64,000 bases of DNA from Aerolutibacter ruishenii (GTDB lineage Bacteria > Pseudomonadota > Gammaproteobacteria > Xanthomonadales > Xanthomonadaceae): assembly GCF_007830115.1 (NCBI RefSeq), contig NZ_VLKP01000004.1:124001-188000 (forward strand). Reading direction: 5' to 3'. The position numbers and the translations under genes are program-made. How positions within the stretch are numbered: position 1 is the stretch's first letter; each line of letters starts with the position of its first letter. The notes beneath the pieces were generated by a model. That model was not told the DNA's origin. It ran no database searches and was given only the letters and a program-made list of their open reading frames with translations. Shown here piece by piece: positions 1 through 64,000 of this stretch.

Positions 1-87
1 CGATGAGGTGTTGGAAAGCGGTACAACGTGTCGACCCGCGCCATGAACAAGGGAAACCCCCTATTCATAAATGTCGTCGAGCCAACG

Positions 88-115
88 AAAAGCCGCTGGC
101 GCACCAGCGGCTTCT
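88..115 (-). terminator. Terminator of the Ala-rich lipoprotein gene
   Basis: A perfect 9-bp stem (AGCCGCTGG at 91-99 pairing with CCAGCGGCT at 104-112) closes a 4-nt loop about 40 bases past the stop codon of the lipoprotein gene. Read on the minus strand it is followed by TTTC, so it looks like an intrinsic terminator with a weak U-tract. Confidence 0.6.
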
Positions 116-150
116 CCAACCGTCAGGCCGCGAGCGGCCCTGGGGTCTGA

Positions 151-498
151 TTACTGCTTGGCGGCTTCTTCAGCGCCTTCCTTAGCCTGCTCAGCGGCGT
201 CAGCGGCCTGCTCAGCGGTGTCGGCAGCGGCGTCGGCAGCGCCGGCGTCGGTGGCGGTGGTGGCAGCGTCAGCGGCGGTGGCAGCGGCGTCGGCCGAAGC
301 GGCAGCGGCGTCAGCCGAGGCAGCGGCGGCGTCAGCGGCAGCGGCGTCGCCGGTGGCGGCGGCGTCGGCAGCAGCGGTGGCAGCCTCGGCGGAAGCGTCG
401 GCAGCCTCGGCGGCCGAATCAGCAGCCTGCTGCTGGTTCGAGCAGGCAGCCAAGGCAAAACCCAGGGCCAGGGCGAGCAGCGCCTTGTTCATGGTCAT
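151..498 (-). CDS. Alanine-rich small lipoprotein
   Basis: Predicted lipoprotein of 115 residues. A hydrophobic signal segment (about residues 5-18) ends in LAAC, making Cys19 the likely lipidation site. Almost everything after residue 25 is Ala with Ser, Asp, Glu and Thr in short reiterations such as AAASADAA. A long helical, perhaps trimeric coiled-coil rod at the envelope is the natural reading, by analogy with Lpp-type spacers (inference). I chose the first of two nearby ATGs because GAGG lies about 10 bases upstream of it. The gene stands alone, with its own terminator. No protein family can be named because the composition is too simple for confident recognition. Confidence 0.75.
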   Translation of the reverse strand: MTMNKALLALALGFALAACSNQQQAADSAAEAADASAEAATAAADAAATGDAAAADAAAASADAAAASADAAATAADAATTATDAGAADAAADTAEQAADAAEQAKEGAEEAAKQ

Positions 499-560
499 GA
501 TGCGGTTTCCTCGTCAATAAATAGGGCAACGCGCAAAATGCGCGCCGTGTACATGATGAC

Positions 561-600
561 AAGCCGGAGAACGCTGTCAAGGCGTTGACCGGCTTTTTTT
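561..600. terminator. Hairpin with T7 tail, terminator-like
   Basis: AAGCCGG (561-567) pairs with CCGGCTT (589-595), and inside it AACGC pairs with GCGTT. Seven T residues follow on the plus strand. It looks like a strong plus-strand intrinsic terminator, yet no plus-strand gene lies upstream. On the minus strand it sits after the thiolase gene but lacks a U-run, so it may serve that gene less efficiently or insulate the locus. Confidence 0.55.
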
Positions 601-647
601 GGTTAAGACGTCGTTATATCTAATGTCAGCCGATGAATGGGCGTTTC

Positions 648-1823
648 TCAGGCCAGTTCGACGGCGATCGCGGTGGCCTCGCCACCGCCGATGCACAGCG
701 ATGCCACGCCCCGCTTGGCGCCGCGCTGGCGCAGTGCATTGAGCAGGGTGACCACCAGTCGGGCACCGCTGGCGCCGATGGGATGGCCCAGCGCCACCGC
801 GCCGCCGTGCACGTTGACTTTGTCGCGCGGGATGCCCAGGTCCTTGATCGGGGCCATGGCCACGCACGAGAACGCCTCGTTGATCTCGAACAGGTCCACG
901 TCGGCCACGGTCCAGCCGGCCTTCTGCAGCACCTTCTGGATGGCGGTCACCGGGGCGGTGGTGAACCATTCCGGTGCCTGCGAATGGGTGGCGTGGGCCA
1001 CGATGCGCGCCAGCGGCTTCAGGCCGCGCTCGGCCGCTTCGTCGGCGGACATCAGCACGGTGGCGGCAGCGCCGTCGGAAATCTTGGAGGACGAGGCGGC
1101 GGTCAGCACGCCGTCCTTGCCGAAGGCTGCGCGCAGGGTCGGGATCTTGGTGGTGTCGATCTTGCCCGGTTCCTCGTCGGAGTCGACCACCACGTCGCCC
1201 TTGCGGCCCTTGACGGTGACCGGGACGATCTCGTCCTTGAACGCACCGCTGGCCTGTGCGGCCTGCGCCAGCTTAACGCTCTCGGTGGAGTAGGCGTCCA
1301 GTGCCTCGCGGTCGAACTTGTACTCGGCACACGCCATGTCGCCGAAGACGCCCATCGCCTTGCCCTGGTACGGGTCGGTCAGGCCGTCAAACGCCATGTG
1401 GTCGATGAACTCGGCGCTGCCGTAGCGGATGCCGTTGCGCGAGCCGTTGAGCAGGTGTGGTGCGTTGGTCATCGACTCCATGCCGCCGGCAACGACGACG
1501 TTGGCCGAGCCGGCCTTGATGATGTCGTGGGCCAGCATGATCGCCTTCATGCCCGAGCCGCACACCTTGTTGATGGTGGTGCAGCCGGCCGAGGCCGGGA
1601 TGTTGGCCCCCAGCGAAGCCTGGCGCGCCGGCGCCTGGCCCAGGCCGGCCGGCAGCACGCAGCCCATGATGACTTCGTCCACCTGGTCGGCGGCGAGGCC
1701 CGCGTGTCCAAGCGCGCCGGTAATGGCGGCCGTGCCCAGCACCGGGGTCGCGACGCCGTTGAACTGGCCGAGGAAGGAACCGATGGCGGTGCGCTTGGCA
1801 CCGACGATGACGATGTCGGACAT
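648..1823 (-). CDS. Acetyl-CoA C-acyltransferase (thiolase)
   Basis: Thiolase of 391 residues, the normal family length. It makes or cleaves acetoacetyl-CoA or 3-ketoacyl-CoA in the cytoplasm. The acyl-accepting Cys88 sits in VCGSGMKA, the catalytic His347 in GHPIGASGAR and the second catalytic Cys377 in CIGGGEA. The last motif departs from the common CIGGGMG. The start at MSDIVIVG is set by GGAG about 7 bases upstream; a longer reading adds an N-terminus outside the fold. It follows isovaleryl-CoA dehydrogenase and leucine dehydrogenase on the same strand with gaps of 110-150 bp. Cleavage of the acetoacetyl-CoA end product of leucine breakdown is therefore a plausible job. Chain-length specificity cannot be read from sequence. 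Confidence 0.93.
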   Translation of the reverse strand: MSDIVIVGAKRTAIGSFLGQFNGVATPVLGTAAITGALGHAGLAADQVDEVIMGCVLPAGLGQAPARQASLGANIPASAGCTTINKVCGSGMKAIMLAHDIIKAGSANVVVAGGMESMTNAPHLLNGSRNGIRYGSAEFIDHMAFDGLTDPYQGKAMGVFGDMACAEYKFDREALDAYSTESVKLAQAAQASGAFKDEIVPVTVKGRKGDVVVDSDEEPGKIDTTKIPTLRAAFGKDGVLTAASSSKISDGAAATVLMSADEAAERGLKPLARIVAHATHSQAPEWFTTAPVTAIQKVLQKAGWTVADVDLFEINEAFSCVAMAPIKDLGIPRDKVNVHGGAVALGHPIGASGARLVVTLLNALRQRGAKRGVASLCIGGGEATAIAVELA

Positions 1824-1933
1824 GGACTGCTCCAGTGGGGGCCGGCGGTTTGCCGGGACACCCCGATTATCGCGCCGGTTGTTGCGCTGCCGCAAATCCG
1901 CACCCGTTCAGGCGGGCGCGGCGTTCCGGCGCC

Positions 1934-3091
1934 TCAGCTGTGGCCGTTGAACAGCTCGCGGCCGATCAGCATGCGGCGGATCTCATTGGTGCCCGCGCCG
2001 ATCTCGTACAGTTTGGCGTCGCGCAGCAGGCGACCGGTCGGGAATTCGTTGATGTAGCCGTTGCCGCCCAGGGTCTGGATGGCCTCCAGCGTGACCTGCA
2101 CGGCCGACTCGGAGGCGTGCAGCAGGCAGCTGGCCGCATCCACGCGGCTATTGTAGCCACTGTCGTAGTCGCGCGCGACCTGGTAGGCGAACGCACGGCT
2201 GGACTGCAGCTTCGTGTACATGTCGGCGATCTTGCCCTGCATCAGGCCGAAGGTGCCGATGGCCGCGTCGAACTGCTTGCGCTCGCGGGTGTAGGGCAGG
2301 GCGATGTCCAGTGCGGCCTGCATCAGGCCGATGGGGCCGCCGGACAGCACCAGGCGCTCGGTGTTGAGGCCGCTCATCAGCACCGTCACGCCCTGGTTGA
2401 TCTCGCCCAGCACGTTCTCGGCGGGGATCTCGCAGTTGTCGAACACCAGCTCGCAGGTGTTGGAGCCGCGCATGCCCAGCTTGTCCAGCTTCTGCGCGGT
2501 GCTGAAACCCTTCATGCCCTTCTCGACGATGAAGGCGGTCATGCACTTGCTGCCCGCGTCCTTGCCGGCGGTGCGCATGTAGACCACCAGCACGTCGGCC
2601 TCGGGGCCGTTGGTGATCCACATCTTGTTGCCGTTGGCTACCCAGACGTCGCCCTTCAACTCGGCGCGGCACGACATCGAGCCGACCACGTCGGAACCGG
2701 CGCCCGGTTCGCTCATCGCCAGCGCGCCCTTCCACTCGCCCATGCACAGCTTGGGCAGGTACTTGTGGCGCTGCGCCTCGTTGCCGTTGGCGTAGAGGTT
2801 GTTGACGCACAGGTTGGAGTGCGCGCCGTACGACAGGCCCACCGAGCCCGACGCGCGCGACATCTCCTCCATCGCCACAAGGTGGGCCAGGTAGCCCATA
2901 CCGCTGCCGCCGTACTCGCCCGGCACGGTCATGCCCAGCAACCCCATCTCGCCCAGCTTGGGCCACAGGTCCTGCGGGAACCAGTTGTCGTGGTCGATCT
3001 GTTCGGCGCGCGGCGCGATCTCGGCCTCGGCGAAACGGCGGACCGCATCGCGCAGCGCATCGATCTCTTCACCCAGCGGGAAAGGGCGCAT
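1934..3091 (-). CDS. ivd: Isovaleryl-CoA dehydrogenase
   Basis: FAD-dependent acyl-CoA dehydrogenase of 385 residues that oxidises isovaleryl-CoA to 3-methylcrotonyl-CoA in leucine catabolism, passing electrons to ETF. The subfamily can be read from the catalytic base. The Glu is at residue 245 in the [11 protein letters not shown] helix, the position used by isovaleryl-CoA dehydrogenases. The usual Glu near the C-terminus is replaced in [10 protein letters not shown]. The SEPGAGSD and WITNG flavin-domain motifs are present. The start at MRPFPLG is preferred over an ATG five codons upstream because AGGAG lies just ahead of it. Neighbouring leucine dehydrogenase and thiolase support the pathway. 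The methylcrotonyl-CoA carboxylase genes are not in this window. Confidence 0.93.
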
Positions 3092-3174
3092 GACTACTCC
3101 TGGCAACGTTTTGGCGCCGAAGCCTATCGACGCTCGAAATGGGAGGCTCGGGCCTCATGCCCCAGCCGGACAGC

Positions 3175-3199
3175 ACGACGGGGCACTGGGCCCCGTCGT
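3175..3199 (-). terminator. Strong hairpin after leucine dehydrogenase
   Basis: ACGACGGGGC (3175-3184) and GCCCCGTCGT (3190-3199) form a perfect 10-bp stem with a 5-nt loop between the leucine dehydrogenase stop and the isovaleryl-CoA dehydrogenase start. There is no T-run on the minus strand, so termination is likely but not proven. It may separate the two genes into different transcripts. Confidence 0.5.
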
Positions 3200-3237
3200 A
3201 TTCTTGCTCTTCAGCGCGTCAGTGCACCTGACGTGGA

Positions 3238-4341
3238 TCAGTTGCCGCCGCGGATGCGACCCTTGAAGCGGGTCTGGCCACGGCCCAGCGGCAGCTTGAG
3301 CTTGCCGATGGCGGCGATGCGCTCCTCGCCCAGGCGGTCGGCGGCCTGGTAGGTCGGCACGCCGTCGCGCTCGGCGATCTCGTAGATGCGGTGCAGGTTG
3401 TGGTAGATGGTGCGCATCATGCGCATCGCGCGCTCGCGGTTGTAGCCCTCGAGCTCCAGCGCCACGTTCATCACGCCACCCGCGTTGACCGCGTAGTCCG
3501 GCGCGTACAGGATGCCGCGCCTCTGCACCTCGTCACCGATGGCGTTGTTGGCCAGCTGGTTGTTGGCCGCGCCGCAGATGACCTTGACCTTCAGGCGGGG
3601 CAGGGTCTGCTCGTTCACGGTGCCACCCAGCGCGCACGGGCTGTACACGTCGGCCGGCACGTCGTAGATCTCGTCCAGACCCACGGCCTCGGCGCCGTAC
3701 TCGGACACGGCCTTGTCCACCAGCGACTGGTTGATGTCGGTGACGAAGATCTTCGCGCCGCGCTCCTTGAGCAGCTTCACGTATTCCATGCCCACGTGGC
3801 CCAGGCCCTGCACGGCGTAGCTGTACTTGCCCACTTCCTCGTCGCCGAAGCGCTTGTTGAGGGTTGCCATCAGGCCCTGCAGGGCGCCGTAGGCGGTGAA
3901 CGGCGACGGGTCGCCCGAACCACCGTGCACCTGGTGCACGCCGGTCACGAACTCGGTCTCGCGGTACACGTATTCCATGTCGTTGACGTCGATGCCGACG
4001 TCCTCGGCGGTGATGTAACGGCCGCCCAGCGAGTCCACGAACTGGCCGAAGGCGCGGAACAGCGCTTCGGACTTGTCCTTGGCCGGGTCGCCGATGATCA
4101 CGGCCTTGCCGCCGCCGATGTTCAGGCCGGCCACCGCATTCTTGTAGGTCATGCCGCGCGACAGGCGCAGCACGTCGTTCAACGCTTCCTGCTCGGACTT
4201 GTACGGCCACATGCGGGTGCCGCCCAGCGCGGGGCCCAGCACGGTGTTGTGGATGGCGATAATCGCCTTCAGGCCCGCGTCCTTGTTGTGGCAGAACACG
4301 ACCTGTTCGTGGCCGTAGGTGTCCAGGGTCTCGAAAATCAT
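3238..4341 (-). CDS. ldh: Leucine dehydrogenase
   Basis: NAD-dependent amino-acid dehydrogenase of 367 residues that deaminates leucine, valine or isoleucine to the 2-oxo acids. The GPALGGTRMWPY substrate loop, the catalytic lysines in TYKNA (Lys67) and GGGKA (Lys79), and the Rossmann motif GLGHVG around residue 183 are all present. These fit the leucine/phenylalanine branch of the Glu/Leu/Phe/Val dehydrogenase family better than glutamate dehydrogenase, which is longer. The start at MIFETLD follows GGAG at a good distance. It lies upstream of isovaleryl-CoA dehydrogenase on the same strand and probably feeds it through the branched-chain oxoacid dehydrogenase encoded elsewhere. Confidence 0.9.
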   Translation of the reverse strand: MIFETLDTYGHEQVVFCHNKDAGLKAIIAIHNTVLGPALGGTRMWPYKSEQEALNDVLRLSRGMTYKNAVAGLNIGGGKAVIIGDPAKDKSEALFRAFGQFVDSLGGRYITAEDVGIDVNDMEYVYRETEFVTGVHQVHGGSGDPSPFTAYGALQGLMATLNKRFGDEEVGKYSYAVQGLGHVGMEYVKLLKERGAKIFVTDINQSLVDKAVSEYGAEAVGLDEIYDVPADVYSPCALGGTVNEQTLPRLKVKVICGAANNQLANNAIGDEVQRRGILYAPDYAVNAGGVMNVALELEGYNRERAMRMMRTIYHNLHRIYEIAERDGVPTYQAADRLGEERIAAIGKLKLPLGRGQTRFKGRIRGGN

Positions 4342-4534
4342 CAGGTGCTCCGGATTGGCGTGGGGAATGCGCGGTAGGCGCCACGCCAACTGTGCGTTTA
4401 AGTCGTTGAATCGGTGAGGATTCGCCTCTGCGGCCGGGATAACAGGCCCGCCGCAGGGGGCATAGTCTACGCCAATCGGCGAATACGGTTACGAATGCAA
4501 CCGGTTCATGCGGGTGGGGTCGGCCGTCCCGGCT

Positions 4535-5812
4535 TCAGAACGTCCGGTAACGCCGCTCGCGCAGCCACAACGTGGCCAGCCATTTCTCTCCCGCCAGCAC
4601 CGGCGCGCCCGCGTGCAGCGACGCAGGATCGGGGTTGCCTGCGTCGTCGGTGTTGCGGAACGCCACCGCGCGGCCCACGCGCGGTTCCACCACCCGGTTG
4701 GCCTCGGGGAAGGCCGTGCCGCCGCCGGATTCCACGTCGCACAGGTAGGTGCACAGCGTGGTCGCGCGCTGGCCCGCCTGCGGCCGGTCGCCGGCCAGCG
4801 TCTGCGGGGGCAGGTAATCGCGGTGCGGGCGGTATTCCTGGCCGGGCAGGTAGCGCAGCAGCACCATCTGTTCGGCATGGGTGAAGTCGATGCCGATCGC
4901 CGCGGCCATGCGCAACTGCAGCAGGCGCAGCGGGAAGTCCTCGATCATGTCGTTGAACGTGGCGTCGAAGGCGGTCCGCACCGGGTGCTCCAGCCATTCG
5001 CCGGTGCGCGGGTCGACCACCCGCGCGCGCTTGAGCCATGGCGCGCCCATCAGCATCACATAGCGGCATTCCTCGGGCGTGAGCAGGCCTTCGAGCGTGG
5101 CCACGCGCGGGGACTGGCTGAGCACCTGTGGCATCGGCGCTTGCAGGCTGGGTTCCAGATTGAGCTGCAACGGCCGGCTGGGGCCGTCGACGGGCACGGG
5201 GCCGGGCACCGCCGGGATTGCCGGCATGCCCGCCTGCGCCACCAGCGCCTGCCATGCGGCCAGTTCGCCACCAGCCGTCATCTCGCCGTGGCGCACGCGT
5301 TCCAGCAGCAGGCTGGCGCTGATCGGATCGCCCGCGCGCGCGGCCTGTTCCAGCAGTGTGCGCGACTGGCGCATGGCCGCGGGGTTGTCGGTGTCGCCGC
5401 CAAAGTACATCGCCAGTGCACGCATCGCCGACACGTCGCCGCCCTTGGCGGCCAGCAGCAGGCGCTGGCCCATGCGCAGGAAGTCGCGGTCCATGACGAT
5501 GCCGCCCAGCGCGATGTTGGCCAGCAGCGCCGCCGCGCCCGCTGCGCCCCCGCGCTCGGCGCGCTCCAGCCCGGTCATCGCAGCCAACGGGTCCGCGTCG
5601 CAGGCCACGCCATACAACTGCATGCGTGCGTACTCCACCTGCGCGGCCAGGTGGTTTCGCTCGGCCGCACGGCGGTAAAGGTCGAAGGCTTCCGCGGCGG
5701 CGTCGACGTCGGTGGCCAGCAGCATGCGCGCAAGCTGGAACTGCGCGTTGGGCGCGCCGCCGGCAGCATTGGCGCGCAGGGTCTGCAGGTCGGGCAGGGC
5801 GGTTGTGCTCAT
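4535..5812 (-). CDS. Sel1-repeat protein with prolyl-4-hydroxylase-like dioxygenase domain
   Basis: About 425 residues. The N-terminal half (about 10-200) is helical Sel1/TPR-like, with repeats such as AAAEAFDLYRRAAERNHLAAQ. The C-terminal half (about 245-425) is a 2-oxoglutarate/Fe(II) dioxygenase of the prolyl-4-hydroxylase alpha-subunit type. Its iron ligands are His330 and Asp332 (PHRDY) and His400, and Lys410 is suited to bind 2-oxoglutarate. It probably hydroxylates a protein substrate recruited by the helical repeats (inference). MSTTALPD is chosen as start because it begins the fold, although no clear ribosome site precedes it. It lies 114 bp downstream of the globin-reductase gene on the same strand and could be co-transcribed with it. 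Confidence 0.85.
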   Translation of the reverse strand: MSTTALPDLQTLRANAAGGAPNAQFQLARMLLATDVDAAAEAFDLYRRAAERNHLAAQVEYARMQLYGVACDADPLAAMTGLERAERGGAAGAAALLANIALGGIVMDRDFLRMGQRLLLAAKGGDVSAMRALAMYFGGDTDNPAAMRQSRTLLEQAARAGDPISASLLLERVRHGEMTAGGELAAWQALVAQAGMPAIPAVPGPVPVDGPSRPLQLNLEPSLQAPMPQVLSQSPRVATLEGLLTPEECRYVMLMGAPWLKRARVVDPRTGEWLEHPVRTAFDATFNDMIEDFPLRLLQLRMAAAIGIDFTHAEQMVLLRYLPGQEYRPHRDYLPPQTLAGDRPQAGQRATTLCTYLCDVESGGGTAFPEANRVVEPRVGRAVAFRNTDDAGNPDPASLHAGAPVLAGEKWLATLWLRERRYRTF

Positions 5813-5926
5813 GCGGTCAGGGTACCCGTGGCGGACCGGCGGCACTATCCCGCCATGCCCCGTCCATGCGGGCGTGGGCCTGCAACGGGAACCGGTGGGG
5901 GCCCGCGACGTGGCCGGCAACGCGGT

Positions 5927-7462
5927 TCAGGCGTCCGTGATCCCCGCGCACTCGGCGCAGTGCAGGCTGCCCACCCGGTATTGGTAGCGGCTGGGCGCGC
6001 CGGCGGCGATTTCCCCATGGCAACCGTCACAGACAGCGTCGATTTCCAGACGCTGCACGCTCAGGTTGTGCAGGGGCTGCTCCACGCCGCCGATGATCAT
6101 GCCCCGGGGGGCGCCCTTGACCATCTCGGTGCGGAACTGCTCGTGCAGCGCCAGCCAACGGCGGATCAGGTCTGGTGCCAGCCCGGCCTCGCGCAGCACC
6201 GATTCGAACAGGGCCTCCCGGTAGTCAAACAGTTCATCGGAGATGACCATCCAGTGGTGCGCGTTGTACGGGTTCAGGCCGAAGTACGCCTTGTTCCCAT
6301 TGAACAGGTTGGACAGGAACTCGTACTGCTTCTGGACCGCCCAGTCGCGCGTGACATTGTGGAAGAACGGCGACAGGCGCGGATCTTCGTACGCGCGCGC
6401 GTAGAACGCCTCCAGCAGGCGGGTCAGCCCCGGTCCCTGTTCCAGTGCCGCCCACAGTTCCGGGTCAGCTGGCATGCCGGCCACTTTCTCCGCGTCGCGG
6501 GGGCGCGGCGAATGGGTGAACTCGAACGGATCGGCCAGGATCCGCTCACGCGGAATGTCCGCAAGTATCGCCGCCACGCGTGCGTCCTCCACCATGGCTG
6601 GCAGTCCGCAGAGAAGCAGGGCATGTTCCTCAAGACGGGGCCGGTTTTCCAGCGCATGGGTGACGATGCGGCCGTGGGCCGCACCGGGTGTGCGCTCGCC
6701 ACTTACGCAGGGGCGGTAGTGGAAGTTCGGGTGCTGCTGGGCCAGGGTTCGCAGTTCTGCATCCAGATACAGGTCGCCAGCGTCACCCACCCCGTGGTGG
6801 AACTCGATCGGCGCGGCATGCCCCTGCGCCAACGCATCCCGCGCGACGGCCATGAGCGCCCCGGCTCCCACGCCGGTCGCCAGCATCAGCAGCGGACGAC
6901 CGCGCAAGTCGTCGCGATCGTGGCATCCGCCATGGGGGCCACGCAGGTACATGCGCTCCCCGATGCGCGCCTGCTCACACAGCCACGTGCTCATTTCCCC
7001 CCGCCTTCGAACGTGGATGCGGAAGGAAAAGTCGTCCTCGGGACGGCTGGCAATGGAGTACGGGCGTGCCAGGTTGTCCCCGCGGATCAGGTAAACGTGC
7101 TGTCCGCCACGGAACTCCAGCATGCGCAGCGGCGCCAGATCCAAGGCGTAGGTGTCCTTCGCCAGTTGCGTGCGCGCCAGCAACTCAACCTGCTGGAGCC
7201 GCTGGTTGGGATCGGGGCGCGCCAACTTCACGTCGCCACGCGGTACCGATACGCAGCACAGCACATGACTGCCCTGGGTAAGGGATGCATCCACCTCGCG
7301 CAGCGTGTCGACGCTGCCGTCCAGCAGGCGGAGTTGGCAGCAGCCACAACTGCCTTTGCGGCAGGAGTGGGTGATGTCCGCCCCCTGGCGCAGAAGGGCA
7401 TCAAGCAAGGTCTCGCCGGGCGCAGCCGAGAACACCTTGCCTTGGTACTCCAGTCGACTCAT
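5927..7462 (-). CDS. Ferredoxin / flavin reductase / truncated-globin fusion protein
   Basis: A 511-residue multidomain redox protein. Residues 1-80 are a plant-type 2Fe-2S ferredoxin domain with Cys34, Cys39, Cys42 and Cys70. Residues 90-310 are an FAD/NAD(P)H reductase with the flavin motif RPYSIAS (133-139) and the nucleotide loop GVGAG. Residues 345-445 look like a truncated (2-on-2) globin: the helix FYARAYEDPRLSPFF, then NAHHWM supplying the proximal His at 402 or 403. A short tail has two CxxC pairs (Cys478/481 and Cys502/505), likely a zinc or iron knuckle. Such a protein could pass electrons from NAD(P)H to a haem, for oxygen or nitric oxide chemistry (inference). Its ATG overlaps the stop of the roadblock gene, so it is the last gene of the GTPase operon. 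Confidence 0.85.
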   Translation of the reverse strand: MSRLEYQGKVFSAAPGETLLDALLRQGADITHSCRKGSCGCCQLRLLDGSVDTLREVDASLTQGSHVLCCVSVPRGDVKLARPDPNQRLQQVELLARTQLAKDTYALDLAPLRMLEFRGGQHVYLIRGDNLARPYSIASRPEDDFSFRIHVRRRGEMSTWLCEQARIGERMYLRGPHGGCHDRDDLRGRPLLMLATGVGAGALMAVARDALAQGHAAPIEFHHGVGDAGDLYLDAELRTLAQQHPNFHYRPCVSGERTPGAAHGRIVTHALENRPRLEEHALLLCGLPAMVEDARVAAILADIPRERILADPFEFTHSPRPRDAEKVAGMPADPELWAALEQGPGLTRLLEAFYARAYEDPRLSPFFHNVTRDWAVQKQYEFLSNLFNGNKAYFGLNPYNAHHWMVISDELFDYREALFESVLREAGLAPDLIRRWLALHEQFRTEMVKGAPRGMIIGGVEQPLHNLSVQRLEIDAVCDGCHGEIAAGAPSRYQYRVGSLHCAECAGITDA

Positions 7463-7902
7463 GCGATGCCCTTCCCGCTGGCCACGATGCCGGGAAAAGC
7501 CTCGGCGACGGCCTGCGCGCAGGTCTTGCTGTGCCCCAACACCATGCCGAGGCGGGCGTCACGCTCGGCGACCACGGCCAGCAGCAACAACGAGTTGCTG
7601 CGCGCCACGCTGCAGATCACCAGCTTCCCCTCGGTGCCCTCGATCAGGATGTGGTCCAGCGGACCGGCGGTCAGTTCGCGAAGGAACGTCTGGCCCAACG
7701 CCACCGTTGAGCTCACCATGGCGGCCATCTTGCCCTCTTCCCACCTGCGATTGCGATTTCGCATGAGGAACGGACGCCCGTCGCGCATTGCCAGCATGGC
7801 CGCGAGAATGCCGTCGCTGGCCACCAGGTGATCCAGGGCGGACGCGCAGCGGCTGCGGTCCGGTTCCAGCGTCGTGCCGACCCTGTTGTCCATCAACTGC
7901 AT
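7459..7902 (-). CDS. Roadblock/LC7-domain protein, probable GTPase regulator
   Basis: A 147-residue single-domain protein of the roadblock/LC7 (MglB/CvnB) fold. The helix ALDHLVASDGILAAMLAMRDG, the helix GKMAAMVSSTVALGQTF, the strand HILIEGTEGKLVICSV and a following hydrophobic strand match the family order. Family members form dimers that regulate Ras-like GTPases. The start at MQLMDN is favoured by AAGGGG about 8 bases upstream. A second ATG three codons in overlaps the stop of the GTPase gene as TGATG. Translation with the adjacent GTPase and the downstream redox protein looks coupled, so the GTPase is the most likely partner. Confidence 0.85.
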   Translation of the reverse strand: MQLMDNRVGTTLEPDRSRCASALDHLVASDGILAAMLAMRDGRPFLMRNRNRRWEEGKMAAMVSSTVALGQTFLRELTAGPLDHILIEGTEGKLVICSVARSNSLLLLAVVAERDARLGMVLGHSKTCAQAVAEAFPGIVASGKGIA

Positions 7903-8456
7903 GCTGTCGCCCCTTGGGGTTGCCGCACGATGGCATGCTCCAGTTGCAGGAACAGCAGTTCGAACGTGCGGACCACGTCCGCCCTCCGACGCGCGTCCAC
8001 CACGATGACCGGTGCCACGAGGCGGTGTGATTGCAGCAATTCCAGGCATTGCCTCTGGATTGCCTGCGCATCGCCCGTGCATCGGTTGACGGCGATGACG
8101 CACGGCAACCGGCGCAACTCGTCGGCGTACGTGGAAAGCGTGTCCTCCAGCCCCTGGAGACTCCCACTGCTTGCATCCACGAGGACCGCAGCGCCCAGCA
8201 GCCCCTCGCGCACCACGTCGAACATGAAGCGGAACCGGGCTTGCCCGGGTAGGCCATACAGCAGCAGCCGGCCCTGGTCTCCCAGGCACAACTCACCGTA
8301 GTCCAGCGCGACGGTGGTGGTGTCCTTGCGCAGCCGAAGTTCATCGGTGCACTCCACGTCCGTGCTCGCAGGCTCGATGTCGCTCACTGCGGCAATGCAG
8401 GTCGTCTTGCCTGCCCCAGGTTCGCCTATGAAGACAATCTTGTGCACGTTGGTCAT
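7893..8456 (-). CDS. Small Ras-like GTPase (MglA/CvnD type)
   Basis: 187-residue single-domain GTPase. The P-loop is GEPGAGKT (11-18). The switch-II region YGLPGQARFRF (67-77) has GLPGQ where classical Ras proteins have DTAGQ, as in MglA and conservon CvnD proteins. The base-binding motif is NRCT at 124-127 rather than NKxD, which may weaken guanine selectivity. There is no lipidation signal or membrane segment. The start ATG overlaps the stop of the winged-helix gene (ATGA). With two roadblock-like neighbours it forms a bacterial G-protein switch. What it controls is unknown, but the operon ends in a redox enzyme and begins with a phosphatase fusion. Confidence 0.9.
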   Translation of the reverse strand: MTNVHKIVFIGEPGAGKTTCIAAVSDIEPASTDVECTDELRLRKDTTTVALDYGELCLGDQGRLLLYGLPGQARFRFMFDVVREGLLGAAVLVDASSGSLQGLEDTLSTYADELRRLPCVIAVNRCTGDAQAIQRQCLELLQSHRLVAPVIVVDARRRADVVRTFELLFLQLEHAIVRQPQGATACS

Positions 8457-9097
8457 CGAGAAAACCCGAGTAAATGGCCGACCCGCTCCGACAGCCCTTT
8501 CCAGCGCCCTTGGGCGCGCACGACAGGAGCCGCGGCCAAACGCTGGCGTTCGACCAGTCCCTGTCGATCGAGCATCGCAATGCAGCGGCCAATGTCGACG
8601 GGCGTCAGGCCGGTGCACTGCGCGATTTCATCCATCGAGGCGCTGGATCGGCTCAGGGCGGCAAGCACGCGACGCCAGCTGGGGGGCCAGCGCTCGAAGT
8701 CCAGCGGCCAGCCCAGCAGGACATACCGGTCATCGACCTGACCTGCGTCAAGGACGTCCTGTGTCCGCGCCGCCCCCGCCGCGTCGGTGGTGGGTATGAA
8801 CTCGCTGAAAACAGCAAGCAGTTCCGCCGCCCGTGGAGGCCGGTGGATGGTGCCGACAGGGTGGGCCCGCGGACGCAGGGCGCACCCCACGAGGGGCACG
8901 GTGGGCACCTGTGGCGGCGCCCACCCGGCATCCAGATTGACCAGCAACAGGTCGGCCTCGCCATGGGTCACCACCTGCCATGGATGCTTCAGGTGCTTGC
9001 GCAGCAACTCACAGAGCGAGCGGAGCGCCTTCACTTCATCATCGTTGAAGTTGGGGCACAGGATGCGACGCGGTTGCAGAACGGTGGTGGAGGCCAT
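8453..9097 (-). CDS. Uncharacterised winged-helix protein of the GTPase operon
   Basis: 214 residues, family not recognised. The N-terminal half (about 10-110) alternates strands and helices, with the hydrophobic strand ADLLLVNLDAG, and could be a degenerate receiver-like domain without an obvious phosphoacceptor. Residues about 140-185 (ALSRSSASMDEIAQCTGL, then IGRCIAMLDRQGLVERQRL) form a clear winged helix-turn-helix. In actinobacterial conservons the gene between roadblock and GTPase encodes CvnC (DUF742), also winged-helix-like, so this may be its positional analogue (inference). It is coupled to the GTPase by ATGA. No strong ribosome site was found at this ATG. Confidence 0.7.
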   Translation of the reverse strand: MASTTVLQPRRILCPNFNDDEVKALRSLCELLRKHLKHPWQVVTHGEADLLLVNLDAGWAPPQVPTVPLVGCALRPRAHPVGTIHRPPRAAELLAVFSEFIPTTDAAGAARTQDVLDAGQVDDRYVLLGWPLDFERWPPSWRRVLAALSRSSASMDEIAQCTGLTPVDIGRCIAMLDRQGLVERQRLAAAPVVRAQGRWKGLSERVGHLLGFSR

Positions 9098-9134
9098 GGT
9101 CGATTGCGCGAGATAGCGTTATGGCGTCGGGATG

Positions 9135-9542
9135 TCAGTTCGCAGCGGCTTCACAATGCGTCATCGCCGCGCGCGCCCGCACCAGTACCATGCCGATGTT
9201 CGCGGCGATGCGGCTTACGAACACGCCCGCGTGGTCGGGGTTGCGCTTGGAGCGAACGTACACGTGGATCAGGTTGCTGCTGAACACCACGATCTCATTG
9301 AAGTAGTGGTGGTTGCGGCCCGTGATGCCGCGCGACTTGTCGAAAAGCCGCTCGATCTCAACGACGTTCTTTCCCTGGAAAAGATCGGCCGTGGCAGCGG
9401 CGACCAGGTCGAGCACTTCGCCCGGGTGCGAATCGACTGTCTTCACGCCCAGCAACATTCCGCTGATCATGTCGACGTAACCGGTTGCCACGCACTCGGG
9501 GATTTCCGACTGGGCTACCGCAAGAGCCTTATCCAACGACAT
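9135..9542 (-). CDS. Roadblock-like small protein
   Basis: 135 residues. The pattern of an N-terminal helix, a glycine-containing strand (ISGMLLGVKT), a long helix (VLDLVAAATADLF), two strands (FNEIVVFSSNLIHVYVRS) and a C-terminal helix (FVSRIAANIGMVLVRARA) is that of a roadblock/LC7 fold. Similarity is by pattern rather than by a signature motif. It has a strong ribosome site (GAGGAGAGG) and overlaps the end of the ABC-phosphatase gene by 14 bases. If correct, the operon carries two different roadblock proteins, which could form a heterodimer or act on opposite GTPase states (inference). Confidence 0.65.
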   Translation of the reverse strand: MSLDKALAVAQSEIPECVATGYVDMISGMLLGVKTVDSHPGEVLDLVAAATADLFQGKNVVEIERLFDKSRGITGRNHHYFNEIVVFSSNLIHVYVRSKRNPDHAGVFVSRIAANIGMVLVRARAAMTHCEAAAN

Positions 9543-10752
9543 TTGACCTCTCCTCGCTACTGCCTGGTATGTGCCAACCGCGGATTCGGTCGGCGAACTC
9601 GTTTACGAAGCGCTGTTGCGCATCGCTCTGTATTGCCAATGGATTGGCGCGTCGCACCTTGGCGATCGCAACCTCTGGCTCGTCCCCGAACCATGTCAGG
9701 ACCAGTGCGAGGGCGGTCCCCGTGCGGCCCAGCCCAGCCCGACAGTGGAACGCCACCGCCTGGTTGTCGCGGATTGGCTGCTCCGCCCGACGGCACAGGT
9801 CGACCGCCTGGTTGAAGCTGGGGGGCGCCATGTCGTTCACGGGAATGTGCAGGTGCGCGATGCCGTACTCGCGCGCCTCCGTGACCGCGTATTCGCACCG
9901 CTCCTCAAGGCAGATCAGCGAGCGCACATCGGCCTCGGCCAGGCGGTCGTACTGTGTTTTCGCATCGACGATCAGCCCTGGTCGGCTCATCCCGCACAAA
10001 AGGCCCGGAACCACCCACCAGATCCCGTCCTGGATGACGGCCCTGTCGGTTGGCAGGTTGCAGTTGCCGGTTGCCACGTATGTCCTTCCTGCGTCGGTGG
10101 CCGGCGCCGCGAAGAAGTCGGCGCTGGGCGCAATTTCCTGGATTCGTCCTCCCGCCAGCAGCGCCGTGTATCCGCCCAGGGAAAGGCATTCCTGGCGGTT
10201 GTGCGTGGCCGCCACCACCATGTGGCGGCAGGCGAGGTCATGAAGACGTCTGCATAGACGTTCGCCGTGCTCCTCGGATAACCCGGCGCCAGGTTCGTCG
10301 ACCAGGACCAATGGGGTTTCGAAGTGCAGGGCGGCCAGTACGGCGAGCAGGCGCCGGAGTGAACGATCCAGCCCAGCGCAGGGCTGGTCGAGCAGTCGGA
10401 TCACCTCGTCCAGGCCGTGGGCCTGTAGCCACGCTGGCAGTTCGTCCAGGCGCATCCGCAAAAAGTGGGTCAGTGCGTCGGCGAGCGGCTCCGCCCCGGC
10501 CAGCTGAAGATGCTGCGGCACCAAGGTGGCGCGGGCGTTGGGTCCGCCCACGTCCTCTCCATCGAGAAGCGCGGTCCCCATTCGAGTGATGTTGCCGTTG
10601 TCGCGGGAGGCCATTGCTGACAGCAGCGACGACTTGCCGGCGCCACCTGGCCCGATCAGGAAAAGCATCCCCGGACTTTCAACCGACAACGTTGTGTCCC
10701 GGACCACCGGGCTCCCTTGTCGATAAACGCTGAAGCGCTGCAAGACAAGCAT
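9529..10752 (-). CDS. ABC-type ATPase fused to a Cys-based tyrosine/dual-specificity phosphatase
   Basis: 407 residues with two enzymes in one chain. Residues 1-215 form an ABC ATPase: Walker A GPGGAGKSS (34-42), Q-loop VPQH near 79, Walker B VLVDEP near 147 and H-loop ATHNRQ near 175. The signature loop CAGLDRSLRRLL is degenerate compared with LSGGQ. Residues about 260-400 form a protein-tyrosine/dual-specificity phosphatase with P-loop HCRAGLGRTG (Cys337, Arg343) and a general-acid Asp307 in IPVNDM. No membrane segment is present, so it is either a soluble regulator or pairs with a permease not encoded here. It is the first gene of the GTPase operon and is divergent from the LuxR-type regulator. 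I know of no described protein of this architecture. Confidence 0.85.
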   Translation of the reverse strand: MLVLQRFSVYRQGSPVVRDTTLSVESPGMLFLIGPGGAGKSSLLSAMASRDNGNITRMGTALLDGEDVGGPNARATLVPQHLQLAGAEPLADALTHFLRMRLDELPAWLQAHGLDEVIRLLDQPCAGLDRSLRRLLAVLAALHFETPLVLVDEPGAGLSEEHGERLCRRLHDLACRHMVVAATHNRQECLSLGGYTALLAGGRIQEIAPSADFFAAPATDAGRTYVATGNCNLPTDRAVIQDGIWWVVPGLLCGMSRPGLIVDAKTQYDRLAEADVRSLICLEERCEYAVTEAREYGIAHLHIPVNDMAPPSFNQAVDLCRRAEQPIRDNQAVAFHCRAGLGRTGTALALVLTWFGDEPEVAIAKVRRANPLAIQSDAQQRFVNEFADRIRGWHIPGSSEERSNVVG

Positions 10753-10873
10753 CCATCCCCCATACGACCTGCGTGCTGCGCCTTGCCTGGAGCCGCGACA
10801 ACCGTCCTGCCGGAAATTTCGCGACGCTCCAAGCGAAGGCGATTGTTATCGGGGACCGTGGGGGACGGGTATA

Positions 10874-10899
10874 GGGGAGTCCCCGGGGTGCGGAGTCCC
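10874..10899. promoter_or_regulatory. Candidate operator: repeated GGAGTCCC in divergent promoter region
   Basis: GGAGTCCC occurs at 10876-10883 and again at 10892-10899, a 16-bp spacing that would place both on similar helix faces. The first copy is the core of the palindrome GGGGAGTCCCC. It lies between the ABC-phosphatase operon and the LuxR-type regulator gene. Its role as binding site is inference from position and symmetry. Confidence 0.35.
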
Positions 10900-10960
10900 G
10901 AGGCAATCTGGCCTTACTCGATGCTATCGTTCGCGGCTTGCAAGGTGAGATGCAGGTCGC

Positions 10961-11734
10961 ATGAGCCGCAGTAACCATCATCTGCCCGCGATCGTCGGGC
11001 CCACCGGCATGGACGAGAACACGTGGTCGCCCGCAACGATGGTGATTTCATCGCGCAGCAGCCTGCTCGAGGCGGGCTTGCTGACGTTGCTTCCGGAGGT
11101 GCCGCAACTCAGGCACATCGCAAGCACCAGTGACGCTCCAGGAACGGTACACCTGCTGTTGCAGCACAAGCCGGACGTGCTCCTGCTCGATCATGACCTG
11201 GCTGCCGACGTGCATGGCCACGCTGCGGTAAATGGAGCGGATTTTTCCGGGCACAGTCCCCGCGTGCTGTTGCTGTCGACCCGGCATCATGTCGGTATGC
11301 AGTCTGGCTGCGGCGAGCGTTGTGCGTGCGGATTCGTGCGCGACCGGTCGCCGCTGCGGCACATACGCTCCGCGATGCGTATCATCGGAGGCTGCGGCGC
11401 CTCGCGATTGGGCGACGGTTATTGCAGCAGCTGCCCCCTGCGTCAGTCGGTGATGCTGCCCAAGCTTCCGTTGTCCGAACGCGAGTACCAGGTCTTCGAT
11501 CACATCGGCCGGGAACACGGGAACCTGCAGATGTCCCGCGAATTAAGATTGAGCGTCAAGACCATCGAGTCGCATCGCGAAAGCATCAAGCAGAAGCTTG
11601 GGCTCGGCTCGGCCGGGGCGCTGCGGGAGGCGGCCATGGCATGGCACCGCGGCGACTACGTGTTGAAGCCGGATTCCATTGCAAGATCCGCCCAGGGGAA
11701 CGCTACTCCAGCATCGGCGAAACCCCGACGCTAG
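10961..11734 (+). CDS. LuxR/FixJ-family regulator with a cysteine-rich receiver-like domain
   Basis: 257 residues. Residues about 25-145 resemble a receiver domain with a possible phosphoacceptor Asp77 in VLLLDHDL. The region where receivers carry the switch Lys is replaced by a cysteine cluster, CGERCACGF (Cys117, 121, 123), joined by Cys145 and YCSSC (Cys155, 158). The C-terminal LuxR-type helix-turn-helix (about 170-230) has the core LSEREYQVF and SVKTIESHRESI. The cysteines could bind metal or an iron-sulfur cluster, or form disulfides, making it a redox-responsive regulator (inference). It is divergent from the GTPase/globin operon and is a natural candidate to control it. Its ribosome site is weak. 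Confidence 0.8.
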   Translation: MSRSNHHLPAIVGPTGMDENTWSPATMVISSRSSLLEAGLLTLLPEVPQLRHIASTSDAPGTVHLLLQHKPDVLLLDHDLAADVHGHAAVNGADFSGHSPRVLLLSTRHHVGMQSGCGERCACGFVRDRSPLRHIRSAMRIIGGCGASRLGDGYCSSCPLRQSVMLPKLPLSEREYQVFDHIGREHGNLQMSRELRLSVKTIESHRESIKQKLGLGSAGALREAAMAWHRGDYVLKPDSIARSAQGNATPASAKPRR

Positions 11735-11836
11735 GGGCGCCCTCCGCGTTGCGTGGCGGGCATTGCGCGGGTCACGGGCCCCGGGGAGGGCGGCACGCTA
11801 CAATCGGGTCATACCCGAAAGTACAGACTGCGCCCC

Positions 11837-14800
11837 ATGAGCACCCCCGCCAGCCACCTCCCCGAAGCCGTCGCCGAGACCACCCCGCTGCGCTTCGTCA
11901 CCGCCGCCAGCCTGTTCGACGGCCACGACGCCGCCATCAACATCATGCGGCGCCTGATCCAGGGGCAGGGCGCGGAGGTGATCCACCTGGGCCACAACCG
12001 CTCGGTGGAGGACGTGGTGCGCGCCGCGCTGCAGGAAGACGCCGACGGCATCGCCCTGTCCAGCTACCAGGGCGGCCACGTGGAGTACTTCAAGTACATG
12101 GTGGACATGCTCAAGGAGCGTGGCGCCGGCCACATCCGCGTGTTCGGCGGCGGTGGCGGCACCATCACTCCGGAGGAGATCCGCGAACTGCAGGCCTACG
12201 GCGTGGAGCGCCTCTACCACCCCAACGACGGCATGCACATGGGCCTGGTGGCCATGATCGAGGATGTGGTGCGCCGCGCCGCCGAGGCCCGCCAGTCCGC
12301 GCAGGTGCCGGACAAGGCCGCGGACATCCACGATGAAATCACCATCGGCCGCATGCTGAGCGCCATCGAAGAAGGCCTGCTGGACGAAGGCCAACTGGCC
12401 CACCTGCGCAAGCAGTGGCAGCTGGCCGGCGGCAAGACCCCGGTGGTGGGTATCACAGGCACCGGCGGCGCGGGCAAGTCCAGCGTCACCGACGAACTGC
12501 TCAACCGCTTCCTGGCCAACTTCCCGGAGATGCGCATTGCGGTGATCTCCGTGGACCCGACCCGCCGCCGCACCGGTGGCGCGCTGCTGGGCGACCGCAT
12601 CCGCATGAACTCGCTGCGCAGCAAGCGCGTGTACATGCGCTCCATGGCCACCCGCCGCCAGCACGTGGCCACCAACGTGGTGCTGAAGGACTGCATCGGC
12701 TTCCTCAAGGGCCTGGGCTACGACCTGGTCATCGTGGAGACCGCCGGCATCGGCCAGAGCGACTCGGAGATCGTGGACCTGGTCGACTTCCCCATGTACG
12801 TGATGACCAGCGACTTCGGCGCGCCGAGCCAGCTGGAAAAGATCGACATGCTGGACTACGCCGAACTCGTCGTGCTCAACAAGTTCGACAAGCGCGGCGC
12901 CGAAGACGCCCTGCGCGACGTGCGCAAGCAGTGGAAGCGCAACCGCGCCAAGTTCGACATCAAGGACGAGGACATCCCCGTCTACCCGACCATTGCCAGC
13001 CAGTTCAACGACCCCGGCGTGAGCTGGATGTTCGCCAACCTGTGCCGCCTGCTGCGCGCCAAGCTGGGCGGTGAGGGCGGCATCGACACCGCCCACTGCA
13101 ACTGGCAGCCCGACATCGACACCACGCTGAAGGAGCCGCGCGCCACCGTGCTGATCCCCGGCGCGCGCGTGCGCTACCTGGCCGAGATTGCCGAGCAGGG
13201 CCGCGGCATCAACCGTCAGATCGAGACGCAGGCCGAAGTGGCCGACCGCGCGCAGAGCTACTGGCAGGCACTCAACGCCCTGGGTGACGCCGCACTGCCC
13301 AAGGCGCTGGACCTGTACGCCACCGAAGCCGTGCAGCCCGGTGCCGAAGGCGCCGACCGCAGCCTGCTGACCCTGCGCCAGCGCTACAACGACGCCGTGC
13401 AGACCCTCAGCAGCGAAGCGCTGAAGCTGCTGCGCGAGTGGCCCGCCCGCCTGAAGTCGATCACCGACGAGGTGAACGAGTACCAGGTGCGCGACAAGGT
13501 GATCCGCGTGGAGAACTACCGCGAGTCGCTCAGCCACCAGCAGATTCCCAAGATCGCCGCGCCCACCTACAAGGCCTGGGGCGAGCTGCTGACATTCCTG
13601 CAGAAGGAAAACCTGCCGGGCTACTACCCCTACACCGGCGGCGTGTACCCGTACCGCCGCACCGGCGAAGACCCGATCCGCATGTTCGCGGGCGAGGGCA
13701 CCCCGGAGCGCACCAACCGCCGCTTCCACTACCTGAGCGTGGGCCAGCCGGCCGCGCGCCTGTCCACCGCGTTCGACAGCGTCACCCTGTACGGGGAAGA
13801 CCCGGCCGTGCGCCCGGACATCTTCGGCAAGATCGGCAACAGCGGCGTCAACATCGCCACGCTGGACGACATGAAGAAGCTGTACTCCGGCTTCGACCTG
13901 TGCGCGCCCAGCACCAGCGTGTCGATGACCATCAACGGCCCGGCGCCGATCATCCTGGCGATGTTCATGAACACCGCCATCGACCAGCAGGTGGAGAAGT
14001 ACCTGCGCGAAGACCAGGCCCGCTGGGACGCCGCGCATGACAAGATCCAGGCGATGTTCGAGGGCCGCAATCGCCCCGAATACAGCGGCATGCTGCCCGA
14101 GACCAACGACGGCCTGGGTCTGGGCCTGCTGGGCGTGACCGGCGACCAGGTGGTGGACGCCGAGACCTACGCGAAGATCAAGGCGCACACCCTGGCCACC
14201 GTGCGCGGCACCGTGCAGGCGGACATCCTCAAGGAAGACCAGGCGCAGAACACCTGCATCTTCAGCACCGAGTTCGCCCTGCGCATGATGGGCGACATCC
14301 AGCAGTACTTCGTGGACAAGAACGTCCGCAATTTCTACTCGGTCAGCATCAGCGGTTACCACATCGCCGAAGCCGGCGCGAACCCGATCAGCCAGCTGGC
14401 CTTCACCCTCAGCAACGGCTTCACCATCGTGGAGTACTACCTGGCGCGCGGGATGAAGATCGACGACTTCGCGCCCAACCTGTCGTTCTTCTTCAGCAAC
14501 GGCATGGACCCGGAGTACACCGTGATTGGCCGCGTGGCCCGCCGCATCTGGGCGCGCGCCATGCGCGAGCGCTACGGCGCCAGCGCCCGCAGCCAGATGA
14601 TGAAGTACCACATCCAGACCAGCGGCCGCAGCCTGCACGCGCAGGAGATCCAGTTCAACGACATCCGCACCACGCTGCAGGCGCTGTACGCGCTGTTCGA
14701 CAACTGCAACAGCCTGCATACCAACGCCTACGACGAGGCCATCACCACGCCGACTGAAGAGAGCGTGCGCCGCGCCGTGGCCATCCAGATGATCATCAAC

Positions 14801-15307
14801 AAGGAGCTGGGGCTGAACTTCTGCGAGAACCCGTGGCAGGGTAGCTTCATCGTGGACAAGCTGACCGACATCGTGGAAGAGGCTGTGTACAAGGAGTTCG
14901 AGGCCATCAGCGAGCGCGGCGGCGTGCTGGGCGCCATGGACACCATGTACCAGCGCGGCAAGATCCAGGAAGAGAGCCTGTACTACGAGCACAAGAAGCA
15001 CGACGGCAGCCTGCCGCTGATCGGCGTGAACACCTTCCTGCCCAAGGACCACGGCGGCGACATCGTCACCGAGATCGAGCTGATCCGCAGTACCGAGGGG
15101 GAGAAGGGGCAGCAGATCGAGAATGTGCAGGCGTACCAGGCCGCGAGAAATTCTTACAGCGAAGCCGGGCTGCGCGGCCTACAGTCGACGGCGCGGGAGC
15201 GTAGGAATGTGTTTGAGAGCCTGATGGAGGCGGTGAAGACGCATAGCCTGGGGCAGATTAGCCATGCGTTGTATGACGTTGGTGGGGAGTATCGGCGGAA
15301 TATGTAA
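11837..15307 (+). CDS. icmF: Fused isobutyryl-CoA mutase with G-protein chaperone domain
   Basis: 1156 residues in the IcmF order. The N-terminal cobalamin-binding domain (about 15-155) has base-off ligand His30 in DGHDAAI. A MeaB/ArgK-type GTPase follows (P-loop GTGGAGKS at 208-215, later VLNKFD), then a linker, then the large mutase TIM barrel with [12 protein letters not shown]. Known IcmF enzymes interconvert isobutyryl-CoA and n-butyryl-CoA, and more slowly isovaleryl-CoA and pivalyl-CoA, using adenosylcobalamin. The built-in GTPase protects and reloads the cofactor. Annotation as methylmalonyl-CoA mutase would be wrong, because that enzyme has the B12 domain at its C-terminus. It probably serves branched-chain acyl-CoA metabolism alongside the leucine genes at 0.6-4.3 kb. 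No clear ribosome site was seen. Confidence 0.93.
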
Positions 15308-15324
15308 CTTACTGTCCACGGAAG

Positions 15325-15354
15325 AAAGAAGGCTCGCAATTGCGGGCCTTCTTT
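15325..15354 (+). terminator. Terminator after icmF
   Basis: AAAGAAGGC (15325-15333) pairs with GCCTTCTTT (15346-15354), just past the icmF stop. Flanking A and T runs make it usable in both directions, so it also closes the minus-strand restriction-modification operon that ends at 15569. Confidence 0.8.
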
Positions 15355-15568
15355 ATGGGGCGATGTCCATTCGGGGCGGATTTTATGCCTGAAGTCTATG
15401 TGTCAAGTGGTCGCCAGGCATCCGGAGGTACGGATCATCCACCGCGATCCGTGTGCGGCAGCTGCATGGTGTCGCGCGTCATGCGGGTGGATGTGCGGGA
15501 AAGATGGAGTCGCGCCACCACGGGGAGTGGCGATGGCGCCATTGCTCAGGTGCACTTCACACCCGCTG

Positions 15569-16297
15569 CTAGCGCCAGGCGTATACCGCACACTCACTGA
15601 CAAACGCCTTGAGCTTGTCTTCGCTCCAGACCTCGACGTACTGGCCTGCACCCTGTGCGTTGAGCAGCTTCATGAACTTCCGGAACTGGGGTTCTGATGA
15701 TCGCAAGGCATCGTTATCCCGAAGCTCGCTCACAATCGCGCGCGACAACTGTAAGCGAGTGCCAACCCGCGATCGTTCAACCAGGTTGGCCCGGAGGTCG
15801 GCTCTGGAAAGAATTAAAGACAACACCGCCTCGGGCTCGTCGGAACAAATCTTTGACGCGATGTGATGGTTCCACCAGAGACGCGAGATCGCGTGATCAT
15901 CTCGGCATCCTGTCCACGTGGACGCGAAAAAGTGTGTGCGAACAGCCTTCGCCAGGGTTTCTTGATGGATGCCAGTCAGCCAGCGCGCGCGTGCGAACGA
16001 GAGCGCCTCCACATGACTGAGTCGGATCCAGATCCGGTTTTCACGCGCAAGCGATGGAGTCAGGTTCGCGAGTGCACGTCCGACTAGCATTGAATTGTGG
16101 ACTTCAGCTTCTTGGCCCTTCTCCGGATTTAATCCATTGAGCAGAGCGAGGTCGCCGTGGACAGACAGCGGGATACGCCAGTCGCCACTTGCTTCAAGGT
16201 CGTCGAACCCTAATGACGAGTATCGCTCGAGATTCTCGTCAACACTGTCCGCAAGAAGATCAGCAGTCTGCTGTCCGACATAGAGCAATCTGCTCAT
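15569..16297 (-). CDS. Uncharacterised protein, last gene of the restriction island
   Basis: 242 residues without a signal peptide or membrane segment, rich in charged helical stretches and with several Trp residues (RIWIRLSHVEALSFARARWL). It brings to mind the DUF6339 group, a weak recollection that I could not verify. Its ATG overlaps the stop of the preceding gene (ATGA) and GGGAGGG precedes it, so it is co-translated with the 276-residue protein and the GHKL ATPase. The lower GC content matches the rest of the island. A part in restriction or phage defence is inferred only from the operon. Confidence 0.75.
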   Translation of the reverse strand: MSRLLYVGQQTADLLADSVDENLERYSSLGFDDLEASGDWRIPLSVHGDLALLNGLNPEKGQEAEVHNSMLVGRALANLTPSLARENRIWIRLSHVEALSFARARWLTGIHQETLAKAVRTHFFASTWTGCRDDHAISRLWWNHHIASKICSDEPEAVLSLILSRADLRANLVERSRVGTRLQLSRAIVSELRDNDALRSSEPQFRKFMKLLNAQGAGQYVEVWSEDKLKAFVSECAVYAWR

Positions 16298-17124
16298 TCG
16301 TCGCCCTCCCTGAACATGCCGCGCAATAGTCCCAAAGGTCCGTCAAGTAGTCGCTGGGCCGACAGCGCGAGATCAGTGTTGTCATCGACGATGACACCTT
16401 CGTTGCTGCAGCGGGCTTCAATGACCCGATGCCAGCGCTGTCCCTCGTACCCTCCACTCCGCATGGCATCCAACGCGTTCATGACGGCTGGAAGAAAGAG
16501 GGAAGAGAGTAGGATGTCGCGCAGGCTTGTCCCTCTGATTCCGTAGATCGTTCTGTAAAGATCCGGATGGACCTCCAACCGAATCGCTTCGGTGTCCAAT
16601 CCGACTTGGAAAATGCCATCGGCAACATCCTCACTCGCAACCAGATGGAAAATGGATTCCATGGGCAGCAATTTGTCGAGACCGGCCTCGAACGTGTGAA
16701 TCGCGCTCAGCGCGATGACATCCCCGGATTCCAATCGCCGTGTATTTGGGGGGTAGTCGGCGGCGATGAACTTTGACTCCAGTTGGACGCCGTCCTCTGA
16801 AGCTGCGAGTACAGCTTGGACGGCCACTCTGCCCCGAAGCTCACCGGCGCCAAACTGCAGCGTGAATCCGTCTTCCTGCACCATAAAGAAGCGCTGGAAG
16901 TACGTTTCCAGACACTCGACAACAACGCCAAGCGTCGCCTGACCGGAACCGATCAGCTGGCGAGGTGCTGGGTCGTCGAGGATGCAAAGTCCCTTGAGCA
17001 CGACTTCTCCGGCTTCCGGAGCTTCTTCCACCTCTAAGGAGATGTCGAACAAGCGGTCGCCGTAGTCGTCAGTCTGCGGTGAAAGCACCGGATGGGCGAA
17101 GGTACTGGAAGGCTTAATCAGCAT
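16294..17124 (-). CDS. Uncharacterised protein between GHKL ATPase and last island gene
   Basis: 276 residues, not recognised. The N-terminal two thirds are rich in beta strands (RLFDISLEVEEAPE, FTLQFGAGELRGRVAVQAVL). A stretch around residues 195-230 is more helical (LRDILLSSLFLPAVMNALDAM), suggesting a globular cytoplasmic protein. MLIKPSS is chosen as start; it overlaps the end of the GHKL gene by 11 bases. Its own stop overlaps the next ATG. The three-gene string GHKL ATPase, this protein and the 242-residue protein is tightly coupled and probably forms one complex (inference). Confidence 0.75.
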   Translation of the reverse strand: MLIKPSSTFAHPVLSPQTDDYGDRLFDISLEVEEAPEAGEVVLKGLCILDDPAPRQLIGSGQATLGVVVECLETYFQRFFMVQEDGFTLQFGAGELRGRVAVQAVLAASEDGVQLESKFIAADYPPNTRRLESGDVIALSAIHTFEAGLDKLLPMESIFHLVASEDVADGIFQVGLDTEAIRLEVHPDLYRTIYGIRGTSLRDILLSSLFLPAVMNALDAMRSGGYEGQRWHRVIEARCSNEGVIVDDNTDLALSAQRLLDGPLGLLRGMFREGDE

Positions 17125-19021
17125 GACGTGCCCCCTCGTCGTCCACCTTTGTGAGCACCACGCGGATCGGGCCACTGTAGGGTTCGATGAACTCGACCGT
17201 GACCGACTTGCGCTCCCCCTCGGTCAGCTGCACTGATGGTGTCTTAGCGCACCGGTGACCGTTGAGCGTCACGATATCGAGCGGTTCGTCGCTTACCGCA
17301 CCGATCAGAAGATCTTCCAGTCTCGCCAGTGCGGATTCCGTCGGTTCTAGGCTGATGACCCGAGTGTTTGCCTGCGCTGGATCAACTAAATGGCTGCGGA
17401 GCGAGCGGAACGTGATCGTCTTTCCGCCACGTCCACCTTGCATTCCTCGGCCACCACCAGGGCGTGTACCTGTTGTCTGTCCACTGCCCGCGCCCTTCGG
17501 CTTGCGCCCACCAGCCGATCCGCTTTCCCCAACCGGACCGCTGCCGGCCGGCGGCATGGAAGTGGTCTTTGTCCGAATCTTGATGCGTTCGGGGTTTGTT
17601 TGACTGTTCGCTGGGTCCGGAATCTCGGTGCCGGTCTCGGGTGACGAGAAAAACCTGTTCATTTCTTCAAGCAGCATCTCGGCCTCTGGAGGGGTGGAGG
17701 TCTGCTCCTTGACGACATCTCTCAACCACTTCCCCAGTTTCTTCATGGCTGCCCGTGCCTGATCCCGCGCTCGCGGGTCATCAAGTCGGTCGGCGGAAAG
17801 CTCGTCGTGACGGGGATTTTCCAACTCACGAAGATGCCCGCTCGTCGCGACGTCCAGCGGTTCGACCACACCGACGAAGTCACGCGACAGGCTGAAGCGT
17901 GCCAGCGGATGGCCAAAGTGCCTCAGGTTGTCGGTCAGATACATTCCATTGCGCAGGAAGCCGATCTTCCGGGGAAGGCCGGCGCCTTCCAGCAGGCGGA
18001 ATCTGAATACTCCGACGTCCTTGAATGTCTGTTGAAAGGTCTTGGTCTCGGGTGCGGTGAGCGCTTGGTACATGGCCGAAGCAAAAGACAGTTCGGACGA
18101 AGAGCCGGTGCCCTCAGCGGCTTTGTGAATCGCATCGTGCTCGAACAGTGATCCGAGCGTGTCCTTCGTAATCGTTATGGGCTCGCTGCCTTCCCGGACA
18201 ACCTCAAATGAGACCGTGCCCTCGTGCACCGCTGCGAAAAAATTTCGGACCAGTGATTCCGCCATCTGCCATTCCCAGCCTCCCTGATGCTGGAAGGCGA
18301 GGGACGCAACCGTCGTGCCGGTTTCAGTGCGATGCAGCCATTCCGGAAGTAGCTTGGGAGTCTCCACGGCTTGGAAGTCCGCGTGGCCGCAGTAACCGAT
18401 ACCGCGCTTTTCGTCGCTCCGATGGTCGGTATGCGAGACGAGAATTGCCTTGCCTTGCGCGAGATAACGTTGGCTCGTGCCCTGTTTATACAGGGTCGAG
18501 TAAACGACTGTCCGGAGCTGCGACACCGCGAACGCGGCGTTCTTGCCGATTCCGAAAGAACCGCCTGCATCCGTACTGCTCTTCTGGCTGACTCCAGACC
18601 CTTTGATCAGGGCGTGGAAAGGTGTGCCCGCTTCAGAAGGGCCGATCAGCCCCGTGGTTCCGTAGTCTTCGACGGTCAGAACGCTGATGAGCGGCTTACG
18701 GATGGCATCACAGGCAAGCTCGAAGAAAAGCGTGTCTTTGCGTATTTTTCGGTCTTTGGACCTGGAGAGGCATGCATCCAAGGTCTGTTGCAGCGCTGCT
18801 ACCTCGGGGATGGATTCTCGTGCGACCATTTGCTGGCGGAACACCATCCGGATGGGCTGATGCGAACCCTCGGGCGTCTTAAGGCAGGCATCGAGACTGT
18901 TCTGTGCGCTCTCGCGGGCGAGGCCCGGATACGGTGAGCCTTTGAATGTCTCGATTCCCGCATGGCCTAGTCCTTCCTCTTCCTGTCCTTCGTTGGTCAG
19001 GAACCTCCATTCGAGCCGCAT
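17114..19021 (-). CDS. GHKL-type ATPase of the restriction island
   Basis: 635 residues. The N-terminal 300 residues carry a GHKL (gyrase/Hsp90/histidine kinase/MutL) ATP-binding fold: N-box with Glu37 and Asn41 in RESAQNSLDA, the second motif VEDYGTTGL (Asp119, Gly121) and the glycine lid GGSFGIGK (153-160). The presence of a catalytic Glu suggests true ATP hydrolysis, as in MutL, Hsp90 and MORC-like proteins. No His-kinase dimerisation helix is visible. A disordered Gly/Ser/Arg-rich linker (about 470-530) leads to a C-terminal beta-rich domain. MORC-like GHKL ATPases are known to accompany bacterial restriction systems, which fits this operon 53 bp downstream of an EcoRII-type nuclease. AGGGGAG precedes the ATG. 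Confidence 0.85.
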   Translation of the reverse strand: MRLEWRFLTNEGQEEEGLGHAGIETFKGSPYPGLARESAQNSLDACLKTPEGSHQPIRMVFRQQMVARESIPEVAALQQTLDACLSRSKDRKIRKDTLFFELACDAIRKPLISVLTVEDYGTTGLIGPSEAGTPFHALIKGSGVSQKSSTDAGGSFGIGKNAAFAVSQLRTVVYSTLYKQGTSQRYLAQGKAILVSHTDHRSDEKRGIGYCGHADFQAVETPKLLPEWLHRTETGTTVASLAFQHQGGWEWQMAESLVRNFFAAVHEGTVSFEVVREGSEPITITKDTLGSLFEHDAIHKAAEGTGSSSELSFASAMYQALTAPETKTFQQTFKDVGVFRFRLLEGAGLPRKIGFLRNGMYLTDNLRHFGHPLARFSLSRDFVGVVEPLDVATSGHLRELENPRHDELSADRLDDPRARDQARAAMKKLGKWLRDVVKEQTSTPPEAEMLLEEMNRFFSSPETGTEIPDPANSQTNPERIKIRTKTTSMPPAGSGPVGESGSAGGRKPKGAGSGQTTGTRPGGGRGMQGGRGGKTITFRSLRSHLVDPAQANTRVISLEPTESALARLEDLLIGAVSDEPLDIVTLNGHRCAKTPSVQLTEGERKSVTVEFIEPYSGPIRVVLTKVDDEGARHAD

Positions 19022-19074
19022 TGTTAAAACTCCCCTGTTCGCGCGGTTTCAGACAGTAATTTCGCTGGATGCTG

Positions 19075-20451
19075 TCATTTCATGCCCAGCAACAGAAACG
19101 GTCGGTTGCGACGGATCTCGCCGTCAAAAAAATCCCTGAAAGACATGACGTTGGGCTGTCCCTTGTAGTGCGCTTCGTCGCTCGTCTTGAGTGTTTCCGG
19201 AACGACAAGCCGGATTCCGGATGCAGCCATCTCACGGATTGAATTCGCAGCCACTCGGTCGTCGACGGTCGCGAGGAAAACCTCACAATTCAGCTTCTCG
19301 CTCGAGACCTGCTTCCATCGTTCGCGTAATGTGGTCTTCGCCGACAAGACAAGTGCTTCTGCGTATCCGCGCTTTCTGCTTCGCAATACGTGCAAGTCGG
19401 GTAAGACAAAATCGGGACGCCGACCCCCGGTGACAGCCTGTTCGACAAAGCGAATACGGCCAGCCGTCAAACTGGCAGCAATGTGATGCTCAAAGGAGCG
19501 GCCCGCACGGGTTTTGCGTTGCTGGCTGGCGCTGAGGAGGACTTGGTCGAGCTCAGGGTATCGCTGGATCAGTCCGGTAGGTAGATCATTGCTGCCGTGC
19601 AGGATCGACAGAAGTTCTGAGGTGCGTCTGCGCAGCTCGTGATGCCGGTACAGTCGATACTCGATCTCCCGGCTTATTTCCATGATTGCATCGCCTGGAG
19701 TCGCGATAACCCACGGGTCGAACGTTGATAATCGATGGGTAGCCAGCCACTCATTTCTTGCCCGCTCCGCGATTATTGAGGGGTTGGGGATCGTGGCGTA
19801 CTTCGCGACGAGGGCATCAATAGTTCCACCCCGGATAGCAGAACGAAACTCTTCGATGAGCTCATTCAATTCATCCGAGGTGCTTGTGGCGTAATCATGG
19901 AATTTTGAGGGCGCAAATATGGCGTAGTGGAAACTGGCGTCGAGATCGAAAACTGTTTCAAGGAGCTCTGCTTCTTCGGATGCAGAGTCAATAACTACCG
20001 CCCAATAGTTCATGTCTTCCGACGACGTCTTGAAGCGACCCATGAGAAGCAGGGACGCAGGCGTGAGTTCCTTGAACAGCGAACGTGCAACTCTAGTGAT
20101 GTGTACTTCTGCGCCTTTATTGCTGAAGTGTCGGATCTGGGATCGCGTGATCTCACCAGTTTGTGGCCATAGAATTCCGACCTCGGCATGGAAGATGTGG
20201 GGTTTGGCTGGGTTGTCGGCCTTCAGCGTGGGAAGAAACTCGGCATCTCGTATAGGACGAGGAACGTAAAAACCCGCTTGGTTGCTCCCCCCGGAAGTCC
20301 ACGACGTATCATTTCGCGAGAGCTTTTTGATAAAGAGTGATTCGCTCTCCGGGACTAGCGCCTGAATCTTCCACCACAGGGGAGTGCCGTCGGCGGCCTC
20401 TTCCGCTACTCGCGATCCGCCTTCCAGTTCAAGCTCCGTTTGTTCTGTCAT
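19075..20451 (-). CDS. EcoRII-type restriction endonuclease
   Basis: 458 residues, somewhat longer than EcoRII (about 400). The N-terminal part (about 25-170) matches the EcoRII effector DNA-binding domain, for example KLSRNDTSWTSGG followed by QAGFYVPR. The C-terminal nuclease carries a PD-(D/E)XK core with Glu321 (GRSFEHHIA), Asp347 (RRPDFVLP) and Lys372 (LSAKTTLRERW). EcoRII is a type IIE enzyme that needs two sites to cut CCWGG. The adjacent methyltransferase is a close Dcm relative, so CCWGG is the expected target (inference). It overlaps the vsr gene by 23 bases. GC content is clearly below that of the flanking chromosome. Confidence 0.9.
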   Translation of the reverse strand: MTEQTELELEGGSRVAEEAADGTPLWWKIQALVPESESLFIKKLSRNDTSWTSGGSNQAGFYVPRPIRDAEFLPTLKADNPAKPHIFHAEVGILWPQTGEITRSQIRHFSNKGAEVHITRVARSLFKELTPASLLLMGRFKTSSEDMNYWAVVIDSASEEAELLETVFDLDASFHYAIFAPSKFHDYATSTSDELNELIEEFRSAIRGGTIDALVAKYATIPNPSIIAERARNEWLATHRLSTFDPWVIATPGDAIMEISREIEYRLYRHHELRRRTSELLSILHGSNDLPTGLIQRYPELDQVLLSASQQRKTRAGRSFEHHIAASLTAGRIRFVEQAVTGGRRPDFVLPDLHVLRSRKRGYAEALVLSAKTTLRERWKQVSSEKLNCEVFLATVDDRVAANSIREMAASGIRLVVPETLKTSDEAHYKGQPNVMSFRDFFDGEIRRNRPFLLLGMK

Positions 20452-20878
20452 CCAATTCCCCTGATCGAATACGTTGTGCCAAGTTGGCTATAGCGTTGAT
20501 CCGTTCTTGCGACGAGGCGCCTCTGAGCTCGCATTCCCAAAGAGTCTCAGTCATCCAGCCCAGAGATTCCAGTCGTTTGGCAACCCGTGCGTCGCGCTCG
20601 CGGTTGGCCTCGATCTTCGCCTTCCAGAAATCGCTTCGCGTCTTGGGCAGCCGGAAAAGATGGCAGTCATGCCCATGCCAGAAACACCCATGTACGAAGA
20701 CAACCGTCCGGTACTTCGGCAACACGATATCCGGTCGCCCAGGCAGTCCGGCGCCCCCCAGCCGGTAACGGAAACCCAGCGCGTGCAATCCGCGCCGGAC
20801 CTCCAACTCGATCTTTGTGTCCTTCCCCTTGATTCGCGACATCAGCGCGGAGCGCTGCTCCGGGCTGATCGTGTCCAT
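20429..20878 (-). CDS. vsr: Very short patch repair endonuclease Vsr
   Basis: 149 residues, close to E. coli Vsr. It nicks next to T:G mismatches that arise when 5-methylcytosine in the methylated target deaminates. All key residues are visible: Asp50 (GRPDIVLP), His63 and His68 in FVHGCFWHGHDC, and zinc ligands Cys65, His70, Cys72 and Cys116. I chose the ATG at MDTISPEQ; an upstream TTG would overlap the methyltransferase stop but sits too close to the ribosome site. It lies 4 bp after dcm, the same dcm-vsr partnership seen in E. coli, and overlaps the endonuclease gene. Confidence 0.93.
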   Translation of the reverse strand: MDTISPEQRSALMSRIKGKDTKIELEVRRGLHALGFRYRLGGAGLPGRPDIVLPKYRTVVFVHGCFWHGHDCHLFRLPKTRSDFWKAKIEANRERDARVAKRLESLGWMTETLWECELRGASSQERINAIANLAQRIRSGELDDRTNGA

Positions 20879-20882
20879 CGCG

Positions 20883-22121
20883 TCAGGCAACCTTCCGGGC
20901 CGGAGCGGCCTCCGTGCCGATCTGATCCAGCAGCGGCACCATCAGGCGCGCGACGGATGCAATCACCGGCACAACCACCGAGTTTCCGAACTGCTTGTAG
21001 GCCCGGGTATCCGACACCGGAATCCGGAACGTGTCGCCGTAACCCATGAGCCGGGCGCACTCGCGTGGTGTGAGGCGGCGGGGGTTCTTGCGGGCCCCAC
21101 GGGAAACGAGGATTTCCGAGCCATCCTTGTAATAGCGGGCGGAAAGGGTCCGGGCGACATCTTTTTTCGTCACCAGCCCGAAGCCGAACCCGTTGCCTTT
21201 CTCGCGGTGTTTCGCCGCGTAGTTCTGCAGGTACGCCCATAGCTTGTCCGAAAGGACGTACTTGTCGCTGACTCTGCCCTTCGCTCCTTCAAGGCAATGC
21301 CACTCCGGCGGCTCGGTGCCATCTTCCCGGTGCAGGATGGAGTCAAGCTTCGGGCCATCCTCCAGCGCGGGCAGGTTCAGATCCGCCCAATCGAAGGGCA
21401 CGTCCTCCCGGAAGCCGACGATCATGATGCGCTCGCGGTGCTGCGGGACGAAATGCTTGCCGTTGATGACCTTCGTGTGCACCCGGTAGCCGAGTTCGTT
21501 CTGCAGAACGTCGACGATGGTCGAGAAGGTGCGGCCCTTGTCGTGGCTCACCAGGTTCTTGACGTTCTCCAGCAGGAACGCCTTGGGTCGCTTCGCGGCA
21601 ATGATCCGGGCCACGTCGAAGAACAGCGTGCCTTGGGTCTTGTCTGCAAAACCGTGAGGACGCCCGAGGGCGTTCTTCTTGGAGACTCCTGCGATCGAGA
21701 AAGGCTGGCAGGGAAAGCCGGCGAGCAGCACGTCGTGGTCCGGGACGTCGTCCTCATGAACGGCGGTGATGTCTCCGGCGAATGAGTGCTCGGGACCGTC
21801 ATGGAAATTCGCAGCGTAGGTCTTGCGGGCGTAAGCGTCCCACTCGCTGGTGAAGACGCAGCGCCCGCCGAGCTTCTCGAACGGGAGTCGGATACCTCCG
21901 ATGCCCGCGAACAGGTCGATGAAGCGGAATGCCGCTTCGCCCGTAGGCGCCTCACCCAAGGGAAGCAGGCGCTGGCGGATAGCGTCGGCGATGTAGGGTT
22001 TCGGTTCGGTCTCACGGAGGTGCCAGCGGCGGACGGTCTTCGGATCGACTCCGAGTGCGAAAGCCACTTCCTTGGGCGAGTAGCGCGTCAGCGCGAGGTC
22101 GATCAGTTCGTACGTATCCAT
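20883..22121 (-). CDS. dcm: Dcm/M.EcoRII-type DNA cytosine-5 methyltransferase with N-terminal HTH
   Basis: 412 residues. An N-terminal helix-turn-helix (about 14-45, [20 protein letters not shown]) precedes a full C5-methyltransferase. Cofactor motif I is [12 protein letters not shown], the catalytic Cys138 lies in GFPCQPFS, and Glu185 in LLENVKN. The target-recognition and C-terminal blocks ([20 protein letters not shown]) align closely with E. coli Dcm, so CCWGG methylation is expected. Related enzymes such as M.SsoII use the N-terminal HTH to repress their own operon; a matching inverted repeat lies 21 bp upstream of the start. GGAG fixes the start at MDTYELID. It protects the host from the co-encoded EcoRII-like nuclease. 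Confidence 0.94.
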
Positions 22122-22141
22122 GCTGGCTCCGGGACGGTGTG

Positions 22142-22156
22142 TGGACAGTATGTCCA
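22142..22156. promoter_or_regulatory. M.SsoII-like operator upstream of dcm
   Basis: TGGACA-GTA-TGTCCA is a perfect 6-bp inverted repeat with a 3-bp spacer, 21 bp upstream of the dcm ATG. Its core GGACA-N3-TGTCC is, to my knowledge, the same as the operator bound by the N-terminal HTH of M.SsoII and M.Ecl18kI. The methyltransferase encoded here also has an N-terminal HTH, so autoregulation of the operon is likely. Confidence 0.6.
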
Positions 22157-22433
22157 ATCGTGTCCCATGGTGGAAGGTGGTCGACGTGCTCTCCCGGCGG
22201 TTCGGGGACAACACTCGCAACCAGTCTCCCTATTGGAGTCGCGTGAGGTGAGACCGGGGAGGATTCGTGACTTCGCCCGTGGCCCTGAGGCCCGGGCCCC
22301 GGTCTCCGATCTGCGACAATGCTCTCCGCTCCGATCGCCCGTAGCGATCACCCCCGCCACACGGACGACGGCGGAGCAAGGACGCATCCGGCCCCGCCGG
22401 TGCACATACACACGGAAAACATTGGAGGTTGTT
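22157..22433. other. Divergent intergenic region between dcm and the 160-residue gene
   Basis: Beyond the operator this stretch has no supported gene. It must hold the dcm promoter on one strand and the promoter of the following plus-strand gene on the other, but no convincing -35/-10 pair stands out. It also marks the right border of the lower-GC island. Confidence 0.5.
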
Positions 22434-22916
22434 GTGTCAGTCAATCGCATCACGCTGGTCATTACCCCGGAACAGCGCCAGGCCGCCGCGGCGGGCGTCG
22501 CGCAGGTCAAGGCGGCGCTGCCGGCGCTGGCCAAGCTGCAGCCGGGCGAGCTTCGCGAGCTGCACGGGTTTGGCGCCAAGAACGAGGTCTTCGGCCGCGG
22601 CATCCTGCGGGCGCTGCAGGCGCACCCGCACATCGTGCCGGCCACGCTGGACGTGGCGGGCGCGCAGGCCGACCTGGACGCGCTCGACGCCCTGCGTCCG
22701 CTGCTGGAGGCGGTGCGCCTGTTGCACGCGGAGCTGGAGGACACGGTGGCGCTGCTCGGCCACGACGTCATGGACTTCGCCTACGACGGGTACCAGCAGC
22801 TCAAGCTGGTCGGCAGCGCGGACAGCGGGCTGGATGACATGCGCGGCGACATCGGGGCGCAGTTCAACCGTCGCCGCCGACCCGCGCTGACGCCGGAGCC
22901 GGTGCCGGCGGGCTGA
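22434..22916 (+). CDS. Conserved small protein of unknown function, GTG start
   Basis: 160 residues, mostly helical, with no signal peptide. The GTG start (MSVNRITLVI) is fixed by GGAGG five bases upstream. I recognise the general type (small cytoplasmic proteins recurring in Stenotrophomonas-like genomes) but can give no function. Its last third contains LLGHDVMDFAYDGYQQLKLVG, which resembles AVGSDVMAVAFDKHIELERAG in the 151-residue protein encoded at 29995. Both genes border GGGGTC-N3-GACCCC palindromes. A terminator follows directly. Confidence 0.75.
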   Translation: MSVNRITLVITPEQRQAAAAGVAQVKAALPALAKLQPGELRELHGFGAKNEVFGRGILRALQAHPHIVPATLDVAGAQADLDALDALRPLLEAVRLLHAELEDTVALLGHDVMDFAYDGYQQLKLVGSADSGLDDMRGDIGAQFNRRRRPALTPEPVPAG

Positions 22917-22934
22917 GGCACCGCGTCGTAACCC

Positions 22935-22959
22935 AAAGCCGCCTTCGGGCGGCTTTTTT
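22935..22959 (+). terminator. Intrinsic terminator
   Basis: GCCGCC (22938-22943), a TTCG tetraloop and GGCGGC (22948-22953), followed by six T residues, make a textbook rho-independent terminator 19 bp after the stop of the plus-strand gene. Confidence 0.92.
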
Positions 22960-22982
22960 GTGTTGGGTCGGTGAGTGTCCAG

Positions 22983-23129
22983 ATGGGATCCGCTACCCCA
23001 TCACATGGGGTTGGCGACTGCCTCGATGGGGTCCGCGACCCCATTACATGGGGCTAGCGACTGCATCGATGGGGTTCGTGACCCCATTGCATGGGGTCGG
23101 CGACTGGCTCATTGGATTCCGCGACCCCA
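22983..23129. repeat. 43-bp tandem repeat built on GGGGTC-N3-GACCCC palindromes
   Basis: Copies begin at 22983, 23026, 23069 and (partial) 23112, exactly 43 bp apart. Each unit opens with a degenerate or perfect hairpin of the form ATGGGGTC-CGC-GACCCCAT, followed by a second ATGGGG-half and a GCGACTGC spacer. The array is intergenic, between a terminator and the 3' end of the NERD gene. Copies differ by scattered substitutions that often keep the pairing. Confidence 0.85.
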
Positions 23130-23241
23130 GCGGCTTCACCTTCGAGAATCCGGAGCCCACACCGGGTCCAGTCCCGCCCGGCGTTTCTCCCGAATCCCCC
23201 AGCGCCGCGTTGCGCCACAACCTGCGCTCGCAAGCAAGTAT

Positions 23242-24132
23242 TCAAGGGAGCGCAGGGAATCGTGTCGCGAGTGCTTGGGCGATCAGTGCGCGCTTTGCGG
23301 CTGGCAGGACTGGCTCCCCATAGGCGAACCATTCATACCCGCGTCCCATCGGGGTGAACACGAACACGTCCGCCGTCCTGGCCGCCTCGTTCTTCTCCAC
23401 GAACCAACCTGGCACCGAGACGGCGGGATCGACCCGAATGGCCTCGCCGAGCGACTCCCGGAGGTAGCGGGCCAGCCATTGCGCCTGTTGCCGAGACTGT
23501 TCCAATGGCTTCCGGGTGCTGAAATCGCTGAAGGCCAGTGAGGCGCCGTCGAACAGGACTTTCGCCGGCTCGCCCTCCTTGCGCACCTTCGGTTTGCGAA
23601 ACGACTTGGTCTCCACCGCGAATACCCCCTTCGGCGCGATGACCACGTGGTCGATGTTGAAGCCTTCGCAAGGCAAGTCGTGGATGACGGTGCATCCATG
23701 CGCAATGAGCCTGTTCAACTGCATGCCGGTGACGCGCTCAGCCACCAGGCCGTCGCGAACCCGGTCGCGGGCGTGCAGGTTCCGGATGTACTCGCGCAGG
23801 CCGTAGCCGAAGAGCGCCACGCCACCGACCAGGAACAACCATTCGTGGAATCCCCAGCGCACGGATGACCAGTCAATGCGTGCACCTGCCCAGGTCATGA
23901 ACATCAGGGGAAGGGCCATGTACATCAGCATCACCCCGGACATCATGTCGAATTCATGGTCAGCCACTTTGGTCATGAGTTGCTGCCCGGGCACGTGGCC
24001 GAGTTGTTTCGACGCCAGCGGTGACAGACGGTCTCGACGCTTCTTGAGTGCTTTGTAGGAAAGGGCCAGGATCAGCGCCAGCACGGACGAAATAAGGAAC
24101 GGTAGCAAGCCAGCGAAGGTCATCCACTGCAT
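23242..24132 (-). CDS. NERD-domain integral membrane protein
   Basis: 296 residues. Three hydrophobic segments (about 6-27, 55-77 and 90-108) anchor a cytoplasmic C-terminal NERD (nuclease-related) domain around residues 125-235. Its hallmarks are GCTVIHDLPCEGFNIDHVV followed by GVFAVETKSF, with the Asp, Glu and Lys expected in the PD-(D/E)XK-like core. NERD proteins are thought to process nucleic acid, but their roles are poorly known. MQWMTFAG is chosen as start, with GGGAG upstream. It stands alone between a repeat array and a SnoaL-like gene on the same strand. Confidence 0.85.
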   Translation of the reverse strand: MQWMTFAGLLPFLISSVLALILALSYKALKKRRDRLSPLASKQLGHVPGQQLMTKVADHEFDMMSGVMLMYMALPLMFMTWAGARIDWSSVRWGFHEWLFLVGGVALFGYGLREYIRNLHARDRVRDGLVAERVTGMQLNRLIAHGCTVIHDLPCEGFNIDHVVIAPKGVFAVETKSFRKPKVRKEGEPAKVLFDGASLAFSDFSTRKPLEQSRQQAQWLARYLRESLGEAIRVDPAVSVPGWFVEKNEAARTADVFVFTPMGRGYEWFAYGEPVLPAAKRALIAQALATRFPALP

Positions 24133-24277
24133 GGGGGCACTCCCGTGTTCGATCCTTGGTCTGCCGTAGGTTAGCCGGTACCCACCCCACACGGGCAGAC
24201 GAGGCGAGGCTAGCGCCTCCTTTTCCTCCACGTCGTGGCGAAGATCGGCGCGCCCTTGGACGCTGTATCGGCCTGGG

Positions 24278-24826
24278 TCAGGGAGCACCAGCAGAAGCGC
24301 TTCCCCCGGTCGCCGACGGCGCTGCCGGGGTCGCCAACAAGCCCAGCTGGCGCCTCAGCCCAAGCGAATCGGCGCATGTCCATTCCTCAGCAATTTGCCC
24401 ATCCGCCATTCGGAACAGCGTGGTGCCCGTGATCTGCACCGCGCGACCAGTGGCCGGAATGCCATTGCCGGTACCGGTGTTGGTCCCGCGCGCCGTCCAG
24501 CGCACCGCCACCATGTCCTGCTCGGCCACCTGCTTATCGACCGTGATCTTCAGGTCCGGAAACGCCTTGCGCCATCCCTTGGCTTCGGCCATGCCATCGG
24601 CATGGGTAAAGGTGGCCCGGCCACCGTGGCCCACGAAGTCGGCGCTGTATGGCACTTCGAATCGGCCCTGGTTGAGACCCTCCTTGTACACCCGGCGGGT
24701 GATCGACTTGTTGAGTTCCAGCGACTCAGCGCGAACGCCGTCGGACGCATTCGCCCCGCAAGGAAGTACGCCGGTGAGGGCGACGCTGGTGGCTACCGCG
24801 GACAGCAGGATGTTGTACGTTTTCAT
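24278..24826 (-). CDS. Exported SnoaL-like (NTF2-fold) protein
   Basis: 182 residues with an N-terminal signal peptide (about 1-27, ending GANASDG). The mature part has the SnoaL/ester-cyclase pattern of NTF2-fold proteins: a helix with KSITRRVYKEGL, YSADFVGHGG, FPDLKITVDKQVAEQDMVAVRWTARGTN and IAEEWTCAD near the end. Such proteins bind or convert small hydrophobic ligands; no substrate can be assigned. GGGAG sits seven bases before the ATG. It lies downstream of the LytTR regulator gene on the same strand with a gap of about 180 bp. Confidence 0.8.
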   Translation of the reverse strand: MKTYNILLSAVATSVALTGVLPCGANASDGVRAESLELNKSITRRVYKEGLNQGRFEVPYSADFVGHGGRATFTHADGMAEAKGWRKAFPDLKITVDKQVAEQDMVAVRWTARGTNTGTGNGIPATGRAVQITGTTLFRMADGQIAEEWTCADSLGLRRQLGLLATPAAPSATGGSASAGAP

Positions 24827-25010
24827 GATCAGCTCCCAAACGCATGAGTGCGTGCTGCGGATGATCAGCTGCCGTTCGGCCGCTGACAGCCCTGTGGTGG
24901 CAGGCGGACGCGGCGGTGGGAGGAGTGGAGGCTGCGAAGTGACGGGAGCGTGTCGGAGGATCGCGGCCTGCTGTCTGGCGCGCGGAAAGCCAGGCGTGCC
25001 GTAGCAGCGC

Positions 25011-25772
25011 TCAGCCAAGCAACACGTCGAGCGCCACGCGATAGCGGCGGCTGCCGTTGACCTGCGCGCCATTCTTGAGCAGCACGACGAAGTCACCATT
25101 GAACAGCGGCTGCACTTCGCGAATCTGGGCAATGCTGACGAACGCCGCCCGCGAAACCCGGACGAAGCGTTGGGGGTCCAGGCGGGACTCAAGGCTGGCC
25201 ATCGTCTCGCGCAGCCGGTGCTGTTTGGTGCTGGTGTGGACCTCGACGTAGTTCCCTGCGGCAACGATGCGGTCGACCTCGTCGATGTCGAGCAACCGCA
25301 CGCGCCCGTCTGAGCGGATGGCGAGTCGCGCAGGGTACCGCTTCAGCTCTCCTCGATCGATTGACTTCAACGCCTCGGAAACGCGGCGGACGAAGTTGTC
25401 ATCAGGCTGGGCCAGGTGGGCGCGAGCGCGCTGCAGGGCACGGTGAAAGCGCTCCGGATCGATCGGCTTCAGCACGTAGTCGAGCGCTTGCGCATCGAAC
25501 GCCCGCACCGCGTGTTGATCGAAGGCGGTCACGAACACGACGGCGGGCATGCGGTCGCTCCCGATGGCTTCAATGACGCCGAAGCCATCGAGCTCGGGCA
25601 TCTGCACATCGAGGAAGACAAGGTCGGGCGAAAGTGCGCCGATCGCCGAGACCGCGGCGGCACCGTCACCGCACTCTGCGACGACTTCGATGTCCGGCTC
25701 CTGCTGCAGAAGACGCAAGATCCCGCGGCGGGCGAGGGGTTCATCGTCAACGATCAATACGCGGAGGGTCAT
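25011..25772 (-). CDS. LytTR-family response regulator
   Basis: 253 residues. The receiver domain (1-120) has the acidic pair Asp9/Asp10, phosphoacceptor Asp55 in FLDVQMPELDG and switch Lys102 in YVLKPID. Residues about 145-250 form a LytTR DNA-binding domain (RLLDIDEVDRIVAAGNYVEVHT, later FVRVSRAAFVSI). The ATG overlaps the stop of the upstream histidine kinase gene (ATGA), so the two are a cognate pair. Regulators of this kind often control envelope or secretion genes. The target here is unknown. Confidence 0.92.
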   Translation of the reverse strand: MTLRVLIVDDEPLARRGILRLLQQEPDIEVVAECGDGAAAVSAIGALSPDLVFLDVQMPELDGFGVIEAIGSDRMPAVVFVTAFDQHAVRAFDAQALDYVLKPIDPERFHRALQRARAHLAQPDDNFVRRVSEALKSIDRGELKRYPARLAIRSDGRVRLLDIDEVDRIVAAGNYVEVHTSTKQHRLRETMASLESRLDPQRFVRVSRAAFVSIAQIREVQPLFNGDFVVLLKNGAQVNGSRRYRVALDVLLG

Positions 25773-26890
25773 GGGGCCGTGCGCCAGGGGAGCTCGATCT
25801 CGGCGACGACGCCGCCGTCATCGGAATTTCGCACGTCGAAGCGTTGCCTGTCCGCATACAGCAAACGCAACCGCGCCCGGGTGTTCGCCAGGCCGACGCG
25901 TTCGGTCGTCGCCGGGGGGAGGCCCCGGCCGTCATCGGCGACGCGCAGCAGCAGGGAGTCGCCCTGCCGCTGCGCTTTGATCTCCACGTGCCCCGGCCCA
26001 GCGCGCGTGGCCAGGCCATGGCGCAGCGCGTTCTCGACCAGGGGTTGGAGGATCAGGTTCGGAACCCGCGCCTCGAGCACATGATCAGGTACGAAGATCC
26101 GGTAACTCAGCCGCCCGGCGAAGCGGGCCTGCTCGATCTCCAGATAGCTTTCCAGGAAGGCGATTTCGTCGCCAAGCGTCACCTCATGCGCCTCGCTGCT
26201 ATCGAGCGAGCGACGCAGCAACGCGCTGAGCTGCAGCAGGATCCGCTCGGCCGAGTCGACATCCTCGCGCATCAGCACGGCGATCGTGTTGAGGGCGTTG
26301 AACAGGAAGTGTGGCTGCAACTGGGTGCGCAATGTCTGCAGGCGGGCATCGGCCAGTTGCGCTTCGAGGCGGAGTTGCCGGCGATCCTTTTCCCGGGCAG
26401 CCCGCACGAGGCGCTCCCCATGGGCCGCGGCCACGATCAGCCAGTACACCGGGAGGTTCAGCAGCAGCGTCGTGCCCAGCAGTCGGCTGAAGGTGCCGAG
26501 CCACGTGGGTTCGACCTGGGTCGCGCCGATGACGGGCGCCGCCAGCGCGAAGAGCGCCAGGTTGACCAGGGCGCAGGCGGCCGAGGCGACGCCGTGCACC
26601 GCCAGCGAGCCAAGGAGGCGGGGTCGCTGGAGCGGGTAACGCGCCTCGAGTCGCAGCGCGATGGGTGTCAGGGCGGCCCAGACGGCGGCCCAGACAAACC
26701 AGATGGCACTGACCCGTGTCCACGCCAACGGTTCACCGCGCACCTGTGCGGCAAACCAGGCCTGCCCGGCGAAGAGCATCGCGACCAGCGCCCACGCCGC
26801 CAGAATGATCATGCCGCGGCGACCGATCGGGGGCCCGTGTTCCACCACCGGTGGCGACCCTTCGTGCGCTTCGCTAGCAAGCTGTGCCAT
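25769..26890 (-). CDS. LytS/YehU-type sensor histidine kinase
   Basis: 373 residues. Four hydrophobic segments (about 27-47, 62-80, 95-121 and 135-157) form the membrane sensor. The His_kinase domain follows, with His194 in LQPHFLFNALN. An HATPase domain then carries Asn287 in QPLVENALRHG and the glycine motif DDGRGLP. There is no large periplasmic loop, so the stimulus may be membrane-related. It is translationally coupled to the LytTR regulator downstream. Confidence 0.92.
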   Translation of the reverse strand: MAQLASEAHEGSPPVVEHGPPIGRRGMIILAAWALVAMLFAGQAWFAAQVRGEPLAWTRVSAIWFVWAAVWAALTPIALRLEARYPLQRPRLLGSLAVHGVASAACALVNLALFALAAPVIGATQVEPTWLGTFSRLLGTTLLLNLPVYWLIVAAAHGERLVRAAREKDRRQLRLEAQLADARLQTLRTQLQPHFLFNALNTIAVLMREDVDSAERILLQLSALLRRSLDSSEAHEVTLGDEIAFLESYLEIEQARFAGRLSYRIFVPDHVLEARVPNLILQPLVENALRHGLATRAGPGHVEIKAQRQGDSLLLRVADDGRGLPPATTERVGLANTRARLRLLYADRQRFDVRNSDDGGVVAEIELPWRTAP

Positions 26891-27188
26891 CGGCTGGGCT
26901 GCCTCCAGTCGCCGACCCCGTCGCCGGCGTGGGCAGCATACCCAAGCCGCGGGATCCCGAGGGCCGGGGAGGGACGAGTGGGGGCCGCAAAGGGGTGGGT
27001 GGAGGCTGCAGCCGGATTTGCAGCAGGCCGCAGATCACCAGGCAGGTGCCTGGTGGCGCTCCCGTTTCAACGCATGTTTGTCGCCGCCAAGGCCACGATG
27101 GGGTCCACGCGCCCTGGTGTCGATGTCGCCACTGGCGTCATCAGTGCGGTATTGAGCCAGGGTGCGTTCTCGAAGGTGTGCGTTCGCG
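26891..27188. other. Intergenic region upstream of the sensor kinase
   Basis: About 300 bases with no supported gene. It should hold the promoter of the kinase-regulator pair and the 3' end of the trmY transcript. The only distinct structure is the palindrome at 27036-27055. Confidence 0.5.
27036..27055. repeat. 20-bp palindrome CACCAGGCA-GG-TGCCTGGTG
   Basis: Two perfect 9-bp arms flank two G residues. It lies about 145 bp upstream of the kinase start and about 135 bp downstream of the trmY stop. It could be an operator or a weak terminator; nothing in the sequence decides between them. Confidence 0.5.
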
Positions 27189-27782
27189 TCACCGCTGATC
27201 CAGCTCATGGTGGATCAACACCACGCACTGTGACGCAAACAGCATTTTCGACCCCAGCGCGATGTACTTCGCGCCCAGCCGTTCGAGGCTGTTGAAGGTC
27301 TTTTTCGGCATCGGGATGTGGTCGGTCAGCAGGAAGCAGGGGTTGCCTTCGAACACCTGCTCACGCATCGGCGTGCCTTTGCGGTCCATGACAAACAGCT
27401 GGTGGTCTTCGGCCAGCGCCTGCACCAGCCGCTCGAAGCTCAGCGTCTGCACGGTAACGCCCGATTCCACCGGTCGCGTTTCTTCTTTCCCCATGCCCTT
27501 GGACGCGTCGAGCGCCTTGGCGACCTTGCCCAGCAGCGCGCGTTCGTCGAAGCCACCGATGTCATGCATGGCGTTGGCATCGAACCGGATCGTGCGGGAG
27601 AAGTCCTGCGTGCTCTCCAGCACCAGGTAGACCGTCACGTCGGCGCGATGCGACTGGGCCACGAAGATGGCGTTCATCAGCGTATGCGCCAGGATTTCGG
27701 TATGGGCCTCTTTGCCCACGGAGGCCAACAGCTTCTGGCTGTCCGTGGGTGCCGCCCGGGCTCGCAGTACAAAGGTTCGCAT
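27189..27782 (-). CDS. trmY: TrmY-like (UPF0217/DUF358) SPOUT RNA methyltransferase
   Basis: 197 residues, the typical length of the family. Archaeal TrmY methylates N1 of pseudouridine-54 in tRNA using S-adenosylmethionine. The family signature is clear throughout: MRTFVLRARAAPT at the start, DVTVYLVLES with TIRFDA, the cofactor knot region FLLTDHIPMP, and ASQCVVLIHHELDQR at the C-terminus. Members outside Archaea occur sporadically in gammaproteobacteria such as Vibrio, and their substrate is less certain. The gene stands alone, about 300 bp upstream of the kinase gene. Confidence 0.85.
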   Translation of the reverse strand: MRTFVLRARAAPTDSQKLLASVGKEAHTEILAHTLMNAIFVAQSHRADVTVYLVLESTQDFSRTIRFDANAMHDIGGFDERALLGKVAKALDASKGMGKEETRPVESGVTVQTLSFERLVQALAEDHQLFVMDRKGTPMREQVFEGNPCFLLTDHIPMPKKTFNSLERLGAKYIALGSKMLFASQCVVLIHHELDQR

Positions 27783-28053
27783 GGGTGAATTGACCGATTC
27801 ATCGCGCCGCGCGACCCAAGTGCCGCGCGTCTATTGTCCACGGAAAGTGGGTGGGGGTCGCCAAGGCCGGCCGCCTTCAGCGCGACGTGGCGGGCGTGTA
27901 CGATGCGGGTGGCGAATGCCGCTGCAGCGCGTCGTGGGGGGCGGCCAATGAAGCGGATGCCATTGAGTTCTGAAGGTGTGGAGCGCCCACTGCTGCGGGT
28001 GGAGCCACGCCGCCGCGTTAGCCTACCGTTGCCCCGAAAACAGGATTGAATTG

Positions 28054-28344
28054 ATGAAAGCTCCCCCCAAAGCCACCGTCGTCGGTCTGGTGACGCCGCA
28101 TCTGCTGCGCGTCGTAGACCTGGCCAATGAAGCGGAGAAGGGCGTCAAGGTGGAGTGGCATCTGCGCGATGCCGTGAACAAGACCATGACCGAACTGGGC
28201 GACCTGTACAACGGGCCGTCGGCGGTGGCGGCCTATGTCGAAGGGCTGGAGAACGTGGCCGCCCAGGCCCCAAAGCAGCGCGAGCACTACGCCAGTGTGC
28301 TGCGGGCCGCGGCCGAGATGGCGCAGCGGCTCCGGCGGGATTGA
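28054..28344 (+). CDS. Small protein of unknown function
   Basis: 96 residues, helical and charged, with no signal peptide or membrane segment. The central part AYVEGLENVAAQAPKQREHYASVL suggests a helical bundle. AGGA about nine bases ahead of the ATG is a modest ribosome site. It is convergent with the DUF4304 gene. I do not recognise the family; codon use is like that of its neighbours, which supports a real gene. Confidence 0.6.
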   Translation: MKAPPKATVVGLVTPHLLRVVDLANEAEKGVKVEWHLRDAVNKTMTELGDLYNGPSAVAAYVEGLENVAAQAPKQREHYASVLRAAAEMAQRLRRD

Positions 28345-28393
28345 TGGGCCGGGTGGGGGCCGCGACGCCATTCCGTGGAACCGGTGCGGTGTT

Positions 28394-28972
28394 TCACGCC
28401 AGTGCCTGGCGGGCCCATTCCTCGATCATCGGGCGCGCGCGCGGATAGCGCTGGCCGAAGGTCTTCAGGCGGCGCTCGGCTTCGCCGCGGTCGCCCAGGG
28501 CCAGGGCCGAGGCGGCGGATTCCAGCGAGGGCGTGGTGGCGAGCTGGGCGGACAGGGCGGGCAGGTCTTCGAAGCCCTGCAGCCAGGGCAGGCCGGCCAG
28601 TTCCACGGCAAGGGCGAGTTCGGCGGCCAGCTTGGCGCTGTCGGTGTCGGGCTTGACCGTCCACCATTTGTCGATGCCAGTGGGCAACAGCGCGCCGATG
28701 CGGCTGCGCAGGGCACAGTCGTATTCGTGCGGGCGCGGCTGTGGCTTGCGCAGCAGCGCTTCGTTGGTGAGCTGCGAGTAGATGCCCACGTTGATGGTGA
28801 GCCGGCCCTCGCGCCGACGCTCGGCCACGCTGCTCTGGAAGTTGACCAGGTCGATCAGGTCGCCGCGCTGGCGGTGGAAGTCGTGGCCGGCCCGGGTGAA
28901 GCCCTGGGCCTTGAGCAGTGCGGTGGGGGCGCCCTTGATGGCGTGGTCGATCAGGCGGGCGATGGTGGCCAT
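28394..28972 (-). CDS. DUF4304-type protein
   Basis: 192 residues. The N-terminal 130 residues fit DUF4304: LKAQGFTRAGHDFHRQRGDLIDLVNFQSS, then LTINVGIYS, and W near residue 105. Members are cytoplasmic proteins of unknown role, often near toxin-antitoxin or immunity genes. The start MATIARLID follows GGAGAG. It lies divergent to the HigBA pair, about 320 bp away. Confidence 0.7.
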   Translation of the reverse strand: MATIARLIDHAIKGAPTALLKAQGFTRAGHDFHRQRGDLIDLVNFQSSVAERRREGRLTINVGIYSQLTNEALLRKPQPRPHEYDCALRSRIGALLPTGIDKWWTVKPDTDSAKLAAELALAVELAGLPWLQGFEDLPALSAQLATTPSLESAASALALGDRGEAERRLKTFGQRYPRARPMIEEWARQALA

Positions 28973-29244
28973 GTGCGTGCTCTCCAAGGGGGGGGAGTGG
29001 AAATCGGCGCCGGGCGCGCGAGCTGCGCCGCTACGAGGTGTGCCGCGTGGGCGGCTATCGTGAGGGTGTGGCGGCTTCGCCGGTTGCCGGAGGCAGCGGT
29101 AGGCAGAGGGCGCACGGGGCCGCGCGCAAGCCGGAAAGGCCAGGGACCGCGCTTCGGCATATATGCGTATTTTATCACGCGGCAGGTATTTTTCTGGCGT
29201 GTGGGGCGTGCTGGCAAGGTCAGATCAGGTTCAGTTTTCGTAAC
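28973..29244. other. Intergenic region upstream of higBA
   Basis: No gene is supported. It contains the promoter region of the DUF4304 gene and, at its right end, AT-richer sequence (ATATGCGTATTTTATCA near 29160-29177) suitable for the toxin-antitoxin promoter. Nothing else stands out. Confidence 0.45.
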
Positions 29245-29263
29245 CATAACGCATTGCGTTATG
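29245..29263. promoter_or_regulatory. Probable HigA operator
   Basis: CATAACGCA-T-TGCGTTATG is a perfect 9-bp inverted repeat ending 25 bp before the toxin start. A second TAACG/CGTTA pair follows at 29264-29279. Autorepression through such palindromes is standard for HigBA-type operons. Confidence 0.65.
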
Positions 29264-29288
29264 TAACGCCGCCCGTTATGGTGGGCTC

Positions 29289-29570
29289 GTGATCAGGAAC
29301 TTTGCCGACAAGGAAGCGGAAAAGGTCTGGGGCGGCACGCCGTCCCGGCGGTTGCCTGCCGACATCCAGCAGGTCGCCAGGCGCAAGCTGCGAATGCTCA
29401 ACAATGCGGCAACCCTGGACGACTTGCGCATCCCGCCGGCAAACCGGCTGGAGGCGTTGAGAGGCGGCCGCAAGGGCCAGCACAGCATCCGGATCGATGA
29501 TCAATGGCGTATCTGCTTTCGCTGGAAAGACGGAGACGCCCAAGACGTGGAAATCGTCGATTACCACTGA
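29289..29570 (+). CDS. higB: HigB-type toxin (RelE/ParE superfamily)
   Basis: 93 residues with a GTG start. It has the family's conserved segments: an N-terminal IRNFADKEAEKVW helix, LRMLNNAATLDDLRIPPANRLEAL, GQHSIRIDDQWRICFRW and a final VEIVDYH. HigB toxins cleave mRNA on the ribosome. The toxin precedes the antitoxin, the usual higBA order, with a 15-bp gap. Expression is probably repressed through the palindrome just upstream. Confidence 0.92.
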   Translation: MIRNFADKEAEKVWGGTPSRRLPADIQQVARRKLRMLNNAATLDDLRIPPANRLEALRGGRKGQHSIRIDDQWRICFRWKDGDAQDVEIVDYH

Positions 29571-29585
29571 CATCAGGAGTCGACC

Positions 29586-29876
29586 ATGAAATCGCTGCCC
29601 AACATCCACCCCGGCGAGATCCTGCTGGAAGAGTTCCTCGTCCCGCTGGGCATCAGCCAGAATGCGTTGGCACGCGCCGCTGGCGTGCCACCGCGCCGCA
29701 TCAACGAAATCGTGCTGGGCAAGCGCAGCGTGACCGCCGATACCGCGGTGCGTCTGGCAGCCGCACTGGGCACCAGCGAGCGGTTCTGGCTGGGGCTGCA
29801 GGCCGATTACGACTTGGAGGAAGTCCACCGGGCGTTGGGCAAGACGATCGCGCATATCGAGCGGGTCGCAGCTTGA
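29586..29876 (+). CDS. higA: HigA-type antitoxin (XRE-family HTH)
   Basis: 96 residues. It starts IHPGEILLEEFLVPLG as in HigA proteins, followed by an XRE helix-turn-helix (SQNALARAAGVPPRRINEIVLG) and the C-terminal DTAVRLAAALGTSERFWLGLQ. It neutralises HigB and, alone or in complex, represses the operon. AGGAG lies seven bases before the ATG. Confidence 0.93.
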   Translation: MKSLPNIHPGEILLEEFLVPLGISQNALARAAGVPPRRINEIVLGKRSVTADTAVRLAAALGTSERFWLGLQADYDLEEVHRALGKTIAHIERVAA

Positions 29877-29941
29877 GGCTAGCGGGATGGTTTGGAAATC
29901 GCATCCGAGACACCGACGACAGTTGAGCAACGATGCATCAG

Positions 29942-29977
29942 GGGGTCCACGACCCCATCCACGGGGTCGCCGACCCC
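29942..29977. repeat. Pair of GGGGTC-N3-GACCCC hairpins
   Basis: Two perfect 6-bp inverted repeats, GGGGTC-CAC-GACCCC (29942-29956) and GGGGTC-GCC-GACCCC (29963-29977), start 21 bp apart. They are the same motif as in the 43-bp array at 22983-23129 but in a different spacing. They sit directly ahead of the next gene's start codon, so they could affect its translation or transcription. Confidence 0.8.
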
Positions 29978-29994
29978 ATTGCCAAGGGTATGCC

Positions 29995-30450
29995 ATGGAA
30001 CTGGAACCGACCTTTGCCACCAGCGTGTTGCCGCTCAAGCGGCTGGAGACGCTGGACGCCCTGCTGGCCTCGATGGAGGTCACCCTCAGCCTGCTGCGCT
30101 ACGCCCCCGGCGACAAGCGCGGGGTGATGCCGTGGTCGCCGGAGCTGTCACCGGCGTACTGCCGCCAAGTGGCGGCGGCGCTGGACCTGTACGGCAGCGA
30201 GATCGACGACGATGACAGCGACAAGCTGGACAGCGGCGAGGCCTACGAGATCCTGCTGGGCGAAACGCCGCTGCTGGAGAAAATGCACGCCCAGTGCGAG
30301 CGGCTGCGCCGGGTGCTGGCCCTCAGCGAGGAGGTGCTGGAGGCGGTGGGCAGCGACGTGATGGCGGTGGCGTTCGACAAGCACATCGAGCTGGAGCGGG
30401 CGGGACGGGCGCACAGGATCAAGGCGTGGTGGAACGCCGGGGAGGCGTAG
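29995..30450 (+). CDS. Conserved small protein of unknown function downstream of palindromes
   Basis: 151 residues, helical, acidic in the middle (EIDDDDSDKLD). Its C-terminal third, AVGSDVMAVAFDKHIELERAG, resembles a segment of the 160-residue protein at 22434. The ATG is preceded by AAGGG only 4-5 bases away. The hairpin pair lies 17 bp upstream. It converges on the S41 peptidase gene. No function can be given. Confidence 0.65.
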   Translation: MELEPTFATSVLPLKRLETLDALLASMEVTLSLLRYAPGDKRGVMPWSPELSPAYCRQVAAALDLYGSEIDDDDSDKLDSGEAYEILLGETPLLEKMHAQCERLRRVLALSEEVLEAVGSDVMAVAFDKHIELERAGRAHRIKAWWNAGEA

Positions 30451-30484
30451 AAGTTGACGCTGCCGCCGGCCTTGGTCGTCGCGC

Positions 30485-32134
30485 TTACTTTCGCAACGCC
30501 GCCAACCCCGCCTCCAGCACCGTGTCCCGCCCCGCGCGCAGGTCCGCGATGCGCGGCGCCACGGCCACCTGCGGCTGCACGCCGACGCCGACGAATTCGC
30601 GGCCATCGGGGTAGCTGTCGCGCTTGGTGCAGATGCGCGCGGTTCCCCCGCCAGGCAGGCTGAACTGCAGCGGCTGGCCCGTGCTGCCGCCGGTGGCTTC
30701 GCCGACGATGCGGCCGCGCTGCATGGCGTCGAAGACCACGACAAAGTCCTCGGCGGCCGAATAGGTGCGCGCGCTGGTCAGCACCGCCACCGGGCCGTCG
30801 TAGTGCAGCGTGCCGTCCGGTTGCATCTGCGAGGCGGCCTCGGCGTACGTGGCTTCCGGCCGGCCCCAGGCCCGATACGTGGGCACGTATTCGCGCGTCT
30901 GCCAGCGCGATCCACGGAATGGCCTGTCCGTCAGCATCGACAGCAGCTTGTAGCCCTCGTCGCTGTTGCCACCGCCGTTCCCACGCACGTCGATGATCAG
31001 GCCGCGGGCCTTGGCGATTTCAGCGAAGTTCTGGCGGAAGCCATCGGCCGCGTCGCTGTTGCCGAAGTGCAGGATCCGCACGTAGGCAATGCCGCCCGGC
31101 AACATGCGCATCTGGAACGTGGGGCCGCTCCAATACGCCTCCTCGAACGCCTTGGCCGTCATGCGGGGCAGCGACAGCGTGCGCTGCTTGCCGGCAACGT
31201 CGCGCACCGTCACCAACGCGGGACGGTTGATGGAGCCCGAGAGCAGTGCGCGCTCGTAGGTGCGCGCCGCCAGGTCCTGCGGCGTGGATGCGGGCTGGTA
31301 GGGCGTGATGTGCGTCTTTGCCCACGCCTGCACGGGCTGCCCTTCGATGGCCACGATCTCCATGCCGCGCTCCAGGCCGGTTGCGGCGAGGGCCGGATCC
31401 AGCAGCGCATCGACGAAGATGCGACCTTCCACGAGTGCGGTACGCACGCCGGGTTGTGCCTCCAGCTGGTCGGCCACTTCGCCCGGAAGGCGGATGCTGC
31501 TGTGGCCATCGCGCAGCTGCGCGACAAAGCGCTTGAGCACGCGGTAATACTCCGGCGTGCTGGTAGCGGCGCGCACGTCCGGGAGCGTGGCGAGGTACAG
31601 CGCATCCCAGTCCAGGTCGGGGACCAGGTCAAAGCTGGCGAAGTTGAACTTGGCCTCCGACCACAGCCGTGACAGGCCGGCCACGCGCTGGTTCTCATCC
31701 AGCACGGGCTGGTAGGGCGTGGCGAAGACGGGGTTGTTCCACATCCGCTTGCGCTGCTGTTCGGCGCGCTCGGTCGCCGCGAGCAGCGTCTCGAAGCGCG
31801 GATCCGGGCGGAGTGACACGAGGTCCGGATCGGCGCGGATGGCGGCGATGTTGGTGTAACCCGCCGCCGTCGCCTTCGGCAGCAGCTCGAAGGCCGCTTC
31901 CGTGCGCCCGGCCAGCGCCGACGCACTGGCCGCGTTGTAGTACAGCACGGGATTCTCGCCTACCACGGCGAGGGCGGCGATGAAGGCGTCCGCGCTGGCA
32001 CCGTAGTCCTTGGCGTTGTAGGCCTCGGTGGCCCGTTGCACCAACTGCTCCGGATCAGCCTCTGCCGCGACTGCCGTACTGCTGAAGCACAGGCACAGCG
32101 CAAGGACGAGCGGGTGGTGCATGCGAAGGGGCAT
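30485..32134 (-). CDS. Exported S41-family peptidase with N-terminal TPR-like region
   Basis: 549 residues. A signal peptide (about 1-24, ending VAAEADP) sends it to the periplasm. Residues 28-120 are TPR-like (RATEAYNAKDYGASADAFIAAL). A PDZ-like segment follows, then the S41 (C-terminal-processing/tricorn-like) protease domain with IDVRGNGGGNSDEG and Ser459 in TYSAAEDFV as likely nucleophile. It probably degrades or trims periplasmic peptides. GGAG seven bases upstream fixes the ATG. Other S41 annotations are possible, but the enzyme class is clear. Confidence 0.88.
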   Translation of the reverse strand: MPLRMHHPLVLALCLCFSSTAVAAEADPEQLVQRATEAYNAKDYGASADAFIAALAVVGENPVLYYNAASASALAGRTEAAFELLPKATAAGYTNIAAIRADPDLVSLRPDPRFETLLAATERAEQQRKRMWNNPVFATPYQPVLDENQRVAGLSRLWSEAKFNFASFDLVPDLDWDALYLATLPDVRAATSTPEYYRVLKRFVAQLRDGHSSIRLPGEVADQLEAQPGVRTALVEGRIFVDALLDPALAATGLERGMEIVAIEGQPVQAWAKTHITPYQPASTPQDLAARTYERALLSGSINRPALVTVRDVAGKQRTLSLPRMTAKAFEEAYWSGPTFQMRMLPGGIAYVRILHFGNSDAADGFRQNFAEIAKARGLIIDVRGNGGGNSDEGYKLLSMLTDRPFRGSRWQTREYVPTYRAWGRPEATYAEAASQMQPDGTLHYDGPVAVLTSARTYSAAEDFVVVFDAMQRGRIVGEATGGSTGQPLQFSLPGGGTARICTKRDSYPDGREFVGVGVQPQVAVAPRIADLRAGRDTVLEAGLAALRK

Positions 32135-32359
32135 GGGGAACTCCGGAGTGATATTGAGCGATACGGGGTCAGCCCCCGGCCAAGGCGAGGCGCCCCGGGA
32201 GGCACGAAAAGGTTAATACGGATTCGCGGGGCGAGGCCGGCCACGGGCGCGCTGGGCAACAGCGAGCGCTTGAGGTGTGGTCTGCAGGCCGATCACAACC
32301 GAGGGGAAGCCCCATGCCGGCTGGGCAGGGCAATCATCCCCGGCAGGAGGGGCCTCCGC

Positions 32360-34495
32360 TCACAGCCTGCGTTCGATTCCCAGCCACCAGCCGTTGTTGA
32401 TGACTGCATCGTCCGCACTCCAGCGGTAACGCAGGGTGGTGGACCACCACGCGCCACGGCCGCCATCCAGTTGCAGGTCAAACCAGGACAGGTCAGTCGC
32501 GGGCGCCGCATCGTCGATCCGGAACATCACGTCCGGTATGCCGGTGAAAGCTGCCGTCATGCTTCCATCGGTCCGTACTGCGTGGCGACGCGCTCCCGTT
32601 GCCTGCAACCGCAGCCAGCCCGTTGGTCGTTGCCAGTCGTGCAGGTAGCGCAGGCCAAATTCGGCGCTGGTACGGCGGCTGCTGGCAGCCTGGCCCAGCA
32701 GTTCAAGGCCGGTGTCTCCTGCTTCGGCGAACGCGTCGCTGTGCACCCGGTCGTATTGCAGGGCGGCGTAGGGCGTGAGTTGGCCGCCGCCCACCGCATG
32801 GTCGACGCCACCTTCAAGTCGCGCACGCACATGGGCGACGTCGAAGTCGGCGAAGGCGCGGTGCATGCGCCGATCCCCCACGTCGATGTGCCGCCAGGTG
32901 TCCACCCAGCCGCGGTTGCCGCGTATTTCGCCATAGGCATGCCATGGGCCACGCCAGGCATGGCCGTACAACATGCCGAGTGATTCCACGGATCGTGCAC
33001 GGCCGTCGCGGTCGTGGGCCATCCAGGCATCGCCGCTGCCCGTGGCGGCCCCGATCAGCAGTTGCGGTCCAAGGTGGTAGGTGACGCCACTGACCACGCC
33101 TTTTTCCGAGATCCCGCGTCGCATCTGGCCGGTGCCGCCGATGGCAGCCAATGGTGTGGCCGTTGCCACCCAGGCATGGTGTGCCCCAGGAGCATCGCGC
33201 CACTGCTGCAGTTGCGCCGATTGCGGTCCAACGTGGGCGAAGCTGTCGAACAACCCGTTGCGGATGTCGGCGAAAGATTGGCCGGACAGGCTGTCCAGCG
33301 TGCGCGTCGCCTGGGCCAGGTCGCCAATGCGCAGCACGGCGCCGGCAGAGATCAGCAACTGGCGTTGCGCCGTGCCGAGCATGTGAGGGGCAGCCGGTGG
33401 GATGCCATCGATCCTGTCGAACACCCGGTCGAGGTTGGCTGCACTGGCCAGGGTTTGCGGCGTGCTGGCGTTGGCGGCCATCACCGACTGCAGCGAAATC
33501 CGGGTCAGGTCGAACCACGCGTCGTTGCTTCCATAGCGCACGTTGCCTTCAAGGAACAGTCCGGGCGATGTCCATTGCGCGAACTGTCCGAACACGCCGC
33601 CATTGGCGTGGAAGATGTGCTGCGAACCGGTGCCGGGCAGCGGACGGGGGGCCGAGGGGTCGGTGTACACGCTCAACTCCAGGGTGCCGTCCAGACGCGC
33701 CTGCCCGTTGATCTGCAGGGGGGCCGGCGAAGGCGTCAGGCCGCCCGGTGCGAACTGGAGGGCGAACGTCCCGGTTGCCGTCTGGGTGAAGTTGCCGTTG
33801 ATGGTGCCGTATACGGGCTTGTCGATGGAAAAGACCGTCACGGCGATCCTGCCGTTGTTGACGATATTGCCGTCCACCAGCCCCGTGAATCGCAGTTCAC
33901 CGGTGTTGGATACGTTACCGGTCAGGTGGCCGTCCAGGATGGCGATGCCTGCGTTGTCGAGATTTCCCCGTACGTTGCCTTGCGGCTGGATATGTACCTT
34001 GCTGCCATCGCTCAGATTGAATCTGGGCTGGACCAGGATGTTGCCTTCGATGTTGCCATCCACGAGAAGTGTGCTGAATCCATCCACGTCGACGTTGGAC
34101 ACCAGGGTGTTGAACGGTGTGACCCGGATGTAGCCACCGCCGGTGACCGACGTGCCGCCCGCGAACACATATCGGTCGCCGGGCGACGTGCCATCGCCAA
34201 GGTCCAGGCCAAAGTCGTAGGGCAGGCTGACGTCCAATCCGTACGGGCTATCGCGACCGCCCAACATGGTGCCCAACTGCGTCACCAGACAATCGCCAGT
34301 GTGCGGGGGTAGGCAGGGCCCGGATTGATCCGACGGTGGAGGGGGGGGCGGAGGAGGCGGAGGAGGAGGCGGGGGCGGTGGGGGCTCGGAAGTGCGCACG
34401 CCCCCTCCTCCGCCGCCACAAGCCGTGGTCAGTGAACATAGGGCGGCAACAACCGCCAGCGACAGGAAGCGACCGCAAAGGCGCTGGGCGTTCAT
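32360..34495 (-). CDS. Lipoprotein autotransporter with poly-proline linker
   Basis: 711 residues. The signal peptide ends in LTTAC (Cys26), a lipobox, followed by six Gly and a run of 17 Pro. A beta-rich passenger follows (about 60-400), full of Asn/Asp/Gly repeats such as VDGNIEGNILVQ and LTGNVSNTG, typical of a beta-helix. The last 270 residues form an autotransporter beta-barrel (GVVSGVTYHLGPQLLIG to WWLGIERRL), though the final residue is Leu rather than Phe. Lipidated autotransporters are uncommon. GAGGA precedes the ATG. An eight-base G/C homopolymer lies in the poly-proline code. Passenger function is unknown. Confidence 0.85.
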   Translation of the reverse strand: MNAQRLCGRFLSLAVVAALCSLTTACGGGGGGVRTSEPPPPPPPPPPPPPPPPPSDQSGPCLPPHTGDCLVTQLGTMLGGRDSPYGLDVSLPYDFGLDLGDGTSPGDRYVFAGGTSVTGGGYIRVTPFNTLVSNVDVDGFSTLLVDGNIEGNILVQPRFNLSDGSKVHIQPQGNVRGNLDNAGIAILDGHLTGNVSNTGELRFTGLVDGNIVNNGRIAVTVFSIDKPVYGTINGNFTQTATGTFALQFAPGGLTPSPAPLQINGQARLDGTLELSVYTDPSAPRPLPGTGSQHIFHANGGVFGQFAQWTSPGLFLEGNVRYGSNDAWFDLTRISLQSVMAANASTPQTLASAANLDRVFDRIDGIPPAAPHMLGTAQRQLLISAGAVLRIGDLAQATRTLDSLSGQSFADIRNGLFDSFAHVGPQSAQLQQWRDAPGAHHAWVATATPLAAIGGTGQMRRGISEKGVVSGVTYHLGPQLLIGAATGSGDAWMAHDRDGRARSVESLGMLYGHAWRGPWHAYGEIRGNRGWVDTWRHIDVGDRRMHRAFADFDVAHVRARLEGGVDHAVGGGQLTPYAALQYDRVHSDAFAEAGDTGLELLGQAASSRRTSAEFGLRYLHDWQRPTGWLRLQATGARRHAVRTDGSMTAAFTGIPDVMFRIDDAAPATDLSWFDLQLDGGRGAWWSTTLRYRWSADDAVINNGWWLGIERRL
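34341..34348. repeat. G8 homopolymer within the autotransporter gene
   Basis: Eight G on the plus strand (C8 in the coding strand) fall within codons for the poly-proline run near residue 51. A gain or loss of one base would shift the frame early in the gene, so it is a plausible slipped-strand switching site. Confidence 0.5.
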
Positions 34496-34688
34496 GGCAA
34501 TTCCTCAGCACGCCCTGCTGGCCATCGGTGGCGGTATGTCGCGTGTGATGACAGCGGGGCACACTATTGCCAACGAAAAAACCAGCGTGCGCCGGTATCA
34601 CCCGGACGGGGGTATCCGTACCCGCGTTACCGCCCCCGGGGCAGGCCGATGCCGGGAATCAGAGCGTGATGAGACTCATCGGCTGGCG

Positions 34689-34949
34689 TCAGTCGCTGCC
34701 GCTCGGCATGCGCTGCACGCGTTCTCGGTACGCGTGGACGTTGTCGCCGTCGATATGCCTGTCCTGCGTGCCCTTCACCTCGCCGACCTTCTGGTCCGAG
34801 CCCGTGACCGGTTTGGCCTTGACGTCGGTTTCGTGCTCGAACGCATGTGATTTGTCGGTGTTGCGGTAGTACCGGTACAACGTCCAGTACAGCCCGGCGG
34901 CGCCGGCCGGGCCGAGTAGCAGCAGCCAGAGTCCGCTGTCGTCGCTCAT
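34689..34949 (-). CDS. Small membrane protein of the SPFH operon
   Basis: 86 residues. One hydrophobic segment (about 6-25, LWLLLLGPAGAAGLYWTLY) is followed by a charged tail (VKAKPVTGSDQKVGEVKG). The ATG overlaps the stop of the zinc-ribbon gene (TGATG), so it is co-translated with it. It is not recognised on its own. By position it may be the small membrane partner of the zinc-ribbon and SPFH proteins. Confidence 0.7.
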   Translation of the reverse strand: MSDDSGLWLLLLGPAGAAGLYWTLYRYYRNTDKSHAFEHETDVKAKPVTGSDQKVGEVKGTQDRHIDGDNVHAYRERVQRMPSGSD

Positions 34950-36244
34950 CAGGTGTTCCCCACGATCCACAGTGCAATGCCTTCCAGGAAGGTGCCCACG
35001 GTGAGCGCCGCGGCCAGCAGCTTCCATTGCTGTACGGGCACGCTGCCCATGGTTTCGCCGGTGCGGCCGTTCACCGCGATGTAGTGCAGCAGGTCCGTGC
35101 CGGGCTGGTGGTACGAGTACAGCCACACCGGCAGGTACATCGACACCCAACGGGTGCCATGCACGTCCAGGCATTCGCGTTCCCAGCGCACGCCGCGGTC
35201 GTAGCGGTCCACCGAGGCCGCCACCTGGGCGCGTGCGATGGAGAGCAGTTGGTCCTCCAGGCGTGGCTGCAGTTGCGCCACGTCGCGGTCGCGCTTCTCC
35301 GAACTGAAGCCCGACAGGTACGACGCGTTCCACTTCACTGCGTTCTTGGTGTCGAACGGCAGTATGGTGTTGATGATGTTGTGGGTGTTGACCCGCGTGT
35401 CCAGGTTGCCGCGCTCGCGCGAGGATTCCAGCGGCAGGTCATCCACGGTGAACTCCACGTGGCGCTCCACCCGGTACACGTCGGCATCGTAATAGGTCTT
35501 CTTCTTGTCGCCGCTGCCAGTGGTGTAGCTGCGCGTCTCGATCTCGCCCCGACCGGCGATGCCGGCGCTGGCATTGCCGTCCACGATCATGTACGGCAGG
35601 TACACGCCCACGACGTTCCCGGGCGTGAATTCCTCCTTGAACGCCTTCAACGCGAACAGCCGGCGCTTGTGCACGAACTGGCGGATGCGCGCGACCGCGT
35701 CGTCCTTCCTGATGTGGAAGGGCAGCACGGCGTCGGGTACGGCGCCATTGGCCACCTGCTCGTTGACGCCAAAGACATGGCGGCACCAGTGGCAGCGCGC
35801 GGTCATGGCGTTTTCGGTGTTGACCGTCACCTCGGCGCCGCAGCCGGTGCATTTGAAGCTCATCAGGCTGGCGGCATCGGCCTGGATGTCCTGCGCGCCG
35901 GAGGCGATGACCGTGCCGCGCAGCTGGTCGATGCCTTCGCCCAGCCCGAACTCTTCTTCAACCCGCACGCCGTGCCATTCGTTGCGGCAGTACAGGCAGA
36001 TCAGCAGGTCGCTGCCGGACTTCTGCCGGATGTCGGTGGCACCGCACTTGGGACAGCGGTTGAGGCCGTCCTTGAGTTCGGTGGCGGAGGTGTCGATGGC
36101 GACCGGGTCGGGCGCCAGCAGTTCGTCGCGGATGGGTGGGGGCAGGGTGGACGGGTCGATGGGGAAGGTGCCGGGTTGTGGCGGCACGTCCTGTGGCGAG
36201 CCCGCGCCGGCAGGAGTTGCCGGCGGTTGGTGGGTGTTCGGCAT
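34949..36244 (-). CDS. Double zinc-ribbon protein with C-terminal membrane anchor
   Basis: 431 residues. Two zinc ribbons are visible: Cys64/67 with Cys83/86 (RCPKCGA, CLYC) and Cys132/135 with Cys151/154 (KCTGCGA, CHWC). A long beta-rich region follows (LPFHIRKDDAVARIRQF, VYLPYMIVDG). A hydrophobic C-terminus (LLAAALTVGTFLEGIALWIV) anchors it. It resembles B. subtilis YdjG-type proteins, which partner an SPFH protein (YdjI). The SPFH gene is immediately upstream here (21-bp gap). No strong ribosome site precedes the ATG. Confidence 0.78.
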   Translation of the reverse strand: MPNTHQPPATPAGAGSPQDVPPQPGTFPIDPSTLPPPIRDELLAPDPVAIDTSATELKDGLNRCPKCGATDIRQKSGSDLLICLYCRNEWHGVRVEEEFGLGEGIDQLRGTVIASGAQDIQADAASLMSFKCTGCGAEVTVNTENAMTARCHWCRHVFGVNEQVANGAVPDAVLPFHIRKDDAVARIRQFVHKRRLFALKAFKEEFTPGNVVGVYLPYMIVDGNASAGIAGRGEIETRSYTTGSGDKKKTYYDADVYRVERHVEFTVDDLPLESSRERGNLDTRVNTHNIINTILPFDTKNAVKWNASYLSGFSSEKRDRDVAQLQPRLEDQLLSIARAQVAASVDRYDRGVRWERECLDVHGTRWVSMYLPVWLYSYHQPGTDLLHYIAVNGRTGETMGSVPVQQWKLLAAALTVGTFLEGIALWIVGNT

Positions 36245-36265
36245 GGGCGTCGTGCGGTCTGCGGG

Positions 36266-37417
36266 TTACAGGCCCAGCGCCTTGGCCTTGAGCGCATCGT
36301 AATCGGCCTGGGTGATCAGGCCCAGGTCGAGCATTTCCTTGGCCTTCTTCAGCTTGGCCACCGGGTCTTCGGCCGCGGGGACGGCTGGTGCCACCGGCTG
36401 CTGCAGGCCGGCCAGGCCGCCGACCATGCCCGTCGCCATGCCCACGCCCATCAGGCCTGCCGCGCCGCCGCTCTCGCCCGCGGACTGGATGCCCTGTGCG
36501 ACGCTGGCCTGCAGGTTGGCGTTGCCGCGCGAGCCGGTCAGCGCGTCGGCTCGCTGCACGGTCTTCAACAGTTCGCGCGTGTTGGCGTCGTATTCGATGG
36601 AGACGATGGCGGTCTTGACAATGGCCAGGCCGCGGTCGGACTTCCACTGGTAGGCCTGCTCCACCGCATCGGACAGGCTCTTGGCGAAACCGAGCGAGTC
36701 CTGCTGGAGCTTGGTGATGCGGTTGCCCTTGCCCGGGTCGTTGGTATACAGGCTGAAGGCCGGTGCGAGCGAGCCCACCACTTCGTTGAACAGCTGGCTG
36801 GCGGCGGCGTTGTCGATGTCGGTGAAGTCGAAGACCTGGCCGGGCTGCAGGTAGGACGCCGGCACGAAGTTCTTCACGAACAGGATCGGGTCGACGATCT
36901 TCAGCGTGTAGGAGCCGCGCGTGATCGCGCCGACCTGGGTGTTGAGGAAGCCGTCGTCCCAGTAGATCTCGGATTGGGTGCCGAAACGGTTGTCCGGCAG
37001 CTCCTTCAGCGAGACGAAGAAGGCCGCCTGCTGCGCACCCGGCTGGCCCCCGAACTTGAAGCGCTCCCAGCTCTGCTTGATCAGCGGGCTGACGATGCCG
37101 TCGCCGGCAAAGATCGACTGTGAGTTGAGGTCGTCCGAGCGCCATTCATAACCGCCCGCCTCGGCGGCGAAGCCGGTGATCTTGCCGTCCTGGAACAGTA
37201 GCAGGCCATAGCCTTCGGGCACGACGATCCGGGTGCCGTTGCTGATGATGTTGGAGGAGGCGCGCGTGTTGGACCCGCGGCTGGCGTTGGTGCCATGTGG
37301 CACGGCGGCGAACAGGGCCGCAGTGGGCGGCAAACCCTCCGGCACGGTGTAGAAGTCCTTCCACTGGTCGGCCAGCACGCCGCCGACCGCACCCGCCACT
37401 GCCTTGACAAGACCCAT
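36266..37417 (-). CDS. SPFH-domain protein with C-terminal SHOCT motif (YdjI-like)
   Basis: 383 residues. The N-terminal region (about 40-320) is an SPFH/virion-core-protein-like fold: RIVVPEGYGLLLFQDGKI, KFGGQPGAQQAAFFVSLKEL and the helical RGLAIVKTAIVSIEYDANTRELL. A glycine/methionine-rich stretch follows. It ends in a SHOCT oligomerisation helix pair (VAKLKKAKEMLDLGLITQADYDALK in outline). GGAGGG precedes MGLVKAV. Related proteins assemble on membranes and respond to envelope stress. It heads a three-gene operon with the zinc-ribbon and small membrane proteins. Confidence 0.85.
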   Translation of the reverse strand: MGLVKAVAGAVGGVLADQWKDFYTVPEGLPPTAALFAAVPHGTNASRGSNTRASSNIISNGTRIVVPEGYGLLLFQDGKITGFAAEAGGYEWRSDDLNSQSIFAGDGIVSPLIKQSWERFKFGGQPGAQQAAFFVSLKELPDNRFGTQSEIYWDDGFLNTQVGAITRGSYTLKIVDPILFVKNFVPASYLQPGQVFDFTDIDNAAASQLFNEVVGSLAPAFSLYTNDPGKGNRITKLQQDSLGFAKSLSDAVEQAYQWKSDRGLAIVKTAIVSIEYDANTRELLKTVQRADALTGSRGNANLQASVAQGIQSAGESGGAAGLMGVGMATGMVGGLAGLQQPVAPAVPAAEDPVAKLKKAKEMLDLGLITQADYDALKAKALGL

Positions 37418-37662
37418 GACATCCCTCCGTGATTGCTGGCTTGGAATCGTACCCGGAATGGATGACGCACCATAAGTGCGCGATGGCCAGGTCCGCACGG
37501 CATCAGGCCGTGCCTGGGGCGTTCCTGGGGTACTCCCTGGGTCGCCTTGTCCTTCATGCCGTTCCCTTTGCGTTTGCCGTTTGATTGCATGGGGAGATTG
37601 CACATGGTGTACAACCGTTAGACGTGGCGTTCGCCGAGCGGAGCTGTCGGGGGGAGGGAGTC

Positions 37663-38535
37663 ATGGCGGTGACCGGGTCCGTGCGCTCACCCTGGTGGGC
37701 GGTGTTGCTGCTGGGTGTCTGGATGAGCCTGTCCGCGATCTGGTTCGTATCGCTGTGGTTTCCGATGGATACGCTACGGCAGTTGCAGCAGGCCACGGCC
37801 GGCTGGGTGTCGGTCACGCTGGTGGCCTCCGGCGCTATCGGAATGGTGTCGCTGTTAATCGTGTTCGGACTGGGGCGGCAGTCATTTGCCGATGTCGGTT
37901 GGCGGGCGGGGTACCTGGTGCCTGCGTTTGTGGTCAGCTTGCTGCTGTGGGCGTCGATGCAGGCGGCGACGGTGTTTTCCGCGCAGGTATCGGGGGCGCC
38001 ACTTGTTGCGGCGGCCGCATGGGAGCGGGGCCTGGGCATTGCGCTGGGCCCGCTGCTCGCCCAGGTGTTGGGCACCGCGCTGATGGAGGAGACCGTCTTC
38101 CGTGGCTATCTCTGGCCACAACTGGTCCTGTGGCTGCGGCGAGGTCTCCCGGCGGCGTGGGCGGCGGCACTCGGCCTGCTGTTGTCGCAGGGGTTGTTCG
38201 CCGGGCTGCATGTACCGGTGCTGCTGTACACCGGGACGGAGGCCGGTGCGCTTGCCGGCCCGCTGTTGATGCTGTTCTTCGTCGGCATCGTCTTCGCCCT
38301 GGTGTATGCGGCCACCGGCAATCTGTTCGTGGCGGTCGGGGCGCATGCGTTGGGCAACGCGCCCACGCTGCTGTTCGAACCGCAGGGGCCGGCACCGTCG
38401 ATGGTCCTGTTGATCGTGCTGGTGGTGCTCAGCACGGGATATTGGGCGTGGAACCAGCGACGTGCCGGAGGACGCGAGGGGGCAGGCACTGCGTCCGATT
38501 GGCGCGGCTTCACCCGCGTCTTGCGGCCTCGATAG
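37663..38535 (+). CDS. CPBP-family intramembrane metalloprotease
   Basis: 290 residues with about seven hydrophobic segments. The CPBP (Abi/CaaX protease) motifs are EETVFRGYL (Glu142, Glu143, Arg147), FAGLHVP around residue 180 and GAHALGN around residue 229. These supply the Glu and His residues of the membrane-embedded metal site. Bacterial members process or degrade membrane proteins or peptides. GGGGAGGGAG precedes the ATG. Its 3' end overlaps that of the convergent PhnB-like gene by 26 bases. Confidence 0.88.
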   Translation: MAVTGSVRSPWWAVLLLGVWMSLSAIWFVSLWFPMDTLRQLQQATAGWVSVTLVASGAIGMVSLLIVFGLGRQSFADVGWRAGYLVPAFVVSLLLWASMQAATVFSAQVSGAPLVAAAAWERGLGIALGPLLAQVLGTALMEETVFRGYLWPQLVLWLRRGLPAAWAAALGLLLSQGLFAGLHVPVLLYTGTEAGALAGPLLMLFFVGIVFALVYAATGNLFVAVGAHALGNAPTLLFEPQGPAPSMVLLIVLVVLSTGYWAWNQRRAGGREGAGTASDWRGFTRVLRPR

Positions 38536-38989
38536 CCGCCACGTCGATCTTGCGCATCTGCATCATCGTTTCAAACACGCGCTTGGCCTCTGCGCGGTCG
38601 GGACTGGTGTAGCCCTCGGTAAGGACGCGCGGGGTGATCTGCCAGGACAGGCCCCACTTGTCCTTGCACCAGCCGCACTCGCTCTCCTGTCCATCGTTGT
38701 CGACGATGGCGTTCCACAGGCGGTCGGTCTCCGCCTGGTCATCGGTGGCGACCTGGAACGAGAACGCAATGGTGTGCTCGACCCCTGGTCCGCCGTTGAG
38801 TCCGATGCAGGGAATGCCCATGACGGTGAACTCCACTGTGAGTACGTCGCCTTCCTTGCCCGACGGGTAGTCACTCGGCGCGCGGTGCACCGTGCCCACG
38901 GCGCTGTCGGGGAAGGTGCGGGCGTAGAACTCGGCGGCCTCCAGCGCGTCATGGTCGTACCAGAGGCAGAGGGTGTTCTTGGGGATCAT
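38510..38989 (-). CDS. PhnB-like VOC-superfamily protein
   Basis: 159 residues. It has the glyoxalase/bleomycin-resistance (VOC) pattern of the PhnB subgroup formerly labelled 3-demethylubiquinone methyltransferase: CLWYDHDALEAAEFYARTFPDS, VEFTVMGIPCIGLNGGP, FSFQVATDDQAETDRLW and CGWCKDKWGLSWQITP. The VOC superfamily binds metal and small ligands. The function of this subgroup is not settled and the methyltransferase name is unsupported. GGAGAA sits six bases before the ATG. Confidence 0.85.
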   Translation of the reverse strand: MIPKNTLCLWYDHDALEAAEFYARTFPDSAVGTVHRAPSDYPSGKEGDVLTVEFTVMGIPCIGLNGGPGVEHTIAFSFQVATDDQAETDRLWNAIVDNDGQESECGWCKDKWGLSWQITPRVLTEGYTSPDRAEAKRVFETMMQMRKIDVAAIEAARRG

Positions 38990-39153
38990 GATCGGTTCTC
39001 CCGAGTGGGCGGCCGAGGGCGCGACGTGCATGCTCGGCCGCCCTCCGTCGTCCATCCAGGCCTATCGCGGATGAGGCGGGCGTGAATCGGCACTCGGTAA
39101 AGGCAAGGCCCAGTGCTGGGCGCCCGGCTGTCGTCGGGCTCCAAGTAGCGAGC

Positions 39154-40467
39154 TCAACCGGTCAGCGTTGCCACGGCCCGCGCGGCGCGGTCCACCTCGT
39201 CTTCCGTGTTCACCAGGCTCGGGGCGAGCCGCGCATAGCTGACCGCGTACGGGCTGGTGCTGGCGATGATGTGCTTGTCGTGCAGGTGCTTCACGACCTC
39301 CTCGGGTTTCATGCCGGCCACTTCGAAGGCGATGACGCCGGCCGACAGGTCACCGGACCGAGGCGTGTGGATGCGCACCTTGGGGTTCTCGCCCAGCTGC
39401 GCCTTGAGCCGGTCGTTGAGGCTGCGGATGCGCGCGGCCACGCGGCCACGGCCCATGGCCTGGTGCATGCGGAACGCGGCGAGCATGCCCCACTGGTGCT
39501 CGAACGCCTGGAATCCCCCCGGGGTCATGCGCTCGGCGGTGGTCGGGCCCTTGCGCTCGCGGCCCTGGAGCCAGGCCAGGTGGCCGTCGAGCTCGCTGAA
39601 GTCGGGAATCAGCGGCCGCAGCCGCGCCCAGTTCTCGGCGTTGGCCCAGACCAGGCCGGTGCCACGCGGGGCGAACAGCCACTTGTGGCAGCCGGCGCAG
39701 AAATAGTCGATGCCGGTGCTGGCGATGTCCTCGTCCGCGGCCCCCAGCCCATGCACGCCATCCACCACCAGCAGCACCTCGGGGTGGCGTTGCTTCAGCG
39801 CCTTTGCCATCTCGCGGATGGGCAGGCGCATGCCGGTGCTGGAGTGCACCCACGTCAGGCCCACCACGCGCGTGCGCGGGCCGATGCCGCGCAGCAGGCG
39901 CTCGACCAGGCTGTCCACGGTGGCCGTGGCGGCATCGTCGTACAGCGTGACCTGGCGCAGCGTCGCGCCAGTGCGCTGGGCGGCGTAGCGGATGGAGGTG
40001 AGGTGGGAATAGTGGTCGTGGGTGGTGGCCAGCACTTCGTCGCGGGCCTTCAGCGGCAGGCCGTGGTAGACCAGCGCGAGGCTCTCAGTGGTGTTGTGGG
40101 TCAGGGCGATATCGGTGGGCTTGCCGCCCAGGTAGGTGGCCGCGGCGCGCGTGACATGACCCGGCACCCACCTGGATTCGTCTTCGGTGAAGGCGTTGTG
40201 CTCCACCGTGAGGTAGGGATTGCGGTCCAGTGCACGGCGCCAGGCATCCACGGCGTCGCGTACCGGCGCGGGGTGGCTGACCAGGAAGAAGCTGGCGAAG
40301 TGCATCCACTCGGGGTCGAGCACGAACTGCGCGCGCACCTTGTCCCAGTCGGCGAGATCGGGAAGTGCGGGGGTTTCCTGCGCCAGCGCGGTGGCGAATG
40401 CGCCGGGGAGCAGTGCAGTGGCGCCAAGGGCGATCGGGACGGAGAGGAACTGGCGGCGAGTGGGCAT
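39154..40467 (-). CDS. Exported class-V aminotransferase-fold PLP enzyme with Tat-type signal
   Basis: 437 residues. The N-terminus TRRQFLSVPIALGATALLPGAFATALAQ is in outline a twin-arginine signal (Arg4, Arg5), so the protein is folded with its cofactor before export. The class-V (cysteine-desulfurase/isopenicillin-N-epimerase-like) core has the cofactor-binding Asp236 in VVDGVHGLG and the Schiff-base Lys262 in CHKWLFAPRGTG. The reaction is unknown; epimerase-type or beta-lyase activity on a periplasmic amino compound is possible. MPTRRQ is preferred over upstream starts because it places the twin arginines correctly. Confidence 0.82.
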   Translation of the reverse strand: MPTRRQFLSVPIALGATALLPGAFATALAQETPALPDLADWDKVRAQFVLDPEWMHFASFFLVSHPAPVRDAVDAWRRALDRNPYLTVEHNAFTEDESRWVPGHVTRAAATYLGGKPTDIALTHNTTESLALVYHGLPLKARDEVLATTHDHYSHLTSIRYAAQRTGATLRQVTLYDDAATATVDSLVERLLRGIGPRTRVVGLTWVHSSTGMRLPIREMAKALKQRHPEVLLVVDGVHGLGAADEDIASTGIDYFCAGCHKWLFAPRGTGLVWANAENWARLRPLIPDFSELDGHLAWLQGRERKGPTTAERMTPGGFQAFEHQWGMLAAFRMHQAMGRGRVAARIRSLNDRLKAQLGENPKVRIHTPRSGDLSAGVIAFEVAGMKPEEVVKHLHDKHIIASTSPYAVSYARLAPSLVNTEDEVDRAARAVATLTG

Positions 40468-40588
40468 GGCGCGGGCTGCCTTGGGGACCAATGGGGAGCA
40501 ACGTGCGGACGTGGAGGCGACGGCCAAGGTCTATGATCCGGAGGGCGCCGTGGCCGATAGCCGCGGCGACTGGAGGAGATGCGCTGCC

Positions 40589-41170
40589 ATGACCATGACA
40601 TTGCGATGCCGTTGCGGTGCGGTGCAAGGTGAGATCGACGAAGGCCGTGCGTACGTGCGTGCCACCTGCTACTGCAAGGATTGCCGCGCCTTTGCCCGCT
40701 ACCTGGGCGTGCCGGGCGTGCTGGATGCCGCTGGCGGTACCGACATCATCCCGATGGCGCCGGCCGCGGTGCGGTTCACGGCTGGGCAAGGGCTGGTGAC
40801 GTGCATGTCGCTCAGCCCCAAAGGGGTATTGCGCTGGTACGCGTCGTGCTGCCGAACGCCGCTGGCCAATACGCCGCGCGATCCGAAGCTGCCATACGTG
40901 GGCATGGTGACCGATTGTTTCCTGGTAACGCCGCACCAATTGGATGCGGCCTTTGGCCCGCGTGGCCGCGTGGTGCTCAACACGAGGTCCGCCATTGCGC
41001 CGGTGAGGGCCACGCCGCTGGCGTTTGCGCTGGGCGGCTTGCGTATCTTCGCTGGCATCCTCGGCGCGCGCTTGCGCCGTGAGCGGGCGTCGGCGTTCTT
41101 CGATGGCAGTGGACGCCCGTTGCAGGCACCGCACGTGATCACCCGCGAGGAGCGGGCGGCGCTGTCGTAA
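40589..41170 (+). CDS. GFA-like zinc protein (DUF6151 type)
   Basis: 193 residues. Cysteines are arranged as in the GFA/CENP-V zinc fold: LRCRCGAV, CYCKDC and SCCRTPL. That fold is named for a proposed glutathione-dependent formaldehyde-activating enzyme, but most members have no proven activity. A later hydrophobic helix (LAFALGGLRIFAGILGARL) is unusual for the group and could contact the membrane. GGAGGAG lies about 10 bases before the first ATG; an ATG two codons later is also possible. Confidence 0.72.
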   Translation: MTMTLRCRCGAVQGEIDEGRAYVRATCYCKDCRAFARYLGVPGVLDAAGGTDIIPMAPAAVRFTAGQGLVTCMSLSPKGVLRWYASCCRTPLANTPRDPKLPYVGMVTDCFLVTPHQLDAAFGPRGRVVLNTRSAIAPVRATPLAFALGGLRIFAGILGARLRRERASAFFDGSGRPLQAPHVITREERAALS

Positions 41171-41270
41171 CGTGGAGCCCCATGCAGACATCGTTTTGAT
41201 GAGTCCGCCACTGGCCTCGGGCGCATTCGGCCGCTATCGTCTGGTGCATCTCCTGTCCACCGGGTTTCCC

Positions 41271-41705
41271 ATGCGCCTGCTCGCCGCTTGCCTGTTGTCC
41301 GCCGCCACACTGCTCGCTTACGCGGGCGGGTCCACGTCCTACGGCAAGCCATTCGCCGATGGCCCGGCGGTGCCGGTGTCGACGGCAATCGCGGCCTTCG
41401 AGGCGCATGCCGGTGAACCGCGCCGCTTCAGCGGCCGCATCACCGAGGTCTGCCAGGCCCAGGGCTGCTGGATGATGCTGGAGCACGACGGCCAGGCCGC
41501 GCGGGTGAAATTTGGCGACCACGCGTTCTTCCTGCCCAAGGACGCCAGCGGCACGGCTGTGGTGCACGGTGTGCTGGAGCGCAAGCAACTGACGCCCGAA
41601 CAGGCGAAGCACTTCAGTGAAGACAGTGGCAAGCGCCTGCCGGTAGAAACGGTGGAATTCCGCATCGTGGCCGACGGCGTGCGGGTGACGCCTGGCGAAG
41701 GGTGA
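41271..41705 (+). CDS. Exported DUF4920-type protein
   Basis: 144 residues with an N-terminal signal peptide (LLAACLLSAATLLAYAGG). The mature part has the DUF4920 pattern, with a conserved GRITEVCQAQGCWMMLEHDG stretch containing two Cys, followed by RVKFGDHAFFLPKDASG. Members are periplasmic, of OB-like fold, with no established activity. I chose MRLLAA as start because it opens the signal peptide; a longer N-terminus would be unusual. It converges on the CoA-transferase gene. Confidence 0.8.
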   Translation: MRLLAACLLSAATLLAYAGGSTSYGKPFADGPAVPVSTAIAAFEAHAGEPRRFSGRITEVCQAQGCWMMLEHDGQAARVKFGDHAFFLPKDASGTAVVHGVLERKQLTPEQAKHFSEDSGKRLPVETVEFRIVADGVRVTPGEG

Positions 41706-41754
41706 TCTGGCTGCGTTGCGCCGTCGGGTAACCCGCGGGGTCGTCGCCAGCGCG

Positions 41755-43698
41755 TCAGTCCTCGCGGAGCCCGGCCCGGGCCTGCTCGGCGGTCTCGAAC
41801 CAGTGCGGCGCCACGCTGTGCGCGCTCAGCGCCGAACCCAGCCGTGCGCGCAGGAAGCCTGATGCGCTGTAGCGGGTGACGCGCGTGTAGTGGTGCTCGA
41901 CCAGGTCGTGCACCATCTCCGCCCATTCGTCCTCCAGCTCGTCGGGCAGTTGGAAGTGGTCGTAGTTGACGATGGCGTACACGCGCCGGCCCAGGGGTGC
42001 GACCAGCGCCAGCACCGCTTCGCGCACCGCGTCGATGTCGGCCGCACTGCGGATGCGCAGGTGCTGGAAGTCGATGTAGAGCGTCTCGGCACTGACATCC
42101 AGGCTGAAACGCTGCGCCAGCGGTCGCTCCAGCAGTCGCTCGCGCAGGCCCAGCGGGCTGTCGGCGAACAGCGCCGGATCCATCGTCGGCGGTGTGCCTT
42201 CGATGCGCGGTCGGAATTCCATGTGCGCCAGGATGTCGCGCTGCAGGTCCACGCCCGGCGCGATCTCCAGCAGTTCCAGTCCGCCATCGGCGTGCAGGCC
42301 GAACACGCAGCGCTCGGTAACGTAGAGCACCGGTTGGCCGCGGCGCCGCGCTTCCTGTGCGGAGAAAGTGCGGTGCTCCACTTCCCGCACGAACTTGCGC
42401 GCAATGCTGTCGCCGCGACCGGCCTGGAAGCTGCCCACGAATACCAGCCGCCGCGCGTTCTGGCTGATGTTGATGAAGCCGCCGGCACCAGCCAGGCGCG
42501 GACCGAAACGGCTGACATTGACGTTGCCTTCGACATCCACCTGGGCCATGCCCAGCACGGCGATGTCCAGGCCGCCGCCGTCGTAGAAGTCGAACTGGTA
42601 GGGCTGGTCGATCACCGCCTGCGCGTTGACCGCGGCACCAAAGCTCAGGCCGCCAGCGGGGATTCCGCCGATCGTGCCCGGCTCGGTGGTGAGGGTGATC
42701 AGGTCGATGATCTTTTCCTCGGCCGCCACCGAGGCCACGCCTTCGGGCATGCCGATGCCGAGGTTGACGATGGCATTGGCGCGCAGTTCCAGCGCGGCGC
42801 GGCGGGCGATGGTCTTGCGCGGGCCGGCCGGCATCGGGGCGACGCTGGCGGTGGGTATCCGCAGCTCGCCCGAGTACGCCGGGTCGTAGGCCACGGCGAA
42901 CGTCTGCGGGTGGTGTGCGGCGCTTTCGGCCACGACCACCGCATCGACCAGCGTACCCGGCACCTTGACCTGGCGTGGCGGCAGGCTGCCGTTCTCGGCG
43001 ATGCGCTCCACCTGGGCGATGACGATGCCGCCACTGTTGTGCGCGGCCATCGCAATGGACAGCACCTCCAGGGTCAGCGCCTCGCGCTCCATGGTCAGGT
43101 TGCCGTCCAGGTCGGCCGTGGTGGCGCGGATCAACGCCACGTGCACAGGGAACGTGGGGTAGTAGAGGAGGTCCTCGCCGTCGATGTGCAGCAGCTTCAC
43201 CCGTTCGCCGGTGGTGCGGGCGTTGAGCCGGCCGCCGCCGTGGCGCGGGTCGACGAAGGTGCCCAGCCCCACGCGGCTGACCTGTCCGGGCTTGCCGGCG
43301 GCGATGTCGCGGAACAGGTGCGAAATCACGCCCTGCGGCAGGTTCCATGCCTCGATGCGGTTGTCCACGGCCAGCTTCTGCAGGCCGGGCACCAGGCCCC
43401 AGTGGCCACCAATCACCCGGGCGACCAGGCCTTCGTGCGCGAGGTGGTTGAGTCCGCGCGTGCCGCCGTCGCCCTGGCCGGCGGCGTACACCAGGGTCAG
43501 GTCGCGGGGCAGGGCTTCGTCCAGGAAGCGCTGTTCCAGTGCGATCGCCAACTGCTCGGGGAAGCCGATGCCGACGAAGCCGCCCGTGGCGACGGTGTCG
43601 CCATCACGGATCAGCCGTACCGCGTCGGCGGCGGAGACGCGCTTGCCCTGGCGACGCAGCGGCGTGGCGCGTTGCGGCCACGGATGGGAGGCGGTCAT
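41755..43698 (-). CDS. Family I CoA-transferase (acetate/propionate CoA-transferase type)
   Basis: 647 residues, longer than the usual propionate CoA-transferase of about 520. Alpha-type and beta-type halves are fused: [16 protein letters not shown] and [15 protein letters not shown] in the first, [11 protein letters not shown] in the second. The catalytic Glu339 lies in [19 protein letters not shown], in outline the EPG motif that forms the glutamyl-CoA thioester. About 120 extra C-terminal residues ([19 protein letters not shown] to FLRARLG) form an added domain of unknown role. It moves CoA between short acyl groups such as acetate and propionate or a 3-keto acid. AAGGA precedes the ATG. 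Confidence 0.88.
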
Positions 43699-43894
43699 GG
43701 TGGTCCTTTCCCTTGGCGCGGTTGCCGTGCCGCGGCCTGCGGGTTGAGGCTACGTGGGGGCGCGGGTGGAATGTATTGGACCAAGGGGAAGCGATGGGTT
43801 CGGGTAGGAAGGGGGTTGCAGGGATGCGCAGCCACTTGATGCCGCGATGTGCGGGTCTGGCCGATAATCGGGGCCCCGGTCCATCCCCCGTCGC

Positions 43895-44452
43895 ATGTCC
43901 ATCATCCTCACCGACTTCGCCCGCCCCCGGCTGTTCCCGCGCGAGCCGCGCCGCAACACCATCCAGGACATCACGCCCGGGCAGTTCGAACGCCATCTCG
44001 CCGAGGTGCCGCCGCTGAAGGTGCTGGATGGCTACGCGCCGTTCTGCAAGCTGCACGTGCATCGCAACTGGACGTCCACGCGTTGCCTGGCCGTGCCCAT
44101 CACCGAGGGCAACCGGCACCTGCTGCGCTCGGACTACGAGGCGCGCACGCACGATGAGTTGCCGGTGCTGGTGCGCTGGTTCGAGGGCATCGAACCGCCG
44201 GTGGCCGAGTACCTGGTGGTGATCCTTTACAGCCGCGAGCAGTTGGCCAAGGAGGGCACGGCCATCACCGCCGACTGGGGCGTGGTGGGCTGCATGTACA
44301 CCATGGAACCGGAGGAAACGCCGATGGCACCCGTGACGATGATGCGCAACGCGTTGGGCGTGGAGGAGGGCGGTTCGGGCGTGGCGCTGGACCGCGAAGC
44401 CTATCAGCGCAGCGTGGCGTTCTGGCAGGTGCACGCCAATTGGCGCGGGTAG
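43895..44452 (+). CDS. DUF3228-type protein
   Basis: 185 residues, cytoplasmic. The segment LKVLDGYAPFCKLHVHRNWTSTRC followed by GNRHLLRSDYEARTHDELPVLVRWF, and later TADWGVVGCMYT with MAPVTMMRNALG, fits DUF3228, a family of unknown function that also occurs in plants. It is divergent from the CoA-transferase gene (196-bp gap). No strong ribosome site was seen. Confidence 0.78.
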   Translation: MSIILTDFARPRLFPREPRRNTIQDITPGQFERHLAEVPPLKVLDGYAPFCKLHVHRNWTSTRCLAVPITEGNRHLLRSDYEARTHDELPVLVRWFEGIEPPVAEYLVVILYSREQLAKEGTAITADWGVVGCMYTMEPEETPMAPVTMMRNALGVEEGGSGVALDREAYQRSVAFWQVHANWRG

Positions 44453-44464
44453 GGCGTTGCCTGG

Positions 44465-44480
44465 CGGACATCGGTGTCCG
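44465..44480. terminator. Hairpin between convergent genes
   Basis: CGGACA-TCGG-TGTCCG forms a 6-bp stem with a TCGG tetraloop in the 38-bp gap between two convergent genes. It lacks a T-run, so it is only a possible bidirectional terminator. Confidence 0.4.
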
Positions 44481-44490
44481 TGGGTGGCGA

Positions 44491-45393
44491 TCAGGGCACG
44501 GTGAAGGCGCTGCAGTCGGGCGCGGGTGAATCGAACTCGTAGCGTTCAGTGGCGGGGTTGAAGCGGACGACCCGGCGGTAGCTGCATTCGTCGTTGACGG
44601 CGTGGACGAGGTCTTTCTCCGTCAGTGGCGGATTGGCAAGCGAATCCTTGTCGCGTGAAACCGGCCCGGGAAAGCTCGTCGCGGCGGTGACGTAGTCGAA
44701 CTGCGGCAACGCACCGGGCTTTGCCGCGTGCCGGTTCTTGGTCTCACGCAAGGTCAACGTGGCCGCGAAGTTGTATTCATCGTGGCAGGCACCGGCCCGG
44801 CGTTCCAGATCTTCTTCCAAGAAGCAGGCGCGAATCAAGGCCGAGCCGTTGAGCGGGACGGAGAGTACCTCCCTGATCATCGTGCTGCCGTACTCCATGC
44901 TGACCTGGATCAGGCTGAGGCGTTCCGCGTGTGCGCCGCCACCGGAATACATGGCGTGCAGGCCGGTGACCACGCCGATCATGGCCTGCTGCCCGGCGTG
45001 TTCAGTGGACTCGGGCAGGCGGACGATGCGGGACCAGAGGTCCACGTCGGCCTGTTCCTCGGCCAATGGCAGGGCATAACGCGCGATTTCCTTTGCCTGG
45101 ACCGGGTTTGTCCTGTCGGACAACACCAGCAGCGGTGCCGTTTCCGTATCGCCATGCTGGATCTCCGCGCACCAGCGCCGGTCGGCGGTGCAGCGACTGT
45201 TCGACGGCGTGGTCGCCGGATCAGCGTTGGGCATCGGTTCGAAGTTCTCGATCCGGTTCCCGTAATGGTCATGCTCCACGTCGGTATCGGCGGTCATCGC
45301 CATTGCGGGGCATGGGCCGGCCAGTCCCAGCAACAGCAGCGCGGCCGTGCAGAGGCTGGACCGGGACAACAGGCTGGCTCGGGTTCGGAACAT
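44491..45393 (-). CDS. Exported protein of unknown function
   Basis: 300 residues with a signal peptide (about 1-32: SLCTAALLLLGLAGPCPAMA). The mature protein is mixed alpha/beta with about six cysteines (RCTADRRWCAEIQHGD, CFLEEDLERRAGACHDEY, NDECSYR, DCSAF), likely disulfide-bonded in the periplasm. A FNPATERYEFDSP ending is typical of secreted beta-propeller or inhibitor-like proteins in this family of bacteria. I do not recognise the family. Confidence 0.7.
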   Translation of the reverse strand: MFRTRASLLSRSSLCTAALLLLGLAGPCPAMAMTADTDVEHDHYGNRIENFEPMPNADPATTPSNSRCTADRRWCAEIQHGDTETAPLLVLSDRTNPVQAKEIARYALPLAEEQADVDLWSRIVRLPESTEHAGQQAMIGVVTGLHAMYSGGGAHAERLSLIQVSMEYGSTMIREVLSVPLNGSALIRACFLEEDLERRAGACHDEYNFAATLTLRETKNRHAAKPGALPQFDYVTAATSFPGPVSRDKDSLANPPLTEKDLVHAVNDECSYRRVVRFNPATERYEFDSPAPDCSAFTVP

Positions 45394-45612
45394 GGGCGTG
45401 GGGGACTCAGTTAAGGCAGCGAGACTACCGAAGTTTACGTGTCGTCTGGCACTCGGATAGGCGCGGGGGCATGCGCCCTGGCACATTCCCGGCGCATTCC
45501 CGGCATGGGGAGTGCGCATCGAGTGCACACCGAATGCCGGCATGCTCGATTGCGCTTGGGGGGACGTGGTGCTTGACCACCCATTCGGGTGACGCGTGCA
45601 GGCCGCACACGC

Positions 45613-45894
45613 ATGAAGAATCAGAGCAGAATCTTTGATATGCCCCATTGCACCGTTCGCTACAGCGTACGACTCACCCCGAAGGCAGTGGACGGTCGGG
45701 CGGTGGATGCCGTCGGCATCTTTTACGAGGAGCGTGAACAGGATCTTCTCGGCCAACCAGGGGACCTGATTTCGCGGCGTCTCGTCACCTTCAGCGGCCC
45801 TTCCGGTTATTCCCTCCGCGACCTGATGACCCGCGGGAACGACTGGAAGATGGACGTGCTCAGCAGGATCGATCCGCTGAAGTGGGACAGTTGA
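45613..45894 (+). CDS. Small protein of unknown function
   Basis: 93 residues with no signal peptide. It has beta-rich character (CTVRYSVRLTPKAVDGRAV) and a C-terminal charged helix. An internal ATG at MPHCTVRY could be the true start, since neither candidate has a convincing ribosome site. It precedes the GATCCY repeat and the RCC1-like gene on the same strand. Support is only modest coding character. Confidence 0.45.
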   Translation: MKNQSRIFDMPHCTVRYSVRLTPKAVDGRAVDAVGIFYEEREQDLLGQPGDLISRRLVTFSGPSGYSLRDLMTRGNDWKMDVLSRIDPLKWDS

Positions 45895-45926
45895 CCGGTC
45901 GAGTCCCGTCCGCGTCCTCTCCGCCC

Positions 45927-45992
45927 GATCCCGATCCCGATCCCGATCCTGATCCTGATCCTGATCCTGATCCTGATCCTGATCCTGATCCC
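45927..45992. repeat. GATCCY hexanucleotide repeat, 11 copies
   Basis: GATC recurs every six bases from 45927 to 45990. The first three units are GATCCC, the next seven GATCCT and the last GATCCC. It lies between a small gene and the RCC1-like gene, about 100 bp before the latter. It would read as Pro-Asp repeats on the plus strand, but no convincing gene uses it. Tracts like this tend to vary in copy number. Confidence 0.9.
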
Positions 45993-46090
45993 GCGGTACC
46001 CACGGGAAACATGGCCTTCGCCGTTGAACTCCTCAGGGTTCCTGTTTTGGCACAATCGCGGGTCAAAGCGGGGATGCTCAAGGGGGAGTG

Positions 46091-47308
46091 ATGCGCTGGA
46101 TCATGCTCGGCCTGTTGGCCGTGGCGGGGGGATTGGCCTATCAGGTACTGGATTCGGGTGAAGGCGCGGCTCGCACTGCCGGCCCCTCGGTGAAACCACA
46201 GCCGCAGGTGGTCGCGGCTGGCGATTCATATTTCCTCGCACTGGATCGGCGTGGTCGGGTCTTTGGCTGGGGCGGTGCGGCGCGGGGCTGGAGTGACAGC
46301 CAATTGTTGAGCCAGTCGCGCCGTCCACGACTGCTGCTCGACGGCGAAGGGTATACCCAGGTCAGCGCCGGGAGTCAGGCGATCTATGCACTTCATTCCA
46401 GCGGGACGTTGTGGCGTTGGGGCATGGGTGACGTCCAGGATGCCGCGGCCGCCAACGCGTTGCCCAAGCCGCTGCCAGTCGGGCCTGACCAGCGATGGAA
46501 GCGGCTGATCGAGACCTGGGGCGTGGGGGTGGGAATCCGCGCCGACGGCAGCTTGTGGTACTGGCAGGATGACGATCTGGAGGAGCAGGCAAGGCTGCAA
46601 CCTGTCGTGCTGACACTACGGGCGCCACGGCGACTCATGCCCGGCACGCGTTTCGTGGATGCCTGCCTGCAGGGGCCGCGTTTGCATGCCATTGACGACG
46701 CCGGTCGCCTGTGGCGCACGTTGGACCTGCATGGCCGAGCCGGCGGCAAGGGCCCTTTCCAGGGCGAACGCACGGGCATGCAGGCATTGTCCGCCCCGGC
46801 CCGCCTCCAGCACGTCTATTGCCGCGGGAACGCCGGCCAGGTGCTGGCGCTGGATGAGGACGGGCGCCTGCATGGCTACGGCTTCAGTTCCTTCGGCGAA
46901 CTTGGCGTGGGCGAACCGGACCGCGCGGGTGATCCCGGCGACTTGAACACTGGCGAATTGCAGCCGATACCCGGTGGACCGTGGGCCACGGCAGCGGTCA
47001 GTCATTCGTTTTCACTCGCCATCGCGCGTGACGGTTCGCTGTGGGGGTGGGGCCGCAACATGGATCAGGAGTTGGGGCTGGGCGACGACACGCGGTCATC
47101 GGCATACGAGCCGGTGTTGGCGGATGACTCACGGCGCTGGCTTGCCGTGGCCGCCATGTACGGCACGGGCCTTGCGTTGGCCGAGTCGGGTGAACTGTTT
47201 GCATGGGGAGGGAACGGCAACGGTGCATTGGGCGACGGCGGCGTCGCGCGTACGCACGACCGGCCCACGGCCGTGCTGACCGACGAGCGCTTTGGAGCCT
47301 TCCCATGA
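46091..47308 (+). CDS. RCC1-repeat (beta-propeller) exported protein
   Basis: 405 residues. An N-terminal hydrophobic segment (MLGLLAVAGGLAYQVL) acts as signal or anchor. The rest has RCC1-type repeats: VVAAGDSYFLALDRRGRVFGWGG, QVSAGSQAIYALHSSGTLWRWG and FSLAIARDGSLWGWGRN in outline, about six or seven blades. In bacteria such propellers mediate protein contacts and no enzymatic role is implied. ATG after GGGGGAG is preferred to a GTG one codon earlier. Its stop overlaps the next ATG (ATGA), so the following lipoprotein is co-expressed. Confidence 0.85.
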   Translation: MRWIMLGLLAVAGGLAYQVLDSGEGAARTAGPSVKPQPQVVAAGDSYFLALDRRGRVFGWGGAARGWSDSQLLSQSRRPRLLLDGEGYTQVSAGSQAIYALHSSGTLWRWGMGDVQDAAAANALPKPLPVGPDQRWKRLIETWGVGVGIRADGSLWYWQDDDLEEQARLQPVVLTLRAPRRLMPGTRFVDACLQGPRLHAIDDAGRLWRTLDLHGRAGGKGPFQGERTGMQALSAPARLQHVYCRGNAGQVLALDEDGRLHGYGFSSFGELGVGEPDRAGDPGDLNTGELQPIPGGPWATAAVSHSFSLAIARDGSLWGWGRNMDQELGLGDDTRSSAYEPVLADDSRRWLAVAAMYGTGLALAESGELFAWGGNGNGALGDGGVARTHDRPTAVLTDERFGAFP

Positions 47309-48018
47309 TCCGCTGCGGGGTGGTCGGAAAAGTGCTGTCGTGTCTGCTGGCCTTGACCATTGTCGGTTGCGACGACGGGGCGTCCTTGCCGGACGAGAAA
47401 CTGGCCCGCGTGCGCACGGCAATCGACGAAATGCTGATTGCGAACGAGCCGCTGTGCCTGGATGCGGGCCCATTCCCCTATCGCGGCGGTCGTGAAAGCG
47501 GTGGTTGCGACCGCTGTCAGGTGCTGCATGCGGCGGGGCTGCTGGAGCGCCGTATCGTTGATGAAGCCGCCGAGCAGTACGTCGAGTACGTGCTGTCACC
47601 CATGGGTGAAAAGGCGTATCGCGTCAAGCCGGATCCCGAGTTCCTGGCGCTTGTGCGCGAGCGGTTTGCGAAACGGGGCGAAGCCAGCCGAGCGCCGGAC
47701 ATGAAGCATCTCGAGAAGCCACGGATGTGCTTTGGCGCCACGCGCTTCCATTCGGTTACGGATGCGTTGGCGCCCATCTGGTTCGGGGGCTCGCGGGTGT
47801 TCAGCGCCAAACTGGTTTACGAAGCGAAGGACACGTCCGGTTTGCTCTTCGATTCGCGCATCGCGGCGCTCGGCCTGCCGATCCCGGTGCCGCCTGAGTC
47901 GGGCAGTCCCGCGTTGTATCCGCCGCAGGTGATGTCATTCACGGAAGTCATGGGTTCTGGCGACGAGCTGGAGCCCAGGGATGATCTTCGTTATGGGCCC
48001 TGGGTGAACGAACCATAG
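47305..48018 (+). CDS. Lipoprotein of unknown function, coupled to the RCC1 protein
   Basis: 237 residues. The signal LSCLLALTIVGC ends at a lipobox Cys22. The mature part has a CxxC-like pair (GGCDRCQVLHAAGLLE), a helix-turn stretch that looks winged-helix-like (EKAYRVKPDPEFLALVRERF) and a beta-rich C-terminal half. The family is not recognised. Translation is coupled to the RCC1 gene by ATGA and a terminator follows, giving a two-gene unit. A surface or periplasmic complex of the two proteins is a reasonable guess. Confidence 0.75.
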   Translation: MIRCGVVGKVLSCLLALTIVGCDDGASLPDEKLARVRTAIDEMLIANEPLCLDAGPFPYRGGRESGGCDRCQVLHAAGLLERRIVDEAAEQYVEYVLSPMGEKAYRVKPDPEFLALVRERFAKRGEASRAPDMKHLEKPRMCFGATRFHSVTDALAPIWFGGSRVFSAKLVYEAKDTSGLLFDSRIAALGLPIPVPPESGSPALYPPQVMSFTEVMGSGDELEPRDDLRYGPWVNEP

Positions 48019-48060
48019 CCGACTGGGGGGCGAGGTGCTCGGACAAAGCGTGGTTCTCGG

Positions 48061-48084
48061 CCCCGGCCTGGTGCCGGGGTCTTT
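48061..48084 (+). terminator. Terminator of the RCC1/lipoprotein unit
   Basis: CCCCGGC (48061-48067) pairs with GCCGGGG (48073-48079) around a 5-nt loop, followed by TCTTTCCTT, 42 bp after the lipoprotein stop. Confidence 0.7.
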
Positions 48085-48173
48085 CCTTGGTCGGTTCTGA
48101 CCATGGGATGCGGGGCTCGGCCCGCCTTCAATGTGGCGACGGGGAAGGCGGGGCAAGCTGCTATCCTCGCGTC

Positions 48174-48539
48174 ATGTCCAAGCTGCTGATGAACCTGCGC
48201 AACGTACCTGATGACGAGGCCGATGACGTGCGCGCGATGCTCGACCAGCGCCGGATCGCGTATTACGAGACAAAACCCAGTCGGTGGGGCATTTCATTTG
48301 GCGGCATCTGGGTGACGGAGGCATCTGACTTCGCCGAGGCCAAGCGCCTCATGGCCATCTACCAGGCCGGCCGACAGCAACGCGCGCGCGACGAGCATGA
48401 GTCCGCCAAGCGCGCGGGCACAGCCGAGACGTTCTGGTCGGTGCTGCGAAACGACCCGGTGCGGGTGGTGCTGACCATGTTGGGCATCGTGTTCATGCTG
48501 GCCCTGTTGGCATTGCCGGTGATGCTGTTGCGCGGCTGA
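48174..48539 (+). CDS. DUF6164-like small membrane protein
   Basis: 121 residues. The N-terminal half is soluble (LLMNLRNVPDDEADDVRAML, GISFGGIWV) and resembles a small ferredoxin-like fold. A single C-terminal membrane helix (VVLTMLGIVFMLALLALPVMLL) anchors it. The pattern fits the DUF6164 group of proteobacterial inner-membrane proteins of unknown function, as far as I can recall. It stands alone. Confidence 0.7.
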   Translation: MSKLLMNLRNVPDDEADDVRAMLDQRRIAYYETKPSRWGISFGGIWVTEASDFAEAKRLMAIYQAGRQQRARDEHESAKRAGTAETFWSVLRNDPVRVVLTMLGIVFMLALLALPVMLLRG

Positions 48540-48749
48540 GTGCCGTGCCACTTCCCGAGCGGCGAACTGCGGCACGAGCCTCAGGACCTCATCCGCCATC
48601 GAGGTAATGCCGCGGTTGCTGACGTGGAGCGCGCCGTCCGGGCCCATCGAGGCGAGCTGATGCCGGCGCCGGGATGGCCCGGGCGGGTCGGCCGTGCTCC
48701 CGCTGGCGTTGCGCGCTTAGAATTGCGGTTTTCGTCCTAAGGCCCCTCC

Positions 48750-49781
48750 ATGCGCGTCTTCCATTCACCCCTGCATGCTCGCCACGACGGCGGGGTGGAA
48801 CTGCATCGTGGCCAACTCGTGCCGTGCTTCGAGATGCCGGCGCGTGCCGACTACATCGCACGGGCGCTGCGCGACGTGGGCCACGCCTTTGTCGAGGCAG
48901 CGGAGCATGACGACAGTCGTCTGGCACGCGTGCATGATGCAGCATTCGTCGACTTCCTGCGCACCGCACATGCGCGGTGGCGCGAGGAAGGCCGGGACGG
49001 CTCCATGCTGCCGAGCGGCTTTCCGGCGCGCAGCCTGCGCCGCGACCGCGTGCCGGCGGGCATCAACGGTGCGATGGGGTACTACGCCTTCGACGCGGGC
49101 ACGCCGATCGTGGGCGGCACCTGGACAGCAGCGCGTGCCTCGGCACATTGCGCGTTGTCGGCGGCAGAGGACGTGCTGTCGGGTTCAACGGCCGCCTATG
49201 CACTGTGCCGCCCGCCGGGGCACCATGCGGCCCGCAGCGCGTACGGCGGCTATTGCTTCCTCAACAACGCAGCAATCGCGGCGCAGCGTCTGCGCGATGG
49301 CGGCGTTGAGCGGGTCGCGGTGCTGGACGTTGACTATCACCATGGCAATGGAACCCAGGACATTTTCTGGACGCGCGGCGACGTGTTGACGGTCTCGATC
49401 CATGGCACGCCCGAGACCGAATATCCCTGGTTCCTCGGTTTCGATGACGAAACCGGCGAGGGCGACGGTGCCGGCGGCAACCTCAACCTGCCGTTGCCAC
49501 GCGGAACCGACTGGACAGCCTACACGGCCGCGCTCGAGACCGCGCTCGCGGCGATTCGTCGCTTCCAGGCCGGGGCGCTGGTGGTGTCGCTGGGGGTGGA
49601 CACTTTCGAGGGCGATCCGATCAGTGCGTTCCGTCTTGGCGCCGACCGCTTCCCCCAGATCGGCGCACGCATCGCTGCGCTGGGGTTGCCGACGGTCCTG
49701 GTGCAGGAAGGCGGTTATGCGGTCGCCGAGATCGGGCTGAACGTTGCGGGTGTGCTGGGGGCCTTTACCGAAGCGAGGTGA
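48750..49781 (+). CDS. Histone-deacetylase-family hydrolase (acetylpolyamine amidohydrolase-like)
   Basis: 343 residues. The arginase/deacetylase fold motifs are RPPGHHAARS (active-site His pair), VLDVDYHHGNGTQDIF (zinc Asp and His) and LGVDTFEGDP (second zinc Asp). Bacterial members of this length near-identical in pattern hydrolyse acetylated polyamines. Deacylation of proteins or other small amides cannot be excluded. Cytoplasmic, no signal peptide. It stands alone on the plus strand. Confidence 0.88.
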   Translation: MRVFHSPLHARHDGGVELHRGQLVPCFEMPARADYIARALRDVGHAFVEAAEHDDSRLARVHDAAFVDFLRTAHARWREEGRDGSMLPSGFPARSLRRDRVPAGINGAMGYYAFDAGTPIVGGTWTAARASAHCALSAAEDVLSGSTAAYALCRPPGHHAARSAYGGYCFLNNAAIAAQRLRDGGVERVAVLDVDYHHGNGTQDIFWTRGDVLTVSIHGTPETEYPWFLGFDDETGEGDGAGGNLNLPLPRGTDWTAYTAALETALAAIRRFQAGALVVSLGVDTFEGDPISAFRLGADRFPQIGARIAALGLPTVLVQEGGYAVAEIGLNVAGVLGAFTEAR

Positions 49782-49799
49782 GGATTCCTTGTACGGTGC

Positions 49800-50900
49800 C
49801 TAGAAAGTGATATCGCTGGCGTCAAATCGCTCCGGAGCCCAGTTGGCGGCGGCGAACTTCTGATCGGCCAGTGTTGTCATCACACCTGTCGCGGGCTTCA
49901 GTACCCAGAGCACGGGACCGCAGTGCTCGTAGAGCGCGGGTGGTGGGCGTTTGTCATGTGTCGCAAGATCCAGGCCCGTGGCAATGGTGTCGCGGAACGT
50001 CCGGTCGTTGCGCGGTGTCCCTTCGATGAATGTCAGCGCTTGGATCTGGAGAAGGCCGACGCCTGAGGCACTGCAACCGCTGGACTTGCCCCAGACCCAG
50101 TTGTTATTCCGTGCGAAGGTCGGGAGGCCGTATTTCTGTACCAGCACGGTTTCAAGCGCCGCAGGGGAAATGCTCTTGCCGAGCATGGAGTGACGGCGCA
50201 CGGCCACCAGGACGCCTTGGGTCAGGGAGGGCTCGAAATAGAGCAGGACGATTTCGGACAGGTCGGCAGCGAGAAAGCCTTTCAGTGATTCATAGGTGCT
50301 GGCGGGGCCGGGCGATTTGGTGCGATCGCGGATGTACACCCAACCTACTGGCATGTGGCGACGCACGGCTTGCTCGGCGACCGAGGGCGACATGCCAAGG
50401 CGTAGGCCAATGAGATCCAATCCTGCGGTAGAGGGCGTGGATGTGACTGCCTTTGTGATGGCGGGCACGGTGGTCGACACGGGCGCGGGTGAGATTGCGG
50501 TTGTCAGCTTGTCCGCCAGCGCCTTGATGACATTCGCTGGGCTTGCGCCAGGAATCGGTACGGAAATCATGGTGCCGGGAAGGCCTGGCTTGAGTGCTGG
50601 CGAGGTCTTGCTTGGCGGAGGCGGAAGGTGGGTCGCCGGTTGCGCATGCAGTGTCGAGCACGGGATCACATTGTCCTGGCCTGGGCCAGTAATGCGGACG
50701 TTCCGGACATTGGCTCCGTTGCCAAGGCCACACTGGAACGTTGCGAACTGGCGTGCCTGCTGCGCGTCCAGGAATTTGTGCGGTGTCTTTACCCAAGCGC
50801 TGTCATATGCGCGCTGTGACTGCACATACCACTGGGCCGACGCGGGTACGGTCACCAGCAGCGCGACCAGCACCATGTATCGAAATCGTTTGGCGTTCAT
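49800..50900 (-). CDS. Exported protein of unknown function
   Basis: 366 residues with a signal peptide (about 1-22: YMVLVALLVTVPASAQW). A Pro-rich linker (LPPPPSKTSPALKPGLPG) separates a small N-terminal domain from a C-terminal domain (about 160-366). The latter begins DLIGLRLGMSPSVAEQAV, a motif that recurs in secreted proteins of this bacterial family. It ends with a Cys-containing region (ALYEHCGPVLWVLKP). Function unknown. The gene downstream on the plus strand converges with it after 18 bp. Confidence 0.75.
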   Translation of the reverse strand: MNAKRFRYMVLVALLVTVPASAQWYVQSQRAYDSAWVKTPHKFLDAQQARQFATFQCGLGNGANVRNVRITGPGQDNVIPCSTLHAQPATHLPPPPSKTSPALKPGLPGTMISVPIPGASPANVIKALADKLTTAISPAPVSTTVPAITKAVTSTPSTAGLDLIGLRLGMSPSVAEQAVRRHMPVGWVYIRDRTKSPGPASTYESLKGFLAADLSEIVLLYFEPSLTQGVLVAVRRHSMLGKSISPAALETVLVQKYGLPTFARNNNWVWGKSSGCSASGVGLLQIQALTFIEGTPRNDRTFRDTIATGLDLATHDKRPPPALYEHCGPVLWVLKPATGVMTTLADQKFAAANWAPERFDASDITF

Positions 50901-50960
50901 CGGATTCTCCGGTTACGGTCCCCTTATGCGGGGATGCGCGCCGGCCGCAACGTGGCAATT

Positions 50961-51380
50961 TCAATCCGCCACTTTGACGCTGATGCGGAACGGCTCTGTA
51001 GTTCCCCCTGGAAACAGTTGGAAGACGTGCAGCTCGTAGGTGCCGCGTCGGGTAACAAACTCAAAGCCGTCCCGGGCATCGCCGATGTCCGGAATGGAGA
51101 TGGCCACGTTATGGCCGGACTCCAGCCTGATCGTGGCATTCTGGCCATCGCCAACGGCCAACGAGTAACACAGGATCTCGGCAGCCGAATTTCGGCCGCT
51201 GGCAGGCGCCATTCCGGTGACGACCGCGGCGCTGTGGCCGGGTGGGAAGCGTATTGGACGGCAGTCCTGTTGTGCTTTTGCGCCGAATGACCACGAGGCC
51301 GTGAACAAGATGGCGGCTGCTGCCAGTGCAGGCCGAAGGCTCTGCACTTTCAAGCGGTTGGCCGAATGAGGATGGCGCAC
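50961..51380 (-). CDS. Small exported protein with pre-peptidase-like domain
   Basis: 139 residues with a GTG start supported by GGGAA upstream. A signal peptide (ALAAAAILFTASWSFGAKA) is followed by a short beta sandwich-like domain (CYSLAVGDGQNATIRLESG, GTYELHVFQLFPGG). That pattern resembles bacterial pre-peptidase C-terminal domains. A role in the periplasm or on secreted complexes is possible. It lies just upstream of the 366-residue exported protein on the same strand (60-bp gap). Confidence 0.65.
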   Translation of the reverse strand: MRHPHSANRLKVQSLRPALAAAAILFTASWSFGAKAQQDCRPIRFPPGHSAAVVTGMAPASGRNSAAEILCYSLAVGDGQNATIRLESGHNVAISIPDIGDARDGFEFVTRRGTYELHVFQLFPGGTTEPFRISVKVAD

Positions 51381-51523
51381 GTCGCGTTCCCGGCTTCGGG
51401 CAGATCCACGCCCGAACTACTGGTCAAACGCCATGCCATGGTGTCCCCGGCCATGTCCTGGGGCAAGGTCAAGGCAGGTGGCACGCGCTGTTTGCCCGCG
51501 TCGGGTAGGTGGCGGATGCGTGG

Positions 51524-51892
51524 CTACTTGTTCGTCAGTTCGACGATCGGCGCGAATCCGCCGTAGATCAGGCGTTTGCCGTCAAATGGCATGGGGTTCT
51601 TCTCCGGGTCCATGCGCGGATCGTTGCCTTCCATCATCTTTTTCATGCCAGCGTCGCGGGTCGCCTTGTCAGGCCATTCGATCCACGAGAACACCACCGT
51701 CTCGTCCTCCTGCGCCTTGACCGCGCCGTGGAAGTCGGTGAGCTTGCCGTGTGGCACGTCATCGCCCCAGCATTCCAGGACGCGCAGGGCGCCATAATCG
51801 ATGAACACCGAGTCGCCCATGCGGGCGTGCGCGATGAACGCGTCCTTGTTGGCCGTCGGCACGGCGAGAATGAACCCATCGATGTAGGACAT
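51524..51892 (-). CDS. DUF1428-type protein (dimeric alpha/beta barrel)
   Basis: 122 residues. The whole sequence follows DUF1428: YIDGFILAVPTANKDAFIAHA, FIDYGALRVLECWGDDVPHG, VVFSWIEWPDKATRD and a PMPFDGKRLIYGGF tail. The fold is a dimeric ferredoxin-like barrel of unknown function. GGAG seven bases upstream fixes the ATG. The reading frame stays open far upstream, but that part lies antisense to the acyltransferase gene. Confidence 0.9.
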   Translation of the reverse strand: MSYIDGFILAVPTANKDAFIAHARMGDSVFIDYGALRVLECWGDDVPHGKLTDFHGAVKAQEDETVVFSWIEWPDKATRDAGMKKMMEGNDPRMDPEKNPMPFDGKRLIYGGFAPIVELTNK

Positions 51893-52135
51893 GGCGGACT
51901 CCGGGCGGTGGACGCGCCTGTGACTTTGCGCGTGGGTATGGAAGCAACGCGTGAAAGCTGCATTCCGCAAAGCGGAGCGTGTGCGGGCGGCCGTTGCGCT
52001 ACCCCAATCCGTCGTCCGGACGCGGGCAAGGGGCGAATAGGCTGTGCTGCGGACCGGTGCCTCCACATGCCCATGGGGTGACGCGAAGACGCAATAGCCG
52101 GGACAATAGGGCTCCCTCCCGGGCCCGGTTCCGAC

Positions 52136-53023
52136 ATGCGTCCCTTTCGCCTTGCCTTCCTGTTCCTGCTGATTGCGGTCAGTACCGTGGTGCATGTGGT
52201 GCCCTTGCTGCTGGTGGCGCTGGTCAAGGCCCTGCTGCCGTCGGAGCGGCTGCGGGTGGCCAGCAATCCCCTGCTGACCGGGCTTGCCGAAAGCTGGATT
52301 GGCGTGAACAACTGGATGTGGAGCCAGTTCACCCGCACCGGCGTGCATGTGGACGACGATGCGCCGCTCCAGATCGATGGCCACTACCTGGTGCTGGCCA
52401 ACCACCAGAGCTGGGTGGACATCCTGGTGCTGCAGAAGGTGTTCAACCGGCGCATTCCGCTGTTGCGCTTCTTCCTGAAACGGCAGTTGTTCTGGGTGCC
52501 GTTGCTGGGCCTGGCCTGGTGGGCGCTGGATTTCCCGTTCATGGGTCGGTACACACCCAAGCAGATCGCGCGCCGGCCGGAGCTGGCCGGGCGCGACATC
52601 GCCGCTACCCGCCGCGCCTGCGAAAAGTTCCGTGCCATCCCGGTGGCCATCATGAACTTCGTGGAAGGCACGCGCTTCACCCCGGACAAGCACGCCAAGC
52701 AGAGATCGCCCTACCAGCACCTGCTCAAGCCAAAGTCGGGCGGCGTGGCCTTCGTGCTGGACGCGATGGGCGACGGTCTGCATGCGATTCTGGACGTGGC
52801 CATCGCGTATCCGGGCGGGCGGCCGACACTGCTGGACCTGCTCGCTGATCGCGTGCCCGAGGTGCGCGTCCAGATACGCCAGCGTCCGATTCCGGAAGAG
52901 ATGCTGCGTGGCGACTACCAGAATGATCGCGCGTTCCGTGCCCGGTTCCAGCAGTGGATGAACGGATTGTGGCGGGAGAAGGACGAGGATCTCGCGCGGT
53001 TGCTTCGCGACGGAAGGCACTGA
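52136..53023 (+). CDS. PlsC-type lysophospholipid acyltransferase (YihG-like)
   Basis: 295 residues. An N-terminal membrane helix (about 5-32) is followed by the acyltransferase block I NHQSWVD (His90, Asp95), block II around LLRFFLKRQLFWVP and block III NFVEGTRFT. The LCLAT/YihG subgroup transfers acyl chains to lysophosphatidic acid or tunes phospholipid composition. The catalytic His-x4-Asp is intact. It stands alone between the divergent DUF1428 gene and the convergent dehydrogenase gene. Confidence 0.87.
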   Translation: MRPFRLAFLFLLIAVSTVVHVVPLLLVALVKALLPSERLRVASNPLLTGLAESWIGVNNWMWSQFTRTGVHVDDDAPLQIDGHYLVLANHQSWVDILVLQKVFNRRIPLLRFFLKRQLFWVPLLGLAWWALDFPFMGRYTPKQIARRPELAGRDIAATRRACEKFRAIPVAIMNFVEGTRFTPDKHAKQRSPYQHLLKPKSGGVAFVLDAMGDGLHAILDVAIAYPGGRPTLLDLLADRVPEVRVQIRQRPIPEEMLRGDYQNDRAFRARFQQWMNGLWREKDEDLARLLRDGRH

Positions 53024-53244
53024 TCGGCCCTGTCCGGTACGGACTCAATCGCGGTCTGGCGCCCCCGGCGGGAAGTGCGATCGAAATGGGCGCGCTTCAT
53101 CCACCGCACGCTTGAACGAGGTGCGCGCCAATAACCGCTCCTGGTATGCGCGCGCGTGGGGGAGGCGGCGCATGGGCCTTGTTCCGCGCAACTGGGCACA
53201 TCCGCCGGGGAATGTGCCCGTGCCGCGGCCCGGGTCGGTGCGCG

Positions 53245-54162
53245 TCAGTACTTGTAGGATTGTCCGCCGTCGATGGTCACCACCAGGCCATTCACGAAGC
53301 TGGCCTCGCCCGACAGCAGGAACGCCGCGACGGAGGCAACCTCCTCGGGACGGCCGAAGCGCTTCATGGGGTTGGCGCTCACGAATTCCTTGCCAGCGGC
53401 TTCCCAATCGTCGCCGGCCATCTGCCGCAGCGAGCCTTCGACCATCGCGGTCATGATCGCGCCCGGTGCGATGGCGTTGATGGTGATGCCGTACTGGCCA
53501 TACTCCACGGCGGAATTGCGGGTCAGGCCCACCACGCCGTGCTTGGAGGCGGAATAGCCGGACTGGTTGCCGACACCACGGATACCCCCCACCGAGGCGC
53601 TGTTGACGATGGCGCCAAAGCCCTGCCGGCGCATGACCTTGAGCACCGCAGCCATGCCGAAGAACACGCCGTTGAGGTTGATGCCGATGACGCGGTTGAA
53701 TTCCTGGGCGCCAAAATCCTCGGTCAGGTTCTGGTGGCCTTCGATACCCGCGTTGTTGAAGAAGCCGTCGATGCGACCGAATTTCCCAAGAGTGGCATCG
53801 ACGTAATGCTGCACGTCGGCTTCCCTGGAGACGTCGGCTTCGACGATGAGCACCTCGGCCCCCTTGGCCATCTTCCTGATGGCGGTCTTGGTCGCGGCCA
53901 GCGCATCAGCCTTGAGGTCCACCAGCACCAGCGAAGCGCCCTCTCTGGCGAGCCGTTCGGCGGTGGCCTTGCCCAGTCCGGATGCCGCGCCAGTGACGAT
54001 CACGACCTTGCCGTCGAAGCGGCCAGTGCACGTGAAGTCTGCACCTTGGCCGCGGGGGGCAACCGCTTTGGGGCTCCCGGGCGGCTTCGGCGCCGTCGGT
54101 GAACGGGATGCTTTCGAAGCCGCCGTAGTCGTCTTCTGCTGTTTCGACTTGCTGGTTGCCAT
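53245..54162 (-). CDS. Short-chain dehydrogenase with basic N-terminal extension
   Basis: 305 residues. The first 45 are a Lys/Ala/Pro-rich extension (SKSKQQKTTTAASKASRSP), which is unusual for the family. The classical SDR core has TGAASGLG (57-64), NNAG, the Ser/Tyr/Lys triad in NSASVGG and YSASK, and the C-terminal GGQSYKY. NAD(P) specificity is not decided; Asp in LVLVDLK favours NAD. AGGAG five bases before the ATG fixes the start and so retains the basic extension, which might bind nucleic acid or target the enzyme. Confidence 0.87.
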   Translation of the reverse strand: MATSKSKQQKTTTAASKASRSPTAPKPPGSPKAVAPRGQGADFTCTGRFDGKVVIVTGAASGLGKATAERLAREGASLVLVDLKADALAATKTAIRKMAKGAEVLIVEADVSREADVQHYVDATLGKFGRIDGFFNNAGIEGHQNLTEDFGAQEFNRVIGINLNGVFFGMAAVLKVMRRQGFGAIVNSASVGGIRGVGNQSGYSASKHGVVGLTRNSAVEYGQYGITINAIAPGAIMTAMVEGSLRQMAGDDWEAAGKEFVSANPMKRFGRPEEVASVAAFLLSGEASFVNGLVVTIDGGQSYKY

Positions 54163-54292
54163 GGGGACTCCTGTCGCCGAAATCGGCACGATGGAGTTCC
54201 CAAGGTACAGCGCACGCAACGGGGGCGACAGCACCGCCATGCCCGGCGCGCGCTCACGCACCGTGCGTGGTGCGTGGCCTGGCCGGAGCCAG

Positions 54293-55063
54293 CTATCGCC
54301 GCAATGCCCGGTAGGCATGCCAGCTGGCGTGTCCGAGTACCGGATAGATGAGGATGAATGCCAGCAGCGCGGTGGCCAGGCCAACCGCGACGAGCGCCAC
54401 GATCACCAGCGCCCACTCCGCGCAAGCCACGGGATGGCGGGCAACCGCACGCAGACTACCGCGCATCGCCTCTCCGGCACTGGCATCGCGATCGAGGATC
54501 AGCGGGACGGCGATCACCGAGACCGAGAAGCTTGCCACGGCCAGGACCGCGCCCATGATGGCCCACGCGTACCACTGCCCGGATGTCAGCATCCGCAGGG
54601 TGTCGTCCCAGAGCGACTGCTCCAGGGAGGGAGCGATGGGCCCCAAGGTCGCGTTGAGCACCCATGCCGACAGCAGCAGCCACACGGCGGCGATGCCCAG
54701 CAGGACCATGGCGAGACGTTCCAGTGCCTGGCGGTGGGGCCCGAGACCGCGCAGCGACGCATCGAAGGTCGGTGTCTCGCCGGCCTCCATGGCGCGTGAT
54801 GCCTCTACCAGCCCCGCGCCCAGGATGGGTCCCAGCAGCAGGAAGCCGCTGACGGCGGCGGCAATGAAATACGGGTGGTTGCCCAAGGCGAACACCAGCC
54901 ATCCCATGATGGTGATCATCAGCCCGTAGACGAGGCCGACCGCCGGAGCGCGACGGACGTCGCGGAGTCCGTGCGACAGCCAGCGAAACGGCTCACCCAA
55001 AGCGATGTGTGACGTCCCGTGGCCCGATTGCGAGGGCATTGCGCCCGAATGCAAGGTCGTCAT
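54293..55063 (-). CDS. DUF2189 integral membrane protein
   Basis: 256 residues with about six membrane helices. The N-terminal WLSHGLRDVRRAPAVGLVYG and the later FLLLGPILGAGLVEASRAME mark DUF2189, inner-membrane proteins of unknown function found near respiratory genes in some bacteria. GGGAGGA precedes the ATG. It lies upstream of the dehydrogenase gene on the same strand with a gap of about 130 bp. Confidence 0.85.
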   Translation of the reverse strand: MTTLHSGAMPSQSGHGTSHIALGEPFRWLSHGLRDVRRAPAVGLVYGLMITIMGWLVFALGNHPYFIAAAVSGFLLLGPILGAGLVEASRAMEAGETPTFDASLRGLGPHRQALERLAMVLLGIAAVWLLLSAWVLNATLGPIAPSLEQSLWDDTLRMLTSGQWYAWAIMGAVLAVASFSVSVIAVPLILDRDASAGEAMRGSLRAVARHPVACAEWALVIVALVAVGLATALLAFILIYPVLGHASWHAYRALRR

Positions 55064-55242
55064 GGCGTCCTCCCGGAAGGACGGGACGGGTCACCCGGAG
55101 TCGGCAGTGCCCAGGTCAGGCGTGCGGGGGTGACCGGTCGATAGTGATTCTATCACCGTGGCCAAGGCGCGATGTTCTGAAAGCCAACAATCGCGGGTCC
55201 GCAAACGTTAACTTTTCGCATGGCCCGATCCTGGCAACCCGG

Positions 55243-56085
55243 TCAACGTCGTACGGCCAATACGCCGTCAAGCGCGAGCTCAGCCTTGAACCCGGCCTTT
55301 TCCAGCCGTTTTGCCACTTCACGTGGCACGTCGCGCCCGCTGGTGAGCCGGTTGGGGCTGCCGGTGTAGTGGAACAGCCGGCCGCCCTTGCGCAGGATCC
55401 TCGCCAACTGGTCATAGAACGCTTGCGAGTACAACTCGCCGGCGATGCCAAAGCGCGGTGGGTCATGCAGGACCACGTCGAACGAGGCATCCGCAAGGCC
55501 GCTGATGACCTGCGATACATCGGCGTGGGTCAGCTGCAGGCGGCCCGCACTGGCAGGTGCATCAGGATCGGGTGACCACGGATTGAGCGTGCGCAACCAG
55601 AGGACGTCGTTGTTTTTTTCAAACGACTGGATGCGCGTGGCGCCCGCTTCCAGGCAGCAGGCGGCGAAGTAACCCAAGCCACCGCAGGTATCGAGCACGG
55701 ATTTTCCTGCCGGTTGCACCAGGGCCACCTTGCGCCGCGCATCGTCGACGGGAGATTCCTTCGACGTGGGCAGCATCTTGATGCCGTCGATCTCGAAGGT
55801 GGGCGCCCCCCATTCCGTGGGAACCAGCTTGATCAGCGATCCGGAATAGCGTGACACCGGCTCGAACGCCTCGCCGTCCCAGTGGTAGAGCGTGCGGTCC
55901 TTGAGCCTGGCCGGATACGGGTAGGCGTGTCCGTGCCATTGCCACGTGTCGGGGCCCAGCGTCGCTCCAGCCGTGCTGCGGCCCAGGTCCAGCGATCCCG
56001 TCCACGTGGTGGCGCCGGCATCGCGTGCGGCCAGCAATGCTTCGGCAAGTGGACGGGTGAGCAGGGGGCCGGTGTAGTGGGGCAC
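55243..56085 (-). CDS. Class I SAM-dependent methyltransferase
   Basis: 280 residues with a GTG start (MPHYTGPLL) supported by GGAG eight bases upstream. A small N-terminal part precedes the Rossmann methyltransferase with cofactor motif SVLDTCGGLGYFAA and the motif IV segment VVLHDPPRFG, close to those of RNA methyltransferases and spermidine-synthase-like enzymes. The substrate is unknown. A longer reading of the frame exists but lacks a ribosome site. Confidence 0.75.
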   Translation of the reverse strand: MPHYTGPLLTRPLAEALLAARDAGATTWTGSLDLGRSTAGATLGPDTWQWHGHAYPYPARLKDRTLYHWDGEAFEPVSRYSGSLIKLVPTEWGAPTFEIDGIKMLPTSKESPVDDARRKVALVQPAGKSVLDTCGGLGYFAACCLEAGATRIQSFEKNNDVLWLRTLNPWSPDPDAPASAGRLQLTHADVSQVISGLADASFDVVLHDPPRFGIAGELYSQAFYDQLARILRKGGRLFHYTGSPNRLTSGRDVPREVAKRLEKAGFKAELALDGVLAVRR

Positions 56086-56167
56086 AGCGGTTGCTCCGGT
56101 GGAAAGGCGTGCAGGGTAGCGGATCGGACTCGCATCCCGCAGGGACACCCGCGTGGAACCCCTGAAA

Positions 56168-56200
56168 CAGTGACGCCCGGCATCGATCCGGGCGTCACTG
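56168..56200 (-). terminator. Long hairpin between azurin and methyltransferase genes
   Basis: A 13-bp perfect stem, CAGTGACGCCCGG (56168-56180) with CCGGGCGTCACTG (56188-56200), and a 7-nt loop. It lies 21 bp after the azurin stop; only TTT follows on the minus strand. A terminator is the best reading. Confidence 0.65.
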
Positions 56201-56220
56201 GTGCCGGCATGGCGCCTGGC

Positions 56221-56820
56221 TTACTGCACGGCGATCGTGCCCTTCATGAGGGCCGAATGGCCCGGGAAACTGCAGAAGAACTCGTATGGGCCGCCGTCCT
56301 TGATCTTGCTGACGGCAAAGCTGACCGACGTGCTTTCACCGCCCCCGACCAGGCTGGTGTGGGCAATGACACGTGCGTCGTCGGCCTTGACGTAGGCGGC
56401 GGCAGCGCCGGCGGCAATGCCATCCGCCGCCACGCCCTGCATGTCGGCGGCCTTGGCGATCACCACGTTATGGCCCATCGCGGTGACCGGCAGCTTGCCG
56501 GTGTGCTTGAGGGTGATCTTGAACTCGCTGCACGACGCGGGAACGGCAATCGAGCCAACGTTGTACTGCATGGCGTCGTTGCTTTCGATCTCGGTGGCGC
56601 AGTTGGCGACGGTCGCCGCGGGCTTGGCATCCGCGCCAGGGGCGGTGGCCGCAGGTTCGGCTGGGGCTTCGGTTGCCGGGGCCGGTTCCGGTGCCGGTGC
56701 GGGCTCGGCGGCGGCCGCCGGTTCGGCGGCGGGCTCAGCAGCCGGTGGCGGCGACTTTTCCCCGCAGGCGCTCAGCGCGAGGACGCAGGCCGTGGCCAGC
56801 AGGGTCAACTTGACGTTCAT
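56221..56820 (-). CDS. azu: Azurin-like copper lipoprotein
   Basis: 199 residues. The lipobox LSAC (Cys19) is followed by an Ala/Pro/Glu-rich spacer (about 22-70) and a cupredoxin domain. The type-1 copper ligands are visible: His117 in TAMGHNVV, Cys183 and His188 in FFCSFPGHSALM, and Met192. A disulfide pair Cys74/Cys97 matches azurin. A membrane-tethered azurin would carry electrons between periplasmic redox partners. GGAG eight bases upstream fixes the start. The spacer resembles that of lipid-anchored Laz of Neisseria. Confidence 0.9.
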   Translation of the reverse strand: MNVKLTLLATACVLALSACGEKSPPPAAEPAAEPAAAAEPAPAPEPAPATEAPAEPAATAPGADAKPAATVANCATEIESNDAMQYNVGSIAVPASCSEFKITLKHTGKLPVTAMGHNVVIAKAADMQGVAADGIAAGAAAAYVKADDARVIAHTSLVGGGESTSVSFAVSKIKDGGPYEFFCSFPGHSALMKGTIAVQ

Positions 56821-57042
56821 GGGGCAATCTCCAGGGTTGGGGAGTCGCCACGGCTTGCGGTACTCGATGGTCTTGCCGCAGTGGCGATGGGGGTGGTTGT
56901 CAGCCGCCGGCAAGTTTACCGCCAACGCCTTAGAACGATGTGTTGATGGTGGTCAAGCGCAGGTGAAATTGCCTGATCGCGCCGTGCACAGGTGATAAAT
57001 TGACAGGATCTTCACGCATCCAACGCCAAGCGAGCCCACGAC

Positions 57043-57963
57043 ATGAACATTTCCACCTTCCCTCCGATCGGTACGTCTGGCCAGGCATGGGGCGAGAAGG
57101 AGAGGGACGAGTGGCGGACGCGGCAGGTCAAGCAACGCAGCTACACCGACGAAGTGGTGGGCGCCATCGATCGTCTGCATGGCGCTTTCGACGTGGCGCA
57201 GTATGGCCAGATCGAGTACGCACCTGATCACTACCCGTTGTTCGCCGTGCGCAACCGCGACTGGCATGCCGACATGCCCATCGCACTGGTGACCGGTGGC
57301 GTCCACGGTTATGAAACCAGCGGGGTGCACGGGGCGTTGCGCTTCCTCGAACGCCATGCAGCGCAGTACGCAGGCCGCATCAACCTGCTGGTGGCTCCGT
57401 GCATCAGCCCGTGGGCCTATGAGCGCATCCATCGCTGGAACGCCGATGCCATCGATCCGAACCGTTCGTTCCGGGAGGGCAGCCCCGCCGCCGAGTCCGC
57501 GGCGCTGATGGCGCTGGTGGCGCCGTTTCGTGACCGGATCGTGGTGCACATCGACCTGCATGAAACGACCGACAGCGACGAATCGGAGTTCAGGCCGGCA
57601 CTGGCCGCCCGCGACGGCAAGCCCTTCGAGCCTGGGACCATTCCCGATGGGTTCTACCTGTGCGCCGACAGTGAGTCACCCGAGCCGGTTTTCCAGCAGG
57701 CCGTGATCGAGGCGGTGGGGCGCGTCACGCACATCGCGCCCGCGGATCCGGATGGCACCATCATTGGCTCGCCCGTGGTGGCGCCAGGGGTCATCGAGTA
57801 TGACTACCGCAAGCTTGGGCTGTGCGGGGGCATCAGCAACGCGCGTTATCGCACCACTACCGAGGTGTATCCCGACAGCCCGCGTGCCACGCCCGCGCAA
57901 TGCGACGAGGCGCAGGCGACAGCAGTGCGCGCGGCCATCGATTTCGCGCTCGCGCATCCTTGA
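57043..57963 (+). CDS. M14-family metallocarboxypeptidase
   Basis: 306 residues, cytoplasmic (no signal peptide). Zinc ligands His88 and Glu91 lie in TGGVHGYETSG and His173 in HIDLHETTD. The catalytic Glu is around residue 277 in TTTEVYPDSP. The chain is shorter than digestive carboxypeptidases and fits the M14 group that acts on small peptides or modified side chains. It is divergent from the azurin gene. Confidence 0.88.
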   Translation: MNISTFPPIGTSGQAWGEKERDEWRTRQVKQRSYTDEVVGAIDRLHGAFDVAQYGQIEYAPDHYPLFAVRNRDWHADMPIALVTGGVHGYETSGVHGALRFLERHAAQYAGRINLLVAPCISPWAYERIHRWNADAIDPNRSFREGSPAAESAALMALVAPFRDRIVVHIDLHETTDSDESEFRPALAARDGKPFEPGTIPDGFYLCADSESPEPVFQQAVIEAVGRVTHIAPADPDGTIIGSPVVAPGVIEYDYRKLGLCGGISNARYRTTTEVYPDSPRATPAQCDEAQATAVRAAIDFALAHP

Positions 57964-58088
57964 GGCCGCGAGCGCACCATCACGTGCCCGCATGTGCGTG
58001 TGCCGTGCGCGGGGCGGCAGTCGCCCTCGCATCCTGTCGACGCGTGGCAGCCCGCCATCCATCGAATGGGAAGACAGGCATGACCACG

Positions 58089-58949
58089 TCAGGCGTTGGT
58101 CGCCTCCGGTGACAGGGTGGTGTCCATCGCCGCCGAACCCTTGAGGCGGGTGTCGTGGTCCGGACACGGCTGGCCGACGATGTACGACGTCATGGACAGC
58201 GAACCGAATGCCGGGCCTTCCACCAGTACATCCGCCGGCTTTGCGGTAGCGGCGGCGAAGCCCGCGATGTACAGCAGCGGCAGGAAATGATCGGGCGTGG
58301 GTGACGCCATGGCGTAATCCGGATGCGCCGCCAGCCCGGCGGCGTCGCCGGGACGAGCGGTCATCACCTCGCGCGCGGCGGCTTCGAAACGTTCGTTCCA
58401 GTCGAATGCCCCGTCGGGATTGCGCCAGTCGATGGCACGCAGGTTGTGCACCACGTTGCCACTGGCCATCAGCAGCACGCCGCGTTCGCGCAGGGTGGCC
58501 AGGCGGGCTCCCAGTTGCACGTGGTATTCCGGCGGCTTGCGCGCATTGATCGACAGCTGCACCACCGGGATGTCCGCATCGGGGAACGCGTGCACCAGCA
58601 CCGACCAGGTGCCGTGGTCCAGCCCCCAGCTGTCGAGGTCGAAGCCCACCGGGTCGGGTTTCGCCAGATCCGCTACTTCCTCTGCGAGCTCGGGCAGGCC
58701 GGGCGCCGGGTATTGCACATCGAACAACGGCTTGGGGAAGCCGTAGAAGTCGTGGATGGTGCGTGGCCGCGGCATTGCGGTCACGGCCGTGGCGTTGGTG
58801 TACCAGTGGGCCGAAACCATCAGGATGGCCCGCGGCCGCGGAACCGCGGCGCCGAAGGCGCGCCAGGCCTCGGTGAAGCGGTTCCGCTCCAGCGCGTTCA
58901 TGGGGCTTCCATGGCCGATGAATGCCGCGGGCATCAGGACAGTGGACAT
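58089..58949 (-). CDS. ygiD: 4,5-DOPA extradiol dioxygenase (YgiD)
   Basis: 286 residues, typical of the YgiD/LigB group that opens L-DOPA in some bacteria and plants. His ligands are in FIGHGSPMNA and VSAHWY, with further conserved His in HNLRAIDW and DHFLPLL. The WGLDHGTWSVL stretch is a family hallmark. YgiD proteins often carry zinc and may have a general detoxifying role. The start MSTVLMP has AAGGA upstream. Confidence 0.9.
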   Translation of the reverse strand: MSTVLMPAAFIGHGSPMNALERNRFTEAWRAFGAAVPRPRAILMVSAHWYTNATAVTAMPRPRTIHDFYGFPKPLFDVQYPAPGLPELAEEVADLAKPDPVGFDLDSWGLDHGTWSVLVHAFPDADIPVVQLSINARKPPEYHVQLGARLATLRERGVLLMASGNVVHNLRAIDWRNPDGAFDWNERFEAAAREVMTARPGDAAGLAAHPDYAMASPTPDHFLPLLYIAGFAAATAKPADVLVEGPAFGSLSMTSYIVGQPCPDHDTRLKGSAAMDTTLSPEATNA

Positions 58950-59019
58950 CGGGGCAGTTCCTTGTTTCCTGGGGCGTGGATCATGGTCGGGTGGCGACGC
59001 GGAAACGTCACCGTTGCAT

Positions 59020-60393
59020 TTACCCTTGCTGCGCATCGGTTGGGTCGAACAGCACCAGTCGATCGCCGCCAGCGCGTTTGGCAGCGTACATCGCCTTGTC
59101 GGCCTGTTGCAGGAGGCCGTCGCCGCAGATGTCACCGTTGGGCTGGAGTGCAATGCCGATGCTGGCGCTGATGGCCACCCGCCGCGAGTCCAACTGGAAC
59201 GGTCGTGACAGCGCCTGTCGAAGTGTCTCGCCGACTTCCATGGCATCCGGCAACCGCGCTGTGCCGTGCAGCAGTACCGCGAATTCGTCGCCGCCGAGCC
59301 GGGCGATGGTGTCGGTCTGACGCACACCGTGGCGGATGCGTTCGCCGGCGGCGCGCAGCAACTGGTCGCCCGTTTCGTGGCCAAAGCGGTCGTTGATGCC
59401 CTTGAAACCGTCCAGGTCCAGGTAGATCAGCGCCACCGGCTGCCGCTGGAAGCCGGGTGGGTTCAGGGCCTGCTGCAGCCGTTGGTGGAAGTGGCTGCGG
59501 TTGGGCAGTCCGGTCAGCGGGTCATGGCTGGCCAGGTATGCAAGCCAGTTGCGGCTGCGGGTGCGCTCGATCGCGGCGGCCACCTGGACGGAGACGAACT
59601 GCAGCAGTTGCAGGTCATGTTTGGTGTAGCGGGTCCTGGGGTCGTAACTCTGCACCACCAGTGCGCCGATCACGCCGCAGGGCGTGGCCAGCGGCACGCC
59701 CAGCCAACCGGTGGCGCGATGGCCGACCGGCGGTTGCAGCGGGTCCGGCAGGCCGGGGCGTGTTTCCGGCGTGATCAGCAGCGGCTCGCCGCTGCGGATG
59801 ACATGGTTGGACAGCGTGGGCGCATCCAATGGCAAGGTATCGGGCGCGGTGTCGAGCTCATCCTCGAAGTAGGGAAACTCGACGCGATCTGCTTCGGGTT
59901 GCCGCAACGCGATGAAGCAGTTGCGGGCAGGGATCAGGTTGGCGACGGTGCGGTGGATGCGCGTGAACAGCGACTGCAGGTCCGCCTCCGCGTGCGCGGC
60001 CTCGGAGATTTCCAGCAATGCCGACTGCACGGCTTCGGCACGCTTGAGTTCGGTGATGTCATGGCCCAGGGCGATCCGCACGCGGTGTGCCGTCGACCAG
60101 TGGGCGGACCACTGCACGTGCACCACCCGGCCGTCCCGGTGCAGGTACCGGTTCTGGAAGTTGAACTTGGAGTGGCCCGCCATGATGTCCCGCGCCGCGC
60201 ACAGGGTGGCTTCACGGTCATCGGGATGCACGAAGTCGATCATGCGCCGGCCCAGGACCTCCTCGGCGGAGTACCCGAAGATCCGCTGGTAGGCCGCGTT
60301 GACGAACAGGTACCTGCCCTGCTCGTCGACCACGCAGAGGGCATCGAGGAGCAGGTCCTTCAGCTCGGACAGTGGCGGCAGCCTGTATTCCAT
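59020..60393 (-). CDS. PAS-GAF-GGDEF diguanylate cyclase
   Basis: 457 residues. A PAS domain (about 10-125) with its PAC segment (RYLHRDGRVVHVQW), a GAF domain (about 135-280) and a GGDEF domain (about 290-450) with the signature RLGGDEFAVLL. The I-site RxxD four residues ahead is not obvious, so product inhibition may be absent. No membrane segments, so it is a cytoplasmic c-di-GMP synthase responding to a small ligand through PAS or GAF. There is no EAL domain. Confidence 0.88.
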   Translation of the reverse strand: MEYRLPPLSELKDLLLDALCVVDEQGRYLFVNAAYQRIFGYSAEEVLGRRMIDFVHPDDREATLCAARDIMAGHSKFNFQNRYLHRDGRVVHVQWSAHWSTAHRVRIALGHDITELKRAEAVQSALLEISEAAHAEADLQSLFTRIHRTVANLIPARNCFIALRQPEADRVEFPYFEDELDTAPDTLPLDAPTLSNHVIRSGEPLLITPETRPGLPDPLQPPVGHRATGWLGVPLATPCGVIGALVVQSYDPRTRYTKHDLQLLQFVSVQVAAAIERTRSRNWLAYLASHDPLTGLPNRSHFHQRLQQALNPPGFQRQPVALIYLDLDGFKGINDRFGHETGDQLLRAAGERIRHGVRQTDTIARLGGDEFAVLLHGTARLPDAMEVGETLRQALSRPFQLDSRRVAISASIGIALQPNGDICGDGLLQQADKAMYAAKRAGGDRLVLFDPTDAQQG

Positions 60394-60667
60394 CGGACAG
60401 TCCAGGCACGGGCAGCGTGAGGCTACTGTAGCGCCGACGCGGGCAAGGGGGGGGGCAGGGCGGCTCGAACACGCCGTGCATGCCTGTTTCCGTAGGCCAC
60501 CGAAGCCGAACTGAACTTCTGCGGCAAAGCCAACCGCCCGGGACCCCAACCACCGGCACTGTCCCGTAGGGGCCGACGCTGGCTAAATGGGAGGATGGCC
60601 CCGCGTGGGGCCAGGTGTCCCCCCGGCTGGCCGGGCGGGGCGCGTGACGACCACCCGGAGGTATCCC

Positions 60668-62791
60668 TTGAAGAAGACCCTGCTCTGCGCCGCGACCACC
60701 CTGGCGCTGGCCCTGTCGGCCCCGCTGGCCGCCCACGAGACCGACGGCTGCATGGACGCCGCCTGCGAACAGGAACTGCTGTTCGCCACCGACAGCGCTT
60801 CCGGTGGCGGCAACGCCCCTACCGCCGATGCCACGCGCTACGGCAGCTGGGGTATCGACACCGCCGGCATGGACCGGAGCGTGAAGCCGGGTAGCGACTT
60901 CTTCGGCTACGTCAACGGCGCGTGGGCGAAGAACACCGAGATCCCGTCGGACCGTTCCAGCTACGGCTCCTTCATGGTGCTGCGCGACCTGTCCGAGGCG
61001 CGCGTGCGCACGCTGGTGGAAGGCTATGCGCTGGGCGACCCGGCCAAGGACGGCGATGCGGCCAAGGTGGCCGCGCTGTACCGCGGTTTCATGGACGAGG
61101 CGGCCATAGAGGCGCTGGGCGCCAAGCCGCTCAAGCCGCACCTGGCGGCCATCGCCAAGGTGAAGGACAAGGACGCGATGGCCGAACTGATGGGTCGCGC
61201 CAGCGGCGGCTTGGGCGGCAGCTTCTTCGGCGCCTTCGTCTCCGACGATGCGCGCAACCCCGACCAGTACGCCCTGTACCTGGGCCAGTCCGGCCTGGGC
61301 CTGGGCGATCGCGAGATGTACCTGGACGCCAAGTTCGCGCCGCAGCGCGAGCGCTACCAGGCCTACGTCGAGCAGATGCTGACCATGGCCGGCTGGCCCA
61401 AGGCCAAGGACAACGCCGCGAAGATCGTGGCGATGGAAACCCGCATCGCGCAGGCGCACTGGACCCGCGCCGAGAGCCGCAACCGCGACAAGACCTACAA
61501 CCCCGCCACGCTGGCCGAGATGGACGCCAAGGCGCCGGGCTTCCCGTGGGCGACCTTCTTCAAGGCCGCTGGCGTGGACAGCGCCGGGCGCGCCGTGCTG
61601 CGCCAGGACACCGCGTTCCCGAAGATCGCGCAGGTCTTCGCCGAGACCGACCTGGACACGCTCAAGGCGTGGCAGGCGTTCCGCACCACGGACGAGGCCG
61701 CGCCGCTGTTGTCCAAGGCCTTCGTGGATGCGGAGTTCGAGTTCCGCAACAAGTTCCTGTCCGGCCAGCCGGAGCAGCGTCCGCGCTGGAAGCGCGGCGT
61801 GGCCGTTGCCGAAGGCGCGATGGGCGAAGCCATTGGCCGCGACTACGTGCAGCTGTACTTCCCGGCCGAGTCCAAGGCCAAGATGGATGAGCTGGTCGGC
61901 AACGTGAAGGCCGCCATGCGCGCCCGCCTGGAGAAGCTGGAGTGGATGGGCCCGGCCACCAAGACCGAGGCCATGGCCAAGCTGGAGAACTTCGGCCTGA
62001 AGATCGGCCATCCCGAGAAGTGGCGTGATTACAGCGGCCTGGCCATCGTCAACGGTGACGTGTTCGGCAACGCGCAGCGTTCGCGCCAGTTCGAATGGGA
62101 CTACCGCCGCGCACGCATCGGCCAGCCGGTGGACAAGGCCGAGTGGGGCATGACCCCGCAGACGGTCAACGCGTACTACTCGTCGGTCAAGAACGAGATC
62201 GTGTTCCCCGCCGCCATCCTGCAGCCGCCGTTCTTCGATCCGAAGGCCGACCCGGCGGTGAACTACGGCGGCATCGGTGGCGTCATCGGCCACGAGATCA
62301 TCCACGGTTTCGACGACCAGGGCCGCAAGTCCGACGGCAAGGGCATGCTGCGTGACTGGTGGACGGCCGAGGACGCCGCGCGTTTCGAGGTGCAGGCCAC
62401 CAAGCTGGGCGCGCAGTACGAGGCGTACCCGTTCCCGCAGCTGCCAGGCATGCACATCAACGGCCGCGTGGCGATGGGCGAGAACATCGGCGACCTGGGG
62501 GGGCTGACCATCGCGCTGGAAGCCTATCGCCGCTCGCTGGGTGGCAAGCCCGCTCCGGTGATCGATGGCTTCAGCGGCGAACAGCGCTTCTTCATGGGCT
62601 GGTCGCAGGTGTGGCGCACGCTGTGGCGTGACGATGCACTGCGCCAGCAGCTGGTGAACGGCACGCACTCGCCGGGGCATATCCGCGCGTTCGCGCCGCT
62701 GCGCAACATCGACGCCTGGTACGAGGCGTTCGGCATCACCCAGGCCGACCCGCTGTGGGTGGCGCCGAAGGATCGCGTGCGCATCTGGTGA
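60668..62791 (+). CDS. pepO: M13-family zinc metalloendopeptidase (PepO)
   Basis: 707 residues with a TTG start fixed by GGAGG seven bases upstream. A signal peptide (LLCAATTLALALSAPLAA) exports it. The neprilysin-type catalytic motif GHEIIHGFDD puts His542 and His546 on zinc with Glu543 as base. ENIGDLGG supplies Glu605 and Asp609, and NAYYS binds the substrate backbone. It cleaves short peptides in the periplasm or outside the cell. Confidence 0.92.
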   Translation: MKKTLLCAATTLALALSAPLAAHETDGCMDAACEQELLFATDSASGGGNAPTADATRYGSWGIDTAGMDRSVKPGSDFFGYVNGAWAKNTEIPSDRSSYGSFMVLRDLSEARVRTLVEGYALGDPAKDGDAAKVAALYRGFMDEAAIEALGAKPLKPHLAAIAKVKDKDAMAELMGRASGGLGGSFFGAFVSDDARNPDQYALYLGQSGLGLGDREMYLDAKFAPQRERYQAYVEQMLTMAGWPKAKDNAAKIVAMETRIAQAHWTRAESRNRDKTYNPATLAEMDAKAPGFPWATFFKAAGVDSAGRAVLRQDTAFPKIAQVFAETDLDTLKAWQAFRTTDEAAPLLSKAFVDAEFEFRNKFLSGQPEQRPRWKRGVAVAEGAMGEAIGRDYVQLYFPAESKAKMDELVGNVKAAMRARLEKLEWMGPATKTEAMAKLENFGLKIGHPEKWRDYSGLAIVNGDVFGNAQRSRQFEWDYRRARIGQPVDKAEWGMTPQTVNAYYSSVKNEIVFPAAILQPPFFDPKADPAVNYGGIGGVIGHEIIHGFDDQGRKSDGKGMLRDWWTAEDAARFEVQATKLGAQYEAYPFPQLPGMHINGRVAMGENIGDLGGLTIALEAYRRSLGGKPAPVIDGFSGEQRFFMGWSQVWRTLWRDDALRQQLVNGTHSPGHIRAFAPLRNIDAWYEAFGITQADPLWVAPKDRVRIW

Positions 62792-62823
62792 TCGGCAGGC
62801 CGTGACCTGCAAGCTGTGATGGG

Positions 62824-62850
62824 AAAGGGGTCGCGGAAGCGGCCCCTTTT
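62824..62850 (+). terminator. Terminator after pepO
   Basis: AAAGGGG-TCGC pairs with GCGG-CCCCTTTT (one mismatch) around a GGAA loop, followed by CTTT, 33 bp after the pepO stop. A and T flanks allow use by the convergent DUF1615 gene too. Confidence 0.75.
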
Positions 62851-62958
62851 CTTTGCGGGGTGATTCCGGCCAGCGCCGTGGCCGACCGTACCTTGGCGCC
62901 CAGACGCCTGCCGCTGGGTCCGATTACGTACCCACTGGAGCCGATCCGGCGAACGCGA

Positions 62959-64000
62959 TCAGGTCGCTGCCCGCGCCATGCACTGCCGGTAGCGTTTTTC
63001 CACCCGCGTGGCGAACCATTCGGTGGTCAGGCGGCGGGTGATCTTCGGACTCTGCAGGCGGATGCGGGGGAACACTGCCCGCGGCAATGGCTTGCCAGCC
63101 CGGCGTTCGGCCATGGCAAAGACCTCCCGGTACAGCGCCGTCTCTTCGAAGCGCCGGGCGTGCCCCAGCTTGAGTGCACGCCGGATGGCGGCATCGTCGA
63201 TGCCCAGCACCGGCGTCAACGTGCGTGCGGCCAGTTCGGTCTGCCCCACGTGGTTCCGCCCCTGGCGGTGGGCGATCACGTCACCGTCCAGTTCCACGGG
63301 CATGCCACTGGCGATGGACAGCGCGTTCTGGAAGGCTGCATTGCGACTGGCATAGAGACCGGCATTGAAGTCGGCGAAGCGGTAGCGCAGGTGCGGGTAG
63401 GACGTCTCGTATGCCAGCAGATGCGCGATGCCGAAGTAGACACCACCCCGCCGGCTGAAGACCTCGTCGCGGATGGAGCCGGCAATCGGATACGGATAGG
63501 GGCGCGCATTGGCGAAGGCTTCGGCGAACGCGATGCTCACCTGCATCGCGCCACCGGTGCGCACAGGGTTGGCCCGGCCCAGCAGGCGGCGGCCCAGCGG
63601 CACCTTGTCGATCAGGCCCTCGTACAGGTTGCTCAGGTCCCGCTCGGTGCGCACGGCGGCCAGGTGCTCGGCGTAAGGTCGACCATCGTCCGCATCCATC
63701 TCCAGCGCGGCCGCCACGACGAATCGTGGTACGCCCAGGTTGCCGGCGCGGCTCTCGATCTCTTTCCTCGCGATCGCGGCCAGTCCGGGCACCGCAGGGT
63801 CCGGGTTGTAACCGGTCTCCTGCTCGATCACGGCCAGCGCCGCGCACAGGTTGGGGGGTAGCGGTCGGATGCCCAGCGAGGTGAACGCCACCTGGATGTC
63901 CTGGGCCCAGTCGGCCCTGTCGCGTAGCGTCACCGGCAGCAGCCGGCTGACCTGTGCGCGGATCTGCGCCGGCGTGGGCTGCGGTTCGGGCTTGGCGCAC
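62959..64000 (-). CDS. DUF1615 lipoprotein, N-terminus cut by the window edge
   Basis: At least 347 residues; the start lies beyond the right edge. The first visible complete codon is Cys, followed by AKPEPQPTPAQIRAQVSRLLP, in outline the lipidated mature N-terminus of DUF1615 proteins. Its lipobox is therefore just outside the window. A GTG at 63933 could be mistaken for the start, but the frame is open to the edge. The body has RAEYLAA-like helices and NRNAAFQNALSIASG-type segments of the family, whose function is unknown. Confidence 0.82.
   Translation of the reverse strand, partial: CAKPEPQPTPAQIRAQVSRLLPVTLRDRADWAQDIQVAFTSLGIRPLPPNLCAALAVIEQETGYNPDPAVPGLAAIARKEIESRAGNLGVPRFVVAAALEMDADDGRPYAEHLAAVRTERDLSNLYEGLIDKVPLGRRLLGRANPVRTGGAMQVSIAFAEAFANARPYPYPIAGSIRDEVFSRRGGVYFGIAHLLAYETSYPHLRYRFADFNAGLYASRNAAFQNALSIASGMPVELDGDVIAHRQGRNHVGQTELAARTLTPVLGIDDAAIRRALKLGHARRFEETALYREVFAMAERRAGKPLPRAVFPRIRLQSPKITRRLTTEWFATRVEKRYRQCMARAAT

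Follow-up and report, generated by a model that had tools for sequence, protein, structure and literature searches.

The window, a stretch of 64,000 nucleotides from Aerolutibacter ruishenii, carries a run of six minus-strand genes, here called A to F, that extends from position 10752 to position 5927. The genes overlap (A/B by 14 bp, C/D by 4 bp, D/E by 10 bp and E/F by 4 bp) or lie no more than 37 bp apart, the B-C gap being 37 bp. The features of the locus, with the evidence for each, are as follows.

10961-11734, plus strand: LuxR/NarL-type regulator in divergent orientation, four cysteines conserved (GerE, 5.4e-9)
9529-10752, minus strand: A, ABC-ATPase/tyrosine-phosphatase fusion (Pfam)
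9135-9542, minus strand: B, roadblock-fold protein (AlphaFold model and Foldseek)
8453-9097, minus strand: C, receiver-like domain plus winged helix (Pfam, AF2, VIA-align)
7893-8456, minus strand: D, MglA-type small GTPase (Pfam, PDB match, motifs)
7459-7902, minus strand: E, Robl_LC7 (MglB-like) protein (PF03259)
5927-7462, minus strand: F, Fer2, FAD/NAD reductase, truncated globin and four-cysteine tail (Pfam, PDB sequence matches)
6122-6427, minus strand: globin domain of F, aa 346-447 (Pfam range)
5948-6031, minus strand: CxxC...CxxC tail of F, aa 478-505, a probable metal knuckle (four Cys in 38/40 alignment rows)

ORF coordinates, Pfam and AlphaFold/Foldseek confirmed the touching minus-strand genes and the domains named in the original prediction. 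As that prediction had also stated, the run contains no sensor kinase, none of the six genes encoding a kinase, and Pfam domains were found for both the phosphatase (A) and the redox/globin protein (F). We scanned positions 5800-11100 for transcription signals and obtained no sigma-70-like sites and four terminator-like sites against 3.1 expected, which is weak evidence either way for a single transcript. No FNR/Anr-type box was detected upstream of A (10753-10960, up to 2 mismatches). The divergent LuxR/NarL-type protein, whose four cysteines are kept in 6/6 members of its cluster including the window's own, is a candidate regulator of the operon.

Gene A encodes an ABC domain (aa 1-235; ABC_tran, 1.4e-7) followed by a tyrosine/dual-specificity phosphatase domain (aa ~245-363; DSP phosphatase Tc-R-P, 2.6e-24), and no membrane domain was seen in it. 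Among related loci, in which up to five contigs are counted twice, the phosphatase motif HCx5R[ST] was present in 86/86, a Walker A pattern in 77/83 and a DEP-type Walker B in 67/83; the ABC signature motif was not found by a crude pattern in 65/83. The Cx5R residues of the predicted phosphatase are thus intact. No transporter membrane gene occurred among the recurring neighbour families, of which one or two representatives each were scanned with Pfam. A defence system was considered and rejected, as the PADLOC matches of A were those of a generic ATPase and the other five proteins gave weak matches or none.

The product of B had no Pfam match over the cut-off (best Skp1, 0.024). Its AlphaFold model (mean pLDDT 85) matched roadblock/MglB structures in Foldseek (best 1e-6), and the description of B as a second roadblock-like protein therefore proved correct. 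We found 317 confirmed stretches of the B family among 84,980 species genomes; the family has no useful Pfam or NCBIfam model and no PADLOC model match, and none of the phage records matched B at 1e-5. B is the slowest-evolving gene among those measured, its partner genes being less conserved. Residues C17, H39, H79 and H93 were invariant in 12/12 rows of an alignment drawn from the GTPase search and a profile search. The loci described below were baited with two B motifs, TVDSHPxEV and HYF[QN]E..., so the invariance of H39 and H79 among them arises partly by construction, because both residues lie in the bait motifs; C17 and H93 lie outside them. B represents a distinct roadblock subfamily, here called B1.

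Genes C, D and E form the GTPase part of the operon. In the AF2 model of C (mean pLDDT 84, pTM 0.51), a receiver-like domain (aa ~7-107) precedes a winged helix (aa ~122-194), the latter also matched in Pfam as MarR_2-type (1.6e-6). VIA-align gave Z values of about 9 to receivers for aa 7-107 and 9.6 to a winged helix, against a best Z of 7 to 8 that models lacking any clear match typically reach, and Foldseek gave no match at E<=0.001; the model thus suggests this two-domain architecture with moderate confidence. D contains a P-loop (ATP_bind_1, 3.3e-10) and the motifs GEPGAGKT, GLPGQ, NRCT and DAR, and its PDB matches to MglA were weak (best 0.0055). GxPGQ and DxR were present in 39/39 B1-linked D proteins. 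E matched Robl_LC7 (PF03259) at 1.6e-5, with 25 bits against a cut-off of 23, and no other protein of the genome matches PF03259 at E<=0.001. Group 3 MglA systems, as outlined in the relevant parts of Wuichet and Sogaard-Andersen 2014 (PMC4316618), occur in beta/gamma-proteobacteria and comprise a receiver-like/winged-helix protein, an MglA with a GxPGQ G3, a deviant G4 and a DAR G5, and one or two MglBs. C has the receiver-like/winged-helix architecture, at the confidence given above, D has GLPGQ, NRCT and DAR for these three motifs, and two adjacent proteins have Robl_LC7 (E) or a roadblock fold (B). In taxon, D motifs and partner architecture, C-D-E agrees with the Group 3 MglA systems.

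In F, Fer2, FAD_binding_6, NAD_binding_1 and Bac_globin each scored over their cut-offs, and PDB sequence matches were to BenC-type reductases, THB1 and group 1 truncated haemoglobins. A globin Tyr (aa 354) and a His-His pair (aa 402-403) were found in 40/40 alignment rows, into which a few contigs entered twice; the two rows without all four tail Cys (L193, L204) are cut by a contig or fetched-stretch end. With these globin residues and its own electron donor domains, F is predicted to bind haem. Only the globin and the four-Cys part are constant, and the reductase is optional: five loci have Fer2-globin-Cys without reductase (L160, L166, L194, L196, L201) and four have globin-Cys alone (L108, L153, L154, L159), these reduced forms having been checked with Pfam in L159 and L160.

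We then assessed the recurrence of the genes across genomes. With B alone as bait, 79 loci were fetched from the best 80 of the 317 by similarity to B, a choice that favours Lysobacterales. In this set, the A phosphatase was near B in 73/79 loci (within 300 bp in 68/73) and fused to an ABC domain in 69/79, a module-type globin was near B in 34/79 and the GTPase in 33/79. The most widely kept part is A+B and not the GTPase core, which the original prediction had placed at the conserved centre. Neighbour counts are lower bounds, as the crude gene caller used for neighbour clustering missed B in some loci. Two gene orders recurred in a set of 88 loci that includes one contig twice, as L105 and L189. 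In the first, A-B-C-D-E is followed by F or stands without it (18/88, and one more locus in which F is reversed); in the second, D-A-B is accompanied by E, F or both (18/88). The expected recurrence in Lysobacteraceae was found and also extends beyond the family, but it is patchy, with B in 8/149 family genomes. Under strict thresholds, C, D and E were absent near B in 27/27 Myxococcota-labelled loci, nine of these being close to the end of their stretch; such group labels were assigned by hand from record titles, two of which read Deltaproteobacteria. In two Ruegeria loci, dynamins adjoin B. Histidine kinases (cluster c3; representative a PAS/HisKA/receiver protein) lay in 35/88 neighbourhoods and were rejected as a fixed part, being a large generic family of varying distance and strand.

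A full-length F globin with its Cys tail was found in 5/369 class genomes, each of which belongs to the 8 that carry strong B (Fisher 1.0e-9), and in 3/149 family genomes, all among the 8 with B (Fisher 1.0e-4); these values ignore kinship, and the two samples share genomes. In one genome (G512), F is a stand-alone gene unlinked to B, yet both are present. Taken together, the co-occurrence of F with B suggests a functional tie. Strong B was unaccompanied by any F match in three of its 8 class genomes (G029, G370, G507), and F was not near B in 45/79 of the loci from the best 80 of 317, 25/79 having B flanked on one side by less than 4.5 kb, indicating that the module works without F. Separately, a two-globin protein near roadblock genes was observed in a second lineage, which is minor support. 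It occurred in 8 of fifteen loci, seven of which were pre-picked for having both globin and roadblock; among the other eight it occurred only in L260, and it was checked with Pfam in L251 only.

We propose, with a probability of roughly 0.4, that the operon is a single signalling device in which the globin F is the input, A/B the effector and the Group 3 switch a coupled part. The haem of the truncated globin would be kept reduced by F's own 2Fe-2S/flavin module, and the input would be the redox state of this haem or the ligand bound to it (O2, NO). The globin/four-Cys part may dock on the roadblock adaptor B, which together with A would make up the core effector; dimerisation of the ABC domain, driven by ATP, could gate the Cx5R phosphatase, leading to dephosphorylation of a target. 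In this lineage, a Group 3 MglA switch made up of the GTPase D, the GAP-like roadblock protein E and C would be coupled to the A/B core, and GTP state and haem state would jointly set the output of C, probably transcription. The redox, oxygen or nitric oxide signal hypothesised in the original prediction is plausible and gains support from the co-occurrence of F with B. A broader proposal, which we put forward tentatively, is that the ABC-phosphatase fusion and B1 are the core of a new bacterial signalling system, with the truncated globin as haem sensor and the invariant Cys/His residues of B1 as a ligand or metal site. Lineage-specific GTPases would plug into this core: beta/gamma-proteobacteria would use Group 3 MglA, some Myxococcota Arf-like GTPases, and Ruegeria dynamins.

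It is also possible, though we would not bet on it, that F is a nitric-oxide dioxygenase, a detoxifying enzyme, co-expressed with a Group 3 MglA/ABC-phosphatase module without belonging to its mechanism, the module controlling only the timing of its production. F has the domains needed for a self-sufficient enzyme by Pfam and PDB matches, and it stands alone as a gene in G512. However, several loci lack the reductase but keep the globin and Cys tail, and to our knowledge no known nitric-oxide dioxygenase makes use of a four-Cys tail. The enzyme reading has a parallel in Legionella pneumophila, for which the relevant section of the Gardner review describes an operon under NsrR control that combines genes for a truncated globin and for a ferredoxin reductase (PMC3820574). 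The functional tie suggested by the co-occurrence of F and B, in one case unlinked, argues against the enzyme reading. An unlikely reading is a Group 3 MglA switch for polarity or type IV pili, in which D, E and B set polarity or pili and A and F are lineage accessories. The fit of C-D-E to Group 3 (PMC4316618, in the parts cited above) favours it, as does the changed soft-agar motility reported for Snodgrassella, in the pertinent part of the source, when an orphan Group 3 mglB is altered (PMC11112851); yet no Group 3 GTPase lies near A and B in any of the Myxococcota-labelled loci, nor in some others.

The original prediction had likened the operon to a conservon. Its likeness in outline stood, since GTPase, roadblock and winged-helix genes are all present; the kinship did not. 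We take CvnC to be DUF742, and neither C nor the genome as a whole gave a match to DUF742 (PF05331); this negative is weakly controlled, the 14 control genomes also giving 0 over the curated cut-off. With a receiver-like, winged-helix C and the taxon and motifs of Group 3 as given in the cited parts of PMC4316618, a true conservon that has lost its kinase is very improbable. Least credible of all is a chance run of unrelated genes in a compact genome, for although the set is patchy, the same genes stand together in two orders over many families.

With its parts recurring together in distant bacteria, the A-F set looks like an undescribed signalling device, perhaps for oxygen, nitric oxide or redox state. 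The open-licence papers searched yielded no link between ABC-phosphatase, roadblock and globin. We know of no input or output for most bacterial MglA-type switches. Here the recurring gene context connects a G-protein switch with a haem globin and an ATPase-phosphatase, and it offers a concrete candidate signal (O2, NO or redox), dephosphorylation as a putative enzymatic output, and contacts that can be tested. The unnamed B1 roadblock family is brought to attention as well.

Several known systems resemble the operon in part. Conservons (actinobacterial, Group 2, CvnA-D) likewise combine a GTPase, a roadblock protein and an accessory protein in one operon, whereas the present operon has neither CvnA kinase nor DUF742, and has another C protein and another taxon. 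HGbRL of Methylacidiphilum, a globin-Roadblock/LC7 fusion proposed as a sensor and said to be unique to the genus, also ties a globin to a roadblock domain; in the passages that describe it, it is a single fused protein with a flavohaemoglobin-type globin, without phosphatase, reductase or four-Cys tail (PMC4476040). THB1 and the group 1 truncated globins are the nearest PDB relatives of the F globin by sequence. Flavohaemoglobins and pairs of truncated globin and ferredoxin reductase share with F a globin plus FAD/NAD reductase, while F differs in its order, Fer2-reductase-globin-Cys tail, and in its optional reductase half. The closest fit is to the Group 3 MglA systems of beta/gamma-proteobacteria, which share the C architecture, the D motifs, and E and B as MglBs. 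Neither "globin" nor "phosphatase" appears as a word in the main text of PMC4316618, and relative to the systems described in its cited parts the operon adds the ABC-phosphatase fusion, the roadblock subfamily B1 and the globin-reductase.

By gene calls, the window holds a run of six minus-strand genes, A to F, that starts at 10752 and ends at 5927. Four of its junctions are overlaps (14, 4, 10 and 4 bp) and the fifth is a 37-bp gap. The run and its neighbours are:

10961-11734, plus strand: LuxR/NarL-type regulator with four cysteines, divergent from gene A
11753-15307, plus strand: 1184-aa ORF, judged by eye, which we take to resemble a fused B12-dependent acyl-CoA mutase and G-protein chaperone (IcmF-like)
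9529-10752, minus strand: gene A, ABC-ATPase domain and dual-specificity-type tyrosine phosphatase in one protein (Pfam)
9135-9542, minus strand: gene B, roadblock-like protein
8453-9097, minus strand: gene C, winged-helix protein (Pfam)
7893-8456, minus strand: gene D, P-loop GTPase (Pfam)
7459-7902, minus strand: gene E, Robl_LC7 protein (Pfam)
5927-7462, minus strand: gene F, Fer2, FAD/NAD reductase and truncated globin (Pfam)
4535-5920, minus strand: gene that comes after F, with a weak Sel1 repeat and a 2OG-Fe(II) oxygenase (Pfam)

The Pfam scan bore out the ABC-phosphatase, winged-helix, GTPase, Robl_LC7 and Fer2-reductase-globin proteins of the original prediction. It assigned no family to B, whose predicted structure has the roadblock fold expected of it, with roadblock/MglB structures as the best structural matches. 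Internal promoters had been named as evidence against an operon; a promoter scan found no sigma-70-like site inside A-F, terminator-like sites were at chance level, and the run appears compatible with a single mRNA. Matches to the FNR-box-like TTGATNNNNATCAA with up to two mismatches numbered 16 in the whole window (8.1 expected), and none lay upstream of gene A. All six cluster members next to A, counting that of the window, keep the four cysteines of the LuxR/NarL-type regulator, which suggests a putative metal or Fe-S site. A Sel1-containing frame also lies downstream of F in a L. daejeonensis locus (L032:1-600).

We scanned 84,980 species genomes for B1, the roadblock subfamily of the window's B, and obtained 317 confirmed stretches. 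The 79 loci kept, from the best 80 of these by similarity to B, came from Pseudomonadota (alpha, beta and gamma) and Myxococcota, plus a single planctomycete and a single acidobacteriote. In the roughly 9 kb around B on either side, the A phosphatase was present in 73/79 loci, the globin in 34 and the GTPase in 33; at a loose threshold E was found in 35 and C in 23 (28 and 20 at stricter thresholds). The phosphatase lay at most 300 bp from B in 68 of the 73 loci having both, and was fused to the ABC domain in 69/79. A and B, rather than the GTPase/roadblock/winged-helix trio originally predicted, are the conserved core of this set.

Gene order was counted by best domain position in 88 loci (the 79 and nine others including the window; L105 and L189 among them are one contig). 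The order A-B-C-D-E, with or without F, occurred in 18 loci, and in one more with F reversed. D-A-B with E and/or F also occurred in 18 (13 with E, 5 without), A-B-C in three that all end soon after C, and A-B alone in 20, of which 18 belong to the 79. Before D, most beta/gamma loci with D carry a longer gene of cluster c6, 3 of whose 22 genes weakly match the C profile. Seven beta/gamma loci (L150, L162, L165, L167, L169, L172 and L178) have a small CxxCxxCC gene (PF03692, checked in L167) upstream of F. The closest named relative locus, from Lysobacter daejeonensis GH1-9 (L127), has the same six genes in identical order and a B that is 99% identical. Occurrence in the family is patchy, with B in 8/149 family genomes and a D-like GTPase in 38/149. 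What the data show directly is which parts there are and that they recur.

Judged by identity, B is the slowest-evolving of the genes measured. Three groups of loci were picked by hand: 13 of Lysobacterales type, 15 beta/gamma, and 15 from Myxococcota and elsewhere. Compared with the window, their median identities in that order were 76, 61 and 65% for B and 55, 39 and 39% for the phosphatase. The globin, in the 5, 13 and 5 loci that have it, gave 63, 51 and 55%; the GTPase gave 61 and 39% in the first two groups and was absent from the third. Residues C17, H39, H79, Y80, E83, H93 and R97 were among those invariant in 12 rows not fetched by a B motif, and were also kept in 87/87 rows, for which two stretches served as bait. 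B homologues split into B1 and a second subfamily, B2; the four B2 rows in the tree of B grouped apart, and among 16 B2 loci (L111-L126) D and E were nearby in 12 and A in none. Five Ruegeria plasmids carry a homologue 37-40% identical to B. In the one translated, C17 and H93 are retained, H39 is missing, and a His stands one position away from H79. In the two loci inspected (L222:5901-19165 and L223), the homologue lies within a run of four dynamin-family genes, after which come protein kinase and FHA genes; L222 also has a PP2C gene. An Arf-like GTPase family (c11, Pfam-checked in two) occurs near B in seven Myxococcota loci and the acidobacteriote, and three of these eight loci have a metallophosphatase (c50).

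The globin goes with B, yet B occurs without the globin. Full-length globin with the four-Cys (CxxC...CxxC) tail of F (E<1e-70) was found in 5/369 class genomes, all within the eight with strong B, and in 3/149 family genomes, all within the eight with B, one of which (G079) has a distant B. Fisher tests gave 1.0e-9 (class) and 1.0e-4 (family), uncorrected for kinship and from samples that share genomes. No F match was found in three of the eight class genomes with strong B. In a phylum sample (n=398), strong F occurred in two genomes (G000, G512) and strong B in five (G000, G029, G512, G370, G692); in G512, F is a stand-alone gene on another contig. Tyr and both His were kept in 40/40 globin rows and the four Cys in 38, the remaining two rows being cut off. 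The reductase part is optional, several loci having Fer2-globin-Cys or globin-Cys alone.

Two-globin proteins were found in one stretch with B2-type roadblock genes in 8/15 loci (L251, L252, L253, L254, L255, L256, L260 and L126), from same-phylum, other-class genomes and one gamma genome. E was present in seven of the eight. Seven also have a D-type GTPase, which in one of them is a weak partial match. The architecture, checked by Pfam in L251 only, is an N-terminal globin and a truncated globin. This association is only a lead, because seven of the eight loci were picked for it.

We propose, at roughly two chances in five, that a haem signal at F passes to B and on to phosphatase A, coupled to a D/E/C switch. 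The haem of F would be reduced through its own 2Fe-2S/flavin chain and would bind or turn over O2 or NO; the globin/Cys part may then signal to B, which together with A would form the effector. The phosphatase motif of A is intact in 86/86 loci. D as GTP switch, with the GAP-like E at its side and C giving the output, would couple this effector to GTP state. Which proteins touch, which ligand binds, what the phosphatase acts on and which way the signal runs are inferred here. As the strongest rival reading, F would be a plain nitric-oxide dioxygenase whose production is governed by the module, for which PMC3820574 offers a precedent, a truncated globin and ferredoxin reductase within one NsrR operon.

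Group 3 MglA systems, according to Wuichet and Sogaard-Andersen (PMC4316618), are found in beta/gamma-proteobacteria and comprise a protein that joins a receiver-like N-terminus to a winged-helix C-terminus, one or two MglBs, and an MglA whose G4 is deviant and whose G5 reads DAR. The GTPase part of the operon fits such a system. Residues 7-107 of the C model matched receivers (Z about 9) and residues 122-194 a winged helix (Z 9.6), so that modelled C fits the Group 3 partner; Foldseek alone with this model (pTM 0.51) gave no match at E<=0.001. GxPGQ and DxR were kept in 39/39 B1-linked GTPases, and by motif D fits Group 3 MglA. The originally predicted conservon (Group 2) kinship is disfavoured, because the conservon kinase is absent among the six genes and DUF742 was found neither in C nor in the genome.

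The C-D-E-(B) part is already known in outline. No link between an ABC-phosphatase fusion, this roadblock family and a globin turned up in the open-licence literature searched, and the A-B(-globin) core stands a reasonable chance of proving a kind of its own. With Group 3 MglA systems (PMC4316618) the window operon shares the C-type partner and the D motifs. A globin-roadblock fusion is known from Methylacidiphilum (PMC4476040), so a globin-to-roadblock signal had already been proposed.
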